Source of the DNA: Bacillus tequilensis KCTC 13622
Lineage (GTDB): Bacteria; Bacillota; Bacilli; Bacillales; Bacillaceae
Reading direction: 5' to 3'
NCBI RefSeq assembly: GCF_000507145.1
Contig: NZ_AYTO01000007.1
Coordinates: forward strand, 1-64,000
Length of the DNA: 64,000 nt
The notes beneath the pieces are model-generated. The model was not told the DNA's origin and did no database searches. It saw only the letters and a program-made list of their open reading frames with translations. Both the position numbers and the translations under genes were made by a program. Below are positions 1 through 64,000 of this stretch, piece by piece. How positions within the stretch are numbered: the stretch's first letter is position 1; every line of letters begins with the position of its first letter.

Positions 1-60
1 TCACCTTTTCTTCCCTCTCTGAAAACCGTAACGATCATTCATGTCCTTTTCTTCGCATGT
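1..60 (-). promoter_or_regulatory. Second T-box leader element, partial
   Basis: Read on the minus strand, this stretch repeats the start of the upstream T-box: a GGACA block, then a pyrimidine/GGTTTTC run, an AGAGAGGGAAG box and GGTGA, in the same order as in 240-310. It lies directly after the terminator of the first T-box, so the leader is tandem. The element continues beyond position 1, so its specifier codon and antiterminator are not visible. From gene order, the controlled gene should be thrZ, which is known to carry several tandem T-boxes in B. subtilis. Confidence 0.8.
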
Positions 61-61
61 A

Positions 62-331
62 TTCAATTCATATAAAAAAACACATTCATCCCTCTAAAAG
101 GGACGAATGTGTTTATCATCCGTGGTTCCACCCAAATTCCCGATCAACACATATGTTGCATCGGCTTTAAGGTGCTGTAACGCAGCATGACGGTATCAGA
201 TACTTTAGTTCCCCGATACGGCTCAAAGGCGGTAAGCTGCTTTCCCTGCGTTAGGAAGATCTCAGCTGTTCTTCCCTCTCTGGAAACCGTAAAAAGCATC
301 TCGTGTCCTTATCAGTGCCTGTTCAATAATT
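62..331 (-). promoter_or_regulatory. First T-box riboswitch, probably threonine-specific
   Basis: The minus strand shows the T-box consensus GGGTGGAACCACGG at 133-120, followed by a strong terminator hairpin (arms about 117-102 and 92-77) with a T run to 74. Upstream are the AG-box AGAGAGGGAAG near 280 and a GCTG motif near 262. The codon ACC, followed by a purine, sits at 233-231 within TTACCG and is the candidate threonine specifier. T-boxes bind uncharged tRNA and favour antitermination. The specifier assignment is inferred by eye without folding. Confidence 0.88.
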
Positions 332-337
332 TTTTAT

Positions 338-366
338 ATCTTACTATATATTCCCACAAAGCGCAA
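338..366 (-). promoter_or_regulatory. Sigma-A-type promoter for the T-box leader
   Basis: The minus strand has TTGCGC (366-361), a 17-bp spacer and TAAGAT (343-338), a fair sigma-A promoter. It begins directly after the mmr stop codon (369-367). No terminator is seen between mmr and this promoter, so mmr transcripts could enter the leader and would then meet the T-box terminator. Confidence 0.55.
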
Positions 367-1776
367 TCAGTGATTTATATTTTTTTCTGGCGCGCCAGTC
401 CCGTTATGGGCAGCCAGAAACAGCCATACAAGCAATGCGGCAAGGCTGTACGCCGCTCCCATCATCAAAAATGTAAATCCTGCTCCGGCGTACCAAGTGG
501 CGGACAGATGAATGATCACCCCGGAAACCGCTACGCCGACCAAGGCTCCGATTTGCCTGTTGGCATTCAAGGCCGCGCCGGCGATATTGGCATGCTTTTG
601 TCCGGCAGCCTGCATGATGACAGTTGTCATGGCAGGAACTGTTATGCCGGTGCCAAGGTTCATAACAGACATCAAGACCGCCAGCTGCCAATAAGGAAAA
701 TCAGGAGAAACAAGCACAAACAATAGCAATGCAATGATACAGCTGACCGCCATTGACACAAACATAAGCTGTCCGGCCTCAAATCGATTGGCCAGACGGG
801 CAAACAGCAGATTGCCAATTACAAAGACCGCCATCATTGGCAGCAGCTCAACACCGGCCATAAAGGAGCTTGCGCCTCTTGCTTCCTGCAAAAAAAGGCT
901 CAGCATAAACATGCCGCCGAAAAGGGCAAAATTCAGCAAAAACCCGACGAATTGAGCAGCCGAGAATCGCCCGTTTTTATATAAGGACGCCGGCAGAATC
1001 GACGTCTCCGCAGAGATTTCCCGCAGCAAAAAAAGAACAAACGCCAAAACCGCCGCCGCGAATGCACCAAGAATCTCAGGCGAGCGCCATCCCGCAGCAG
1101 GTCCCTGTATCAAGGCAAAGGAAAGAAACCCGAGAGCCGCCACTCCGAGCAGATGACCTGTCATATTTACGCGGCTGTTTTTTCCCGGCACGCGGCCGAG
1201 GATTCGATAAGCTGAAATGAGCGCAGCAGCCCCTAACGGCACGTTGAGCAGAAAAATACTTTGCCAGCCTGCAACCTGTACCAGCACACCGCCGATAAAG
1301 GGTCCAAGGCCTGAAGCGGCGGAAACAAGCGCGGCCCACAGTCCAAACATTCGCGCCCGCACCCGTTCATCTGGGTAAGAGGCCGCCAAAAGGCTGAGTG
1401 AGCTTGGCATAAACAAAGCCGCGCCAATTCCCTGCATGAGACGTCCGGCAATTAGCATCTGGCCGTTACTGGATGCGGCGCATAGACAGGAGGCCAGGAC
1501 AAAAACGGCCAAGCCCAGCATATATACCGCCTTCGAGCCGAAACGGTCTGCCAAGGCTCCGCCTGCCAGCAGAAGCGACGCAAACGTAAGGATGTAACCA
1601 TCCACCACCCACGCCACACCTGAAAGTGACATCGAAAGAGCGCTTTTCATATCAGCCATCGCCACATTCACAACGGTTACATCAAGAGTAGCCATAAGAA
1701 AACCAAGAGCGAGCACGATCAGTACGGATATGCCTGGTGATGAATCTGATTTTTGTAAAGATCCGCTGTTTTTCAT
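367..1776 (-). CDS. mmr: MFS multidrug efflux transporter (Mmr-like, DHA2 type)
   Basis: A 469-residue membrane protein with about 14 hydrophobic segments, the layout of DHA2-type drug:proton antiporters. The early segment carries LDVTVVNVA (a motif typical of this family), and an ADRFGSK loop-2/3 motif follows. By position it matches the gene called mmr (methylenomycin resistance homologue) in B. subtilis; its substrate cannot be read from sequence. The ATG at 1776 is chosen because it overlaps the ywgB stop as ATGA and follows AAAGGG. It forms a translationally coupled pair with the Rrf2-type regulator ywgB, so expression is probably de-repressed by that regulator. A longer start at 1809 exists but lies inside ywgB. 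Confidence 0.85.
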   Translation of the reverse strand: MKNSGSLQKSDSSPGISVLIVLALGFLMATLDVTVVNVAMADMKSALSMSLSGVAWVVDGYILTFASLLLAGGALADRFGSKAVYMLGLAVFVLASCLCAASSNGQMLIAGRLMQGIGAALFMPSSLSLLAASYPDERVRARMFGLWAALVSAASGLGPFIGGVLVQVAGWQSIFLLNVPLGAAALISAYRILGRVPGKNSRVNMTGHLLGVAALGFLSFALIQGPAAGWRSPEILGAFAAAVLAFVLFLLREISAETSILPASLYKNGRFSAAQFVGFLLNFALFGGMFMLSLFLQEARGASSFMAGVELLPMMAVFVIGNLLFARLANRFEAGQLMFVSMAVSCIIALLLFVLVSPDFPYWQLAVLMSVMNLGTGITVPAMTTVIMQAAGQKHANIAGAALNANRQIGALVGVAVSGVIIHLSATWYAGAGFTFLMMGAAYSLAALLVWLFLAAHNGTGAPEKNINH

Positions 1777-2246
1777 TGCAATTGCCCTTTCATTTGCTCG
1801 TTTACCCAATCATCTATTTTTTCAAGATCGTACAATTCCCCGACTCTGTCCATGACATGCTGCAAGGATTCTTCTCTCATGAGATTGGCCCATTTATCCT
1901 CGATTTCCCCCATGACTGTCTCGAGCACACAGCTGCTTTCACCCTCGAATACGGATTGCAGCAGGCCTTTCCCCTGATACATCGAACCTCTGCCTTCGAC
2001 CGCCTGATAAACATCATAGAGCGTAATGTCTGTCAAAGGCTTCGTAAGGGTGAAGCCGCCCTTCGTCCCCGGTATAGATTCTGCCAAACCGGCCTGAACC
2101 AACGTCCTCATCAGCTTCTTCAAATAAGAAGGAGACACGCGCAACCGCTGGCTGATTGCCTCTGACGTTAAAGAAGACTGTACGGGCAGCCGTGACAATA
2201 ACAGCAGCACAGAAACCGCCTGCTCCATCCCTGATTTCATTTTCAT
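1773..2246 (-). CDS. ywgB: Rrf2-family transcriptional regulator YwgB
   Basis: A 157-residue protein with an N-terminal winged helix (SLTSEAISQRLRVSPSYLKKLM recognition region split as SEAISQRL and PSYLKKLM, residues about 28-50) followed by the GLAESIPGTKGGFTL wing, typical of Rrf2 proteins. The usual three-cysteine iron-sulfur ligation motif is absent; one Cys is seen in ESSCVLE. The ATG at 2246 is preferred because AGGAGTGA precedes it; an upstream in-frame start at 2288 would lie inside the operator. The gene is first in a two-gene operon with mmr (4-bp overlap). A perfect palindrome just upstream (2269-2285) suggests autoregulation. The effector is unknown. Confidence 0.85.
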   Translation of the reverse strand: MKMKSGMEQAVSVLLLLSRLPVQSSLTSEAISQRLRVSPSYLKKLMRTLVQAGLAESIPGTKGGFTLTKPLTDITLYDVYQAVEGRGSMYQGKGLLQSVFEGESSCVLETVMGEIEDKWANLMREESLQHVMDRVGELYDLEKIDDWVNEQMKGQLQ

Positions 2247-2268
2247 TCTATTCACTCCTGACTTACCA

Positions 2269-2285
2269 TGGATAACTATTATCCA
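2269..2285. promoter_or_regulatory. Perfect palindrome, likely YwgB operator
   Basis: TGGATAACTATTATCCA is a perfect 7-bp inverted repeat around a 3-bp centre, 23 bp upstream of the ywgB start codon. Its position in the 5' region of a regulator-transporter pair fits an autoregulatory operator. Binding by YwgB is an inference. Confidence 0.6.
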
Positions 2286-2314
2286 CAATAGATCCCTTAT
2301 CAGCTTTTGTCAAT

Positions 2315-2350
2315 AAAAAAAGCAAAAGAAACGGTTCATTTCTTTTGCTC
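2315..2350 (-). terminator. Terminator after ywgA
   Basis: On the minus strand AGCAAAAGAAA pairs with TTTCTTTTGCT across a short ACCG-type loop and is followed by a run of T. It sits 7 bp past the ywgA stop codon and separates ywgA from ywgB. Confidence 0.85.
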
Positions 2351-2356
2351 AATTGG

Positions 2357-2857
2357 TTAACAAATCTGCTTCAGTTCCTCTATGTATCGAAGCGCTTCGT
2401 CATATTCTTCATTTGTATATTTTTGCTTGCTTTTGATGGTAAAGACTTTTTCTTTCTTTTCCTCGGCCTCAAGCCCGTCAAAATAAAGGATTGTGGAAAC
2501 CAGCTCTAAAAACCGTGATGAACGGCTGTTAACACTGTCGATATAGCCTTTCATATCCGGCATATTCAAATCGGCATGGTCTAAAAACGCGGAACCTGTC
2601 TCAGTCAGCGAGTAACGATATTGAAAGTAGCCGCCCTTTTTTTCCTTCACCTCATGCAGAAATCCAAGGTTGCACAGCTCTTCAATCTGGAGCGTCAGTT
2701 CCTCTGAATACGGTCCGTAAAAGTGAAAATCATATTTCTCATAGAAAGGAAACTGCATTTTTTTCGCGATATAAATCATTTTCTGCAGCTTTTTCCGTCC
2801 GATGATTTCTCCAGAATCCGAGAACACCTTCATCAGTTTTGCATGTTCTTTCAACAA
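2357..2857 (-). CDS. ywgA: YwgA, conserved DUF-type protein with winged-helix look
   Basis: A soluble protein of 166 residues. The N-terminal part (GRKKLQKMIYIAKKM, residues about 20-35) and a following FHFYGPYSEEL segment resemble the SocA/Panacea-type fold seen in antitoxins and in YwgA-family proteins; I cannot assign a function. The start is taken as TTG at 2857, about 11 bp after AGGAGATG; a second TTG follows at 2854. It lies 35 bp downstream of ywfO on the same strand, so the two are likely co-transcribed. The function is unknown, although the pairing with an HD-domain nucleotide hydrolase is conserved in the B. subtilis group as I recall. Confidence 0.75.
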   Translation of the reverse strand: MLKEHAKLMKVFSDSGEIIGRKKLQKMIYIAKKMQFPFYEKYDFHFYGPYSEELTLQIEELCNLGFLHEVKEKKGGYFQYRYSLTETGSAFLDHADLNMPDMKGYIDSVNSRSSRFLELVSTILYFDGLEAEEKKEKVFTIKSKQKYTNEEYDEALRYIEELKQIC

Positions 2858-2892
2858 ATTCCCGACATCTCCTTTTTCCTTCTTTCCAATTT

Positions 2893-4194
2893 CTATGTCA
2901 GTCCCAGCAGCTGCCGGATTTTCATTTTCGCTTCCGGATGTTCAGAGCTGTCACAAATCAGGTCCTTCGGATAGTACAGCTTGTGGTCCGTACGCCGCTT
3001 TCCGGATATTGATTCCACAATAGCCGACTGTCTGGACAGCTCTTTAATTTGGCCGGTTTGCGTCAAGAGATGGATCGGCAGACGCTCCTCTTCCTCTCCT
3101 GGACGGTAAAAATCGTATGGCAGATCTGAAGAAGAATCGACGACCAAATAATAGTTCGGATCGATTCCCACTTCTTTGAACAATGAAGTCAGCTCAAAAT
3201 ATGCCGCCATTTCTTCGTTCGGATTGAATTCAACGTATTGGAACAGCTGGCGGTTAATGAATCTGCGGCACAAATCGGATAAAATCGCGTCTTCTTCATC
3301 CTCCCAGGCCTGGAAGTAATACAAAATAATAGATTCATCCAGCTTTACATAATCCTCCAGCGTCAATTTCCCTTCAAAAATAGAATAGAAATGAACCGGA
3401 GCGTGAGTGAAGATATAGCCTTCATCGTGAAGCTGTTTTGCCCTGTGAAGAATCTTCGTTAAAATAACCTCCGCGCTTCTTGTCACAGGATGGAAATATA
3501 CCTGCCAGTACATTTGGTAGCGGCTCATGATATAGTCTTCGACAGCGTGCATCCCGCTTTCTTTAATGACGATCTGATCCTCGCGCGGGCGCATCACCCG
3601 AAGAATCCGCTCCATATCAAAATGGCCGTAGCTGACGCCCGTATAATAAGCGTCGCGCTGCAGGTAATCCATGCGGTCTGCGTCTATCTGACTCGAGATC
3701 AGGCTGACCACTTGCTTGTTTTTATATGTTTTGGCAATAACTTCAGCAACATCCTGCGGGAAACCGGGGCTCACTTTTCTGAGCACCTGATTGACCTCTG
3801 TGTCTCCCAAGATGATATCTCTTGTAAAATCTTCGTGGTCAAGGTGAAAGACTTTTTCAAATGAATGCGAGAACGGCCCGTGCCCAAGATCATGAAGCAG
3901 CGCCGCGGCCAAACAGAGTTCGCGCTCGCTGTCATCCCATTCAGGGCGGCCTTTAAAGACATCATCAACCATTCTCCTGACAATTTCATAGACACCGAGA
4001 GAATGGTTGAACCGGCTGTGCTCAGCGCCATGGAACGTCAAATACGTCGTGCCGAGCTGCTTAATTCTGCGGAGACGCTGAAATTCGCGGGTTCCGATCA
4101 AATCCCATATCAGCTTGTCCCGAACATGAACATAACGGTGCACCGGATCTTTAAACACTTTTTCTTCTGTTAATTTTCCATTTGGATACGCCAT
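2893..4194 (-). CDS. ywfO: HD-domain (deoxy)nucleotide triphosphohydrolase-like protein YwfO
   Basis: A 433-residue HD-superfamily protein related to dGTP triphosphohydrolases. Metal-binding signature residues are visible: HSRFNHSLGV (residues about 60-70) and HDLGHGPFSHSFE (about 108-120), plus a later DADRMDYLQRD block (about 185-195). It is thought to hydrolyse nucleotides in the cytoplasm; the exact substrate cannot be read here. Two ATGs lie close together; the inner one (4194) is used because GAGGG sits 8 bp upstream, whereas it almost touches the outer ATG at 4200. ywgA follows after 35 bp. Confidence 0.85.
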   Translation of the reverse strand: MAYPNGKLTEEKVFKDPVHRYVHVRDKLIWDLIGTREFQRLRRIKQLGTTYLTFHGAEHSRFNHSLGVYEIVRRMVDDVFKGRPEWDDSERELCLAAALLHDLGHGPFSHSFEKVFHLDHEDFTRDIILGDTEVNQVLRKVSPGFPQDVAEVIAKTYKNKQVVSLISSQIDADRMDYLQRDAYYTGVSYGHFDMERILRVMRPREDQIVIKESGMHAVEDYIMSRYQMYWQVYFHPVTRSAEVILTKILHRAKQLHDEGYIFTHAPVHFYSIFEGKLTLEDYVKLDESIILYYFQAWEDEEDAILSDLCRRFINRQLFQYVEFNPNEEMAAYFELTSLFKEVGIDPNYYLVVDSSSDLPYDFYRPGEEEERLPIHLLTQTGQIKELSRQSAIVESISGKRRTDHKLYYPKDLICDSSEHPEAKMKIRQLLGLT

Positions 4195-4311
4195 CGTCAT
4201 TCCCTCTTTTTTTTAGCCGTGTTTCTATTATATCGACTCTATTCTTTGAAAACATCCTTGAATTTGCCCGGCGATTTGTTCCATATTGGCGAAAAACGCA
4301 TGATGCGAAGC

Positions 4312-4342
4312 AAAAAAGCCTGACCTGAGGGCCGAGGCTATG
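4312..4342 (-). terminator. Probable terminator after ywzC
   Basis: On the minus strand AGCCT and AGGCT arms enclose a GC-rich loop that is itself partly self-complementary, followed by TTTTTT. It lies 14 bp past the ywzC stop. Confidence 0.55.
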
Positions 4343-4355
4343 AAAAAATATGTTT

Positions 4356-4580
4356 TTATTTTTTTATTTTCTTTTTCACTTTGTCGATCAGCTCATCCTC
4401 TGTCGGAGCTGACAGCGGGCGATTGTTCACAAATGCAAATGATTTTTTCCGTCCGGGCCCGCAATAAGATTGGCATCCGACCTCAACCTTTGCGTCCGGG
4501 TCCACTTCTCTTAAACGTGGCAGCAATGTTTTGATATTAGTGGCTTGGCAATCATCACACACTCGAAATTCATTAGCCAT
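4356..4580 (-). CDS. ywzC: Small DUF1450-family protein YwzC
   Basis: A 74-residue protein with a thioredoxin-like small-protein pattern: four cysteines arranged as CDDC near residues 8-11 and CQSYC near residues 36-40, followed by [13 protein letters not shown], which is characteristic of the DUF1450 family. The CXXC and CX3C pattern suggests metal or redox chemistry, but no function is established to my knowledge. The ATG at 4580 is preceded by AAGGGAAG. It is a single gene, with rsfA divergent upstream. Confidence 0.75.
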
Positions 4581-4730
4581 GACGTACGCTTCCCTTCATT
4601 TCTATGTTCATCTATGTGAATAACGTAAAATCGCTTTTCAAAAAAAATCACATCACTCTTTATTTTACAAGGATTCGACTGTTCCTGCAAGCCGCTCCAT
4701 CCTTCGTATCTCCTATTCTTTCAGCAACTT

Positions 4731-4760
4731 GTATAAATGTTTTCCAAACTGGACATTCTA
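4731..4760 (+). promoter_or_regulatory. Forespore (sigma-F/G-type) promoter of rsfA
   Basis: GTATA at 4731-4735, a 15-bp spacer and GGACATTCTA at 4751-4760 match the forespore sigma-F/sigma-G consensus (GYATA / GGNNANANTR) closely. It lies 33 bp before the rsfA ATG. rsfA is known to be forespore-expressed, which agrees. Confidence 0.8.
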
Positions 4761-4793
4761 ATACCACGAAAAGAAAAATGGGAGTTGAGATAA

Positions 4794-5573
4794 ATGACAA
4801 AACAGCGACAAGACGCTTGGTCAGAGGAAAACGATCTGCTTTTAGCCGAAACAGTGCTTCGGCATGTGAGGGAGGGCAGCACTCAGCTGAACGCCTTTGA
4901 AGAGGTCGGCGATAAATTAAACCGGACATCCGCAGCCTGCGGATTTAGATGGAACGCAGTGGTCCGCCATCAATATGAAAAAGCGCTTCAGCTTGCGAAA
5001 AAACAGCGAAAACAGCGGATGAGAGCGCTCGGAAACGGACAGCCAGCGAAAAAAAGGCTATTATATCAGCCTCCTGCGGTTGATCCTGAAATCATTCAAG
5101 AAACCGTTGCAGAGGAACCGGTTAAAACGGATGCACCTTCTGTCGAACATGAGCAGCAGCCTTTACTGTCAGGCGAACACATGCCTTTTGTGGATGAAAG
5201 TTTTAAGGAAGAGTTAGCTAGTCTATCACACTTATTGTCTCCTCAAACGCCTGCAGCTGCACCGGAAATGACGATGGATGATGTGATCCGCTTCCTGCAA
5301 AATTATGAAGGCAATAACGAGCAGTCATCGGCATTAAAAATGGAAAATGAGCGTTTAAAGAAAGAAAATCTGGAGTTACTAAGCAAAACAGAACAGCTTG
5401 AGGCGGAAGTACAAAAGCTTGAAAAAGACCAAAAAACAATCCAAGAAGATTATGAAACCTTGGTGAAAATTATGAATAGAGCCAGAAAGCTAGTTTTATT
5501 TGAAGAAGATGAACATGCTTCTCCATCCTTCAAAATGGACCGGAACGGAAATTTGGAAAAAATGGCAGAGTAA
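4794..5573 (+). CDS. rsfA: Prespore-specific regulator RsfA
   Basis: A 259-residue transcription factor that tunes sigma-F-dependent gene expression in the forespore. The N-terminal 70 residues carry a Myb/SANT-like helix-turn-helix with spaced tryptophans ([14 protein letters not shown]). The middle is acidic and low in structure. Residues about 170-225 form a clear leucine/glutamate coiled coil ([26 protein letters not shown]), probably for dimerisation. ATG at 4794 follows GGGAG. It is monocistronic, with a forespore promoter upstream and a strong terminator downstream. Confidence 0.92.
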
Positions 5574-5577
5574 GTTA

Positions 5578-5614
5578 AAAAATCCCAAAACAATGTGCTG
5601 TTTTGGGATTTTCA
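5578..5614 (+). terminator. Terminator after rsfA
   Basis: AATCCCAAAACA and TGTTTTGGGATT form a 12-bp stem around a 6-nt loop, 5 bp past the rsfA stop. Confidence 0.88.
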
Positions 5615-5622
5615 CCATGCAC

Positions 5623-5660
5623 AAAACCCCCTTTTCTATTGAGAAAAGAGGATTTTATCA
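5623..5660 (-). terminator. Terminator after ywfM
   Basis: On the minus strand CCTCTTTTCTC pairs imperfectly with GAAAAGGGGG and is followed by TTTT. It lies about 60 bp past the ywfM stop. Confidence 0.6.
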
Positions 5661-5715
5661 TTTTGCAGCCTGCTCCGCTATTCTTGTAAAATGAGGCCAA
5701 GCTTATGTGAATCTA

Positions 5716-6606
5716 TTAAGGCATGTGAGCTGCCTCGCCCGTTTTTTGTTTACGAGGCGCAGCGGAAATAACCAGAAGTCCCAGCATCATAAGGCCAATG
5801 CCAAGCCACGAGAAAAATGACAGCATTTCTCCTATGAAAAACACGCCCAGCAACGAGGCCGTCAGCGGTTCAGCTAAGGACAGCGTGACCGCCGCCGAGG
5901 CCGGGATCCCTGTAAGTCCTTTCGCAAACAGAAAGTATGCGGCGCATGTTGCAATTAACCCGATGTAAAGGCTCGTTCCCAGCCCTCTAGGGGTCAGCAC
6001 CCACGAGATATCTGACTGCCATAAAAGCGGCGTCAGCAGAATGGCACTGATCATAAAGACAACAGCAGTAGTCGCTCGCGGAGGCTGGGTTTTCATTATC
6101 GCTTTACTGATGAGCGTATAGCCCGCAAAAGAAGCACCCGCTCCAAGCGCCATGAGAACACCAGAAACATCAATCCGAACATTTGAACCATCGGAAAACA
6201 GAAGCCAGCAACCAGATAGCGCCAATAAAGTGGCGATCCACCAGGCGTTTCGCGGGCGTTTTTTCAATACGGCCCACTCAAGGCTCCCGGCAATGATAGG
6301 CGCGCTGCCGATCGCAATTACAGTCCCCACCGCGATTCCGGTTTCTTTAACGGCTGTGAAAAACAGCGGCTGGTAACACGCCATACACACTGCTGCCGAT
6401 AATACGAGCGGCCATGACCCATTTTTCACGTGAAGCTCCCGGCTGATCCAAACTGTAAGCAGCATGGCGCTTCCCCCTATTAATAATCTGAACGCCCCGA
6501 ATGCCAGCGGTGTGGAGCTTTCTGGAGCCATCGTCTGGACGGTTCCCGTGGTTCCCCAGAAAATAGCCGCGATCAGCACAAGCAGGCTGTAAACATTCCC
6601 TTTCAT
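5716..6606 (-). CDS. ywfM: EamA/DMT-family transporter YwfM
   Basis: A 296-residue integral membrane protein with ten hydrophobic segments made of two repeated EamA halves, as in drug/metabolite transporters. Family features include WGTTGTVQTMAP near the start and a repeat of the small-residue-rich PLTASLLGVFFIGE motif near the C-terminus. The ATG at 6606 is chosen for the strong GGGGAGAGG ribosome site; an in-frame start at 6780 would overlap lipL. The substrate is unknown. It stands between rsfA (convergent) and lipL (same strand, 170 bp upstream). Confidence 0.85.
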   Translation of the reverse strand: MKGNVYSLLVLIAAIFWGTTGTVQTMAPESSTPLAFGAFRLLIGGSAMLLTVWISRELHVKNGSWPLVLSAAVCMACYQPLFFTAVKETGIAVGTVIAIGSAPIIAGSLEWAVLKKRPRNAWWIATLLALSGCWLLFSDGSNVRIDVSGVLMALGAGASFAGYTLISKAIMKTQPPRATTAVVFMISAILLTPLLWQSDISWVLTPRGLGTSLYIGLIATCAAYFLFAKGLTGIPASAAVTLSLAEPLTASLLGVFFIGEMLSFFSWLGIGLMMLGLLVISAAPRKQKTGEAAHMP

Positions 6607-6776
6607 CCGCCTCTCCCCTTTGTATATGGATGCTGATGTCATTTTATCGTTTTTCACTTTGTCATTGTTATCCGAATGGAAGAAGGATTTATCTGAAAAT
6701 AAGATGGTTGAGGATAAAATGCGTTTGAAATAAAAAATGCATGCCGGCAAGATACGGCTGGCATGCGAGGGGACGC

Positions 6777-7622
6777 TCACCCAAATATCTTTGCATTCCG
6801 CTCAGCCATCCGGACGAGGTTTTTCTCAAATTCCATTTCCTCATCAGTGGACAGTCCTGCTGAATAAAGATGGGTGCTTAACGCTTTTAATTCCGTCAAT
6901 AAAGCGAACATTAAGTCTTGTACGGAGATGTCTGTTTGCAGAAGCTCACTTAAGGACGCCATCGTTTCCGGACGTATCTCCGGATAGACGCCTTTTTTAT
7001 CGTTTCGTTTGTCCTTCAACGCCGCTTGGTAGAATCGTCTGATTAAGTCGGCCCTTTCACTGCCGCTTTTATCCGCGCAAAGATAAATCTGCACAGCGAC
7101 TCCGCCGCGAACGCGTCTTTGAGAGATACCCGCGAATTTTTTGCCGTCTATACTGAGGTCATAGCTGCCGGGACAATAAGATCCTTCAATTTCATAGGCT
7201 TCGATCTTTGCGTTGTACGGCTTGAGCATCCTTTTCATCAGCTCAGCCATCGCTTCATATCCTTTGTCTATGTCGATGCCCTTCTTTTCGTCCTCGAATA
7301 TGAGAGAGAGATTTAACACGCCCTCATCCAACACGACGGCAAGACCGCCAGAATTGCGTACGATCACACGGTATCCTTCATTTTCCAGAAAGGATATGCC
7401 ATCCTGCAAAAATGGGAGACGGGTATCCTGTATGCCAAGGACAATTGTGTCGTGGTGCACCCATGAGCGCGCTGTCGCCGGTGACACGCCTTTTCCGACA
7501 GACATGCACAGCGTATCATCCATTGCGAAGGATTGCTTCGCATCAAATAAAGGGCCGAGACTGGATTGGTCAATGACTCTCCATGTCGGCTGCATCAGTA
7601 AATCAATCGGTTGGTTTGCCAT
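6777..7622 (-). CDS. lipL: Octanoyl-[GcvH]:protein N-octanoyltransferase LipL
   Basis: A 281-residue BPL/LplA-superfamily enzyme that moves octanoyl groups from the glycine cleavage H protein to E2 subunits of 2-oxoacid dehydrogenases, a step in lipoate assembly. The motif [18 protein letters not shown] (residues 89-106) and [13 protein letters not shown] are visible. The catalytic cysteine is Cys150 in GSYCPGSYD, matching the position known for LipL. Length is as expected for the family. It is a single gene; the next gene upstream (cysL) has an unrelated role. Confidence 0.93.
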
Positions 7623-7669
7623 CTATGTAAAACCCTTTCATGTTAGGCTTATGAACGAAAACTATTATA

Positions 7670-8569
7670 TCATTTCAGCCGCTGTGATTGATAATTGCTT
7701 CTCAGCATCGTAATAAAAATTTCTTTATTTTTCGTATTCTCCATGAGCGGAGAATGAATGTAAGATAGCTTGCGCTTTAATGAGAAATCTTTTATATGAA
7801 GAATTGAAATGTCACGGTGGATCAAATCCTTATGCAGCACGCTTCTGGATAGAACCGACAGTCCCATGCCGCTGATGACCGCTTCTTTTACGCCTTGATT
7901 GCTGCTGATGGTGAACATCGACTTCGGCCGCAGTCCGTTTGAACTGAGCACATGATCGAGAAATTCTCTCGTCCCGGAGCCTTTCTCTCTTGTCACCCAC
8001 GCTTCGTTTTGCAAATCGCTGATCGAAATGTCTCTCCGTCCGGCCAGCGGATGCTGATTCGGCGCGGCAATGCACATTTCATCCTCCATGAACGGTTCAA
8101 TTTCCAACTCATTCTCGTTTGTATGTCCTTCAATCAGCCCGATATCAGCCTGAAGCATCCGCACACGCTCGCTGACCTCCTCTGTATTGCCAATCATGAC
8201 ATCGAGGTTCAGTTCTGGATACAGCTTTTGCAGCTGGGCAAGTAACGGCGGAAGAATATACTCTCCGATCGTAAAGCTGGCGGCTATTTTCAATTCACCC
8301 TTCACATAGTGGTGATGCGCATAGATTTCAGCCTTGGCTTGTTCGTAGAGAAACACCATTTGCTTTGCTCTTTGATACAAAATGTCTCCTGTCGGTGTTG
8401 TCGTAAAGTGTTTTGGCGACCGGTTCAGGAGAGCCGTTTGAAATTCTTTCTCAAGATTTTTGATATGCAGACTGACGCTGGGCTGGGAGATCATCAGCTT
8501 TTCCGCCGCTTTTGTGAAGTTTTTTTCTTCTACCACCGCTATAAACGTTTTCAGCACGTCGTAATACAA
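7670..8569 (-). CDS. cysL: LysR-type regulator of sulfite reductase CysL
   Basis: A 299-residue LysR-family activator with an N-terminal winged HTH (NFTKAAEKLMISQPSVSLHIKNLE split between residues 18 and 42) and a C-terminal effector domain. In B. subtilis CysL activates cysJI and represses itself. The start is a TTG at 8569, 4-5 bp after AGGGGTGGGG; the ATG at 8587 lies upstream of that ribosome site and is less likely. It shares strand with pta upstream, but a strong terminator separates them. A short palindrome at 8595-8608 is a candidate autoregulatory site. Confidence 0.9.
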   Translation of the reverse strand: MYYDVLKTFIAVVEEKNFTKAAEKLMISQPSVSLHIKNLEKEFQTALLNRSPKHFTTTPTGDILYQRAKQMVFLYEQAKAEIYAHHHYVKGELKIAASFTIGEYILPPLLAQLQKLYPELNLDVMIGNTEEVSERVRMLQADIGLIEGHTNENELEIEPFMEDEMCIAAPNQHPLAGRRDISISDLQNEAWVTREKGSGTREFLDHVLSSNGLRPKSMFTISSNQGVKEAVISGMGLSVLSRSVLHKDLIHRDISILHIKDFSLKRKLSYIHSPLMENTKNKEIFITMLRSNYQSQRLK

Positions 8570-8594
8570 AAACCCCACCCCTGTCATTAATAAA

Positions 8595-8608
8595 TGATAT
8601 AGTTATCA
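8595..8608. promoter_or_regulatory. Candidate CysL autoregulatory palindrome
   Basis: TGATATAGTTATCA is a perfect 5-bp inverted repeat with a 4-bp centre, 26 bp upstream of the cysL start. LysR regulators bind such dyads near their own promoters; the assignment is an inference. Confidence 0.4.
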
Positions 8609-8668
8609 TCAGTTTTCTTTATTGTACTCATATCATCTGCCTTGGTAAAGAAGGGTGTACGGAGACGC

Positions 8669-8698
8669 AAAAAAGGCAGCCTCCCGGAAGAGAGCTGC
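8669..8698 (-). terminator. Terminator after pta
   Basis: On the minus strand GGCAGCTCTC and GGGAGGCTGCC form a GC-rich hairpin followed by TTTTTT, 16 bp past the pta stop. Confidence 0.9.
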
Positions 8699-8713
8699 CA
8701 GTCTTCATTTTGA

Positions 8714-9685
8714 TTACAGTGCTTGTGCAGCTGTAATTAATGCGAGATTGTAAACATCTTCAGCGTTACATCCTCTTGAAAGGTCGTTTACAGGCATATT
8801 TAAGCCTTGCAGGATTGGTCCTACTGCTTCAAAGTTGCCCAAACGCTGAGCGATTTTATAACCGATGTTCCCTGCTTCAAGGCTTGGGAATACGAATACG
8901 TTAGCGTCTCCTTTGATTTCGGAATCCGGCGCTTTTTTCTCCGCTACAGAAGGAACAAATGCGGCATCGAATTGGAACTCGCCGTCAAGTGTCAGTTCAG
9001 GCGCTTTTTCTTTCGCGATGTTCACAGCATCCGCTACTTTTTCTGTTTCATCAGATTTTGCAGAGCCTTTTGTAGAGAAGCTGAGCATTGCCACGCGAGG
9101 CTCAATGTCGAACATTTTTGCCGTATTGGCACTTTCGATCGCAATCTCGGCAAGATCTTGGCTGTCAGGCGCAATGTTGATCGCGCAATCCGCGAATACG
9201 TATTGCTCTTCTCCTCGAGCCATGATGAATACGCCGGAAGTCTTTTTCACGCCTTCTTTTGTTTTGATGATTTGAAGAGCCGGGCGGACAGTGTCGGCTG
9301 TTGAGTGAGCCGCACCGCTTACAAGTCCGTCTGCAAGGCCTTTGTACACCAGCATTGTACCGAAGTAGTTCTCGTCTAATAACGCTTTGCGAGCCTGTTC
9401 TTCTGTCGCTTTGCCTTTACGGCGTTCTACAAATGCTTGCACAAGGTCTTCCATGCCTTCATATGTATGAGGATCATAAATCTTAACGCCTTCAAGCGTC
9501 AGGTTTAGTTCTTTTGCTTTTGCTTGGATATCATTTTCATTGCCGATCACAATCGGATTCAGCACTTTGTTCCCTGCAAGCTTGCTGACCGCTTCTAGAA
9601 TACGCTCGTCTAAGCCTTCAGGAAATACAATTTTAACGTCTTTTCCAGCTACTTTTTCTTGCACTGTTGAAAATAAATCTGCCAC
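8714..9685 (-). CDS. pta: Phosphate acetyltransferase Pta
   Basis: A 323-residue cytoplasmic enzyme converting acetyl-CoA and phosphate to acetyl-phosphate in overflow acetate production. It is the short single-domain PTA type. Visible family motifs are VFPEGLDERIL near the start, SGAAHSTADTVRPALQ (about 135-150) and PILQGLNMPVNDLSRGC near the C-terminus. ATG at 9685 follows GAGGAGG. A cre element lies upstream (9772-9785), as known for catabolite activation of pta in B. subtilis. It is monocistronic with a strong terminator. Confidence 0.96.
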   Translation of the reverse strand: MADLFSTVQEKVAGKDVKIVFPEGLDERILEAVSKLAGNKVLNPIVIGNENDIQAKAKELNLTLEGVKIYDPHTYEGMEDLVQAFVERRKGKATEEQARKALLDENYFGTMLVYKGLADGLVSGAAHSTADTVRPALQIIKTKEGVKKTSGVFIMARGEEQYVFADCAINIAPDSQDLAEIAIESANTAKMFDIEPRVAMLSFSTKGSAKSDETEKVADAVNIAKEKAPELTLDGEFQFDAAFVPSVAEKKAPDSEIKGDANVFVFPSLEAGNIGYKIAQRLGNFEAVGPILQGLNMPVNDLSRGCNAEDVYNLALITAAQAL

Positions 9686-9771
9686 AAATAAAACCTCCTC
9701 AAAAAGTTACAAAAACGCTTTCTTTTACTAGCATACTCTTCTTCCAATCAAATTCAAACAGCCAACTTTTA

Positions 9772-9785
9772 TTATAGCGCTTTCA
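9772..9785 (-). promoter_or_regulatory. CcpA cre site upstream of pta
   Basis: On the minus strand TGAAAGCGCTATAA fits the cre consensus (TGNAANCGNTNNCA) with a near-perfect central part and equals the element I recall for B. subtilis pta. It lies about 90 bp upstream of the start codon, a position suited to CcpA-mediated activation. Confidence 0.75.
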
Positions 9786-9913
9786 TGAAAAAATCTACTT
9801 TTTTTTAATTAATTTAAGTGACTCAATCTTTCCTTATATCTTCTCTTATTTTTATGAAGTTATACGGAAGAGATGTTCAAGGTTTCTCAACTGTAGAATC
9901 GGATAAACTATGG

Positions 9914-9919
9914 TATAGT
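9914..9919 (+). promoter_or_regulatory. -10 element of the hemQ promoter
   Basis: TATAGT within ATGGTATAGTGG, 38 bp before the hemQ start. The -35 region is weak (TGTAGA-like), so only the -10 call is made. Confidence 0.45.
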
Positions 9920-9956
9920 GGAGGCAATTATGAAAAGATAATAGGAGTGAAGATAA

Positions 9957-10721
9957 ATGAGTGAACAGCAAATGACAAATGAAGCTGCGAAAACACTTGA
10001 CGGCTGGTATGCGCTTCATGATTTCCGCACAATGGACTGGACTTCTTGGAAGCTGCTGTCCAGTGATGAGCGCCAATCTATCATCCATGAATTCACAGGA
10101 TTGCTAGAAAAGTGGGGCGTGGCCCAAAAAGAAGGAAAAGGATCACAGACCCTTTACAGCATCGTCGGTCAAAAGGCTGATTTTATGCTGATGATTCTTC
10201 GCCCTACAATGGAAGAATTAAATGAAATTGAGCTCGAATTCAACAAATCAAGACTTGCTGAGTTCACCATTCCGGCTTACTCCTACGTATCAGTGGTAGA
10301 GCTGAGCAACTACTTGGCAAGCGGCGATGGCGACCCTTACGAAAATCCGCATGTGCGTGCCCGCCTTTATCCTGAACTGCCTGAATCAAAATATGTGTGC
10401 TTCTATCCTATGGATAAGAGAAGATCCGGTAACGACAACTGGTACATGCTTTCAATGGAAGAACGCAGAAACTTGATGAGAAGCCACGGCTTAATCGGCC
10501 GCAGCTATGCCGGCAAAGTCAAACAGATCATCACCGGCTCCGTCGGCTTTGACGATTACGAGTGGGGCGTTACATTATTCAGTGATGATGTGCTTCAATT
10601 CAAAAAGCTTGTGTATGAAATGCGTTTTGACGAAGTCAGCGCCCGTTACGGCGAATTCGGTTCATTCTTTGTCGGCAACCGGCTTTCGCTTGATACACTT
10701 CCTCAATTCCTATATGTATAA
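9957..10721 (+). CDS. hemQ: Coproheme decarboxylase HemQ
   Basis: A 254-residue chlorite-dismutase-fold enzyme that performs the last step of the Gram-positive coproporphyrin-dependent heme pathway, decarboxylating coproheme III to heme b. The [11 protein letters not shown] block (residues about 146-156, including the catalytic tyrosine region) and the proximal histidine His177 in RSHGLIGR are visible. Length is typical for Firmicutes HemQ. ATG at 9957 follows AGGAGTGAA. It is monocistronic with its own terminator. The downstream qox genes in this window encode a heme-dependent oxidase, but there is no operon link. Confidence 0.95.
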
Positions 10722-10726
10722 GATCC

Positions 10727-10753
10727 CCTCCCGTCCTAACGACGGGAGTTTTT
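10727..10753 (+). terminator. Terminator after hemQ
   Basis: CTCCCGTC and GACGGGAG pair around a 5-nt loop and are followed by TTTTT. Confidence 0.92.
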
Positions 10754-10852
10754 CTGATTCTATTTATCAGAATTTAAATAAAATTTGCTATTTTATCCGT
10801 TTTTTCTTACGATGGAGTTAACAATCCAAATTTTTCAAAGGGGTGCAGTTAT

Positions 10853-11632
10853 TTGTCAAAACGAACGGCATTTATTATGGGAGCCAGTCAAGGGATCGGA
10901 AAAGCAATCGCTCTGAAATTAGCAGAACAGCAATTTTCCGTCGTCATTAATTCGCGAAACCTGAATCATATTGAATCTGTCAAAGAAGACATTTTGGCCA
11001 AGCATCCTGAAGCCAAGGTCGTTGTTCTTGCGGGTGATATGTCTGATCAAAGCACGAGAGCCGACATTTTTCAAAAAATCGAATCTCAATGCGGACGGCT
11101 TGATGTTCTGATTAATAATATCCCGGGCGGCGCGCCTGACACCTTTGATAACTGTAATATAGAAGATATGACGGCCACGTTCACACAGAAAACCGTTGCC
11201 TATATTGATGCGATCAAGCGTGCAGCCTCACTGATGAAACAAAACGAGTTTGGCAGAATCATCAACATTGTCGGAAATCTGTGGAAAGAACCCGGCGCCA
11301 ATATGTTCACAAACAGCATGATGAATGCCGCTTTAATTAACGCAAGTAAAAATATTTCCATCCAGCTTGCTCCACACAACATTACTGTCAACTGCCTGAA
11401 TCCTGGTTTTATCGCTACAGACCGTTACCATCAATTTGTGGAAAATGTAATGAAAAAGAACAGCATATCTAAACGTGAAGCAGAAGAACAAATCGCTTCC
11501 GGAATACCGATGAAACGGGTCGGATCAGCCGAAGAAACCGCAGCGCTCGCCGCGTTTCTCGCCTCAGAGGAAGCCTCCTACATCACTGGACAGCAAATTT
11601 CCGCTGACGGCGGCAGTATGAAAAGCATATAA
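10853..11632 (+). CDS. bacG: Bacilysin biosynthesis reductase BacG (SDR family)
   Basis: A 259-residue short-chain dehydrogenase/reductase. The N-terminal GASQGIGKA dinucleotide-binding motif is present, as is an NNIPGG segment in place of the usual NNAG. The canonical YxxxK active-site pair is altered: the matching region reads MFTNSMMNAALINASK, so the tyrosine is missing. In bacilysin synthesis BacG reduces the dihydro-hydroxyphenylpyruvate intermediate after BacB, with NADH. The start is TTG at 10853, 7 bp after AAAGGGGTG. It is transcribed toward bacF and lies outside the bacABCDEF operon; both share a bidirectional terminator. Confidence 0.92.
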   Translation: MSKRTAFIMGASQGIGKAIALKLAEQQFSVVINSRNLNHIESVKEDILAKHPEAKVVVLAGDMSDQSTRADIFQKIESQCGRLDVLINNIPGGAPDTFDNCNIEDMTATFTQKTVAYIDAIKRAASLMKQNEFGRIINIVGNLWKEPGANMFTNSMMNAALINASKNISIQLAPHNITVNCLNPGFIATDRYHQFVENVMKKNSISKREAEEQIASGIPMKRVGSAEETAALAAFLASEEASYITGQQISADGGSMKSI

Positions 11633-11633
11633 A

Positions 11634-11657
11634 AAATCCCGCTTTCTAGCGGGATAC
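11634..11657. terminator. Bidirectional terminator between bacG and bacF
   Basis: ATCCCGCT and AGCGGGAT form the stem, with A-rich and T-rich flanks on both sides. The hairpin contains the bacF stop codon (11648-11646), so it ends both converging transcripts. Confidence 0.85.
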
Positions 11658-12845
11658 CTTTTGTAATGATGCAAACGGCAGGTTCAGCTTTTGAATCCGC
11701 ATGACAAATTCCCGCAGATCCTCCTGCTTCGACACCATTGATATTCTGACATGCCTTTTTCCGTGGCTTCCGAATATTTCACCCGGTGTGACAACGACAT
11801 GGGCATGCTCCAGAAGGTAATCAGAGAATTGGTGAGAGGTTTCAAACGTTTTCGGAATTTCAGCCCATACGTAAAATGTTCCCTTTGGCTTTTCTATCTT
11901 CCAGCCCAATTCCTTTTCACACAGCTCCGTAAAAAAGTCAATTCGTTCCTTGTAGATTCGTTTTAAAGATTCCGTCTGCTCCGGGTCTCCTGAAAGCGCC
12001 GCACTCGCCGCCTGCTGCAGGCCTCCGAACATGCCGACAAATACATGATCCTGGAACTCATTGACGGCCTGAATGATCTTTTCATTCCCAACGGCAAATG
12101 CCATTCTCCAGCCAGCCATGTTAAATGTTTTTGAAAATGAATAAAGCTCCGCCCCGACAGCTTTGGCATCCGCTGCCTCAAGAAAGCTGGCCGGCTTTTT
12201 ATCAAATTCAAACGCGCCGTATGCAAAATCATGAATCAAATGAATGTTGTGCTCTTTCGCATATGCAGCCGCTTTTGCATAAAAAGCCGCATCGGCTACA
12301 GCTCCCGTCGGGTTATTCGGATAGTTCAAAAACATCAGCTTCGCCCTGTCCAGCACGGCGGGATCAATTTTTTCAAAATCCGGCAGATAGCCATTTTCTT
12401 CATACAATGGCATTTCGTACAGCTCGGCTCGCGCCATCGTAATTCCTGACAAGTATTCAGGATAGCCTGGATTCGGGACCAAAGCGATGTCGCCCGGATT
12501 GAGCAGGCATTGCGTCAGCACGTACAAGCCGGCTTTCCCGCCGCCGAAAAGTGCAACTTCCGTTTCTGGGTTGATCGACACCCCGTATTCTCTTTTATAA
12601 AAAGCAGCGATCGCTTCCTTCAAAAACGGATAGCCTCTAAATGGGCCGTATCCGTGAAACGAAGGATTCAGCGAAGCCTCCCGCAAAGCCTCGACAATAT
12701 GCGGCGGAGTGGGAAGATCAGGGTTTCCCTGTCCGAGATTAATGATGCGGGCCCCCGTTTTTTCCAACTCTTTTACCTTTTGAAAAACGAGTGAAAACTC
12801 TTGCCTTGGAAGTGTCTTGATGACATCGGACGGTGTTATTTCCAT
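11646..12845 (-). CDS. bacF: Bacilysin transaminase BacF
   Basis: A 399-residue fold-type I PLP aminotransferase that converts the ketone precursor of anticapsin into the amino acid, with phenylalanine as a good donor in vitro. The SFSKTFNMAGWRMAFAVG block (around residues 232-250) contains the PLP lysine; NYPNNPTGAV and the C-terminal arginine region RHVRISMV are present. ATG at 12845 directly abuts the bacE stop, so it is the last gene of the bacA-F operon. Its stop codon is inside the shared terminator. Confidence 0.92.
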   Translation of the reverse strand: MEITPSDVIKTLPRQEFSLVFQKVKELEKTGARIINLGQGNPDLPTPPHIVEALREASLNPSFHGYGPFRGYPFLKEAIAAFYKREYGVSINPETEVALFGGGKAGLYVLTQCLLNPGDIALVPNPGYPEYLSGITMARAELYEMPLYEENGYLPDFEKIDPAVLDRAKLMFLNYPNNPTGAVADAAFYAKAAAYAKEHNIHLIHDFAYGAFEFDKKPASFLEAADAKAVGAELYSFSKTFNMAGWRMAFAVGNEKIIQAVNEFQDHVFVGMFGGLQQAASAALSGDPEQTESLKRIYKERIDFFTELCEKELGWKIEKPKGTFYVWAEIPKTFETSHQFSDYLLEHAHVVVTPGEIFGSHGKRHVRISMVSKQEDLREFVMRIQKLNLPFASLQKVSR

Positions 12846-14030
12846 CTAAAAGACTCCTTTTTGCTCCGTTTTGTTATCCCGTTCCAAAAATGATTTGTTG
12901 ACGAGCTTCGTATGCAGAAACAATCCGCTTACGACCACGACAATCAGCCCCATAATGACCGGTGCGTTCAAAACATTGATTAACATCGAACCAACAGAAA
13001 TGCATAATCCGATGGACGCTTCCGCCACCGAAAAAATACGCCCTTGAATCTGGTTCGCCGCGTTTTCCTGAACCTTCACCTTTGCAAGCACTTCCCCATA
13101 TTCCATCGCGATGAAAAAGAGGATAGCGGCGATGACAGAGACAGCGAAAATCGGCGTGAATAAAAACAGCGCCAGCGAGACAATGGACAAAACGGCAAAG
13201 TACGTCAGGCCTCTATTGTTGTTAAAGCCCCATTTGCTGACAAGCGCCGCTCCGATAAAGCCCCCGAAGCCGATGCAGAACGTGAGAATAAAGTTGCCGA
13301 TTTCCCCGTCACCCAGAAAGCGGCTGACAATCGGAAAATAGCTGTACACAATACCCCACAGCAAAGCCATCGTAATCATTGTAAACATGGCGTTTAATAC
13401 GAAAGCATTGGTTTTGATTTCCTTGAGTCCTTCTTTAAAAGACTGAAAGGCCTCTTTTATATTTTCAGATTGAATCGGTACGAATTGCAGCTTGATGCGG
13501 CTGATAAAAAAGGCCGAAACTAGGTAGGTTACACCGTTGAAAGCAACAGCCAGTTCTACAGATCCGCCTAACAGAAAAAGCCCTCCGGCAGCCGCTCCGA
13601 CGATAATGGAGATGGTCGTCGCTTTCGCGAATAACGTGTTGATGCTTTTAATATCAGACTCCAAAGATGACATGACAGCAAGACGGGCAGGATTAAAAAA
13701 CACGCCGCTTCCATAGGAAATAAACAGTAAAGCCAAAAAAATCAGCGGATACTCGCCTTTTGGAAGAAATGTGAGCCCCAAAAAGATGATGCCCCTGATG
13801 ATATCCGTCCACAGCATGATCTTAATCCTGTCCAACCGGTCGACCAGAACTCCCAAGAACGGCTGGAACACCATCGGAATGCTTCTGACCACGATGACTC
13901 CCGACGTCACCCAGTAATCATGATAATATGTAGACAAAATGAGCAGGGCAGGGAGAACACAATAGTCTCCCATAAACGAAAGCGCCTGCCCGTAAAGCAA
14001 GCATTTAGAGTTGGGTTTTAACTGTTTCAT
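12846..14030 (-). CDS. bacE: Bacilysin efflux/self-protection transporter BacE (MFS)
   Basis: A 394-residue MFS protein with 12 hydrophobic segments, which in B. subtilis protects the producer from bacilysin, presumably by export. The early MVFQPFLGVLVDRLDRIK loop is the MFS A-type motif. The start overlaps the bacD stop by 4 bp (ATGA-type). It lies between the ligase bacD and transaminase bacF in the operon. Confidence 0.92.
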   Translation of the reverse strand: MKQLKPNSKCLLYGQALSFMGDYCVLPALLILSTYYHDYWVTSGVIVVRSIPMVFQPFLGVLVDRLDRIKIMLWTDIIRGIIFLGLTFLPKGEYPLIFLALLFISYGSGVFFNPARLAVMSSLESDIKSINTLFAKATTISIIVGAAAGGLFLLGGSVELAVAFNGVTYLVSAFFISRIKLQFVPIQSENIKEAFQSFKEGLKEIKTNAFVLNAMFTMITMALLWGIVYSYFPIVSRFLGDGEIGNFILTFCIGFGGFIGAALVSKWGFNNNRGLTYFAVLSIVSLALFLFTPIFAVSVIAAILFFIAMEYGEVLAKVKVQENAANQIQGRIFSVAEASIGLCISVGSMLINVLNAPVIMGLIVVVVSGLFLHTKLVNKSFLERDNKTEQKGVF

Positions 14031-15445
14031 ACCGGCAGCACATACTTCGCCGTCAGCTTCGCATGCTGTTGAATGTGTCTGATTGATTCAGCCACATCCT
14101 GAGAATTGCTGCCTTTCAATTCAAATGCAGCTATGGAATTGAAGGCTTCAAACAGTGTCAAATCAACTGATGTGCCTGGTGCTGCAGCCGAAAAAGAAAC
14201 GAGTTCGGTATCACCCTTCAATAGCCCGTCCGGAAGATCAATGGCTTCGATGACCAAGTCCGCAGCCGTTTCAGGAATCTGGCCATTTTGTTTGAAATGC
14301 TCTGGGTACAAATGGCAGTCAGCGACATAGCAAGGCTCTTGATCCAGTAATCCGTCCGGAAGATCTGCGTCTTTTCCGAAACAGAGGACATCTAATAATA
14401 ATTGCGCCATATCAAGGCCGAAGACCTTTTTAATGTTAGGAATCATATTCCAGCCGGCGAATCTGGCTGCTGACTCGATTAAACCCGGTTCTCTGTTTTT
14501 CATCAGCTTGATCTCTGTATGTGTTGCGCAATTTTGCAGGCCAAGCCCTTCATTTGCCTTTTTGGCGGCTTCAACAATTTTCTTTTTCGCCTCTTCATCC
14601 AGAATGGACGGCGTAATATGGGATGTTTCTGTAAATCCAATTTGCGGTGTTTTGTCATGAATGGCGATCGGGAAATATTCACCGTCCGCCATGATGCCTT
14701 CTATGCTGATATAGTCCGAGTAGCCTTCAGTTTGATACCAGTCTCCGTACTCACCCTGTAAAAATTCTTCAGCAATAAACGGCGCTTCAAATGTGACCGC
14801 CTTTGGCACGTTAATCGATTTGAGATAGTCATTGACTCTGTTAAATTCAGCTTCTGCCGTCTCAGTATCCGTAATGAGCGTGACACCGATTGAACTTGCT
14901 AAATATGTAGGCTTTAAGATCAAAGGTGTGCCGATCTCTTTAAGTGCGGCTCGGAAATCCGCAAGTGTTGTGACTCGTTTGTTTTTGATCGATTTGACTC
15001 CCGCTTGATTAAAAGCGTCTCTCATTTTATTTTTATCTCTGGCATTTTCGGCAGCCTGCACCCCGGCGCCCCTGAGGCCCAGGCGTTCACAGGCTTTCGC
15101 CATCGGGGCAATGAATAATTCATTGTTTGTCGTGATGGCGTCCGCCTCAAACATGTTGGCAACCTTGACGATTTGCTCGACGACCTCTTCTTCAGGCTTG
15201 TCGTGATCCTCATGCGCCCAATAAATAGAATCGGGATGCTCAAAATCTGCTAAGCTCTGAAAATAGTCTTTATCTTTTATGACCGCGACCGAGTATTTTT
15301 CAATTAGTGCTGCATGGGAGGCTGTAATTGCAAAAGGCCTTGGAATAAAGCTGACCAGGTTATATTTTTCTGCAGCGCTTTTATAGAACATATGCGGCGG
15401 GCAGCCTCCAAGATCAGCGATGACCAATACTGTTTTTCTCTCCAT
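14027..15445 (-). CDS. bacD: L-alanine-anticapsin ligase BacD (ATP-grasp)
   Basis: A 472-residue ATP-grasp L-amino-acid ligase joining L-alanine to L-anticapsin to make bacilysin. The ATP-grasp core (residues about 140-345) includes LILKPTYLASSIGVTLI (phosphate-binding loop) and the metal-binding THTEIKLM...GLIESAARFAGW region. Length is as in characterised BacD. ATG at 15445 follows AAGGAGTG. It is in the operon between bacC and bacE. Confidence 0.95.
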   Translation of the reverse strand: MERKTVLVIADLGGCPPHMFYKSAAEKYNLVSFIPRPFAITASHAALIEKYSVAVIKDKDYFQSLADFEHPDSIYWAHEDHDKPEEEVVEQIVKVANMFEADAITTNNELFIAPMAKACERLGLRGAGVQAAENARDKNKMRDAFNQAGVKSIKNKRVTTLADFRAALKEIGTPLILKPTYLASSIGVTLITDTETAEAEFNRVNDYLKSINVPKAVTFEAPFIAEEFLQGEYGDWYQTEGYSDYISIEGIMADGEYFPIAIHDKTPQIGFTETSHITPSILDEEAKKKIVEAAKKANEGLGLQNCATHTEIKLMKNREPGLIESAARFAGWNMIPNIKKVFGLDMAQLLLDVLCFGKDADLPDGLLDQEPCYVADCHLYPEHFKQNGQIPETAADLVIEAIDLPDGLLKGDTELVSFSAAAPGTSVDLTLFEAFNSIAAFELKGSNSQDVAESIRHIQQHAKLTAKYVLPV

Positions 15446-15463
15446 ATGTAAAACACTCCTTCT

Positions 15464-17539
<2,076 letters not shown>

Positions 17540-17638
17540 GAGCACCAACCAATCTTTTAAAATTTTAAGTAAATTTTATCCAGCGGCAATCAAACTGTCA
17601 ATGTTTTTAGAAAATACTGATAATTATTCCCATACAAA

Positions 17639-17668
17639 CAAAAAAACCCTTAAAAAAGGGTTTTTAAT
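17639..17668 (-). terminator. Terminator after ywfA
   Basis: AAAAACCCTT and AAGGGTTTTT form a stem with A and T flanks, 23 bp past the ywfA stop and upstream of the bac operon. Confidence 0.85.
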
Positions 17669-17690
17669 TATAGGAATTTAGAAACTTTGT

Positions 17691-18929
17691 TTATTGGGAT
17701 AAGGACTGATTGGCCTTCTTCTCATGCTTGCCGTACTTTTTATATGCGAAAACACTGAGCACAAACCCGAGCACTGTGATGGCGGCACAAATCAATCCGA
17801 CGGCTGCATAGCCGTATGCCACATATACAGGTCCCATCAACGCAGAGCCTAATGTCACGGCCAGATTCGAGGCGAGGCTGTAAAATACCATGATTTTTCC
17901 GCGATGACGCTCTGAGCAGTCACTTAAAATGGTGCTGAGCAGTGTCACCGTCAAGCTTTGCATTAATCCCCAAATAAATAGACTGACGATTAACAGAAAC
18001 ATTGACGCCGACGCATATGGCAAACACGCCAGCAGCACGCTGATGCCCCCCAGCGCTATCAAAAGGGAACGCATTTTTCCGATACGGTCGGCCATCTTTC
18101 CTGTCACCACACTCATGGAAAACCCGATGCCGTAAATCATGATAAATAAGCCTGCGGCAGTATTTCCACCGGTAAAAATGTGCTGAAGATAGGTGCCCAG
18201 GAATGAATACATACCGTAAAAACCAATCATATTACAAAAGGTAATCATGATATAAACGGGTACGCGCGGGACTTTCACCGCATCTCGGAATGTTCCAGCC
18301 GGCTCTTCTTTTCCTTCCCCGCCGCTGTTTTTATGCTCGGCATGGCGGCGCATTTCAAGCAGGATCAGCAGAACAACCAAAACACCCATCAAGGCGAAAA
18401 TCCAAAATGTCCATCTCCAATGCAGGACGCCGCCGATGAATGAGCCGAGCGGCACACCGAAGATCAGTGCCAGCGACCAGCTTGAGACGATCAGTCCCAT
18501 CACCCTGCCCCTGTATGTATAAGGAACACGATCCCCGACAACTGCGTAAGCGGTCGGCACAAACGCTCCCGCAGCCAATCCTGAAAGCGCCCTGCCTAAA
18601 AAGAAGAAGAAGATATTTTGAGCTAAAGCGCACATCACGGTCCCTATAATAAAGATCATAAGCCCGGCCATTAAACTTATTTCCCTGGAGTATTTATCAC
18701 CTAATGGAACCAAAAGCGGCGCACCAATAAAAATCATAATGCCGTAAATACTGATAGATAACGCAAGGACACTGACATCTGAGCTGAAGGCTTTTGCTAA
18801 ATCCGGCAGCAGCGGTGAGATCACAAGCTCTTCAGATCCGGCCGCAAATACCCCCATCGTTAAAGCCAGTGCTAACAATAGCGGAAAATGATGTTTTGTT
18901 TTGATGTCGTTGTTTTGATTGCTGTTCAT
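17691..18929 (-). CDS. ywfA: MFS transporter YwfA
   Basis: A 412-residue DHA1-type MFS protein with 12 predicted membrane segments. The loop-2/3 LVPLGDKYSREI motif and the SWSLALIFGVPLGSFIGG antiporter-type motif C (about 150-170) are clear. It lies directly upstream of bacA on the same strand but is closed by a terminator. Its substrate is unknown; closeness to bacilysin genes alone is weak evidence of a role. In 168 the next gene is rocC; here a rocA scar follows instead. Confidence 0.85.
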   Translation of the reverse strand: MNSNQNNDIKTKHHFPLLLALALTMGVFAAGSEELVISPLLPDLAKAFSSDVSVLALSISIYGIMIFIGAPLLVPLGDKYSREISLMAGLMIFIIGTVMCALAQNIFFFFLGRALSGLAAGAFVPTAYAVVGDRVPYTYRGRVMGLIVSSWSLALIFGVPLGSFIGGVLHWRWTFWIFALMGVLVVLLILLEMRRHAEHKNSGGEGKEEPAGTFRDAVKVPRVPVYIMITFCNMIGFYGMYSFLGTYLQHIFTGGNTAAGLFIMIYGIGFSMSVVTGKMADRIGKMRSLLIALGGISVLLACLPYASASMFLLIVSLFIWGLMQSLTVTLLSTILSDCSERHRGKIMVFYSLASNLAVTLGSALMGPVYVAYGYAAVGLICAAITVLGFVLSVFAYKKYGKHEKKANQSLSQ

Positions 18930-19104
18930 TCTTTCTCAAACACCTCTTCCATAATCTTCATATCATAAAGTTGTAATATAGTTTAGCATTGTTTTTTCAT
19001 AATTTACAATACGTATAGAATCTTTATCATTTTTATTATTTTCATTTACATATTAATATAAATTTCTTCATTTCATTTTAAAAATACCATATAACAACAT
19101 GTAA

Positions 19105-19138
19105 AAAAGTTCACCGGTTTCCGGAGAACTTTTTCTGC
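19105..19138. terminator. Symmetric hairpin next to the rocA scar
   Basis: AAAAGTTC and GAACTTTT arms with an inner CCGG/CCGG pairing make a hairpin with A/T tracts on both sides. It may be the surviving terminator of the lost roc operon. Confidence 0.6.
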
Positions 19139-19169
19139 TGCGCCTCGCACGATTCGATTTCTCTCAAAT

Positions 19170-19330
19170 CCACATGCTTCGGACATTGTTTTGGGTTGCA
19201 GCCGCCTGCTTTTGAGGCTGCACTGGGACAATTGCCGGCTATCAGCCATTTGGCGATCCTGTTGGTAAGCCGTGTTCTGTATTATTGGCGATTTCAAGCA
19301 TATGATCGAAATCACGTGCTTTGCTGACAT
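19170..19330 (-). pseudogene. Scar of rocA (1-pyrroline-5-carboxylate dehydrogenase)
   Basis: On the minus strand 19328-19263 reads VSKARDFDHMLEIANNTEHG, which matches an internal block of RocA-type P5C dehydrogenases (AxDFDxxLEIANNTEYGLT). After an internal deletion, SKAGG (19215-19201) and, in another frame, QPKTMSEA (19198-19175) resemble the RocA C-terminus (TDSKAGGPDYL... QAKTxSE). Frames shift and stops interrupt, so no product is possible. In strain 168 rocC-rocB-rocA-rocG lies between ywfA and yweA; here the whole interval is about 530 bp. The identification rests on remembered RocA sequence. Confidence 0.75.
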
Positions 19331-19461
19331 CTTTTTCACCTCATTGTTTTTTGGGCGGCCGTAATTGTGAATGCTTTATAAAATCAGCCGGCCAGATTCA
19401 TACAGTTTTTTAAGCACAAAAAAGAGACTGACATGATCTCAGTCTCTCATCACTCTATTCA
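19331..19461. other. Non-coding remainder of the ywfA-bslB interval
   Basis: I see no gene here. It holds the bslB terminator hairpin (19419-19449, AGAGACTGA / TCAGTCTCT) and AT-rich sequence. No rocG coding remnant could be recognised by eye. Confidence 0.5.
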
Positions 19462-19926
19462 TTAACGAGGGTCAATTACCAGCTGTGTTTCTGCATAAAA
19501 ACTGCCGATTCCAAAACCGTTTACAACGTTCCCTTTAATTGTGTAAGTGCCTGCGCGCGGAAGGGTTTTGCGCACCATGACGAGGTCAAATTCAGACCTG
19601 CCTAACAAATCAAGCGTAAGCGGGAGTCTGACTGTCTTGCCATCGTTTAAAATTTGTGTTTCTTTCAGTGTTCTTCCATTTACTGAATCTCTTGTCGTGG
19701 CATGAAACCCGTCAGGAAAACGAAATTCTACCGCTCCGAGAGAAAACACCGCTTTTGGTTTATATGTCACTTCAATATCAGAAGTAGTCCACTCTGTTGT
19801 GCTGTTGATTGTTTTTGCCCCGATTGATGCAGACTTTGCATGCGCGTGGCCTGAAGGAAGCAAGATTGATAGTAAGACAGCTGAACTGATGAATAATGAA
19901 GATACGAATGAAGTTCTTTTTAGCAT
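19462..19926 (-). CDS. bslB: Secreted BslA-like biofilm surface-layer paralogue BslB (YweA)
   Basis: A 154-residue secreted protein. Residues 1-30 form a Sec signal peptide ending near HAHAKS. The mature part is an immunoglobulin-like beta domain shared with the biofilm hydrophobin BslA (AVEFRFPDGFHATTRDSVNGR, TYTIKGNVVNGFG). It ends shortly after the domain and lacks the C-terminal cysteine extension that BslA uses for oligomers. ATG at 19926 follows AAGGAGATAA. It is monocistronic. The role is inferred from the BslA family; the paralogue's own function is less clear. Confidence 0.88.
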   Translation of the reverse strand: MLKRTSFVSSLFISSAVLLSILLPSGHAHAKSASIGAKTINSTTEWTTSDIEVTYKPKAVFSLGAVEFRFPDGFHATTRDSVNGRTLKETQILNDGKTVRLPLTLDLLGRSEFDLVMVRKTLPRAGTYTIKGNVVNGFGIGSFYAETQLVIDPR

Positions 19927-20193
19927 GACATTATCTCCTTAAATCACTGTTGGGATTGGCCAGAGCGTCCTCTGCAGAAAAAGTGTTTTTTTGTAATTCG
20001 CGAATGATCCTTCTTTTTCCTTAAAAATTAATCTATCATCATTTTCCATGGAAGTAAATGCTTTTTTAGGAATATTCACACTTGTAATTATTTCGATAGT
20101 CTTATTCTGTTTTTACAAGGTTCTAAAACATGTGTTTTCTCTTTTTTTCAGCCGCATCCGCCTGTCGTTTTGTATCTATTTTCCTATTTTCAC
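19927..20193. other. Intergenic region upstream of bslB
   Basis: AT-rich, with no convincing reading frame. It should hold the bslB promoter, but I could not pick a confident -35/-10 pair. Confidence 0.4.
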
Positions 20194-20226
20194 AAAAAAG
20201 TCGAAGACGCTTTCGCTCTTCGATTG
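20194..20226 (-). terminator. Terminator of the sps operon
   Basis: On the minus strand TCGAAGA and TCTTCGA arms, extended by GCG/CGC pairs, are followed by CTTTTTTG, 15 bp past the spsL stop. Confidence 0.9.
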
Positions 20227-20240
20227 ATCATGATCTATCT

Positions 20241-20696
20241 TTATCTACATTCGGTGTTCCAGTTAAAGCCGATCGTCTCATCATCCCATGGAATCCTTTT
20301 TTCATCAGGCTGATCAGGGTTATACGACATGGTGGTAAAGTAGATAATCGTCAGCGGCGTTTCTCCCAGCACCCTGTATCCGTGAGCGACCCCTTTTGGA
20401 ATCAATAACAGCATTGGGTTGTCTTCACCCATATAATAGACGTCAGTTTCTCCTTTTGTCTTTGAACCCTCTCGAAGATCGTAAAGGACAACCTGAGCGT
20501 GGCCGGTCGGAAAGAACCATAGGTCATCCTGCTTCTCATGATAGTGAAATGCTTTTATGACACCAGGATAGCTTTTCGACCAAGACGCCTGCCCGAAATG
20601 CTCGAGAAGGTTCTCATCATCCCGAACCAGCTCAGCAAAAAAGCCCCTGTCGTCATTATGCTTTGTCAGTTTTTTCACCTTGACTCCTTCAATCAC
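20241..20696 (-). CDS. spsL: dTDP-sugar epimerase-like protein SpsL (RmlC family)
   Basis: A 151-residue cupin-fold protein of the RmlC/RfbC family, which makes dTDP-rhamnose precursors for the spore surface polysaccharide. The KAFHYHEKQDDLWFFPTG segment (about 50-67) contains the expected histidine. The start is GTG at 20696, 8-9 bp after AGGAGAGGAG, overlapping the spsK stop by 8 bp; an upstream GTG at 20702 is too close to the ribosome site. It is the last gene of the sps operon and ends before a strong terminator. Confidence 0.9.
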   Translation of the reverse strand: MIEGVKVKKLTKHNDDRGFFAELVRDDENLLEHFGQASWSKSYPGVIKAFHYHEKQDDLWFFPTGHAQVVLYDLREGSKTKGETDVYYMGEDNPMLLLIPKGVAHGYRVLGETPLTIIYFTTMSYNPDQPDEKRIPWDDETIGFNWNTECR

Positions 20697-21540
20697 GCGC
20701 ACTGCTCCTCTCCTGCAAATACTCCCGTAACGCTTCCCGCCAATGGCGGGGGCGGATGCCGGCTTCTTCAATGGCCCGATGGCTCAGTACAGAGTAAGCC
20801 GGACGGGGCGTTTTGTTCCCGTATTCTCCTGTCGTGACAGGCAAAATGACTGTCGCCAGCCCGCTTTCTTCCATAATCGCCTTCGCGAATTCATACCAGC
20901 TGCATATGCCTGAATTGCTGACATGATAGATGCCCGGCGGATGGCTGAACAGCTTGATGACCGCTTCTGCTAAATCCTTCGTATATGTCGGCGAACCTAT
21001 TTGATCGTTTACAACCCTCAGCTCTTGTTTCGTTTCGGCAAGTTTCAGCATGGTATGGACGAAATTGCTGCCGCCATGTCCGTACACCCACGATGTTCTG
21101 ATGATCGTACTGTCTTTCGTTGCTAATCGAATCAATTCTTCTCCGAGCTTTTTGCTTTTGCCGTAGATGGTGTTCGGTTCGAGGGGATCATCTTCCTTGT
21201 ATGGCTGCGTTCCTTTTCCGTCAAATACATAGTCCGTGCTGATATGAATATATTGAGCGCCGATGCCGGCTGCCTCAAGGGCGGTATAATAAGCGCCGAT
21301 TCCGTTAATCAAGTACGCTTTATCAAGTTCTGTCTCGCATTTGTCAACCGACGTAAATGCGGCCGTATTGACCACGATATCCGGCCGATAATATCCAAAC
21401 GAATGCCGTACTGAGCGCTGATCAGAAATGTCCATCATCTTCTTTGTTAAGGCAATGACCTCATATCCGGCTTGCTTCAGCTGGCGGCACAGTTCCAGGC
21501 CAAGCTGGCCTCCCGCACCAGTCACCAATACCTTCGTCAA
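20689..21540 (-). CDS. spsK: dTDP-4-dehydrorhamnose reductase-like SpsK (RmlD family)
   Basis: A 283-residue NAD(P)-dependent extended SDR. VTGAGGQLGLELC, the catalytic YxxxK in TIYGKSKKLGEE, and STDYVFDGKG are present. It completes dTDP-L-rhamnose synthesis with SpsI, SpsJ and SpsL. The start is TTG at 21540, 5 bp after AAGGTGA; an in-frame start at 21606 lies inside spsJ. The gap to spsJ is 13 bp. Confidence 0.92.
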   Translation of the reverse strand: MTKVLVTGAGGQLGLELCRQLKQAGYEVIALTKKMMDISDQRSVRHSFGYYRPDIVVNTAAFTSVDKCETELDKAYLINGIGAYYTALEAAGIGAQYIHISTDYVFDGKGTQPYKEDDPLEPNTIYGKSKKLGEELIRLATKDSTIIRTSWVYGHGGSNFVHTMLKLAETKQELRVVNDQIGSPTYTKDLAEAVIKLFSHPPGIYHVSNSGICSWYEFAKAIMEESGLATVILPVTTGEYGNKTPRPAYSVLSHRAIEEAGIRPRHWREALREYLQERSSARD

Positions 21541-21553
21541 TCGAATCACCTTC

Positions 21554-22501
21554 TCATCGGTCATTGTTTGTATACCAGCGAATCGTACGCGCGATGCCGT
21601 CTTCAAACGGCACTTCCTGCCGCCAGCCCAGTTCGTTTTTCAGCTTTGACGCGTTGATCGCATAGCGCCGATCATGCCCTTTTCGGTCTTCCACATGGGC
21701 GAACAATTCCTCACAGCCCAGATGCTTCATGATGATGCTCGCCAGCTCTTTATTCGTGCGTTCATTTCCGCCGCCGATGTTATACACCTCGCCGTCTGTT
21801 CCTTTTTCTAAAATCAGCTTGATGGCGCGGCAATGATCCTCCGCAAACAGCCAATCTCGAATCTGCAGCCCATCGCCATACAGCGGAACCGGAAGCCCTT
21901 GCTTTGCATGGCGGATAATCGTCGGAATCATTTTTTCGCTGTGCTGATAGGGGCCGTAATTGTTGCTGCATCTTGTAATGATGGCCGGAAGCTTATGGGT
22001 TTTCACATAAGACAACACGAGAAAATCAGAGCTTGCTTTGCTGGCTGAGTATGGGTTGTTAGGGGAAAGCGGCGTCGTTTCAGTAAACGCGGGATCATCC
22101 AGTTCTAAATCCCCGTAGACCTCATCTGTTGAAATATGAATCAGCTTTTTTGCCTTCCCTTGTAAAACCGCTTCCGCCAATCGGTATGTCCCCATCACAT
22201 TCGTAGTGATAAACGGCTCCGCTTGGGAAATGCTTCTGTCCACATGCGATTCTGCCGCGAAATGAATCACACCGTCATAGGTCTGATCAAACGCGCGGTC
22301 GATATCCTCCTGAACGCTGATGTCCCCTTTTACAAAACGAAATCGGCTGTTTTCCTTTAATATGTCGATTTCCTCCGGGTGGCTGGCGTACGTCAGTTTA
22401 TCTAAAACGGTAATGCGCGCATCCGTTTCCTTCAGCATGAGCTTTGTAAACGTGAGCCCGATGAAGCCGGCCCCGCCCGTAATTAAATATGATTTTGCCA
22501 T
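21554..22501 (-). CDS. spsJ: dTDP-glucose 4,6-dehydratase SpsJ (RmlB family)
   Basis: A 315-residue extended [12 protein letters not shown] at the N-terminus, [10 protein letters not shown] (active-site Asp-Glu) and YSASKAS (catalytic Tyr/Lys) are as in RmlB dehydratases. The ATG at 22501 overlaps the spsI stop by one base (TGATG); the GTG just before it at 22504 is an alternative. It acts after SpsI in dTDP-rhamnose synthesis. Confidence 0.94.
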
Positions 22502-23241
22502 CACTTTTCGTCCTGTCCTTTCTGTAAAGCCTTGTGTACAAGCCGGGAGGCGAGATGAAGCGATTCATGAGTTCCGGCATCAACCCACCAGCCTGATAAC
22601 ACATCATACGTAAGCTGGCTGTTTTCGATGTATAGATTATTCACATCGGTGATTTCCAGTTCGCCGCGCTTTGACGGTGATATTTGTTCAATATATGAAA
22701 ATACCTCCGCATCATACATATAAATGCCGGTTACACAAAGATTGGTCGGCGGATGCGCGGGCTTTTCGATAATGGAACGGATCCGCTTGTTTTTCTCATC
22801 AATCTCAGCAATCCCGAAGCGTTCCGGATCATCAACTTCTTTGAGCAGCACCTTTGCTCCTTTTCCCTGCTGTTCAAAGCGCTCCGTATAAGGCTTTAAT
22901 GAATCTTCGAATATATTATCACCTAATAATAAAAGGAAAGGCTCTTTTTTCGTAAAGCGTTTTGCATAAGACAGTCCATCCGAAATGCCCGATGCGGCCG
23001 GCTGTACCTGATAAGTGATGGTGACGCCAAGCTCTTCCCCGTTCCCAAGCAGCTTATAAAATTGCGGCATATGCTCTTTTTGGCTGATGAGTAAAATGTC
23101 TTTTATTCCGGCTTCCTCAAGCTTCATAATCGACCAGTAAATCATCGGATACGGGCCTACAGGAAGCAAATGCTTGTTGACGGCTTTCGTTAAGGGCATA
23201 AGGCGTGAGCCGTTTCCTCCGGCTAAAATAACACCTTTCAC
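22501..23241 (-). CDS. spsI: Glucose-1-phosphate thymidylyltransferase SpsI (RmlA family)
   Basis: A 246-residue nucleotidyltransferase activating glucose-1-phosphate to dTDP-glucose. The [25 protein letters not shown] signature is present (split at [12 protein letters not shown]), as are [13 protein letters not shown] and [19 protein letters not shown]. It is the first intact gene after the broken spsG, so it now relies on readthrough from spsAB or on a promoter in the scar. ATG at 23241 follows AAGGAAGTG-like sequence. Confidence 0.94.
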
Positions 23242-23700
23242 ATTAACACTTCCTTACTTGCATTTTTATACCTTTCGATCATACATATCTTGAAAGAATA
23301 GCTGTTACCCGATTGTTCCCTTTGCCATCCAAGAGCGGCCTTCCCCCTTGTGCAAAGAAAGGCGCAGAGAATAGCTGCTGATGAGCCGTGACATTTGATG
23401 GATAATCGTTTCACCCGATACAGGCTCTCCCAGACCAAGACCAAGGACGACGTCTTATTCAGCGAATAGTTTGGCTGTTGCGGTTTGACGTTCAACCTGG
23501 GAAAGAACAAGGCAAGGCACGCCGATACAAATAGCTTCATCCAGAGAGAGGCCCCCGGCGGCAATAGCTGCACCTGCTTGTTTCATCACACCCGCCATAT
23601 CATTTGTCTGCCTGATCACCGTGTACTGCGGCTTTTTTTCGGATCCGCCTTCGGACCTTTGGAGAGCCATCCCGCTTTAAGCGAGTTCTCCCTTGCCGAT
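23242..23700 (-). pseudogene. spsG: Degraded spsG (PseG-like sugar hydrolase/transferase) remnant
   Basis: On the minus strand 23670-23458 reads an open stretch with DMAGVMKQAG, AAIAAGGLSLDEAICIG and VPCLVLSQVERQTATA, the pattern of PseG/SpsG-type nucleotide-sugar proteins (donor-binding C-terminal half). A TAA stop follows at 23457-23455, yet the same frame continues after it with DVVLGLGLGEPVSGETII and LISSYSLRLSLHKG. A one-base loss near 23350 then shifts the frame, and RPLLDGKGNNRV continues to a TGA at 23281-23279. The N-terminal half is missing. Nonsense, frameshift and truncation together make it a pseudogene. Confidence 0.85.
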
Positions 23701-23766
23701 TAACGGAAATGAATTAGGAAGAAAATGATCTCTCTTTTGCACCATTTCCTTTGCGCTCCCATCATT
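23677..23766 (-). pseudogene. Short open remnant between spsB and spsG
   Basis: Directly after the spsB TAA, and in the same frame, 29 codons stay open (including AKEMVQKRDHFLPNSF) before a TAA at 23679-23677. It has no start with a ribosome site. In 168, spsC-spsF fill this place; this could be the 3' end of one of those genes or original spsB-distal sequence. I cannot identify the parent gene. Confidence 0.4.
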
Positions 23767-25191
23767 TTATTCAGTATCTTCCCGCCTGTAATCAACCCCT
23801 GTTTTGGCTTTCAGTTCCGCTAATAAAGCGTTTGTTGATTCTGTCACCGGATAATTAGCTGCTGTGAATGCCAGACGCGACTCTTCTGCTTTTTCCTGCA
23901 CAGCGGGACTTTGAAGAACCTCAATCAAGGTGCGCGCCAGTTCATCCGGCTGGTCAAACATAAAATCGCCTAGAGATTCATAATACGGATAAGAGCGGTT
24001 TCCGGTCGATTTCCCGATCAGCACAGGCTTTTGAAACAGCATGGCTTCAAGTCCGACTGTTGAGGTTTGCGTCACTGCCGCGTCAACATATGGCAGCACA
24101 TCATAAAGCCCCGGCTCCTTTTTGAGGACTCGGCATGCTTTATGTTTTTTCGCCGCCTCGTGATACAGATCCAGCTTGTTTTTTCCGATTTCCCACGGGT
24201 GGGGTTTGATGATGATTTGCAGCTGATTCTGATCAGAAAGCCCTTCCAGCACACCGGAATAAAAATCTTCTGAAAAGGGCTGAGTGGCAATGAGCACAAT
24301 TTTTTTAGACGGATGAAAAGCAAGTTTGCGATAGAAGACGGACATATCCATAGGGGTTCTGTTAAAAATCTCATCGAAGCGGGGATGTCCCGTGACGAGA
24401 ATCTGCTCGGGTTTACAGCCTTTTCGTATGAACCACTCTGCTTCATACGCGCCAAAAACAGCTTGATAGGCTGTAAAAACAGGAATGAAGGCTTCATCTC
24501 CCATCAATGCGCCATGCTGAAGACAAATGCTGACGGCACCTCTCCTACGGCACATGAGAGCGAGCACTCTGCTGTAAACATCTTCGGCAGTTCCGACGAC
24601 AACGGCCGAAATCTTCTCTTTCTCAAACAGCGTATCAACCGTATCAATGGCTTCCATAAATAAAGGAATATCTTTATAAAGCCGGTCGCGAAACGCTTGA
24701 TCACCGAATGCCGGGTGATCGTTGAAAGAGGCAAGAATCGAACAGGCTGTTTCGAGATACGGCTTCGGGTCGCCCTTCTGGCATGATTCCGCAATCTCAC
24801 GCTTACTGATCACTGGCAGATCACAATAATGCGGCAAACTCCATCTGGCCAAAACAGATGTTTTTTCAGGATCAAACTGATAGTAATTTTCGTTTGTAAA
24901 ACGCAGGTAATCAAAGTGCAAAATGACTTTCCCTTCAACAGGTTCGTCGTTTATTTTGACTATATTTTGTATGTTTTCTTCAAAAAACGGCTGAATCTGC
25001 CCTTCATCGATATGCTGATCCGCCGGTCCAAATAACTCTGGTTCTTCTTCCATTATCACTCGCAGCTCAGGGCTGATATATTGATAAAAATTGCTGATAA
25101 GCCCAAGCGGAATCCCCTTATAGCGAAGTTTGTCAAAAAGCTCTACATACTTCCGGTACAGCACCCAATAATTGCTTAAATAGGCCGACAA
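23767..25191 (-). CDS. spsB: Spore-coat polysaccharide transferase-like SpsB
   Basis: A 474-residue protein with a C-terminal CDP-glycerol glycerophosphotransferase-like/GT-B half: [23 protein letters not shown] and [21 protein letters not shown] are the expected nucleotide-binding blocks. The N-terminal half is family-specific. The start is TTG at 25191, preceded by GGGGTGA and 4 bp past the spsA stop; an earlier TTG at 25209 would overlap spsA. It is retained although the neighbouring spsC-F genes are gone. Confidence 0.88.
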
Positions 25192-25195
25192 GCTC

Positions 25196-25969
<774 letters not shown>

Positions 25970-26008
25970 CTACACCTCCTTCTTGGCACTTCACACCTGA
26001 AACTATCG

Positions 26009-26018
26009 TTATCTTATG
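26009..26018 (-). promoter_or_regulatory. Candidate sigma-K -10 element of the sps operon
   Basis: On the minus strand CATAAGATAA matches the sigma-K -10 pattern CATANNNTA. An AC (the sigma-K -35 core) lies about 14 bp upstream, slightly short of the usual spacing. sps genes are known to be late mother-cell genes. Confidence 0.5.
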
Positions 26019-26134
26019 TTGCTTACGCGCCAGTTGCGCCAGGGATACAAACCAATATGCGAAAAGTTTGTGTATATCTTTAAAAAACAGCGGCTGTCCT
26101 GATCAAAATTTGATCCGTCCGCTATCCTTTTTGC

Positions 26135-26163
26135 GCATATTCCAAGCATCAGCCTCATAATGT
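26135..26163 (+). promoter_or_regulatory. Candidate sigma-E promoter of gerQ
   Basis: GCATATT (26135-26141), a 14-bp spacer and CATAATGT (26156-26163) agree well with sigma-E elements (KMATATT / CATACAMT). It lies 122 bp before the gerQ start. The intergenic region is thus a divergent mother-cell promoter pair. Confidence 0.65.
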
Positions 26164-26285
26164 GAAAGAGATAAAACTCGCACCAGCGACTAAGATCGTT
26201 TTCCATCGGGGGTGAGTTATCGCGGAGCGTTCACCTATACATCCTGAACATGTTTTGAATGGTTTTCATCAAAAGGAGGAACGAT

Positions 26286-26831
26286 ATGAAACCGAAAAAA
26301 AATCAATATCAGCAAATGCAGGCATTTGATAATATGCAGGGGTTTCAGCCTCAGTTTGGCTCCAATCCTTACCCGCAGCAAGGCCAAGGCGGACAAATGC
26401 AGATGATGGGGATGCAGCCAATGATGCCAACAATGCAGCAGGGGCAGCAGCAGCAAGGACAGCAGGGTTTCGGATTCCCGAGCCAGCAGCAAGGCGGCGG
26501 TTTTCAAATTCCATCGGGGCCTACACCGTCAGCGCCGGGCCAAAGCGTTCCCGGCATGCTGCCTGTTGAAGAATCTTATATCGAAAACATTTTGCGTTTA
26601 AATCGTGGAAAAACAGCTACCATTTACATGACGTTTGAAAACAGCAAGGAATGGCCCTCGAAAATCTTTCGCGGTGTCATCGAGGCCGCGGGCCGGGATC
26701 ACATTATTATCAGCGATCCGAAATCAGGAACACGCTACCTGCTCCTGACAATCTACCTCGATTACATTACGTTTGATGAGGAAATTGCCTATACGTATCC
26801 ATATTCCATGTCTTCCTATTCGCCAAGATAA
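26286..26831 (+). CDS. gerQ: Spore coat protein GerQ
   Basis: A 181-residue inner-coat protein needed to place the cortex-lytic enzyme CwlJ and cross-linked by transglutaminase Tgl in B. subtilis. The first 90 residues are rich in Gln, Met, Gly and Pro, with short repeats such as QGQGGQMQMMG and QQQGQQG, and hold the lysines near the N-terminus. The C-terminal half is an ordered domain (SYIENILRLNRGKTATIYMTF). ATG at 26286 follows AAAGGAGGAA. It diverges from spsA, and a strong terminator is shared with ywdK. Confidence 0.95.
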   Translation: MKPKKNQYQQMQAFDNMQGFQPQFGSNPYPQQGQGGQMQMMGMQPMMPTMQQGQQQQGQQGFGFPSQQQGGGFQIPSGPTPSAPGQSVPGMLPVEESYIENILRLNRGKTATIYMTFENSKEWPSKIFRGVIEAAGRDHIIISDPKSGTRYLLLTIYLDYITFDEEIAYTYPYSMSSYSPR

Positions 26832-26833
26832 AG

Positions 26834-26874
26834 AAAAAGCCAATCCCTCTTATGATGAGGGATTGGCTTTTTTT
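26834..26874. terminator. Bidirectional terminator between gerQ and ywdK
   Basis: AAAAAGCCAATCCCTC and GAGGGATTGGCTTTTT form a long stem between the converging genes. Confidence 0.93.
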
Positions 26875-26876
26875 GT

Positions 26877-27248
26877 TTATAGATATTTGACGGCTGCGAC
26901 AACGATCATAATCCAAGAAATAATAAACGCCACGCCGCCGAGCGGAGTAATAGCCCCAAGAATGGAGACTTGCGTCACACTGAGTATATATAAGCTTCCG
27001 GAAAACAGCACAATTCCCGCAAACATCAGCCAGCCGGCTGTCGTGACACTGCCGGTGCCGGATAATTTATCGGCCAGAAATGCGACTACGAAAAGCCCCA
27101 GGGCGTGATACATATGATACTGCACGCCTGTGTGCCAAACTTGAAGATATTTATCAGGGATTTTCCCTTCTAATCCGTGAGCGCCAAAAGCGCCGAGGCC
27201 CACAGCAAGGAGGGCGTTTATGGCTCCTAATATGATAAAAACTTTCAT
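26877..27248 (-). CDS. ywdK: DUF423 small membrane protein YwdK
   Basis: A 123-residue protein with four hydrophobic segments. [19 protein letters not shown] and [10 protein letters not shown] are hallmarks of the DUF423 family. Its function is unknown. ATG at 27248; no operon partner is certain, though ywdJ lies 61 bp upstream on the same strand. Confidence 0.85.
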
Positions 27249-27309
27249 CTATCTCTCCCGCCTTTTCGTTAAACTCATATCATTTATCTTATCGCACCTG
27301 CACCAAAAT

Positions 27310-28632
27310 TCAATGTTTGTTCTCCGATGACACGAGATTGTCGGATTTTCTCCTGCGCCAAAGCTGAAACTGATCTGCCGCTATTGCCGCAAGCGTCCCT
27401 AATACGAGCCCGTTGCTTAAAAGAGAAATAAATACCGGATGCAATCCCTTTAATGCAGTTTCAGGAACAAACATGATACCGACCCCTGTCAGCAGAGAGA
27501 TACCGATCACAGACCGCACCCTTTTCAGTTCCGCTTTCTCGTATGAATCAAATTCAGCAAAGGCCAGACCGCCCATTGCGGAGAACACAACAAAGTTCAC
27601 CGCAAATCCAACAGGTGACGGCAGGCTCGCAAACGCATTCATAAAAAACGGAATCACACTGATCACGACAACCAGAATACTGCCGAGCATAAACGGTTTT
27701 TTAGAAGACATTTTGGTCGTCTCAATAAAACCCGCGGCTCCAGAAATCGGAACCGGTGCAATAGCTCCCGTCAAACCGCTGAGCAGATGGCTGAATGAAG
27801 CGGCAAAACCGGCATGGCGTTCATGATGCTGTCCATCCGGCTGTTTACCGAATTTTTTCACAGCAATATCCACCACCTTCATGCTCGCAAGCATATTCAC
27901 GATCAGCAGGATGGTAACAAAAATGGAAGTGATGATCAATCCGCTGTTAAATAGCGGGGTGCCAAAAGGAAACAGGGAAGGCAGCTGAAACAGCCGGTCC
28001 GGCATTTCCATCGGCTTTGCGGCTCCGGCAGCGGCAAACAGCACCCACCCTCCGAACAGGGCCAATAGAATCGAATATTGCTTAAAAAACATAATGTTCG
28101 AATTTGTCATCAAAAAGGCGGCAGCAATCACAACAAGCGCCAGGCCAAATACAAGAGCGTCCACCCCGTCCTTTCGATAGCCGATTCCGAGAATTCCTTT
28201 TATAATAGGCTGACTCAGCTGCATGACGAGCAGCAATAAATAGACGCCCGTTACAACCGGAGTAAACAAGGCGGCAAGCCGGTCTATAACCTTGAAGACA
28301 CTTAACAAAAAGAAACATACAGCGCTTACAAGAAGTGCCCCCTGCAAACCGCGCAATGTATCTCCATATGTCACAAACACAGTTCCCGTCAGCCCGGCAT
28401 AGATCGTATACACTCCCCACCACAAGCCGGCGGGGCTTTCATTAATCGGCAGTCTATGGCCTTTCAAACACTGAATAACCGCGGCAATTCCCAGTACAAA
28501 AAAGGTGCTTTGGATCAATCTCGCAGAATCAGAGTGATCCAGATGAAACGACTGGGCAACCGCCACCGGTACAACAATTGCCGCAGCAATGATAAACGCT
28601 GTCCATTGTAGTGCGCCAAGAACCAATTTCAC
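27310..28632 (-). CDS. ywdJ: Nucleobase:cation symporter-2-type permease YwdJ
   Basis: A 440-residue membrane protein with about 12-14 segments of the xanthine/uracil permease (NCS2) superfamily. The signature region (GAIAPVPISGAAGFIETTK) is visible in the second half. No recognisable substrate residues allow a choice between purines and uracil. ATG or GTG near 28632; ywdI is 19 bp upstream, so the two are likely co-transcribed. Confidence 0.82.
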   Translation of the reverse strand: MKLVLGALQWTAFIIAAAIVVPVAVAQSFHLDHSDSARLIQSTFFVLGIAAVIQCLKGHRLPINESPAGLWWGVYTIYAGLTGTVFVTYGDTLRGLQGALLVSAVCFFLLSVFKVIDRLAALFTPVVTGVYLLLLVMQLSQPIIKGILGIGYRKDGVDALVFGLALVVIAAAFLMTNSNIMFFKQYSILLALFGGWVLFAAAGAAKPMEMPDRLFQLPSLFPFGTPLFNSGLIITSIFVTILLIVNMLASMKVVDIAVKKFGKQPDGQHHERHAGFAASFSHLLSGLTGAIAPVPISGAAGFIETTKMSSKKPFMLGSILVVVISVIPFFMNAFASLPSPVGFAVNFVVFSAMGGLAFAEFDSYEKAELKRVRSVIGISLLTGVGIMFVPETALKGLHPVFISLLSNGLVLGTLAAIAADQFQLWRRRKSDNLVSSENKH

Positions 28633-28651
28633 GTGAGCTCAACCTCTCTCA

Positions 28652-28969
28652 TTAAAAATCAAATAAAGACTCTCCGTTTCCGTCCTCTTCCTGCTTCTCT
28701 TTTTCCTGCTTTCGATATTTATTTAATCCCGCGCTTCCCATCATTTTTTCCATCATCAGCTGGTCTGTCGATGGCGGCGCGGCAGGGCTCGGTGTGCTGC
28801 TTGGCTGTATGCGGGGCGCGCTCGCAGTCTCCGGCTGATCCAGCACGACGTCACACAAAGATCGGACAACCGCTACATAACGCTTCAGCTCCTCATCCCG
28901 TTCAGCAGTCTTTGCTTTTTTCAGCTCCTCTTCCATCTTTTGAATCAAAGCAGATATATGAATGTTCAT
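28652..28969 (-). CDS. ywdI: YwdI, small hydrophilic protein
   Basis: A 105-residue soluble protein. Residues 1-45 are helical and charged (ALIQKMEEELKKAKTAERDEEL), the middle is Pro/Ser-rich, and the tail is acidic and ends ESLFDF. ATG at 28969 is chosen because GGAGGG lies 6 bp upstream; the frame is open further back without a ribosome site. The resemblance to short YwdI/DUF5327 proteins is from memory. No function is known. Confidence 0.78.
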   Translation of the reverse strand: MNIHISALIQKMEEELKKAKTAERDEELKRYVAVVRSLCDVVLDQPETASAPRIQPSSTPSPAAPPSTDQLMMEKMMGSAGLNKYRKQEKEKQEEDGNGESLFDF

Positions 28970-29137
28970 CAAGAACCCTCCAAGAAAATAAATGTCGTCT
29001 TCCTGCATTTTATCAAATTCATGCGGCAAACGCAGATATGAGTTTGTTATTTTTTCTGACAAACCTTGCGCATTTGACAAGCAGAACAAATTTTTCACAT
29101 AATAAATCACCATATCTTACAAAAAAGGAGCGACGGA

Positions 29138-30508
29138 ATGAACAGCATCCCCTCTATCGTCAGCAAGCATAAGGCCTATTTTGCGGCGGGGCATACGAGA
29201 CCGCTAGAATCGAGACTGGACATGCTGCAAAAGCTGAAACAAGCCATCAAAACACATGAAGCCGATATAACAGCCGCTCTCTATCAGGATCTCCACAAAT
29301 CCGAACAAGAGGCATACACGACAGAAATTGGAATCGTGTTGGAGGAAATCAGCTTTGTGATGAAACGGCTGAGAAAATGGATCAAGCCGAAACGAGTCAA
29401 AACACCGCTGACCCATCTAGGCTCGAAAAGCATCATTATCCCTGAGCCGTATGGGACCGTTTTGGTGATTGCTCCTTGGAACTATCCCTTGCAGCTGGCT
29501 CTTTCTCCCTTGATCGGAGCCATTGCAGCCGGAAACACGGTCGTTCTCAAGCCGTCAGAATATACGCCGGCTGTTTCCGCTGTTCTTTCTAACCTCATCA
29601 GCAGCGTTTTTCCGAGTGATTATGTCGCTATGGCGGAGGGCGGGCCCGACGTCAGCACAGCGTTATTACAGCAGCCCTTTGACTATATTTTCTTCACCGG
29701 CAGCGTTGCCATCGGTAAAATCGTCATGGAGGCCGCCGCCAAACAATTAATTCCGATTACCTTGGAGCTTGGCGGCAAAAGCCCCTGCATTGTCCACAAG
29801 GATGCTGACATAAAGCTCGCCGGCAAACGCATCGTATTTGGGAAATTTACTAATGCGGGGCAAACCTGCATCGCACCGGATTACGTATTTGTCCACGAAA
29901 GCATCAAAACAAAGCTCACAGAAGAAATGAAGCGTGCGATCAATGAGTTTTACGGCCCTCAGCCTGAACAAAATCCGCAGTACGGCAAAATCGTCAGCGA
30001 ACGCCACTATCAGCGGCTGCTCAGCTTTCTCAAAGATGGCGTCCCGCTTACAGGCGGGCAATCTGATCCTGATCACCACAAACTAGCGCCGACGATTCTT
30101 GATCAAGTAAAGGATGACTCTCCAGTGATGCAGGAGGAGATTTTCGGGCCGATTCTTCCGCTGTTTACATACAGCGATATCGAGGAAGTCATTGAGAAAG
30201 TCCAATTGCGCCCAAAGCCGCTCGCTCTGTATATCTTCACCACAAACAAAGACATCGAGCGGGCTGTTTTAGAGAATCTGTCGTTTGGCGGCGGCTGTGT
30301 CAATGATACGTTAATGCACGTCGCAACGCCATATTTGCCATTCGGCGGCGTCGGAGAAAGCGGCATCGGCAGCTATCACGGATTTGACAGCTTTAACACC
30401 TTTTCGCATCAAAAAAGCGTCGTCAAACAAACGAACCGCTTCGATTTTGCTTTTCGTTACCCTTCATCCAAAAACGGGCTGCGGATGATTCGGAAAATAC
30501 TTAAATAA
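29138..30508 (+). CDS. ywdH: Aldehyde dehydrogenase YwdH
   Basis: A 456-residue ALDH-superfamily enzyme of the class-3, fatty-aldehyde-like type. The active-site cysteine lies in [12 protein letters not shown] (about 240-252) and the catalytic glutamate in [11 protein letters not shown] (about 207-217). [10 protein letters not shown] and [11 protein letters not shown] complete the family pattern. The C-terminal [11 protein letters not shown] is hydrophobic/basic. ATG at 29138 follows AAAGGAGCG. The natural substrate is not known. It is a single gene convergent with ung. Confidence 0.9.
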
Positions 30509-30537
30509 AAAAGCGCAGAGTATCTGCGCTTTTTATA
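30508..30537. terminator. Bidirectional terminator between ywdH and ung
   Basis: AAAAAAGCGCAGA and TCTGCGCTTTTT pair around a short loop. It contains the ung stop codon. Confidence 0.9.
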
Positions 30538-31210
30538 AATCCTCTATACACCAATTAACCGGCGCTTCTCCCATTTTCTCCAAGCACGCATTCGCCCGGG
30601 AAAACGGCCTGCTCCCGAAAAATCCGTTTCTTGCCGAAAACGGGCTGGGATGCGTCGACTCTATGATAAAATGCTTGGACGTATCGATCCGTTCTTTTTT
30701 CATTTGGGCATGCCGGCCCCACAAAATAAACACCACTGGACGCTCTCTTTCATTCAACACGTCAATCACCCGGTCCGTCAGACGCTCCCAGCCTTTACCC
30801 TTATGGGAATTCGCCTGTCCGCGCCTTACTGTCAGCACCGTATTCAGCAACAGAACCCCTTGCTTTGCCCAGCTGACAAGCGATCCGTGATTCGGGATGC
30901 TGCATCCGATATCCTGCTGCAGCTCAAGAAAAATATTCCGTAATGAAGGCGGCTGCTTCACACCCGGCTTTACGGAGAAGCTTAAGCCTTGAGCCTGTCC
31001 CGGACCGTGATACGGGTCTTGGCCGAGAATGACGACCTTGACATCATCGTATGAGGTATAATGCAGCGCATTAAAGATATCTCGGCTGTCCGGATAAATG
31101 GTTTGCTCCGCGTATTCCCGCTTCAGCATCTCTCTGAGCTCTTGATAATACGGTTTCTCAAACTCTTCTTTCAGCTGATTCCACCAGCTGTCCTGTAATA
31201 GCTGTTTCAA
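30533..31210 (-). CDS. ung: Uracil-DNA glycosylase Ung
   Basis: A 225-residue family-1 UDG that removes uracil from DNA as the first step of base excision repair. [16 protein letters not shown] (water-activating Asp, about 63-78), [17 protein letters not shown] and [16 protein letters not shown] (the His-Pro-Ser loop) are all present. ATG at 31210 follows GGGAGG. The gap to the upstream ywdF stop is 14 bp on the same strand, suggesting co-transcription. Confidence 0.97.
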
Positions 31211-31224
31211 GATTCAGGCCTCCC

Positions 31225-32031
31225 TTACGAACGATGAAGTCTGGAATAGACAGGCTTGCCATCCCAAACGATTTCACTTTGTGCTTCCCGTCTTTTCATC
31301 TCAGGCTCTTCAAGCAGGACGGCAAAGTTTTTCGTCGGCAGTTCCCCGAGTCCGTGCTTTTCACTTAAACGATCCAAATACTGTTTCCGCTTGTCGCCAA
31401 GGTCCGCAGACTGATTGTCTCCCGCGTCACTAAAGGCATAAATCACACTGGCGCAAGGGACACGCTTCACCCGGTGCTCCTTCGCCGCGCGCAAATAAAA
31501 ATCCCAGTCCCAATAATTGTGCACATCAGCATCGAAATACCCGATTTCATTATGCAGAAAACGTCTGTACATGCTGCCCGACGGCACATATGTAGAGAAC
31601 ACTCTCATATCCTCATAGTCAGCGGTGTAAGCAAACAGCTTCCGTGAAATAGGATATCTTGTTCCGTTTTTCTCTTCAAACGAGACAATTTCCGCATCAG
31701 AATGAACGAAATCTGCCGTTTCTATTTCCTTCGCCATTCTCTCCACATGCCCCGGCGTAAAGAAATCATCGTCATCACAAAGCATAATGCAATCGCCAGA
31801 TGCCTCTTTCACACCGGCATTTCTCGCTGCCACATGCCCCGAGTTCTTTTCTAAATTGATGACAGCAATCGGAAGCTCCGGATACAGTGCTTTCACTGGC
31901 ACGACCGATTCTCCGGCATCATTCACAATAATAATTTCATACGGTTTCAAGGTCTGCTCAGAAATCGATTCCAGCAGCTCACACAAAGCCGGAATCCGAT
32001 TATAGGTCACAATTACGATAGAAATCTTCAT
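31225..32031 (-). CDS. ywdF: Family 2 glycosyltransferase YwdF
   Basis: A 268-residue GT-A glycosyltransferase. The ISIVIVTYNRIPALCELLESI start, IIIVNDAGE and the metal-binding MLCDDDDFF (DxD, about 90-98) are present, with a later NYWDWDFYLRAAK acceptor-side motif. The substrate is unknown. It is just upstream of ung. ATG at 32031 follows AAGGAGAGC. Confidence 0.85.
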   Translation of the reverse strand: MKISIVIVTYNRIPALCELLESISEQTLKPYEIIIVNDAGESVVPVKALYPELPIAVINLEKNSGHVAARNAGVKEASGDCIMLCDDDDFFTPGHVERMAKEIETADFVHSDAEIVSFEEKNGTRYPISRKLFAYTADYEDMRVFSTYVPSGSMYRRFLHNEIGYFDADVHNYWDWDFYLRAAKEHRVKRVPCASVIYAFSDAGDNQSADLGDKRKQYLDRLSEKHGLGELPTKNFAVLLEEPEMKRREAQSEIVWDGKPVYSRLHRS

Positions 32032-32120
32032 GATGCTCTCCTTCTCATTTTCATAGTCATGTACTATTAAAACATATATTGGACGGGAGATCAGTGGGAA
32101 TATCCTACCGAAACGAGAAA

Positions 32121-32654
32121 CTAAATTGACAGAAACAGCAGTGTTGCACTGATCAGGAGCGCCATGATTATTGTCAGATCTCCAAAAACATGAAAGAGAT
32201 CTTTTAGGCGGACGCCATTCGGAAGGATAAGGTGCCAGAGCTTAGATTGATAGACCGGAAGCAGCACAAGCGCATAAGCAAGACACAAAAACGTAAAAGC
32301 CGGCGGAACAAAAGCACAGCCTGTATCCTCCCAATTCCTCACGATGTCTTTCACACTTGATCCATCTAATAAAAACAAAGATATCATGATGGCCAGCAAC
32401 ACAAAGGATCCCAGTTGAACCTCGAACAGGCGCATTTTCTGGTTATATGCAAACCGGACCGCCCAAAACCAAACGTAAGCATATGAACATAACAGCATAA
32501 GAATGGCTCCGGCCGTATATACGACGTCAGGCAGCAGATCTAGCAGAAAGACAAAAGGCAAGCTGGCCAGCATAGCCAAGAGCATACAGCCGCCCGTAAA
32601 CAAAAATACTGCTCCATGAGCTACAAAACCATATAAACAAGAGCTAATCTTCAC
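32121..32654 (-). CDS. Integral membrane protein of unknown function
   Basis: A 177-residue protein with about five hydrophobic segments and no recognisable domain. The GTG at 32654 is preferred because AAGGAAGG lies 8 bp upstream; that same site touches the earlier GTG at 32663. It follows a HAAS-type gene and a PadR regulator on the same strand, so it may be the effector end of a PadR-controlled membrane-stress operon. By position it may be ywdE of 168; I am not sure of the name. Confidence 0.65.
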
Positions 32655-32701
32655 AATCTGCACCTTCCTTACATAGAAATTCTATGTATATAAATAAAAA
32701 A

Positions 32702-33337
32702 TCAGGCTAGCTGACGCCTGCCAATATAACAGCCCATTCGGCCGAATAACGGAAATAGCAGCGTTGCACAAGCACAAGTTTCGACAAACCAAGATGAAAG
32801 CAAGGATTGAAACAGCACAACAGGAATTAAATGAAATAGAAAAACAAGCATAAAAATGATGTTTGGCACCATGCAGATCAGAATCGTATGCAAAACAAGC
32901 TGCTCTCCGTGTTTCCCAAACTCCCTCACCCCTTGATACCCAATCAGCACCCAGTAGATCATATATGCAGCTAAGATCAGCCACACAGAAACAGAAATGC
33001 CTTTCCATACAGCATGAACAATGGGTGATTCAAGCCAGGCATGCATCATCGTAATGATGATACCGACAGCGAAAAGTGTGCTGTTAAAGAAAAGATGGAA
33101 CATTAAAAACGCTCGGAACGTGACAGGCTGTTCTTTCTTAAACGAAGAAACGATGTCAGCTGGCGTTCCAAACGCCTGCATTAAAGTCTGCATAGCTTCC
33201 TCTTCACTCATCCCTTCCTGAAAAGAGTGGAACAAATGATGTTCAATATGGCTCTCAATTTCATCTATCATTGCCTCATCTTCTGGAAGCCCCTTAAGCC
33301 CGTTTTTGATTTCGGATAGATACGTTTTTTTATCCAT
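32702..33337 (-). CDS. HAAS/DUF1700-type membrane protein
   Basis: A 211-residue protein. The first 80 residues are a HAAS-like signalling domain ([47 protein letters not shown]), which commonly pairs with PadR regulators. Residues 85-205 contain about four membrane segments. The ATG at 33337 overlaps the PadR stop by 8 bp, indicating coupling. By position it may be ywdD of 168; the name is uncertain. Confidence 0.78.
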
Positions 33338-33668
33338 TCTGCCCGCCCCGCTTCAACATTCGGTCCATCATAGCGGAAAATACGTTCCATTCCTTCTTGC
33401 GTTCCGCCAGCACCTCTTTGCCTTCATCTGTAATCCGGTAGTATTTGCGGTCCGGCCCTTTCTCCTGCTTCTCCCAATATGACGAAATAAATCCTTGGCG
33501 TTCAAGCTTGTGAAGAGAAGGATACAAGGTGCCTTCTTTCATCTGAAGTTCATTACTGCTGCGTGTTCCCATTTCTTTGACAAGCTCATAACCGTACATC
33601 GGCCGCTCGTCCAGAAGCGTCAATACCAATATAACAGTGCTGCCCTTAACCAGCTCACGATTTAACAT
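33330..33668 (-). CDS. PadR-family transcriptional regulator
   Basis: A 112-residue winged-helix repressor with the PadR pattern [18 protein letters not shown] and [18 protein letters not shown], followed by [14 protein letters not shown] in the wing. ATG at 33668 follows AGGGG. It is the first gene of a three-gene unit (PadR, HAAS membrane protein, membrane protein). A 21-bp dyad with CTACNTA arms lies 11 bp upstream (33679-33699) and is a candidate operator. Confidence 0.88.
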
Positions 33669-33678
33669 CACAAAACCC

Positions 33679-33699
33679 CTACCTAGTTTTCTTATGTAG
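33679..33699. promoter_or_regulatory. Candidate PadR operator dyad
   Basis: The arms CTACNTA and TANGTAG form a perfect inverted repeat around a 7-bp centre, between the PadR gene start and its likely promoter. Dyads of this type are bound by PadR proteins; binding here is inferred. Confidence 0.5.
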
Positions 33700-33811
33700 C
33701 ATTTTACGAAAGCCCTTTGGTATTGTCAAATGATTCCTATCGATCTTCTATATTGTGATACAGAGAAAATCTAACTATAATGAAAGATAAAACACGATGG
33801 AGGTTCAAGAC

Positions 33812-34627
33812 ATGTCTATGCATAAAGCACTCACCATTGCCGGCTCAGATTCCAGCGGCGGTGCTGGGATTCAAGCTGATTTAAAAACATTTCAAGAAAA
33901 AAACGTATACGGGATGACCGCCTTAACGGTGATCGTTGCCATGGACCCGAACAACAGCTGGGACCATCAAGTCTTCCCGATCGATACTGATACAATCCGC
34001 GCCCAGCTTGCAACCATTACGGACGGCATCGGTGTGGACGCCATGAAAACAGGAATGCTGCCAACCGTTGACATTATCGAGCTTGCAGCAAAAACGATCA
34101 AAGAAAAACAATTAAAAAATGTGGTGATCGACCCGGTCATGGTTTGTAAAGGAGCAAATGAAGTCCTTTATCCGGAGCATGCCCAAGCCCTGCGTGAGCA
34201 ATTAGCGCCGCTAGCCACTGTCATTACGCCGAATCTCTTTGAAGCCAGCCAGCTCAGCGGCATGGATGAATTAAAAACAATTGACGATATGATCGAAGCT
34301 GCGAAAAAAATTCACGCACTCGGCGCTCAATATGTTGTGATTACAGGCGGAGGCAAACTCAAACACGAAAAAGCCGTTGATGTTCTTTATGACGGAGAAA
34401 CAGCGGAAGTTCTTGAAAGCGAAATGATCGATACGCCTTATACACATGGCGCAGGCTGTACGTTCTCAGCAGCCGTGACAGCAGAGCTTGCCAAAGGTGC
34501 GGAAGTCAAAGAAGCCATTTACGCAGCGAAAGAATTCATTACCGCTGCCATTAAAGAATCCTTCCCGCTTAACCAGTATGTCGGACCTACTAAGCATTCT
34601 GCACAGCGCCTGAATAAACAATCATAA
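33812..34627 (+). CDS. pdxK: Pyridoxal/HMP kinase PdxK (ThiD family)
   Basis: A 271-residue ribokinase-fold kinase of the ThiD family that in B. subtilis phosphorylates pyridoxine/pyridoxal (and can act on hydroxymethylpyrimidine). TIAGSDSSGGAGIQADLK near the start, VVIDPVMVCKG and the catalytic anion-hole motif THGAGCTFSAAV (about 215-226) are present. ATG at 33812 follows GGAGG by 8 bp; an in-frame ATG at 33797 lies before the ribosome site. It is monocistronic with a strong terminator. Confidence 0.92.
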   Translation: MSMHKALTIAGSDSSGGAGIQADLKTFQEKNVYGMTALTVIVAMDPNNSWDHQVFPIDTDTIRAQLATITDGIGVDAMKTGMLPTVDIIELAAKTIKEKQLKNVVIDPVMVCKGANEVLYPEHAQALREQLAPLATVITPNLFEASQLSGMDELKTIDDMIEAAKKIHALGAQYVVITGGGKLKHEKAVDVLYDGETAEVLESEMIDTPYTHGAGCTFSAAVTAELAKGAEVKEAIYAAKEFITAAIKESFPLNQYVGPTKHSAQRLNKQS

Positions 34628-34629
34628 AT

Positions 34630-34664
34630 AAAAAAGGCTGCCTTCCAGAGAGGCAGCCTTTTTG
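34630..34664 (+). terminator. Terminator after pdxK
   Basis: AAAAGGCTGCCT and AGGCAGCCTTTTT form a long stem right after the stop. Confidence 0.93.
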
Positions 34665-34682
34665 ATATGAGCGAAAACTTTT

Positions 34683-34712
34683 CACAGAAAAAACTGCCGA
34701 TTCCATTGGCAG
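34683..34712 (-). terminator. Terminator after ywdA
   Basis: On the minus strand CTGCC and GGCAG arms around an AATGGAATC loop are followed by TTTTTT. Confidence 0.8.
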
Positions 34713-34717
34713 CCTGT

Positions 34718-34966
34718 TTATTTGATTTTTAAATTGTTCGCAGATTTCCGCAAAAATGCTTCTATCGACTGAACAAAAAGTGCATATTCCTTCATTTGCT
34801 CATATGCCCGTGAAAGAATTTCCGCCGTTTCACTGTGCGGCGCTGTCCCGCCAAGCATTTCTTTCACTTGAAGCAGCACATCCTTATATTCTTCCCGCTT
34901 ATCTTCAACTTGGTCCGCAGCAGCTTCCAAACATTCCGGCGTTATCTTCTGTTCATGTATATTCAA
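34718..34966 (-). CDS. ywdA: YwdA, small helical protein
   Basis: An 82-residue hydrophilic, probably all-helical protein (ECLEAAADQVEDKREEYKD). I recognise no functional domain. The start is TTG at 34966, 8 bp after AAGGAG; the open frame upstream to 35038 has no ribosome site. It follows sacA by about 90 bp on the same strand, so it could be the distal gene of the sac transcript. Confidence 0.7.
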   Translation of the reverse strand: MNIHEQKITPECLEAAADQVEDKREEYKDVLLQVKEMLGGTAPHSETAEILSRAYEQMKEYALFVQSIEAFLRKSANNLKIK

Positions 34967-35059
34967 GAAAACAACTCCTTTTACAGAAAAAAATAGTAGG
35001 TTATCGTTGAAGAATAGCACAGATGACTCAGATTTCACATAAGAAAATAGGAGGATTTT

Positions 35060-36499
35060 CTACATAAGTGTCCAAATCCCGACGCTCATCGCAGATTTTC
35101 CTGTCGAGCTGACTGTTACTTCATCATTTCCCGGGAAAGGAAAATATCTCGCGCTGAAGACCTCTTCTCCGTTATTGACGAAAACTTCTAAAGATGACGC
35201 GTCGATAAACATATGCACGGTATGCAAATCATTCATTCGGCAATGTCTCGCTTCTGTTCTTTTTCCATCGAAGCTCGTTCTCTCCAGCTTAATAATCCCT
35301 TCGTCCTTATGAAAGGAAAACACAGCCGTACCTCGGATACTGATTGAAAATCCAGACTCCGTCTGAATGTCTTCAATCAGTATCTCAGCTCTTTCAGGCT
35401 TCTCAATCGGAAGTAAGCCAGATGATCCATGCATGCTGATTTGTATGTTCTTCTCATTCCTGCGCATGGCTTTCAGCTCGGGCAGCGGCTGCTGAATCAG
35501 CTTCCGGCCTGATAGCGTCAGCTGTCTTGGCAGCGTCATACAATGAATCCAGTGATAGTCAATCGTCGGATGAGCTCCTTCATCTTGATCAGGCACAGCC
35601 ATCCATGCAAACAAAATCCGCCTTCCCTTATCGTCTTCAAGTGTTTGCGGCGCGTAAAAATCAAAACCTTGATCAAGCTCCGTAAAGTCACCATGCTTCA
35701 GTTCAGGCTTGTTATAATCGAGACGCCCGACAAAATAACCTGATTGATACACGTTCTGATAGCGAAAATCATCTGCTTCAAGCCCTTGAGGCGAGACAAT
35801 CAGCACATCTGATCCTTGAAGGGAAAATAAATCAGGGCACTCCCACATGTACCCGAAATCGTCCAGCCCGTTGAAGCCCGCGCCGGTTATCGGACCTAGG
35901 AACCTCCACTCTGTCAGGTTATCAGAAGCAAACAGCACGGCCTGCCCTTTCAAATTTTCCGTTTGCGCACCGATCACCATATACCATGTGCCTTCATGCT
36001 CCCATACCTTCGGATCACGAAAATGCGGCGTGTATCCCTCCGGGAGGCGGGCGACGACACCCTTTTTCTCAAAGGACAGTCCATCGTCAGATACTGCCAG
36101 GCATTGATACGTTTCCCGATTCCCATCCTGATCCCTGACATTGCCTGTATAAAACAGATAGAGCCGATCGTCTTTCGTGACAGCGCTGCCCGAGTAGCAG
36201 CCGTTTTTATCGAACCAATCACTCGGAGCGAGCGCAATGTCTTCTCGCTTCCAATTCACAACATCCTGTGTCGTATAATGCCCCCAAAATTTCGCGCCGT
36301 GCCCCGTCTGAAATGGCTGCCACTGAAAAAACACATGATAGCTGCCCTTCCAATACATCACGCCATTTGGGTCATTCAGCAGCCCAACCGGCGGCACAAT
36401 GTGAAAATGCTGACGGTGCGGATCGCTGTTAGCGATAGACTCTTTTTTCGCCACTTCTTCATAAGCCCGGCGACGAAGCTCCTGATCATGTGCTGTCAT
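35060..36499 (-). CDS. sacA: Sucrose-6-phosphate hydrolase SacA (GH32)
   Basis: A 479-residue intracellular GH32 enzyme that cleaves phosphorylated sucrose from SacP into glucose-6-phosphate and fructose. The nucleophile Asp43 lies in LLNDPNGVMYW, the transition-state Asp in FRDPKVW (about 164) and the acid/base Glu in MWECPDLF (about 218). A C-terminal beta-sandwich follows. The ATG at 36499 overlaps the sacP stop by 4 bp. Expression follows SacT antitermination. Confidence 0.95.
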   Translation of the reverse strand: MTAHDQELRRRAYEEVAKKESIANSDPHRQHFHIVPPVGLLNDPNGVMYWKGSYHVFFQWQPFQTGHGAKFWGHYTTQDVVNWKREDIALAPSDWFDKNGCYSGSAVTKDDRLYLFYTGNVRDQDGNRETYQCLAVSDDGLSFEKKGVVARLPEGYTPHFRDPKVWEHEGTWYMVIGAQTENLKGQAVLFASDNLTEWRFLGPITGAGFNGLDDFGYMWECPDLFSLQGSDVLIVSPQGLEADDFRYQNVYQSGYFVGRLDYNKPELKHGDFTELDQGFDFYAPQTLEDDKGRRILFAWMAVPDQDEGAHPTIDYHWIHCMTLPRQLTLSGRKLIQQPLPELKAMRRNEKNIQISMHGSSGLLPIEKPERAEILIEDIQTESGFSISIRGTAVFSFHKDEGIIKLERTSFDGKRTEARHCRMNDLHTVHMFIDASSLEVFVNNGEEVFSARYFPFPGNDEVTVSSTGKSAMSVGIWTLM

Positions 36500-37881
36500 T
36501 TTTTTCTCCCCTCATCCTCATTAATTTTCATGATAAACGCTGCAATGAACGCTGACACTCCCGCAATGGCCATCCCAATCAGATAGTTGATCAAGTTGCC
36601 CATGCCAAATGGCGCGGCAATGGCGATCATCGGAATACCCGTTAATCCGTAAGCGTTTGCTGCCACATGTGTAAAGACGACATATGCACCGCCCAGCGCG
36701 CCTCCGATCATCGCGGCGATAAATGGCTTACGGTAGCGAAGATTGACTCCGAATATGACGGGCTCAGTGATGCCAAGAAAAGCAGAAAATGCAGCCGGAA
36801 GCGCAATTTCTTTTGTTTTTGCTTTTTTCGCCATAAAGAAGACGGCAAGGCCGGCCCCGCCCTGTGCAACATTCGCCATTGACCAGATCGGCAGCAAGTA
36901 GTTTTTGCCGATATCTGCAATAAGCCCCGCCTCAATTGCATGGAAGCTGTGATGAACGCCTGTCAGCACGATAAGTGAATACATGCCTCCGAAAATCAGA
37001 CCCGCAACAAAACCGGCATGGTCATATACATAGGTTAAAGCAACCGTAATGCCGGAGCCAAGTGCTCTGCCCAGAGGACCAATCGCGATAAAAGCGACAA
37101 ACCCGGTGACAATCACTGTGACAAAAGGTGTAACAAGCAAATCTACCGCATGCGGAACCACTTTTCTTGTCCATTTCTCTACCTTGCTCATTACATAAAC
37201 CGCCAGCAGTACTGGGATGACAGTTCCCTGGTAGCCCAGAAGTGCGATATCAAATCCGAAAAGATGCATATAATCAGGTGTCGCTTCCGCCAACCCCCAT
37301 GGATTCAAAAGATTCGGATGAATCATGATTCCCCCGATGACCGCTCCCAAATAAGGGTTGCTGCCAAATTCTTTTGAAGCGCTTACTCCGATGAGAATCG
37401 GCAAGAAAATAAATGCCGCACTTGAGAACATATCAAGCAGCTGCAGCAGCGCAGAATCCTTGCTCATCCAATGAAACGCATTGACCATACCGAGTAATCC
37501 CATTAACAGGCCGCTGGCCACAATCGCCGGAATGATGGGAACAAAAATATTAGAAAGCGTTTTCGCAAATCTCGCCGCGGGATTCATTTTTTCTTTTGCC
37601 GCATCCTGGTGATTGACGTGATCTTCACGCTCAATGTCGGCTTCCTTTGAAAAAGCGTCGTACACCTTATTCACAAGGCCTGTTCCGAAAATGATCTGAT
37701 ACTGGCCAGAGCTGCTGAAAGCGCCTTTGACGCCATCAAGCTCTTCTACTTGCTCTTGATCTATCTTTGATTCATTTTTTATGACTAAACGCAGTCTTGT
37801 TGCACAATGAGCCGCGCTGATAATGTTTTCTTTCCCCCCGAGAAGCTCAATAAGTCGTTTTGCAGTCTCTTTGTAATCCAT
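36496..37881 (-). CDS. sacP: Sucrose-specific PTS permease SacP (EIIBC)
   Basis: A 461-residue PTS permease. The N-terminal EIIB domain carries the phosphocysteine in SAAHCATRLRL (Cys26). The EIIC membrane domain follows from about residue 105, with GVHHSFHAIEAGLI (substrate-loop region) and GITEPVIFGVNLRY. It has no EIIA domain, so phosphate must come from another EIIA, as known for SacP. ATG at 37881 follows GGGGG. It is first in the sacPA operon behind a RAT/terminator leader. Confidence 0.95.
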   Translation of the reverse strand: MDYKETAKRLIELLGGKENIISAAHCATRLRLVIKNESKIDQEQVEELDGVKGAFSSSGQYQIIFGTGLVNKVYDAFSKEADIEREDHVNHQDAAKEKMNPAARFAKTLSNIFVPIIPAIVASGLLMGLLGMVNAFHWMSKDSALLQLLDMFSSAAFIFLPILIGVSASKEFGSNPYLGAVIGGIMIHPNLLNPWGLAEATPDYMHLFGFDIALLGYQGTVIPVLLAVYVMSKVEKWTRKVVPHAVDLLVTPFVTVIVTGFVAFIAIGPLGRALGSGITVALTYVYDHAGFVAGLIFGGMYSLIVLTGVHHSFHAIEAGLIADIGKNYLLPIWSMANVAQGGAGLAVFFMAKKAKTKEIALPAAFSAFLGITEPVIFGVNLRYRKPFIAAMIGGALGGAYVVFTHVAANAYGLTGIPMIAIAAPFGMGNLINYLIGMAIAGVSAFIAAFIMKINEDEGRKK

Positions 37882-37901
37882 CTGTTTTTCCCCCTTTTAT
37901 T

Positions 37902-37978
37902 TAAACAAAAAAGACCTAAAATTCGCCAACGAATAAAGGACACAGCGATCCTACTCGTTTACACAAATTTTAGGTCTT
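37902..37978 (-). terminator. Conditional terminator in the sacPA leader
   Basis: On the minus strand AAGACCTAAAATTTG pairs with CGAATTTTAGGTCTT, followed by TTTTT. The 5' arm overlaps the RAT, so binding of SacT to the RAT would prevent the terminator from forming. Confidence 0.9.
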
Positions 37979-38001
37979 GCCTGCTTTACCAGTCACAATC
38001 C
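37973..38001 (-). promoter_or_regulatory. RAT antiterminator site for SacT
   Basis: On the minus strand the 29-nt element starts GGATTGTGACTGG and ends AAAGCAGGCAAGACC, very close to the RAT consensus used by SacT, SacY and LicT. It overlaps the terminator arm. SacT is encoded next to it. Confidence 0.93.
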
Positions 38002-38017
38002 CGCTTATTTAGATTTA

Positions 38018-38059
38018 AGAATACGCTTTCATCATAAATCATGACAGCGCTTTCGTCAA
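38018..38059 (-). promoter_or_regulatory. sacPA promoter with two cre-like elements
   Basis: TTGACG (38059-38054), a 17-bp spacer and TATGAT (38036-38031) form a strong sigma-A promoter. ACGAAAGCGCTGTCA (38056-38042) overlaps the -35 and spacer, and ATGAAAGCGTATTCT (38032-38018) covers the start region; both fit the cre consensus with one or two mismatches. CcpA repression at glucose excess is the natural reading. Confidence 0.8.
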
Positions 38060-38109
38060 CGGTTTTTTAGTTAATAAGTTTGATAAAACACGCAGACAAA
38101 AATTCGTAA

Positions 38110-38199
38110 ATGGGAGCCGTCAGAAACTTAATTCCCGTTACGCTCGGAAATCTGACCGCCGGAATCATAATGATGGGCTGGTTGTATCCCGATCAATAA
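38110..38199 (+). pseudogene. C-terminal scar of a formate/nitrite-type transporter (ywcJ-like)
   Basis: Twenty-nine codons plus TAA read MGAVRNLIPVTLGN, LTAGIIMMGW and LYPDQ. This matches the conserved last helix of FNT channels (NLIPVTLGNxxGG). An in-frame TAA stands just before the ATG and no ribosome site is present. In strain 168 ywcJ, an FNT gene, lies between sacP and sacT in this place as I recall. Here the rest is gone and the remnant sits directly upstream of the sacPA promoter. Confidence 0.75.
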
Positions 38200-38202
38200 A
38201 AA

Positions 38203-38237
38203 AACTTCCAGAGATCACTCCCTGCAAGTCAAAGCGG
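38203..38237 (-). terminator. Terminator after sacT
   Basis: On the minus strand ACTTGCAGGG and CTCTGGAAGT pair with one mismatch and are followed by TTTTTTT. It also overlaps the end of the transporter scar. Confidence 0.7.
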
Positions 38238-39068
38238 TTATTCCGAGAGATCTTGAAGACGCTGGACATGCAGCGTGATATAGCCGGCCTCGGACTCCGG
38301 CAAATGTAATTGATATTCATTTTTCAAAAACTCCGCCAGCTCCAGCGCACATTGATAGGCAAATGAATACTTTTTTTGGATGAAATAAAGCATCTCCTCG
38401 TCCATATGATGGAGCGCTTCATTTGATTCCAACCGGCTGACCGCGTATCGCAAATGCGTGACAAGGCGTTGATAGGAAATGCTGTTTTCATCCACCTTTC
38501 GATTAAAGTATTGTTCTATCTTTTCTATCATTTCTTTGATCATGGTCGTATGCTTCAGCGCTGAATACATGCTCTCCGCATCCATCTTCGCCGTATGGAC
38601 ATGAAGGGCAATATAACCCGCTTCATCTTCAGGCAGAGACACGCCCAATGTCTCTTTTACGTGTTCGATCGCCCACAAGCCGATCTCAAATTCTTTTTTA
38701 TAGAGCGCCTTTATCTCGTGCAGCAATTTATTCTGGACAAGCAGCCCATTTTGAATCCTTTCGATCGCAAAGGACAAATGGTCAGAAAGCGCGATATGAA
38801 TGTGGTCGCTCAGCGGCGCCGCGAGCTCCCCTTCCGCATAGCTGATGATATCTTCAGCTATTTCAATATGCTCCTCCGGCAGCATTTGCAGAATCTGTTT
38901 GAACTTTTCATTCTCGCCGTGCACGACAAAGATCTTTTCCACTTTATTTATAGGGATGAGATCATTTTTCTTTTTTTGAAAAGCGATTCCCGGACCCATT
39001 ACGATTTTTTCCTGATCATCCTCTTTTATTAAAGCCGCATTGTTGTTTAGTACTTTATAGATTTTCAA
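38238..39068 (-). CDS. sacT: Transcriptional antiterminator SacT (BglG family)
   Basis: A 276-residue RNA-binding antiterminator for sacPA. The N-terminal CAT RNA-binding domain covers residues 1-58 ([21 protein letters not shown] split in two). PRD1 (about 65-170) contains [11 protein letters not shown] and [15 protein letters not shown]2 (about 172-276) contains [10 protein letters not shown] and [11 protein letters not shown]. The histidines in these PRDs are the PTS phosphorylation sites in the family. ATG at 39068 follows GGGAGAGAT. ywcI lies 39 bp upstream on the same strand. Confidence 0.95.
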
Positions 39069-39107
39069 GAGGCTATCTCTCCCGCCAATTTGCTTTTGAC
39101 TGGGATT

Positions 39108-39410
39108 TTACCTCCTTTTGACCGCCATGTAAAGATGCGGGCCAGCTCTCTCCTGCTTTGGCGATTCCTTGAAGGCTTGCAGACACCTTCTTTTATAAAG
39201 CGCGGCGGCTTTCGCTTTCTGCTTTTCTTCCTCATTCACAGCCATCCGCCATTCATAAAACGAAACAAGCCCCGCGGCCTGCCCCGCCGCTTTTCTTTGA
39301 TATGTACGCTGAGCTGTATAAATCGCAGCAGCCGCAGTTTTTCTGTCAGGCGTCACCCAATTCATCAAAAAGACCATCCACACCCGTAAAGTTACAAGCA
39401 AACGTTTCAT
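39108..39410 (-). CDS. ywcI: YwcI, small basic protein
   Basis: A 100-residue strongly basic protein rich in Ala, Lys and Arg, with an N-terminal hydrophobic stretch (LLVTLRVWMVFLMNWV). No domain is recognised. It sits between the DnaA-box cluster and sacT. ATG at 39410 follows GGAGGGATG. In 168 it is upstream of sacT in the same order; the function is unknown. Confidence 0.72.
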   Translation of the reverse strand: MKRLLVTLRVWMVFLMNWVTPDRKTAAAAIYTAQRTYQRKAAGQAAGLVSFYEWRMAVNEEEKQKAKAAALYKRRCLQAFKESPKQERAGPHLYMAVKRR

Positions 39411-39663
39411 AGAAAAACATCCCTCCGCTTCTTTTTGGCAGGCAGCCTTTTTAGCAGCCCGTTTTCTCAGCCGAGCCTGCGGGAAAAGACGGCCGATTTC
39501 TTTTCTCGCAAACTAGCGGCTCTAGCAAAACTCATGACTCTATGATAGACCGTGGAAAGAGAATTCTTTGTCACAATATGAGTGAAAAAACGAACTAGTT
39601 TTTAGAAGTTTTGTTGAAAGCTGAAAGAAATGAAATGAAAATTGGAGAACCGCTTTAAAAAAT

Positions 39664-40000
39664 TTATACACAAGTTATCCCAAAGATAAGAACAGCTTAA
39701 TCACAATAGATATCCACATGTCCACAATCTCTATCTATATTTTGTATAGGAACATATATTCCCACCTATATATATACACAGATTTATTCACTTATGCACA
39801 GGGTTCTGTGTATAACTCCTTCCTTATACACAAACAAAATCCCATAAATGATCCAATTGACACAAGGATTTTTTTGAATTTTCAAGAAATATATACTAGA
39901 TCTTTCATATTTTTTCTAAACAAAAGGGGGAAACACATTGAAACATGGAATCATTCGCTTTCTGCTTCTAAGTTTTGTTTTATTTTTTGCGTTATCCACA
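39664..40000. repeat. DnaA-box cluster upstream of and into vpr
   Basis: Exact TTATNCACA boxes stand at 39664-39672 (+), 39792-39800 (+), 39807-39815 (-), 39824-39832 (+) and, inside vpr, 39992-40000 (+, TTATCCACA). One-mismatch copies lie at 39697-39705, 39710-39718, 39772-39780 and 39784-39792. The spacing is dense and irregular, as in DnaA-titration regions. I recall a DnaA-box cluster mapped between ywcI and vpr in B. subtilis, which fits. The remaining intergenic DNA from 39411 to 39663 shows no gene. Confidence 0.85.
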
Positions 40001-42358
40001 GGTATAACAGGTGTACAAGCAGCTCCGGCTTCTTCAAAATCGTCGGCTGGCCTGGAAAAAGCCGAGGTATTCGGTGATATCGACATGACAACAAGCAAAA
40101 AAACAACCGTTATTGTGGAATTAAAAGAAAAATCCTTGGCAGAGGCGAAGGAAGCGGGAGAAAGCCAAACGAAAAGCAAGCTGAAAACCGCTCGCACTAA
40201 AGTAAAAAACAAAGCCGTCAAAGCGGTGAAAAACGGAAAAGTGAACCGGGAATATGAGCAGGTGTTCTCAGGCTTTTCTATGAAGCTCCCAGCTAATGAG
40301 ATTCCAAAACTTCTTGCGGTAAAAGACGTAAAAGCTGTATACCCGAACGTCACCTATAAAACAGACAATGTAAAGGATAAAGATGTCACCATTTCTGAAG
40401 ACGCCGTATCTCCGCAAATGGATGATAGCGCGCCGTATATCGGAGCAAACGACGCATGGGATTTAGGCTACACAGGAAAAGGCGTCAAGGTGGCGATTAT
40501 TGATACTGGCGTTGAATATCATCACCCGGACTTAAAGAAAAACTTTGGACAATATAAAGGATACGATTTTGTAGACAATGATTATGACCCGAAAGAAACC
40601 CCAACTGGCGATCCGAGAGGTGCAGCAACTGACCACGGCACACACGTAGCCGGAACGGTTGCTGCAAATGGAACGATTAAAGGCGTAGCGCCAGATGCCA
40701 CGCTTCTTGCTTACCGCGTACTGGGCCCCGGCGGAAGCGGCACAACGGAAAACGTCATTGCCGGCGTGGAACGCGCTGTACAGGACGGTGCAGATGTGAT
40801 GAACCTGTCTCTCGGAAACTCTTTAAACAACCCGGACTGGGCGACGAGCACAGCGCTTGACTGGGCCATGTCAGAAGGCGTTGTCGCGGTAACGTCAAAC
40901 GGCAACAGCGGCCCGAACGGCTGGACAGTCGGATCGCCAGGCACATCAAGAGAAGCGATTTCTGTCGGTGCGACTCAGCTGCCGCTCAACGAATACGCCG
41001 TCACTTTCAGCTCTTACTCTTCCGCAAAAGTAATGGGGTATAACAAAGAGGACGATGTCAAAGCGCTCAATAACAAGGATGTTGAGCTTGTTGAAGCCGG
41101 ACTTGGCGAAGCAAAGGACTTTGAAGGAAAAAATCTGACAGGCAAAGTCGCCGTTGTCAAACGGGGCAGCATTGCGTTTGTGGATAAAGCCGAGAATGCT
41201 AAAAAAGCCGGCGCCATCGGCATGGTTGTGTATAACAACCTCTCTGGGGAAATTGAAGCCAATGTGCCTGGCATGTCTGTGCCAACGATTAAGCTTTCAT
41301 TAGAAGACGGCGAAAAACTCATCAGCTCCATAAAAGCCGGCGAGACAAAAACAACATTCGGTTTAACAGTCTCAAAAGCGCTCGGTGAGCAAGTGGCTGA
41401 TTTCTCATCCCGCGGACCTGTTATGGATACGTGGATGATCAAGCCTGATATTTCCGCGCCAGGCGTCAATATCGTCAGCACGATTCCGACACACGATCCT
41501 CAAAACCCATATGGCTACGGATCAAAACAAGGTACGAGCATGGCATCTCCTCATATTGCCGGAGCGGTTGCCGTTATTAAACAAGCCAAACCAAAATGGA
41601 GCGTTGAACAGATCAAAGCCGCCATCATGAATACCGCTGTCGCCTTAAAGGATAGCGATGGAGAAGTGTACCCGCATAACGCCCAAGGTGCAGGCAGCGC
41701 AAGAATCATGAACGCAATCAAAGCTGACTCCCTCGTCTCGCCTGGAAGCTATTCCTACGGCACATTCTTGAAGGAAAACGGAAACAATACGAAAAAAGAA
41801 ACGTTTACGATTGAAAACCAATCTTCCATTAGAAAGTCATACACACTTGAATACACATATAACGGCAGCGGCATCTCCACATCCGGCACAAGCCGTGTTG
41901 TGATACCGGCACATCAAACCGGAAAAGCCACTGCAAAAGTAAAGGTCAATACAAAGAAAACAAAAGCCGGTACCTATGAAGGAACGGTTATCGTCAGAGA
42001 AGGCGGAAAAGTCGTCGCCAAGGTACCTACATTGCTGATCGTCAAAGAGCCGGACTATCCGAGAGTCACATCCCTCTCCGTCAGCGAAGGATCTGTACAA
42101 GGCACCTATCAAATTGAAACCTACCTTCCTGCGGGAGCGGAAGAGCTGGCATTCCTCATCTATGACAGCAATCTTGATTTTGCAGGCCAAGCCGGCATTT
42201 ATAAGAATCAAGATAAGGGCTATCGGTACTTTGACTGGGACGGCACGATCAATGGCGGAACCAAGCTTCAGCCCGGTGAATATTACTTGCTCGCCTATGC
42301 CGCGAACAAAGGAAAATCAAGCCAGTTGCTGACTGAAGAGCCTTTTACCGTTGAATAA
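39938..42358 (+). CDS. vpr: Minor extracellular serine protease Vpr
   Basis: An 806-residue subtilisin-family secreted protease. A signal peptide (1-28) and propeptide (to about 160) precede the catalytic domain. The triad is Asp in IIDTGVEYHHPD (about 189), His in DHGTHVAGT (about 233) and Ser in GTSMASPHIAG (about 534). A PA domain (about 365-455) is inserted before the serine, and the C-terminal part has Fn3-like folds. The start is TTG at 39938 after AAAGGGGGAAA. A DnaA box lies within the signal-peptide codons. PhoP and CodY control is known in 168 but was not located here. Confidence 0.96.
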   Translation: MKHGIIRFLLLSFVLFFALSTGITGVQAAPASSKSSAGLEKAEVFGDIDMTTSKKTTVIVELKEKSLAEAKEAGESQTKSKLKTARTKVKNKAVKAVKNGKVNREYEQVFSGFSMKLPANEIPKLLAVKDVKAVYPNVTYKTDNVKDKDVTISEDAVSPQMDDSAPYIGANDAWDLGYTGKGVKVAIIDTGVEYHHPDLKKNFGQYKGYDFVDNDYDPKETPTGDPRGAATDHGTHVAGTVAANGTIKGVAPDATLLAYRVLGPGGSGTTENVIAGVERAVQDGADVMNLSLGNSLNNPDWATSTALDWAMSEGVVAVTSNGNSGPNGWTVGSPGTSREAISVGATQLPLNEYAVTFSSYSSAKVMGYNKEDDVKALNNKDVELVEAGLGEAKDFEGKNLTGKVAVVKRGSIAFVDKAENAKKAGAIGMVVYNNLSGEIEANVPGMSVPTIKLSLEDGEKLISSIKAGETKTTFGLTVSKALGEQVADFSSRGPVMDTWMIKPDISAPGVNIVSTIPTHDPQNPYGYGSKQGTSMASPHIAGAVAVIKQAKPKWSVEQIKAAIMNTAVALKDSDGEVYPHNAQGAGSARIMNAIKADSLVSPGSYSYGTFLKENGNNTKKETFTIENQSSIRKSYTLEYTYNGSGISTSGTSRVVIPAHQTGKATAKVKVNTKKTKAGTYEGTVIVREGGKVVAKVPTLLIVKEPDYPRVTSLSVSEGSVQGTYQIETYLPAGAEELAFLIYDSNLDFAGQAGIYKNQDKGYRYFDWDGTINGGTKLQPGEYYLLAYAANKGKSSQLLTEEPFTVE

Positions 42359-42359
42359 G

Positions 42360-42394
42360 AAAAATCCCTGCCGAATCGGCAGGGATTTTTGTGT
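42360..42394. terminator. Bidirectional terminator between vpr and ywcH
   Basis: AAAATCCCTGCCGA and TCGGCAGGGATTTTT form a long stem and end both converging genes. Confidence 0.94.
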
Positions 42395-43395
42395 TAATTC
42401 GCAAATGCCTCCTGCAGCAAGCGGTAAGATTGGAGCTTATCTTCAAAATGATGCGTAATGGTCACCGCCATGATTTCTTCTGTTCCATACGCCTTACTCA
42501 AAGCTAACAGCTGATCCTTAACCTGTTCTTTCGTGCCGACAATCATTCGATTTCGATTATCAGCAATTCGTCTCTGTTCATATGGGGAGTATGTATTGTC
42601 CCGAACAGCTTCGAACGAAGGAACGCCTTCTAAAGGTATGCCCTGCTCTCCTGCCAATAGCGTAAAATCAAGCACGGCAGCCAGCTCCTCTGCCTTCTCC
42701 TCCGTGTCGGCGCAAAGAACAAAAACAGCGACTGCCGCGCGAGGCTTGTCTCCTAACACAGACGGTTTGAATCGTCTCTTATACTGTCTGACCGTATCCT
42801 CTCCGCCCTCTCCATTGATAAAGTGGGCGAACATATAGCCAGCGCCTGAATCAGCGGCAAGCAGCGCGCTTTCTCCAGATGATCCGAGCAGCCACACATC
42901 CGGCGCGGTTGAAATATGCGGCGCTGCGCTCAGATTCGGAAAACGGTGTTTGTCATCCGCCAAATCATGCAAATACATGGTCAACTCCTTGATTTGCTTC
43001 GGATACTGATCGGCATTGCGCTTTCCGCCGTCATTCAGCGCCCATGACGCAATCGGCATTCCCCCTGGTGCTCTGCCAAGCCCCAGATCAATTCTTCCTG
43101 GTGTCAGCCCCTCCAGCACACGGAAATTTTCAGCTACTTTATAAGCACTGTAATGCGGCAGCATGACTCCCCCTGATCCAACACGAATTCGCTTCGTTTT
43201 CGCCGCGATATGACTGATCAGCACTTCTGGGCTTGACCCTGCCAGCCGCTTTGAAAAGTGATGCTCAGACACCCAAAATCTCTTATATCCTAGCTCCTCA
43301 GCAGTTTGCGCAAGTGCAACGGTTTGCTGTAAGGCCGTTTCTGCACTGCTGCCCTCTGATACAGGAGATTGATCTAATATACTTAATGAAATCAT
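42394..43395 (-). CDS. ywcH: Luciferase-like FMN monooxygenase YwcH
   Basis: A 333-residue bacterial-luciferase-superfamily (LLM) protein. ISLSILDQSPVSEG at the start, RFWVSEHH, and RIDLGLGRAPGG are typical of this subgroup. It likely uses FMN; the substrate is unknown. NfrA, an FMN/nitro-reductase encoded just upstream, may be the flavin partner. ATG at 43395 follows AGGAGGTGG; the GTG at 43404 is within that site. Confidence 0.88.
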   Translation of the reverse strand: MISLSILDQSPVSEGSSAETALQQTVALAQTAEELGYKRFWVSEHHFSKRLAGSSPEVLISHIAAKTKRIRVGSGGVMLPHYSAYKVAENFRVLEGLTPGRIDLGLGRAPGGMPIASWALNDGGKRNADQYPKQIKELTMYLHDLADDKHRFPNLSAAPHISTAPDVWLLGSSGESALLAADSGAGYMFAHFINGEGGEDTVRQYKRRFKPSVLGDKPRAAVAVFVLCADTEEKAEELAAVLDFTLLAGEQGIPLEGVPSFEAVRDNTYSPYEQRRIADNRNRMIVGTKEQVKDQLLALSKAYGTEEIMAVTITHHFEDKLQSYRLLQEAFAN

Positions 43396-43537
43396 CCCTA
43401 CCACCTCCTCCTCATCGTATCACTGATCCCTTATTTTTTCTCCAAAGCCGCTCACACTGCTTTCAGTTTCTCCCGATCATTCGCCATTTATTTGTGACAG
43501 CCTGTCTCTATTTGTCGGAATATGTTACACGTGAAAC

Positions 43538-43569
43538 ATAAAAACCTCTCCTAAAAGGAGAGGTTTTCT
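43538..43569 (-). terminator. Terminator after nfrA
   Basis: AAAACCTCTCC and GGAGAGGTTTT pair with a 5-nt loop. Confidence 0.9.
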
Positions 43570-44319
43570 TTAGTTTTTATTAAAGCCTTTTTCTTTCACA
43601 TAGTCATTTAAATACGTACGCGGCTTTTGCTTCATAAAGTTTAGAATTTGTTCTGACCACGTTTCTTCCCGCTTTCCGTTTGTTCTTTCTCTATAATAAT
43701 CAGAAATGGTTTGGTCATACGCATTCATCGTTTCACGGAAATCGTCTGCGTTCCCATTATACGTATTCTCATGATAGACAGCCTGTTTTGGCAATCTCGG
43801 TTTTTTACCGGATAGGTTCGCTGGATGTCCTACTGCCAGACCGAAAAGCGGAAGCACATGGTCAGGCGTTTGCAGTACCTCTGTCACCTTGTCCAGCTCG
43901 TTCCGAATGCCGCCGATATAGCAAATGCCAAGCCCCATAGATTCAGCCGCAATGCTCATATTTTGCGCTGCCAGCGCCGCATCAATCAGGCCGACCATAA
44001 ACATTTCCGTATTTTCAACCAGCTCAGAAATGTTTACGCCTTTTTCCTCAGCTAATTTTTGATGGCGGTGCAAGTCCGCACAAAACACAAAAAAGTGTCC
44101 GTTGTTCTCAACGTAAGGCTGATTTCCGGCAAGCACAGACAGCTCACGTTTTTTCTCAGGATCGGAAACCCCGATAATCGAATATGCCTGCACGTAGCTG
44201 GATGTTGACGCAGCCTGCGCACTTTTCACTAATATATCAATTTCATCAGCGGTCAAAAGCTGATCAGTAAAAGACCGGATCGACCGATGATTTAAAATGG
44301 TTTCAATTGTGTTATTCAT
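43570..44319 (-). CDS. nfrA: FMN-dependent NADPH oxidoreductase/nitroreductase NfrA
   Basis: A 249-residue flavoreductase of the NfsA/FRP group, which reduces nitro compounds, FMN and disulfides with NADPH. The start HRSIRSF and GQPYVENNGHF-like region bind FMN, and GLGICYIGGIRNEL is the family signature. ATG at 44319 follows AAGGAGG. In 168 it is a stress-induced gene, co-oriented with ywcH but separated here by a terminator. Confidence 0.93.
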   Translation of the reverse strand: MNNTIETILNHRSIRSFTDQLLTADEIDILVKSAQAASTSSYVQAYSIIGVSDPEKKRELSVLAGNQPYVENNGHFFVFCADLHRHQKLAEEKGVNISELVENTEMFMVGLIDAALAAQNMSIAAESMGLGICYIGGIRNELDKVTEVLQTPDHVLPLFGLAVGHPANLSGKKPRLPKQAVYHENTYNGNADDFRETMNAYDQTISDYYRERTNGKREETWSEQILNFMKQKPRTYLNDYVKEKGFNKN

Positions 44320-44390
44320 CACAAAAACCTCCTTATCTCTTTTATCATATCCGAAAAAAACAAAACTCAAAAGCGAAATGCTCTGCACAC

Positions 44391-44422
44391 AAAAAAGACA
44401 GCCTCTGTAAAGGCTGTCTGCG
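44391..44422 (-). terminator. Terminator after rodA
   Basis: On the minus strand CAGACAGCCT and AGGCTGTCTTTTTT form a hairpin directly after the rodA stop. Confidence 0.88.
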
Positions 44423-44424
44423 TA

Positions 44425-45603
44425 TTAAGAATTAAAGAGATAACTTCTGTATTTCGTCAGCTGCACACTCGCATTATACACAATGCCAAAGCCGATCAGC
44501 GTGGAAAGTGTCGAGCTTCCCCCGTAACTCACAAACAGCAGCGGAATCCCGGTAACAGGCATAATGCCGATGTTCATTCCGATATTCTGGAATGTGTGAA
44601 TCACGATTAACGCTGTGTAGCCCACGCAAAAGAAAGAAGCGAACCGGTTAAACGGATGTATTTTGTCAATCAGAACGACAAGCCTGTAAATTAAGAAGAA
44701 GAACATGATGACGACAAAGGCACAGCCTATAAATCCAAAGGATTCACCTATTATAGAAAAGATGAAGTCAGTCGTACTTTCTGGAACATAAACCTTTAAA
44801 TGAGAAATGCCATTTCCTAAAATGCCACCAGATCCTATAGCCATAATAGCTTGATCAACTTGCCACCCGCTATCGTCATTCTGTGGTTCATTTGAATTAG
44901 AAACCCAAGAAGTAACCCTCTTAATTTGATAATCTTGTATTCCTACCGATTTAGCAGCGTCAGGAAAGTTTATCATGATTAATAAAATTAATGATATGAG
45001 TAAGATACCTGAGCCTGCAATGATTGCGATCAATTTCCAATTAATTCCTGACATAAAAACCATTACAAGCACGATAAACATACATATTCCCGCGGTCCCA
45101 GCGTCTTGCATCAGGATAAGACCAACAGGAACAGCTGCGACACCCGCAATCTTTAATAAAAGGTAAATATCATCTCTAAGCGTCCGTACGCCTTTAGGAT
45201 TGGCTTTTCCGATGACTGATGCTAGCATCATGATTAAACCAACCTTCATGAACTCTGACGGCTGTATGGTTATAGGCCCAAACCTAAACCAACTTTTTGC
45301 TCCTTTAATGACAGGTGCAATAGACTCAGGACTGATTTTCAGGATAATCAAAGATAAAATACCGAGGATAAAAATATACAAACTTAATTTTTCAAGCTGT
45401 TCTAAATCAAAGTACAAAAGCACTGTGATGGTAATAGCGCCCAAAAGATAAAACACAAGTTGCTGTATCCAATCTTTGCTCCCATACTGTCCAAATTGAC
45501 CAGCAGCATAAATTGATACTACACTTATAATAAAAAACACACCAAATATAAAAATCAAATCCCCCTGGTAAAAGGGGCTTTGCTGCTTATTATATCGACC
45601 CAT
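44425..45603 (-). CDS. rodA: Peptidoglycan glycosyltransferase RodA (SEDS)
   Basis: A 392-residue SEDS protein with ten membrane segments, the peptidoglycan polymerase of the elongation machinery. [18 protein letters not shown] (about 105-122), [20 protein letters not shown] (catalytic loop with the key Asp) and [14 protein letters not shown] are family hallmarks. ATG at 45603 follows GGCGGG. It is monocistronic. It is essential for rod shape in B. subtilis. Confidence 0.95.
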
Positions 45604-45940
45604 TCTATCCCGCCTTACATTTTCATCGGAAAATCACTAATGTTTATTATACATGAACCTCGATCAAGATGACACGTGAAGCTCGTTTCCTTTTATGTTT
45701 TTTGCGCATTAGCAGCACTTTTTCAGCTACACGAAATATGACGTATCATAAACCGAAATGTTTCGATTGACACAAAACTTTTCAAATAAGAAAAAACCCA
45801 TTATAAACGGTAACGGGATAAAAAATAAGAAAAAACAGTAAAGCTTCCGTGTATACACATTCTCCTATCAAAAGAATCTTTAAAAATAAGGCGTTAGGTC
45901 CAGACCATTTCCGCAAAAACGTGTATCAATTTCTGGAAAA
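45604..45940. other. AT-rich intergenic region upstream of rodA
   Basis: No gene is recognised. Short inverted motifs (CGAAATG/TTTCGA near 45752-45768) and an AAAAAACCC/GGGA pairing near 45790-45820 are present, but neither makes a convincing terminator. The rodA promoter should lie near 45610-45680. Confidence 0.4.
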
Positions 45941-45945
45941 CATGG

Positions 45946-45951
45946 TATAAT
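45946..45951 (+). promoter_or_regulatory. -10 element before ywcE
   Basis: TATAAT with a weak -35 (GTATCA-like) 17 bp upstream, about 100 bp before the ywcE start. Confidence 0.45.
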
Positions 45952-46016
45952 AATTGTAACAGAATGTTCAAAAAACAAACACAAAACAGACACAACTCAG
46001 TTCCTCTATTTCATTT

Positions 46017-46031
46017 TTGTAAACGTTATCA
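46017..46031 (+). promoter_or_regulatory. Consensus cre site before ywcE
   Basis: TTGTAAACGTTATCA fits every position of the cre consensus WTGNAARCGYWWWCA. It lies 20 bp before the ywcE start codon, between the candidate promoter and the ribosome site, a position that would block elongation. Confidence 0.65.
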
Positions 46032-46051
46032 TAAAATGAAAGGAGACGGGT

Positions 46052-46315
46052 ATGATGGACATGTTTTTTGCTTATTTATTGGTTGCCAGCGCAACGCCTC
46101 TCTTTATTTGGCTTGATAACAAAAAAGTCGCACTCTCAGCTATTCCGCCAATCATCTTAATGTGGGTATTCTTCTTCTTTTACGCAACAGAAAGCCTTTC
46201 TCCACTAGGACACACTCTCATGATTATCTTGTTTGCCGTTAACGTTATTGTCGCTCATATCGCCGCGTTTATCATTTATGGCCTTCCGCATCTTCGCAAA
46301 AAGAGAAGCAGCTGA
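46052..46315 (+). CDS. ywcE: Holin-like spore morphogenesis protein YwcE
   Basis: An 87-residue membrane protein with three hydrophobic segments and a basic tail (HLRKKRSS), a holin-like layout. In B. subtilis YwcE is needed for normal spore coat and germination. ATG at 46052 follows GAAAGGAGACGG. An in-frame ATG at 46055 allows a dual start as in holins. It is convergent with qoxD. Confidence 0.9.
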
Positions 46316-46319
46316 AGAC

Positions 46320-46356
46320 AGCAAAAAACCCTCTTCAAATGAAGAGGGTTTTTTGT
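46320..46356. terminator. Bidirectional terminator between ywcE and qoxD
   Basis: AAAAAACCCTCTTC and GAAGAGGGTTTTTT form a stem around a 5-nt loop. Confidence 0.93.
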
Positions 46357-46357
46357 A

Positions 46358-46732
46358 TTATTCGTTGTGGCCTGAGTGCTCTGAGTGTTCAGCGCCTCCA
46401 GGAGGATTTCCGTCCATATGGTCACCATGATTATAGTGAGCCGCGAAAATCCAGACGGATCCAAGTACGATAACGATCGCACCGAAGAATCCGAACAGCG
46501 TGTTTCCGACTTGGATCGTGCCGTTTTCGCTCTCTCTCATGTGCATGAACATGAGAAGCTGAAGCGCCGCCTGAATGAAGGCGAAGCCAAAGATAATCCA
46601 AAGTTTTGCTGATGGGCTCAATTCAGTATACACTGCAACCCATAGAGCCAGCAGGGTCAAAACGATAGACAGTGCAAAACCTACAACGTGCTTCCATGGA
46701 AAGTGACTGTGTTCAGCAGATTTGTTTGCCAT
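46358..46732 (-). CDS. qoxD: Quinol oxidase subunit IV QoxD
   Basis: A 124-residue three-helix subunit of the aa3-600 menaquinol oxidase (CyoD family). FPWKHVVGFALSIVLTLLALWV is split as FPWKHVVGF and SIVLTLLALWV. A histidine-rich tail (NPPGGAEHSEHSGH) is present. The ATG at 46732 follows GGGGGG and is 2 bp beyond the qoxC stop; the frame is open further upstream inside qoxC. It is the last gene of qoxABCD. Confidence 0.94.
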   Translation of the reverse strand: MANKSAEHSHFPWKHVVGFALSIVLTLLALWVAVYTELSPSAKLWIIFGFAFIQAALQLLMFMHMRESENGTIQVGNTLFGFFGAIVIVLGSVWIFAAHYNHGDHMDGNPPGGAEHSEHSGHNE

Positions 46733-46733
46733 T

Positions 46734-47348
46734 TTACAGACCCCCCAATCCCATGAGATAGACACCTGTAAAGATGAAAATCCATACAACATCTAAGAAG
46801 TGCCAGTATAAGCTTGAGATAAAGATTTTAGATGAAGTTTGCGGAGTTAAGCCGCGTTTCTTCAACTGGATCAGAATTCCTGTAATCCAGAAAATACCGA
46901 TTGTTACGTGAGTTCCGTGAGTTCCAAGTAAAACAAAGAATCCAGACCAGAACGCACTCGTGCTGAGGGCCGCTCCTTCATGCACATAGTGAGCAAACTC
47001 GTTGATCTCGCATCCGACGAAGCCGGCACCGAGAAGAAGAGTGATAATTGTCCAAATGACTACGCCTTTTAAACTTCCGCGGCGCATTTCATGAACAGCG
47101 ATCCCGCAGGTAAAGCTGCTGATAAGCAGCAAGAACGTCATAATCATTACCAGATTGACTTCAAATAGTTCGTCTGGCAAGACACCTCCAGCTGTTCTGT
47201 TTTTAAGAACGAAGAAGGTTGCAAATAGTGTTGAGAACAACACAATTTCTGCCCCTAAAAAGATCCAAAACCCGAGAATATTAAGTCTGCCGGTTTCAGA
47301 TTGATATTCCATAGGCGCGTTAGAATTGCCGTGTTCTGCATGTTCCAT
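46734..47348 (-). CDS. qoxC: Quinol oxidase subunit III QoxC
   Basis: A 204-residue five-helix CyoC-type subunit III. FWIFLGAEIVLFSTLFATFFVL and HFLDVVWIFIFT are typical of the family. ATG at 47348 follows GGAGGCG. The gap to qoxB is 13 bp. Confidence 0.95.
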   Translation of the reverse strand: MEHAEHGNSNAPMEYQSETGRLNILGFWIFLGAEIVLFSTLFATFFVLKNRTAGGVLPDELFEVNLVMIMTFLLLISSFTCGIAVHEMRRGSLKGVVIWTIITLLLGAGFVGCEINEFAHYVHEGAALSTSAFWSGFFVLLGTHGTHVTIGIFWITGILIQLKKRGLTPQTSSKIFISSLYWHFLDVVWIFIFTGVYLMGLGGL

Positions 47349-47361
47349 AACTCACGCCTCC

Positions 47362-49311
47362 TTATTCGGAAATCTTTCTTTCCGTCTCTTTTATTTCATC
47401 AACACTAACGTAATAGCCGTTGTCGTATTCGAATGAACGCAGAACCATACAGAGCAGGACTCCGATCAATCCGACTACGCCCATCCAGTACCATTCAAAG
47501 ACAAGTCCAAAGCCGGCGAAACCGAAGGCAACAGACATAAAGAACGGTCTGCCTGAGTTGCTTGGCATATGGATTTTCTTGAATTTGCTTTCAGGGTATA
47601 ATTCAGTTTTTTCTTCTTTCATATGCAGGAATGCATCTTGAGATTTGACTTCAGGAAGCACCGCAAAGTTGTAATGCGGCGGAATCGCAGAAGAAGTCGC
47701 CCAATCAAGCGTGCGTCCCACACCCCATGAATCTCCGCTGATTTCACGAGTAGAGTAACGGAAGCTGTAGTAGATGTTATAGCAAAGGATTAAGAATCCT
47801 ACACCCATCATGAAAGCTCCGACAGTTGAGATAAAGTTCAATGTTGTCCAGCCGTCATTCGGTCCGTATGTGTAAATACGGCGAGGCATGCCTTGCAGCC
47901 CCAAGAAATATTGAGGGAAGAAACAAACATTGAAACCGATCATAAAGATCCAGAAGAACCATTTTCCAATTTTTTCGTTCAGCTTGTGGCCGAACATTTT
48001 TGGATACCAGAAAATAAATCCGGCGAAACAAGCAAATACAGTACCCGCGATCAGCACATAGTGGAAGTGAGATACAAGGAAGTACGTATTATGGTATTGA
48101 TAATCCGCTGCTGCCATCGCAAGCATAACCCCTGTAACCCCGCCGATAACGAAGTTAGGAATGAACGCAAGCGCCCACAGCATTGGCGTTGTAAAGCTGA
48201 TTCGGCCTTTATACATTGTAAAGAGCCAGTTAAAGATTTTAACCCCGGTCGGGATTGAAATTGCCATTGTCGTAATTGAGAAGAATGAGTTAACGGACGC
48301 ACTGTTCCCCATTGTGAAGAAGTGGTGAGTCCAAACTAAGAAACTCAATACGGAGATGGCGATAATAGAACCAACCATCGCTTTGTAACCAAACAATTGT
48401 TTTCTTGCAAAGCTTGAGATGATCTCTGAGAAAATACCGAACGCCGGAAGAATAACGATATATACTTCAGGATGTCCCCAAATCCAGAACAAGTTCGCCC
48501 AAAGCATCGGCATACCGCCTGCTTCCAGTGTGAAAAAGTGAGCGCCAAACAAACGATCAAATGATAAAAGTGCTAAAGCCACTGTAAGTACAGGGAACGC
48601 AAACACGATAATAACCATTGTGATCAGTGTTGTCCATGTGAACATCGGCATACGCATTAATGTCATGCCTTTTGTTCTCATTTTTAAAATTGTTACCATA
48701 AAGTTGATCCCTGTCATCAGGGTACCGATACCGGCTATCTGAAGTCCGAGGAGGTAGTAGTTCTCACCCGGCCCAGGGCTCATGTCGTTACTTGCAAGCG
48801 GCATGTAACTCGTCCAGCCTGCGTTCGGAGAACCTCCGATAACGAAAGAAATATTGAAAAGCATCGCCCCTACGAAGAACGTCCAGAAGCTCAGGTTGTT
48901 CAAGTAAGGGAACGCAACGTCACGTGCACCGATTTGAAGAGGTACAACAACGTTGATAAGACCGATTAAGAACGGCATCGCCATGAAGATGATCATGATC
49001 GTACCGTGAGTTGTAAAAATTTCATTATAGTGATTTGAGTCTAAAAAACTGTTATTCGGAAGCGCTAGCTGGGCACGCATCATCAGACCGTCGACACCGC
49101 CGCGGAATAACATAATTACAGCAGATATAATATACATGATTCCGAGTTTTTTATGGTCAACGGTAGTTATCCATTCAGACCAGAGCCATTTCCACTTCTT
49201 GAAGTAAGTCAGTACTACAATGATGGCAATGGTTGAAAGCGCAATGGAAACTTGTGCGCCCAGAATTAATGGGTCACCAGTTACGAAAAATTCGTCCCAT
49301 TTCATTTTCAT
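47362..49311 (-). CDS. qoxB: Quinol oxidase subunit I QoxB
   Basis: A 649-residue heme-copper oxidase subunit I, the catalytic core that reduces oxygen and pumps protons. The CuB/heme ligands are in [15 protein letters not shown] (His-Tyr crosslink region), THHFFTMG (His pair) and the late HFHYVLIAG. About 14-15 membrane segments. ATG at 49311 with AAAGGAGGAAG upstream; an in-frame second ATG follows at 49305. Confidence 0.97.
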
Positions 49312-49338
49312 GCGGGCTTCCTCCTTTCCTGATCAATA

Positions 49339-50304
49339 TCATTCTTCTGTATCATCAGACTTCTTAAATTCATTTTTCTTTACGTTTTCAAACGGATCTG
49401 TTTTAGAGTGCGGAGAAACGGCTTGATAGCCAAGGCGTTTGCGCGCCTCCATCGCATACTCAGCGTCTTGTCCGTGATCAACGTATTTTAAGTGAGTAGA
49501 AGAGAACGTTAATTCGTCCACATTTTCAGGAAGCATCAATTCATCATACTTCTCTTTTGTCAGCTTAGGAGACTCTTTCTGAGTCTTTTTCACCCAGCTG
49601 TTAAAGTCTTTTGATGTGACTGCATTCACATCAAACTCTTGGTCTGCAAAATGTTCACCTGTGAAGTTCGCGTTGCGTCCTTCGTAAGTTCCCACTTTAT
49701 CAGCCTGTAAGTATTGATCCATCAGCATTCCTGCCATCGCGTATTTTTGTCCTCCAAGCTGAGGAATCCATAGCGAAGCCATTGAATCTGCAGATGAGAT
49801 TTTGAACAAGATCGGGCGGTCGACAGGAATGTTTAAGTAGTTGACCGTTTCAATATCTTGCTCAGGGTAGCTGAATACCCATTTCCAGTCTACCGAAGTA
49901 GCATAAACAACAAGCGGCTCTTTGTCCTTTGTTGCTTCAGGAGCTTTTTCTAATGAATATATCGTCTGTACGGTTGGCACAGAAAGTGCGATGACGATTA
50001 AAATTGGGATCACTGTCCAGACTACTTCTAAAAACGTGTTACCGTGAATTTCTGGGTTATAAGATCCATTATCTTTGCCTTTACGGTCGCGGTATTTTAC
50101 TAAAATAATGGTAAATAGAACAAAGACGACCCCGACGATAAACAGCATAAATCCGATAGATAACAGGATTAAATCACTTTGCTGTTCAGCTACAGGTCCT
50201 TTCGGATCTAGTACTGAAGCATTGCTGCATCCCCCTAGGACGAAAACCACAGTTAACAGCGCTAATACAAGCAACGGTTTTAATGCTCTGAACAAGAAGA
50301 TCAC
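49339..50304 (-). CDS. qoxA: Quinol oxidase subunit II QoxA (lipoprotein)
   Basis: A 321-residue subunit II. A lipoprotein signal with lipobox VLGGC gives a lipidated Cys near residue 25, followed by two membrane helices and an extracellular cupredoxin domain without the CuA ligand set, as expected for a quinol oxidase. The start is GTG at 50304; the ATG at 50307 directly touches the AGGAAGG ribosome site and is less suited. It is the first gene of qoxABCD. Confidence 0.94.
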   Translation of the reverse strand: MIFLFRALKPLLVLALLTVVFVLGGCSNASVLDPKGPVAEQQSDLILLSIGFMLFIVGVVFVLFTIILVKYRDRKGKDNGSYNPEIHGNTFLEVVWTVIPILIVIALSVPTVQTIYSLEKAPEATKDKEPLVVYATSVDWKWVFSYPEQDIETVNYLNIPVDRPILFKISSADSMASLWIPQLGGQKYAMAGMLMDQYLQADKVGTYEGRNANFTGEHFADQEFDVNAVTSKDFNSWVKKTQKESPKLTKEKYDELMLPENVDELTFSSTHLKYVDHGQDAEYAMEARKRLGYQAVSPHSKTDPFENVKKNEFKKSDDTEE

Positions 50305-50307
50305 CAT

Positions 50308-50800
50308 CCTTCCTATTGATGTAATAAATCTGAAGTGCATACTTCCTCAAAATCTTTTCTCTACTTTGTTATGCTATCAAAAAGTTCACATATTAGCTTT
50401 ATTTTTTTCTAAACTTCATCCCTTTTTCGCTAAAATGTCATAAAATCGACAAAAATTGCTCCAACTTTATTCACATCTATCGCTTAAGATGAAAAGTTTC
50501 TAGATATTTCCGCATATAAGTAAAGAAAGATAGTGAAGAACTAGTTCTGACAAATAAAGGTTTACCACAATAAAAAACTTAGGTCAATCAAAAATTTCAT
50601 TTTGTTAAACTTTCTAGAGAGGAATTATTTTTTCCTTGTCTAGCATCTTTTCACACGGTTACCATTTTAACGCAACTATTTTTTTTAAAAAAGGCTTAAT
50701 AAAGCGGCAATGTGCTCTGAACTGCTCCTATTTTTCAGGAGAGCATTCAATTGTTTATCTTATACAAAAATGAGGAAAGATATAAGCAAATAAATATAAA
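50308..50800. other. Intergenic region between qoxA and ywzA
   Basis: AT-rich and without a credible gene. It must hold the divergent promoters of qoxABCD and ywzA. TAATAT at about 50386-50391 on the minus strand could be the qox -10. A sigma-B promoter is reported for ywzA in 168, but I could not place a clear match. Confidence 0.4.
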
Positions 50801-50817
50801 ATAGGATGTGTTGCATA

Positions 50818-51063
50818 ATGAGTTTCATTATTTCACTTATCGTCGCTATTATTATTGGATGGCTTGGAAGCCTGTTTGTTAAAGGCGATATGCCCGGCGG
50901 AATTATTGGGTCTATGATCGCAGGTCTTATTGGTGCATGGATCGGTCACGGGCTGCTGGGAACATGGGGGCCGCACCTTGGGGGATTTGCCATTATTCCA
51001 GCGGTGATCGGGGCAGCGATTGTTGTATTTTTAGTAAGCCTGTTAACCAGAAAAAGAGGATAA
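50818..51063 (+). CDS. ywzA: GlsB/YeaQ/YmgE-family membrane protein YwzA
   Basis: An 81-residue protein with three hydrophobic glycine-rich segments (IIGWLGSLFVKGDMPGGIIG, split at LFVKGD) typical of the transglycosylase-associated/YeaQ family, linked to general stress. The ATG at 50818 is used because AGGATG lies 9 bp upstream and contains the earlier ATG at 50806. It is monocistronic. Confidence 0.85.
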   Translation: MSFIISLIVAIIIGWLGSLFVKGDMPGGIIGSMIAGLIGAWIGHGLLGTWGPHLGGFAIIPAVIGAAIVVFLVSLLTRKRG

Positions 51064-51072
51064 GAATGACAG

Positions 51073-51106
51073 AGCCCGAAGCGTATGCGCTTTGGGCGTT
51101 TGTTTT
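51073..51106 (+). terminator. Terminator after ywzA
   Basis: GCCCGAAGCG and CGCTTTGGGC pair with one mismatch and are followed by GTTTGTTTT. Confidence 0.75.
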
Positions 51107-51116
51107 ACTATAAGAT

Positions 51117-51151
51117 CAAAAAAGCCTCAACCCTAGCGGTTGAGGTTTTTG
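51117..51151 (-). terminator. Terminator after galT
   Basis: On the minus strand CCTCAACCG and the matching GGTTGAGG arm are followed by CTTTTTTG. It includes the galT stop codon. Confidence 0.88.
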
Positions 51152-52674
51152 ACTGGTTTGACGCCTAAATGATCGATAAACCTCCTGAAAGCCTGTTTGC
51201 CTTCAAGTGTCTGCTTAAATACCCCGGCGTGTTCAAGAATGCGCGCGAATACATGGCCAAGCTCTTCCTTTATGACGAGATCTGCGTTCTCTTTTGTTAT
51301 CGTTCTTTTTTCCATCATCCGAAGAGCCCACTCCTTATGTTTTGCTGTGAGCGGATTTATTTCTAAAGCTGTTTTCGGATCAACAGAACATAGCGCAGCG
51401 GCGGTTTCTTTCATTTCTTCCTGTAAACGCCCCGGCAATATTGCAAGTCCCATGACCTCTATCAGGCCGATATTTTCTTTTTTTATATGGTGGACTTCCT
51501 GATGAGGATGAAATATTCCTAATGGATGCTCCTCATCCGTTCGATTGTTTCTCAGCACAATATCGAGTTCATACAAGTCTCCCCTGCGCCGCGCAATAGG
51601 CGTGACTGTATTATGAGGCGTATCACCTGTATACGCCGCTATGCCTGCTTTTTTATCAGAATACGTTTGCCACGTGCGGTATATATGATCAGCAGCTTCG
51701 GCGACGTCCTCCGGCTTGCATCCTTGGAGCCTGAGCACGGACATGGGCCACTTCACTAAACCCAGCGACACGCCGGGATGATCATTTAATTCGTAAACGT
51801 CTTCAGCCTCTGCCCGCGCCATCGGAAAATCGTGCGCCCCGCCTTGAAAATGATCATGGCTTAGGATGCTGCCGCCGACGATCGGCAAATCGGCGTTTGA
51901 GCCGATAAAATAATGTGGGTATTGCCCGAGAAATGACAGCAGCCTTTCAAATGTTTTTCTGCTGATCTCCATCGGTTCATGCTCACCCTTTAAGACGATG
52001 CAGTGCTCTGGATAATAGACATATGGCGAGAACTGCAGATACCATTCTTCGTCTTTAAGAATGACCGGAATGATTCTGTGATTTTGGCGGGCTGGATGAT
52101 TCACGCTTCCCTCAAACCCGACATTTTCTTTACACAGCAAACACATTGGGTAATTTGTCTCCGCCTGCTCTTTTGCAGCCGCAATCGCTTTCGGGTCCTT
52201 TTCAGGCTTTGATAGATTAATCGTCATTTCCAGCTCGCCATATTCGGTCGGAACCGTCCAATGAACATTTTTGGCGATCCTGTCAGAGCGGATATAATAG
52301 ACATCCTCTGCATATTGATAGAATTCCTTTGTCGCCTGTTTTGGGCCGTATATTGCTTTTGTCTCTTCAAATTTGCGAATCACCTCAGACGGAGCAGGTA
52401 CGAAACATCCCATGAGCTTTGCGCTGAGCAGGTCACGGTATGTGTCTGTATCCGCTTCCATGCGGCCGGTTTCAGCAGCCCATTTGTAAATAGGGGCAAG
52501 CAAGTCCGGCAGGCTTTGTGCCTGCTTGACGGATGTGCGGGAGACCGGCTCTGGATGTTTGATGTCCAATGCTTCATAAAGACGGTTTCTCGTATATTCC
52601 CGATCCCAGATCGAAATCAGCTTTCGTTCCAAGCCATACTCCAGCAGCTGTTCCAGATGTTCAACAATACTCAT
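51133..52674 (-). CDS. galT: Galactose-1-phosphate uridylyltransferase GalT (class II)
   Basis: A 513-residue class II GalT of Firmicutes, exchanging UMP between UDP-glucose and galactose-1-phosphate (Leloir pathway). The HDHFQGGAHDFPMA block (about 280-293) and NHRIIPVIL are family features. It is longer than the enterobacterial type (about 350). ATG at 52674 is 3 bp after the galK stop, so the two form an operon. Confidence 0.94.
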   Translation of the reverse strand: MSIVEHLEQLLEYGLERKLISIWDREYTRNRLYEALDIKHPEPVSRTSVKQAQSLPDLLAPIYKWAAETGRMEADTDTYRDLLSAKLMGCFVPAPSEVIRKFEETKAIYGPKQATKEFYQYAEDVYYIRSDRIAKNVHWTVPTEYGELEMTINLSKPEKDPKAIAAAKEQAETNYPMCLLCKENVGFEGSVNHPARQNHRIIPVILKDEEWYLQFSPYVYYPEHCIVLKGEHEPMEISRKTFERLLSFLGQYPHYFIGSNADLPIVGGSILSHDHFQGGAHDFPMARAEAEDVYELNDHPGVSLGLVKWPMSVLRLQGCKPEDVAEAADHIYRTWQTYSDKKAGIAAYTGDTPHNTVTPIARRRGDLYELDIVLRNNRTDEEHPLGIFHPHQEVHHIKKENIGLIEVMGLAILPGRLQEEMKETAAALCSVDPKTALEINPLTAKHKEWALRMMEKRTITKENADLVIKEELGHVFARILEHAGVFKQTLEGKQAFRRFIDHLGVKPVKNLNR

Positions 52675-52677
52675 GTG

Positions 52678-53850
52678 TTACTCCCCCTTTAGCTCTCTCG
52701 CTCCCTCTCCGATATCTGCGGCATAAAAATCCGCTTTGAGCCCTGTCTTTTGTTGATATCTGTCTCCAACCTTTTGGATAAAATCATCAACAAACGCATC
52801 TTTTACAATGCTGATCGTGCAGCCTCCGAAGCCCGCTCCGGTCATTCTGGATCCGATCACACCTTCATGGTCCCATGCCGCAAACACAAGCTCATCAAGT
52901 TCAGGGCATGTCACTTCATAATCATCCTTCAGTGAAAGGTGGGATTCCTTCATTAACCGCCCGATTTCATCTACATTGTTTTCTTTGAACATGCGGGCCG
53001 TTTTGATAGCACGGTGATTTTCGTATACGGCGTGCTTTGCCCTGCGCCTGTTCGTTTCATTTTGGATCAGGCTGGAATGGGCGTCGAAATCAGAGGGCTT
53101 GATGTCTCCCAGCGAAACAATATCGAGTGCTTTTTGCAGATCAAGCAATGCATCATGGCATTCTTGGCGTCTCGCATTATAACTTGAATCAGCCAATGTC
53201 CGTTTTTTGTTCGTATTCGCGATAACCAGCGCGAGGCCCGAGACATCGAGTTTGCTATATTCATAATCGAGCGTGTCACAGTTCAGCAGCATCGCATGAT
53301 GTTTTTTCCCCATTCCGATTGCGAATTGATCCATAATCCCGCAATTAACGCCGATAAAATCGTTTTCCGCATGCTGTGCCATTTTGACAAGCTCAAGCGC
53401 ATCCATTTCAGGGTGAAAATAGCTTTGGAGCACAACTCCCATCAGCAGTTCAATAGACGCGGAGGACGAGAGCCCAGCCCCGTTTGGAATATTCCCTAAA
53501 AATACAATGTCAAAGCCATGGGGAATTGAGCAGCCCCTTTGCTGAAATTCATAAATGACGCCTTTCGGATAGTTCGCCCAGTCGTCTTCTTTTTGATAAC
53601 GAATGTCGTCAAGGCTGCATTCTTTGATGCCTTTATCTTTAAAGTTGTCTGAATACATCCTGACAAGTCCGTCGTTTCTTAATGCAACAGCAGCATATGT
53701 ACCCATTGTGAGCGCGCACGGAAACACGTGTCCGCCGTTATAGTCTGTATGTTCTCCAATCAGATTCACTCTTCCTGGTGCGAAAAAAAACCGTAATCCC
53801 TCTTTTTCTCCGAATACACTTGCAAATATCCCCTTTAGCTCTTCCCGCAT
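52678..53850 (-). CDS. galK: Galactokinase GalK
   Basis: A 390-residue GHMP kinase phosphorylating galactose. PGRVNLIGEHTDYNGGHVFPCAL (signature, split at GEHTDYN), the phosphate loop PNGAGLSSSASIE and the C-terminal GAGFGGCTISIV are all present. ATG at 53850 is 8 bp after AAAGGTGA; a TTG at 53856 precedes it. First of galK-galT; no galE is nearby. Confidence 0.96.
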   Translation of the reverse strand: MREELKGIFASVFGEKEGLRFFFAPGRVNLIGEHTDYNGGHVFPCALTMGTYAAVALRNDGLVRMYSDNFKDKGIKECSLDDIRYQKEDDWANYPKGVIYEFQQRGCSIPHGFDIVFLGNIPNGAGLSSSASIELLMGVVLQSYFHPEMDALELVKMAQHAENDFIGVNCGIMDQFAIGMGKKHHAMLLNCDTLDYEYSKLDVSGLALVIANTNKKRTLADSSYNARRQECHDALLDLQKALDIVSLGDIKPSDFDAHSSLIQNETNRRRAKHAVYENHRAIKTARMFKENNVDEIGRLMKESHLSLKDDYEVTCPELDELVFAAWDHEGVIGSRMTGAGFGGCTISIVKDAFVDDFIQKVGDRYQQKTGLKADFYAADIGEGARELKGE

Positions 53851-53933
53851 GTGCAATCACCTTTCGTGGTTTTTCATTTTTTATTTCCCCTTTTTCTCCA
53901 GCGAAAACGATAGATCAATTCTGCTGTCCCCTG

Positions 53934-54338
53934 TCATGCCCCTTCTTCTTTTGTCTTTTTAAAGACGAGCCATTTGCTTGCAGCATAGTTGACGACAACA
54001 ATGACCGCGTTGTCGAGTATTTTGGCCAATGTTTCATTTGTATTGAACTGCCCGACAAGAATGATCATCATGCCCAAATCTATGCCGAGAGACAGGACCC
54101 GAACGCTGAAAAAAGCAGTGAGCTCTTTCAGCAGGCTCTGCAGGTCATGTGTTTTTTGCTGAAACACATATAATTTATTCGTGATGTAAGCAAACAGCAC
54201 GGACAAAATCCAAGCCGCGACAGTAGCTGCTTTATAATCCATATTTATGATCTCTACCAATATATAAAAGCTGGCGATGTTCACAATGGTTGTAAACACC
54301 CCCATAATGATATACATAATCAGTTCTCTATATTTCAC
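53934..54338 (-). CDS. ywcD: GtcA-like membrane protein YwcD
   Basis: A 134-residue protein with four membrane segments of the GtrA/GtcA family (IMGVFTTIVNIASFYIL, NKLYVFQQKT, NYAASKWLVFKK), which take part in moving or using lipid-linked sugars for wall decoration. The start is GTG at 54338, overlapping the ywcC stop by 4 bp (GTGA), so the two genes are coupled. The link between a TetR repressor and a GtcA-like protein is unexplained. Confidence 0.85.
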   Translation of the reverse strand: MKYRELIMYIIMGVFTTIVNIASFYILVEIINMDYKAATVAAWILSVLFAYITNKLYVFQQKTHDLQSLLKELTAFFSVRVLSLGIDLGMMIILVGQFNTNETLAKILDNAVIVVVNYAASKWLVFKKTKEEGA

Positions 54339-55006
54339 TGATGTTCCTCGCTTTCTGAAAAACTTTTCAAAATTCTTGGCCCCGCGGGCTCTCTTTCTGG
54401 AGTAATGAAAACCGAGAGTGCGTCTAAAAAGCTGCGGAATGTGACGGGCTGGCCCAATACATACGATTGTTTGATGATTCCATCAAGCACTGCACATATT
54501 ATTTTAGCCGTATATTCTGGATCAATACAGGCGTCAATCAGCTTCCTCTCCTTCAGCCACTTAATATATAACGCATTTTCTTCTACCCACAATTCGTACA
54601 GCCGGACATAGGTCTTGCATTTCTGCAGGACTTTATACGTCGGCATATTCATGGCAAACGAGGCAATCTCCCATGACGGCTTATTTAAGTAATAGGTATA
54701 AAGCAGCTCCGCAGCATGTTTCGCAGCCTCGTCCAATGTCAGCGGTTTCACTGCCATTTGCTCTTTTTGATCAAGATACCCTATGATAATCTTTTTCTTT
54801 ATCTGGCGTTTTTCGAGAAGAAGATTCAGAAAATCCTCCTTGCTGACAAAATGAACATAAAACGCTCCTTTGCTGTACCCGGCCGCTCTGCTGATATCCT
54901 CTACAGAAACCGGATCATACGCTCGGTCAATCAACAAATTCAAGCCAGCATCTATAAAACGTTCAAAGGTTGCTTCTCTTTTCATTTGAAATTTGTTTTT
55001 TTTCAT
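54335..55006 (-). CDS. ywcC: TetR-family repressor of slrA YwcC
   Basis: A 223-residue TetR-type regulator with an N-terminal HTH (VSVEDISRAAGYSKGAFYVHF, split at AAGYSKG; residues about 33-55) and a ligand-binding C-terminal part. In B. subtilis YwcC represses slrA, which is divergent here, and so restrains biofilm matrix genes. ATG at 55006 follows CTGGAG. The signal it senses is unknown. Confidence 0.92.
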   Translation of the reverse strand: MKKNKFQMKREATFERFIDAGLNLLIDRAYDPVSVEDISRAAGYSKGAFYVHFVSKEDFLNLLLEKRQIKKKIIIGYLDQKEQMAVKPLTLDEAAKHAAELLYTYYLNKPSWEIASFAMNMPTYKVLQKCKTYVRLYELWVEENALYIKWLKERKLIDACIDPEYTAKIICAVLDGIIKQSYVLGQPVTFRSFLDALSVFITPEREPAGPRILKSFSESEEHQ

Positions 55007-55142
55007 ATTTTTCTCCAGGCGATATGATTACCCTTATCTTACACTGGATCAATCTTTAGCGGTATTTATTTCTTTGAATGCCTATGCTATTCGGTTTTCT
55101 TGAAATTATTTTTAATAGGCTAATGGATTTATTTTCAATTAC

Positions 55143-55160
55143 ATACTATCCAGTCAGTAT
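55143..55160. promoter_or_regulatory. Candidate YwcC operator
   Basis: ATACT and AGTAT arms flank ATCCAGTC, giving an 18-bp imperfect dyad between the divergent ywcC and slrA. TetR regulators usually bind such dyads between divergent genes. Binding is inferred. Confidence 0.4.
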
Positions 55161-55356
55161 TTAATTGTTTATTATTATAAATAAGATTCATTGGTTATAT
55201 TAGTCATTTTTTTAGGGAATAGGTAGGTGGTTTTTCCTTCAGTTTGTGAACACCGAGCAACTATGTGTGAAATTTGTTGTACTCGCCTCATCATCGCGAC
55301 GGCTCGCCTTATTGCCCGCATGTTGCAGGAAACATTTTATACAATTGGAGGTTACT

Positions 55357-55515
55357 ATGAAAACTCATGTTAAAAAAGATTTGGACAAAGATTGGCATAT
55401 GTTAATACAAGAAGCTAGATCCATTGGGTTAGGCATTCATGATGTGAGGCAGTTTTTAGAATCTGAGACAGCATCGAGAAAGAATAACCACAAAAAAACC
55501 GGCCGCCAAGACTAA
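55357..55515 (+). CDS. slrA: Anti-repressor SlrA (SinR antagonist, small)
   Basis: A 52-residue SinI-like protein that binds SinR/SlrR and promotes matrix gene expression. The helix-hook region KDWHMLIQEARSIGLGIHDVRQFL (split at EARSIGLG) matches SinI-type anti-repressors. It lacks any DNA-binding domain. ATG at 55357 follows TTGGAGG; the longer open frame from 55246 has no ribosome site. It diverges from its repressor ywcC. A 350-bp gap lies between the two. Confidence 0.93.
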   Translation: MKTHVKKDLDKDWHMLIQEARSIGLGIHDVRQFLESETASRKNNHKKTGRQD

Positions 55516-55948
55516 TCCGAGCAGGCGGATCTATTACCTCTGGCTTTTCTATCATCTGATCTGAGTTTTCACCCTATCCTCTTTTCGAAAGCGATTGCAA
55601 CGCCGAGCTTGAGGACAAACGGTGTGTCAGCTACCATACGACAGACAGCCGGTTATGCGGTCACCTCTTGGCACATGTATTGTCTTAAAGAGGTGATGCG
55701 AACATTGATAACCGGGCCAGCTTTACTGAGCATAAGCTGCATTCGGTGAGGTTTGGAAAGCAAAATCGTTTATACGCTGCCGAGCTGGAAAACCTTCGCC
55801 TCTCTTTTTTATACTTCTGCGTTCTTATCTCCATGACTTCCTTCTTTTTTCATTCACCAGATGTTCTTCAACGCATAAATCAGACTTTCAGTACATACCT
55901 ATTGGTGTACCTTTTTGCTTACGTTTAGTGAATAAAAGGAGGAAATCC
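55516..55948. other. Intergenic region between slrA and ywcB
   Basis: No supported gene. An open stretch at 55746-55928 has no ribosome site. A dyad GTACA-N10-TGTAC at 55891-55910 lies 38 bp before the ywcB start and may be an operator. No strong terminator follows slrA; a weak GGCGG/CCGCC pairing near 55500-55530 is possible. Confidence 0.45.
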
Positions 55949-56257
55949 ATGTACAAAGCTGATTACAGACAGATTGCTGCAACTCCGTCGTTTCAAGCTT
56001 TTTTAAAACAGAAGCGCGCTTTTATTGTTCCTTCTGCGATTTTCTTTTTTGTCTTTTATTTTTCACTTCCTGTTTTGACATCTTATTTCGCCTTTTTGAA
56101 TAAGCCGGCAATTGGGGCTGTTTCATGGGCTTGGCTGTTTGCGATCGCCCAATTCATGATGACTTGGGTACTGAGTACGGTGTATACCCGAAGGGCGGCT
56201 CACTTCGATCAATATGTAAGCGCTTTAAAAGTTGATCTAAAGGGTGAACAGACATGA
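55949..56257 (+). CDS. ywcB: DUF485 membrane protein YwcB
   Basis: A 102-residue protein with two membrane segments of the DUF485 family (SFQAFLKQKRAFIVPSAIFF), which is regularly encoded with acetate/solute:sodium symporters. ATG at 55949 follows AAAAGGAGG. It overlaps ywcA by 4 bp (ATGA), so the two proteins likely act together, as yjcH-actP do in E. coli. Confidence 0.9.
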   Translation: MYKADYRQIAATPSFQAFLKQKRAFIVPSAIFFFVFYFSLPVLTSYFAFLNKPAIGAVSWAWLFAIAQFMMTWVLSTVYTRRAAHFDQYVSALKVDLKGEQT

Positions 56258-57795
56258 ATATGATGGCTTTTCTATTGTTTTTAGCCATTGTCGGACTGAC
56301 GCTTATCATCACGTATTTTGCCGCGAAAAAGACAAAAACGACAAGTGAGTTTTATACGGCTGGCGGCGGGCTCACCGGTGTTCAGAATGGACTGGCAATT
56401 GCCGGTGACTACATGTCTGCTGCCTCGTTTCTCGGGATTGCCGGAATGATTGCGCTATATGGATTTGATGGATTTTTTTACAGCATCGGTTTTCTGGTGG
56501 CATATCTCGTCGTTTTGTACATCGTAGCGGAACCGCTTCGGAATCTTGGAAAGTATACAATGGCTGACATGATTGCGGCTCGTTTTAAAGAAAAGAAAAT
56601 CCGCGGTGTCGCTGCTCTCAATACCATAGCCATCTCTACCTTCTATATGATCGCCCAGCTCGTGGGAGCGGGCGCGTTGATCAAACTGCTCCTAGGGCTT
56701 GATTATACTGCGGCAGTCCTCATTGTCGGAGTGCTGATGACCATTTATGTCGTATTTGGCGGCATGATCGCGACAAGCTGGGTTCAAATTATAAAAGCCG
56801 TTTTGCTGATGGCCGGCACACTCGTGATTTCAATCATCGTGTTTTCGAAATTCGATTTTAATCTCAATACCATGTTTGAGCAAATGAAAACGGCTACTCC
56901 GCTTGGCGCTGATTTCTTAAACCCCGGAAATAAATACAAGGTGCCGCTTGAAACCCTGTCATTAAACTTGGCACTCGTACTGGGAACTGCCGGGCTTCCG
57001 CATATTTTAATCCGATTTTATACCGTTAAAGATGCCAAGACCGCCCGGACATCTGTTGTGTCAGCCACCTGGATTATCGGTGTGTTTTATATTATGACAG
57101 TGTTTCTCGGCTTTGGCGCCGCTGCGTTTGTCGGTTTTGATGCGATTACGGCGGCAGATCAAGCGGGAAATATGGCAGCTCCGCTTTTGGCAAAAGCACT
57201 CGGGGGAGATTTTCTGTTCGCGTTCGTGTCAGCCATCGCCTTTGCTACCATTTTAGCTGTCGTGACAGGATTGGTGCTGTCGGCCGCCTCAGCATTTGCC
57301 CATGATATTTACAGCCAGATCATCAGAAAGGGAGAAGCAACTGAAAAAGAACAAATGAAAGCGGCCAGATGGGCTTCTGTCGCCGTGTCAGTGCTCTCAA
57401 TTCTGCTTGCGATTTTTGCACAGTCCTTAAATGTAGCGTTCCTTGTCGCACTTGCGTTTGCCGTAGCGGCAAGCGCAAACCTCCCGCTGATTGTGTTTAC
57501 GGTCTTCTGGAAACGGTTCAATGCCTCAGGCGCTTTATGGGGAAGCCTGACAGGACTGATCAGTGCTCTTGTGCTTGTGTCGATGAGCCCTAGTGTGTGG
57601 GACCCTTCCGGAGCAGCTATTTTTACAGGAGATCCGCTCATTCCGCTTTCCAATCCGGGCATTATTTCCATCCCGCTCGGCTTCCTCGGCGCGTGGCTCG
57701 GGACGATACTGTCTTCTGAAAAAACAGTTGATGAAGATACGTTTGCGGAAATACAGGTGAAGGCACATACCGGCATTCATATGGAGCAAGAGTAA
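56254..57795 (+). CDS. ywcA: Solute:sodium symporter YwcA (acetate permease-like)
   Basis: A 513-residue SSS-family symporter with about 13 membrane segments. SEFYTAGGGLTGVQNGLAIAGDYMSAAS (split at AIAGDYMSAASFLG) is the ActP-type signature. With YwcB it probably imports acetate or another monocarboxylate; the substrate is an inference from ActP/MctC relatives. It ends before a bidirectional terminator. Confidence 0.88.
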   Translation: MNMMAFLLFLAIVGLTLIITYFAAKKTKTTSEFYTAGGGLTGVQNGLAIAGDYMSAASFLGIAGMIALYGFDGFFYSIGFLVAYLVVLYIVAEPLRNLGKYTMADMIAARFKEKKIRGVAALNTIAISTFYMIAQLVGAGALIKLLLGLDYTAAVLIVGVLMTIYVVFGGMIATSWVQIIKAVLLMAGTLVISIIVFSKFDFNLNTMFEQMKTATPLGADFLNPGNKYKVPLETLSLNLALVLGTAGLPHILIRFYTVKDAKTARTSVVSATWIIGVFYIMTVFLGFGAAAFVGFDAITAADQAGNMAAPLLAKALGGDFLFAFVSAIAFATILAVVTGLVLSAASAFAHDIYSQIIRKGEATEKEQMKAARWASVAVSVLSILLAIFAQSLNVAFLVALAFAVAASANLPLIVFTVFWKRFNASGALWGSLTGLISALVLVSMSPSVWDPSGAAIFTGDPLIPLSNPGIISIPLGFLGAWLGTILSSEKTVDEDTFAEIQVKAHTGIHMEQE

Positions 57796-57828
57796 AAAAG
57801 CTCTCTTTTTTACAGAGAGCTTTTCCTT
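57796..57828. terminator. Bidirectional terminator between ywcA and ywbO
   Basis: AAAAGCTCTCT and AGAGAGCTTTT form a stem around a T-rich loop. Confidence 0.92.
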
Positions 57829-58429
57829 ATTTTTTCTGCTGTTCTTCAGAAATCGCTTTTTCAAATACATCCTTGCCGGCAACACCCGGAATGACAGTGT
57901 CACCAATGATAAAGGTTGGAACGGCTGTGATATCAGCCTCCTCATAGGCATGCTTCAAAGCGTGGCGCTGCACGTCCTGATATGTTCTTGATTCCAGCGC
58001 AGACTTGAAGGAGGCTCCGTCCAATCCCACTTCCTCGGCAAGCTTCGTCAAGACGTCAATGTCGCCGATATTTTGGCCCTCTTGGAAAAAGGCTTGAAAG
58101 ACACGTGTGTTGTATTCATGTCCTTTATTGGATTCCTTTGCAAAATGAAAGCCTTCAAACGCCAAATCTGTATATGGATGAGGCGAGACATTTGGAAAAT
58201 TGATCTCGACCCCTAATTTCTTCGCCATTGGCTCAATAGATGTCTTCCACATGTACTGTTTGGAAGGATCATTGACCGGATCAAGCTGAGGAGATGGGCT
58301 TGGGCGCAGTTCAAACGGCATCCATTCGACTTCAACATCCTTTTCTTTTATCGCTTCTTCAAGAGCGGCTTTTCCGATGAAGCAAAATGGGCAGACGTAA
58401 TCTGAATAAACTTTGATGTGTACTGTCAT
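57827..58429 (-). CDS. ywbO: DsbA/FrnE-like thioredoxin-fold protein YwbO
   Basis: A 200-residue DsbA-family (FrnE-type) protein. The active-site motif is CPFC (YVCPFCFIGKAAL, residues 13-16), and ITAVPTFIIGDTVIPGV carries the cis-proline. It has no signal peptide, so it acts in the cytoplasm. Substrates are unknown. ATG at 58429 follows AAGGAGAAT. Confidence 0.9.
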   Translation of the reverse strand: MTVHIKVYSDYVCPFCFIGKAALEEAIKEKDVEVEWMPFELRPSPSPQLDPVNDPSKQYMWKTSIEPMAKKLGVEINFPNVSPHPYTDLAFEGFHFAKESNKGHEYNTRVFQAFFQEGQNIGDIDVLTKLAEEVGLDGASFKSALESRTYQDVQRHALKHAYEEADITAVPTFIIGDTVIPGVAGKDVFEKAISEEQQKK

Positions 58430-58491
58430 CGTATTCTCCTTTCGTATAGGTTGATTTTAAAATGTAACAACAAAAGTTACAAATGTTTTTT

Positions 58492-59786
<1,295 letters not shown>

Positions 59787-60944
59787 TTATAGCACATTCG
59801 CAATCTTCGACATGGTTTCAGAAAGAGTCGTCAGCTTTGTGCTCAGCTCTCTGATTTGATCTTCACTTAATTTATCATAAGACGTGTAGGACTGATCATT
59901 TGTTTTGTATTTTGCCATTAAAATTTCAAATTCACTGAACTCTTTGTCCAGTTTTTCCGTCAGGTCAGAGTGATCTTTCACAAGCGCGCTTTTTACTGTT
60001 TGATAAACAGCCTCGGAGCCTTCCACATTCGCCATAAGGTCGGCTAAATCAATTCGTGAGTAACGCTCTTCTTCTCCCGTGATTTTCGAAATGCCGGCTT
60101 CGTTTAGAAGCTCCATCGCGCCTGCTACCATTTGTTCAGGTGTTAATTTCAGTGCTTCAATTGAACCGTCAAGCTCTTTTACATCCTTGAGAAGCTGGTC
60201 AGCTGCTGCCTTTTCCCCGGAAATATCTTGATCCTTCCAGATGGCTTTCTCAAGCTTATGGAAACCTGTCCATTTCCCCCCTTCTTCAACATCGTTTTCA
60301 CGGGCATCAATTTTCGGATCAAGATCTCCGAGGCTTTCAGCGATCGGTTCGATTCGCTCGTAATAAACACGCGCTTTTGCATATAATGTTTTAGATTTTT
60401 CGATATTGCCGGACTTCACGGCGTTTGTAAATGTTTCAGTCGCTTTGACAAGCTGATCGCTCTGTTCTTTGACATATTCTTTATATTCGTCCGCTGCTTT
60501 CGCCAGCTGATCACTTGCCTTTTTGCTGCTCTTTTTCGCATCTGTCAAGTCTTCTAAGGACGCTTTCAGTGACTCGGATTCTGTCTTGATTTTGTCTGTA
60601 TCCGGCTTGTCTTTCTGCGCTTCTGTGTAGATTGGCTGAAGGTGCTTTTCGATTTCGGTATATTCAAACGGATAGTCGCCGCGAATGTCATTTTCAAAGG
60701 AAAGCCAGTAGCTGTTTAACTCTTTCCCTTTCTTTTCAATCTCTTTTTGGTCGCCTTTTTCCGCTGAATCATTCAGCTTGGAAATGATGGTTTCCATTTT
60801 ATCTACAGATGCAGCGATCTCGTTCGTGACCCCGCTTTTTTCAGATGGAGCTTTTTCTTTGGTTGAGGATGTGTCATTGGCTCCGCAGCCCGCGCACAGC
60901 GCAAGGATGCATCCGGCTGATACAGCGATTTTTATAACATTCAT
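59787..60944 (-). CDS. efeO: Iron-binding lipoprotein EfeO/EfeM
   Basis: A 385-residue peptidase-M75-type EfeM/EfeO lipoprotein. The signal ends in the lipobox LCAGC (Cys20). The M75 domain fills the C-terminal half with a GGKWTGFHKLEKAIW block and HXXE (FHKLE). A lysine- and glutamate-rich linker of about 150 residues is present instead of a CUP domain. The ATG overlaps the efeU stop by 4 bp. It feeds iron to EfeU and contacts EfeB. Confidence 0.93.
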   Translation of the reverse strand: MNVIKIAVSAGCILALCAGCGANDTSSTKEKAPSEKSGVTNEIAASVDKMETIISKLNDSAEKGDQKEIEKKGKELNSYWLSFENDIRGDYPFEYTEIEKHLQPIYTEAQKDKPDTDKIKTESESLKASLEDLTDAKKSSKKASDQLAKAADEYKEYVKEQSDQLVKATETFTNAVKSGNIEKSKTLYAKARVYYERIEPIAESLGDLDPKIDARENDVEEGGKWTGFHKLEKAIWKDQDISGEKAAADQLLKDVKELDGSIEALKLTPEQMVAGAMELLNEAGISKITGEEERYSRIDLADLMANVEGSEAVYQTVKSALVKDHSDLTEKLDKEFSEFEILMAKYKTNDQSYTSYDKLSEDQIRELSTKLTTLSETMSKIANVL

Positions 60945-62386
60945 TTTGTCAGTTCCTTTCCATTTGTAAAATGTTTTGCCGCTTCTGAAACAAGTGCAAT
61001 CAGTAAAAAAAGTAAAACCAGCATTTGCGGAATTGCGCTGTACACGGAGGGATAAATCCCCAACACCGATACAGACGGCAGCCAGCTTTCTGCTTCAGAC
61101 GGAAGAATGCCCGCCAGCTGCAGGCTGTGAACGCCTGTTCCGAGAAATTTCACGCACATATACAGGACGACTGCCATGGACAGCAGGAAAAACGGCTTCA
61201 ATGGGATACGCATGCCGAGCTTAATCATCAGAACACCGACGATGACGAGAACGATAAGCCCCGCGGCAGTTCCGCCGATCAGCTCAGTGAGCGGAAGCTT
61301 TCCGACAAGCCCGATGAAAAAGATGACCGTTTCCAGTCCTTCTCTTACAACGGCCAGAAATGCAATGAGGGCAAAGGAAAGCAGGCTTCGTTTTTTCAGA
61401 GCTTGTGACTGCTGGATATTGATTTTCTCTCTCCATTTATCCATTGAGGCGTTTCTGTGCAGCCATACTCCGACATATAACAGCATGACAGCTGACAGTA
61501 CGCCGGTGATTCCGCCAAGCAAGAAATTGTTTTCTCCGAATACGGCGGAGGAGAACAGAAGCGTGACACCGATGCCGGCTGCCAGAGAAACTGCCATGCC
61601 GGCGGACGCCCCGCCCCAGATCCATGCCGAGGAACGCGTGACACGGGCTTTTTTTGTCATGGTTAAAAGCGCCCCAATGACAAGCAGGGCCTCCATCCCT
61701 TCACGAATTGGGATCAGCGCCGCATCCCACCAGCTGTAGCTGCTTGAGGCGATCGGCTCAAGCAATTGAATCATTTCATCTATTTGCTTCGATACCTTTT
61801 CGGGATGGCTGCCGATCTCAGCCTTCATCAGCGCAAGATGTTCCTCTGACGTCGTATAGGCTTCTTTCGATTGAGAAACGACGTCTCCCTCAACAGCGAG
61901 CCAGGATGTAATTAAATTGTCGATTGCGGATGACGCTTCATCCAATTGTTTTTTTTCTATTAACTGTTTCGTGTCTTTCAAACTTTGTATATAGGCTGTT
62001 AAGGACGCTCTTGATTGATCCGAGGAGGTCTTTTTGAGCACGACAGCCTGCTGATAGGTTTCTAAATGAGAAGACAGTTCTTCAAGCTGTGTTTTCAGCT
62101 TGGCCGCGTCTTGATTGAGAAAAGAAAGAGAAATCATCGCGATATTCGAGTTCATTTTGCTGTAGGAAGAAAGATTTTCCTTCTTAATAGAAGGTGCTTC
62201 TTTTTTCCACTTTGCTTTGAAGGTTTCAAACGTTTGTTGTGCCGAGTCCATATCTCCATCTTTTACGGATTTGATCATTTGCTTGTTTAATTGAACCAGC
62301 GCATCGACCGGATCGTCTTCCGCATGCGCCGCAGAACCGAAAACCATCAACAAGGTGAATAAAATAAGTGCCAGCCCCCGAGTCAT
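60941..62386 (-). CDS. efeU: Iron permease EfeU (FTR1 family)
   Basis: A 481-residue protein: a signal and extracellular helical region (1-240) followed by seven membrane segments with two REXXE iron motifs, REGMEALL and REGLETVI. This is the oxidase-dependent Ftr1/EfeU layout with an N-terminal M75-like extension seen in Bacillus. Two ATGs are adjacent (62389 and 62386); the inner is favoured by spacing to AGAGGAGG. First gene of efeUOB, with a Fur box upstream. Confidence 0.94.
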   Translation of the reverse strand: MTRGLALILFTLLMVFGSAAHAEDDPVDALVQLNKQMIKSVKDGDMDSAQQTFETFKAKWKKEAPSIKKENLSSYSKMNSNIAMISLSFLNQDAAKLKTQLEELSSHLETYQQAVVLKKTSSDQSRASLTAYIQSLKDTKQLIEKKQLDEASSAIDNLITSWLAVEGDVVSQSKEAYTTSEEHLALMKAEIGSHPEKVSKQIDEMIQLLEPIASSSYSWWDAALIPIREGMEALLVIGALLTMTKKARVTRSSAWIWGGASAGMAVSLAAGIGVTLLFSSAVFGENNFLLGGITGVLSAVMLLYVGVWLHRNASMDKWREKINIQQSQALKKRSLLSFALIAFLAVVREGLETVIFFIGLVGKLPLTELIGGTAAGLIVLVIVGVLMIKLGMRIPLKPFFLLSMAVVLYMCVKFLGTGVHSLQLAGILPSEAESWLPSVSVLGIYPSVYSAIPQMLVLLFLLIALVSEAAKHFTNGKELTK

Positions 62387-62403
62387 CATGTTCCTCCTCT
62401 AAC

Positions 62404-62422
62404 TGAAAATGATTATCATTAT
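62404..62422 (-). promoter_or_regulatory. Fur box of efeUOB
   Basis: On the minus strand AATGATAATCATTTTCA gives the classical GATAATGATAATC-type Fur box (7-1-7 pattern TGATAAT-C-ATTTTCA). It lies 18 bp before the efeU start. Iron-replete Fur would repress the operon. Confidence 0.85.
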
Positions 62423-62494
62423 ATATCATAATCATAGCCAGTTCCTGTTCTTTGTCAATTAAAATTTGAAAATTAAAAACCTTGATGCCACAGC

Positions 62495-62529
62495 AAAAAG
62501 GCCGCCCTTTACAGGACAGCCTTTTGAAA
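62495..62529 (-). terminator. Terminator after thiE
   Basis: On the minus strand AAAGGCTGTCC and GGGCGGCCTTTTT pair with one wobble, 13 bp past the stop. Confidence 0.88.
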
Positions 62530-62541
62530 GAAGAGGAACGT

Positions 62542-64000
<1,459 letters not shown>

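Follow-up and report, generated by a model that had tools for sequence, protein, structure and literature searches.

Legionaminic acid (Leg) has been reported as the first nonulosonic acid on bacterial spores, where it is required for assembly of the crust, and in Bacillus subtilis its synthesis requires SpsM, SpsC, SpsD, SpsG, SpsE and SpsF; the parts of the paper that deal with Leg describe its transferase as unknown and do not discuss species without this sugar (Dubois et al. 2020, PMC7439481). A seven-enzyme route to pseudaminic acid (Pse) that uses Pen and Pal instead of PseB is described for B. thuringiensis in the same paper. As Abe et al. (2014, PMC4191935) describe, SP-beta switches Leg production through spsM, and insertions of this type split the gene in B. 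amyloliquefaciens as well as in B. subtilis. The loss of Leg genes in a B. tequilensis is already published, the genome report of strain EA-CB0015 stating that they are missing; the Leg section of that report gives no anatomy of the deletion and the word 'pseudaminic' is absent from its main text (PMC10083409). In the open-licence literature, no title or abstract describing an exchange of Leg for Pse was found.

The DNA considered here, a stretch of 64,000 nucleotides from B. tequilensis KCTC 13622 (the window), includes the same sps operon as B. subtilis, in which spsA, spsB and spsI to spsL are kept, and remnants of spsC and spsG, and elsewhere in the genome of spsM, are recognisable. It differs from the B. 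subtilis pathway in that neither Leg locus is functional and the genome has a Pse cluster instead. This cluster resembles the B. thuringiensis route in its seven genes and in having a Pen-type and a Pal-type enzyme; however, it lies beside spoIIQ and cls, behind a sigma-K-like promoter, and its proposed target is the spore. The phage insertion of the SP-beta system is reversible, whereas spsM of the window genome is permanently broken and no prophage was seen at the remnant. Comparison of the genomes leads us to propose that Pse has probably replaced Leg, and has done so repeatedly, as the nonulosonic acid of the spore crust.

Anatomy of the sps operon and of the second Leg locus

The genes and remnants of the operon are listed from its 5' end.

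25196..25966, minus strand: spsA, glycosyltransferase, open, 256 aa
23767..25209, minus strand: spsB, TagB-like transferase, open, 480 aa
23242..23766, minus strand: scar between spsB and spsI, consisting of an spsC piece and an spsG piece
23648..23745, minus strand: spsC remnant (5' end), with start codon at 23745, 22 codons, stop at 23679-23677
23648..23654, minus strand: deletion junction CCGAAGG; in B. spizizenii, strain 168 and G019 this 7-mer stands as a direct repeat on both sides of the ~4.4 kb missing here
23242..23654, minus strand: 3' remnant of spsG, in-frame TAA at 23457-23455, frameshift at ~23349-23339, neutral codon-position pattern
22501..23241, minus strand: spsI, sugar-nucleotide transferase of the rhamnose branch, open, 246 aa
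21554..22504, minus strand: spsJ, rhamnose branch, open, 316 aa
20689..21606, minus strand: spsK, rhamnose branch, open, ORF of 305 aa, real start probably further inside
20241..20771, minus strand: spsL, rhamnose branch, open, ORF of 176 aa

Five intact operons (those of B. spizizenii, G005, strain 168, G019 and B. halotolerans) were used for comparison, and alignment to them upholds the collapse described in the initial annotation, with spsB followed by a short remnant and then by spsI, spsC to spsF absent and spsG lacking its N-terminal part. The distance from the last matched codon of spsB to spsI is 528 bp in the window vs 4945–4962 bp in the intact operons. Both lesions that had been reported in spsG, the in-frame TAA and the one-base frameshift, were seen, and a second small indel lies downstream of the frameshift; the reading frames of spsA, spsB and the rhamnose genes spsI to spsL are all open, as had been claimed. 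The remnant had been assigned to spsG throughout, which is correct for the 3' part; the first ~100 bp are instead the 5' end of spsC. This piece has a 17-nt internal loss, and ~25 bp beyond its stop are still recognisable as spsC, up to the junction.

In the operons of B. spizizenii, strain 168 and G019 the junction sequence CCGAAGG occurs exactly twice between spsB and spsI, the copies lying 4402–4403 bp apart at matching places in spsC and spsG; the other two intact operons, of G005 and B. halotolerans, have the spsC copy only. Apparently, ~4.4 kb was deleted between these short direct repeats, fusing the start of spsC to the end of spsG. Chance or an assembly error was judged unlikely and rejected, given the junction repeat and the loss of the same genes, with other ends, in five further species. 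The alignment with relatives that the initial annotation had proposed hence confirmed that the collapse is real, and found deletion ends in the window that differ from those of the five other collapsed species. Positions 20000-27000 of the window gave no match to plasmids.

The inactivation of spsG had been thought recent. Substitutions specific to the window, counted in the remnant at sites where four Leg relatives agree, number 17/121, 17/123 and 10/88 at codon positions 1, 2 and 3, the corresponding counts for the intact controls spsA, spsB, spsI and spsJ being 23/1232, 13/1243 and 57/967. The remnant has diverged at ~2x the rate of 4-fold sites in the same control genes (20/360) and in four core genes (37/535). 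Because the substitutions are spread evenly over the codon positions and accumulate at about twice the silent-site rate, the remnant is free of coding constraint, and both features speak against a recent event. Judged by these counts, either the loss is old or a dead allele was imported from a lineage where it was already old.

The first gene of the Leg branch, spsM, is not linked to the operon and lies between phy and msrB. In the window genome it is a pseudogene with several indels (L163:4877-5748, equivalent to G000:C34:598876-599747), and its codon-position counts, taken at sites where three relatives agree, are even (49/312, 36/318 and 30/258). Lineage-specific divergence is alike in the two dead genes, 44/332 in the spsG remnant and 115/888 in the spsM remnant. 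Neither a relative of SpsD nor an sps-type SpsE was found elsewhere in the window genome. The loss of the legionaminic branch is thus borne out and is wider than had been claimed, with the unlinked spsM also dead. The phy gene beside it is reduced to fragments (L163 about 5873-6174) and is whole or nearly whole in most relatives examined. The gene names ywnF, ywnD, ywnH, spoIIQ, cls, mta, cge, phy and msr were assigned by gene order and sequence and are presumptive.

A pseudaminic acid cluster in the same genome

Outside the window, a search of the genome with the NeuB family found one strong match, at G000:C9; a further match was to a DAHP-synthase-like gene. Seven co-directional genes at G000:C9:45378-52150 (L033:7379-14151) encode, in order, a Pen-like dehydratase, Pal, PseC, a cytidylyltransferase-type protein, PseG, PseH and PseI. 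PseC, PseG, PseH and PseI all pass the NCBIfam equivalog cut-offs (505.6 vs 423.5, 317.3 vs 153.55, 145.2 vs 93.1 and 508.5 vs 340.25 bits). The PseB model remains below its cut-off (325 vs 407.75 bits); the first gene is closest to the solved structure 6bwc (E 3.5e-142), which is of the Pen type, and the second to the solved Pal, 6bwl (E 1.4e-153). The fourth gene, of cytidylyltransferase type, scores 37.8 bits with the PseF model (cut-off 205.7). In the six species that have the cluster (listed in the next section) none of the seven genes includes an internal stop, and dN/dS is 0.03–0.38 (0.07–0.16 for the first gene). From the enzymes, a complete Pse gene set is predicted, and it appears to be under purifying selection. 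The initial annotation had expected spores with a simpler glycan, which does not follow when a complete Pse cluster is present elsewhere in the same genome. It had also raised the possibility of an intact spsC to spsG set elsewhere, and what is present is a counterpart in kind, since it too is a full nonulosonic acid pathway, yet a different one, for Pse and not for Leg.

The cluster is flanked by ywnF and by a small gene next to cls, and has a GC content of 39.8 % vs 43–45 % in the flanks. The first ORF as called (374 aa from 7259) is overlong, with a GTG start at 7379; L033:7259-7378 is conserved, yet not in frame among species, as for a leader or promoter. At the same site, four Leg-type genomes (G005, G011, G063 and G019) have a gene of ~600 aa in which a NeuB-type synthase is joined to a cytidylyltransferase domain (L152:3824-5623, L153:3846-5693, L154:8185-9984 and L155:3936-5912). 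A 3' scrap of this fusion gene appears, by eye, to be present in strain 168. The fusion gene may serve to make, or to activate, another nonulosonic acid.

The ~100 bp ahead of the first pse gene show strong conservation across the six species, with shifting frames, and the sequence further upstream is variable. The patterns used to search for sigma-K, sigma-E and GerE sites are presumed consensus patterns. A sigma-K-like site, AC-N16-CATAnnnT, is found ~80 nt ahead of the first pse gene in 6/6 genomes; these sites are homologous and count as one conserved site. Sigma-K-like sites also precede spsA in the window (AC-N14-CATAnnnT, 69 nt before the start codon) and in strain 168, spsM (4/4 examined) and the fusion gene (2/2 examined), and the background in the window is 0.15 matches per kb of strand. 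B. atrophaeus and B. mojavensis each have one extra match to the sigma-K pattern higher up, and four of the six Pse genomes have a GerE-like box, which is absent from the window genome and N13C7. By the pattern used, no sigma-E-like site was found before spsG in five intact and six collapsed operons. A sigma-K promoter has been mapped just upstream of spsA and a sigma-E site before spsG has been called likely, in a paper that also gives the element lengths and spacing of the promoters (PMC517825). Going by the upstream site, the pse cluster is predicted to be switched on late in sporulation, in the mother cell.

Distribution, repeated loss and transfer

Sixty genomes of the genus were requested and 44 returned, and a PseI query (E<=1e-10) found matches in 33 of them. 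The Pse cluster, recognised by a PseI identity of at least 90 %, is present in six (the window genome, N13C7, B. inaquosorum, G009, B. mojavensis and B. atrophaeus), a gene of the spsE type (35–38 %) in 27, neither in 11 and both in none. Four of the 27 (G005, G011, G063 and G019) include an additional weak match to the fusion gene. As 11/44 have neither, members of the genus can do without a nonulosonic acid. The cluster is at one common site in all six Pse genomes, and spsC, spsE, spsF and spsG have been lost from each of them, with breakpoints that are partly different. No Pse remnants were found at the ywnF-cls locus in 11 genomes without the cluster.

A single deletion common to all was rejected. 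In N13C7, B. inaquosorum and G009 the junction runs from spsE to spsG, at about 2189 and 4079 on the B. spizizenii gap (for N13C7, at 2170 and 4082), whereas the window, B. mojavensis and B. atrophaeus have other ends. As the former three also cluster in the spsD tree (support 0.988), their deleted allele may itself have been exchanged. A whole spsM was found in 0/6 Pse genomes, five having remnants and the B. atrophaeus locus nothing recognisable; the N13C7 remnant has a near-functional pattern by codon position (13/331, 7/336 and 23/270). Among the Leg genomes of the subtilis/amyloliquefaciens group, spsM was intact and syntenic in the four examined at the locus. It is a single frame in G063 (342 aa) and G012, and is in two pieces in G004, G010, G002 and G017, of which we take G004 to be strain 168 and G017 to be DSM 7; this agrees with the published SP-beta-type insertions (PMC4191935). 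G029 likewise has spsM in two pieces. The loss of spsM (loci L145 and L163-L167) removes the SP-beta attachment gene, and the spore switch based on SP-beta may be gone from Pse-type species.

A core tree of gyrB, cls, spoIIQ, rocG and ywdJ, and further trees of gyrB alone and of spsA/B/I/J, were built for 16 taxa using the best tblastn match per gene (identity of at least 45 % or at least 50 %, depending on the run); rocG was found in 10/16 taxa and G029 was left out of the trees. The Pse/Leg state changes five times on the core tree and six times on each of the others, and shuffled labels give ~5.1 changes. On these trees the trait therefore looks randomly scattered, while its loci change in step. 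Two fully supported sister pairs on the core tree, B. mojavensis (Pse) with B. halotolerans (Leg) and G009 (Pse) with G019 (Leg), are close relatives that differ in the trait. The nearest Leg neighbour of the window is G005 on the core tree (0.839) and SKDU12 on the sps tree (0.906), and because these conflict the window was not used as a firm sister pair; the gyrB tree places it by SKDU12 without support (0.077).

Between B. mojavensis and B. atrophaeus, dS is 0.13–0.23 in all seven pse genes vs 0.50–1.97 in seven other genes, which indicates that the Pse cluster has been transferred between Bacillus species. Outside the genus, the closest PseI among 397 genomes sampled from the order is 79 % identical. 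Searches for Pse on plasmids gave 47 records, the best at 74 % in Peribacillus, and on phages no match.

Explanations and candidate functions

In the history that we favour, an ancestor that made CMP-legionaminic acid via SpsM-C-D-G-E-F would have acquired the seven-gene CMP-Pse cluster from another Bacillus species at ywnF-cls, behind a sigma-K-like promoter. Pse would have taken over the role of Leg in the crust, and spsM and spsC to spsG would then have been free to decay, here by a ~4.4-kb deletion between 7-bp repeats. The remaining glycan genes (spsA, spsB, the rhamnose genes and cgeB) would have been kept, as they would be independent of the kind of nonulosonic acid, and the sps scar would be one of three footprints of the replacement. 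This account supposes that Pse is made in sporulation, is attached to the crust and is accepted by an existing transferase, and that acquisition came before loss. More broadly, and with slightly more confidence than doubt, we regard the identity of the crust nonulosonic acid as an exchangeable module in the B. subtilis group, a horizontally transferred Pse cluster having replaced the Leg pathway several times (about five state changes on the tree), with both Leg loci collapsing and the other crust glycan genes kept. On this reading, the crust would require an acidic nine-carbon sugar, though of no one particular kind, and the transferase would have to accept either.

It is rather unlikely that the acidic crust sugar is simply gone, leaving a simpler, rhamnose-type glycan and a Pse cluster that is unrelated to spores or idle on them. 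The Leg genes are indeed missing from both loci, and the 11 genus genomes with neither gene set fit such a loss, but the six collapsed genomes are exactly the six that have the Pse cluster among the 44, and that cluster is under purifying selection with a conserved sigma-K-like site upstream. Also unlikely is a role of Pse in a vegetative structure, either a cell-surface polysaccharide or flagellin, from which Pse is known in other bacteria, the exclusion of Leg then reflecting an enzyme or precursor conflict (UDP-GlcNAc, shared intermediates). Several bacteria do use Pse as a flagellin sugar, and Pen with Pal can also feed a Leg intermediate, making cross-talk possible (PMC7439481). Against this, the pse promoter looks to be of the sporulation type, and as the Leg genes are expressed late in sporulation a conflict would need the same stage. 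In addition, the Maf-type domain PF01973 was found in 0/17 genomes, in a search for which the positive controls were archaeal only. Flagellin therefore seems a less likely target than the spore. A very unlikely order of events is one in which an SP-beta-type insertion, or its faulty excision, killed spsM and made the Leg route useless, spsC to spsG decayed and Pse was selected later. Consistent with this order, spsM is the SP-beta insertion gene (PMC4191935) and is split in the five genomes named above, but the spsM remnants examined hold no prophage. Moreover, in N13C7 an spsM of near-functional pattern is combined with an spsE-to-spsG junction common to two other species, so spsM looks like the later loss there.

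Several observations count against the replacement of Leg by Pse. The six sigma-K-like sites amount to one conserved site and the GerE-like box is missing from two of the genomes, the PseB and PseF models stay below their cut-offs, and 11/44 genomes have neither gene set. Another is that 5/6 Pse genomes retain spsD, which encodes the Leg acetyltransferase, as a full frame (289 aa; 288 in B. atrophaeus), which a clean swap does not predict; the window genome alone among the six has lost it. The dN/dS of spsD is 0.09–0.24 in the Pse genomes vs 0.10–0.20 among the Leg genomes; it is highest (0.22–0.24) in the three closest Pse genomes, where some relaxation is thus possible. At these loci (L037, L039, L041, L042 and L047) spsD stands between spsB and spsI with its neighbours gone, in genomes that have PseH. 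Its retention without its pathway hints at an undescribed substrate; the best NCBIfam models are of the dTDP-amino sugar type, with scores far below cut-off, and our guess would be that SpsD acts on another substrate, such as a dTDP-amino sugar.

A further one is that no transferase adaptation was seen in the proteins tested: in 14 proteins, including SpsA, SpsB and CgeA, CgeB, CgeD and CgeE, no residues tracking the Pse/Leg switch were found when five taxa were compared with five (four with four for cgeE), B. atrophaeus and SKDU12 being left out. The cgeB gene is present in 17/17 genomes. If the natural, repeated exchange of Leg for Pse is true, the role in the crust is not tied to the exact sugar, and the transferase is narrowed to a gene common to both types. 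The exchange would further account for differences in the chemistry of spore surfaces, and would bear on adhesion and on anything that recognises these sugars.

The Leg-type SKDU12 (L055 / L150) has most of spsF deleted, and its spsB and spsI include one stop each in the aligned part. It also carries the fusion gene, the second domain of which could stand in for SpsF.
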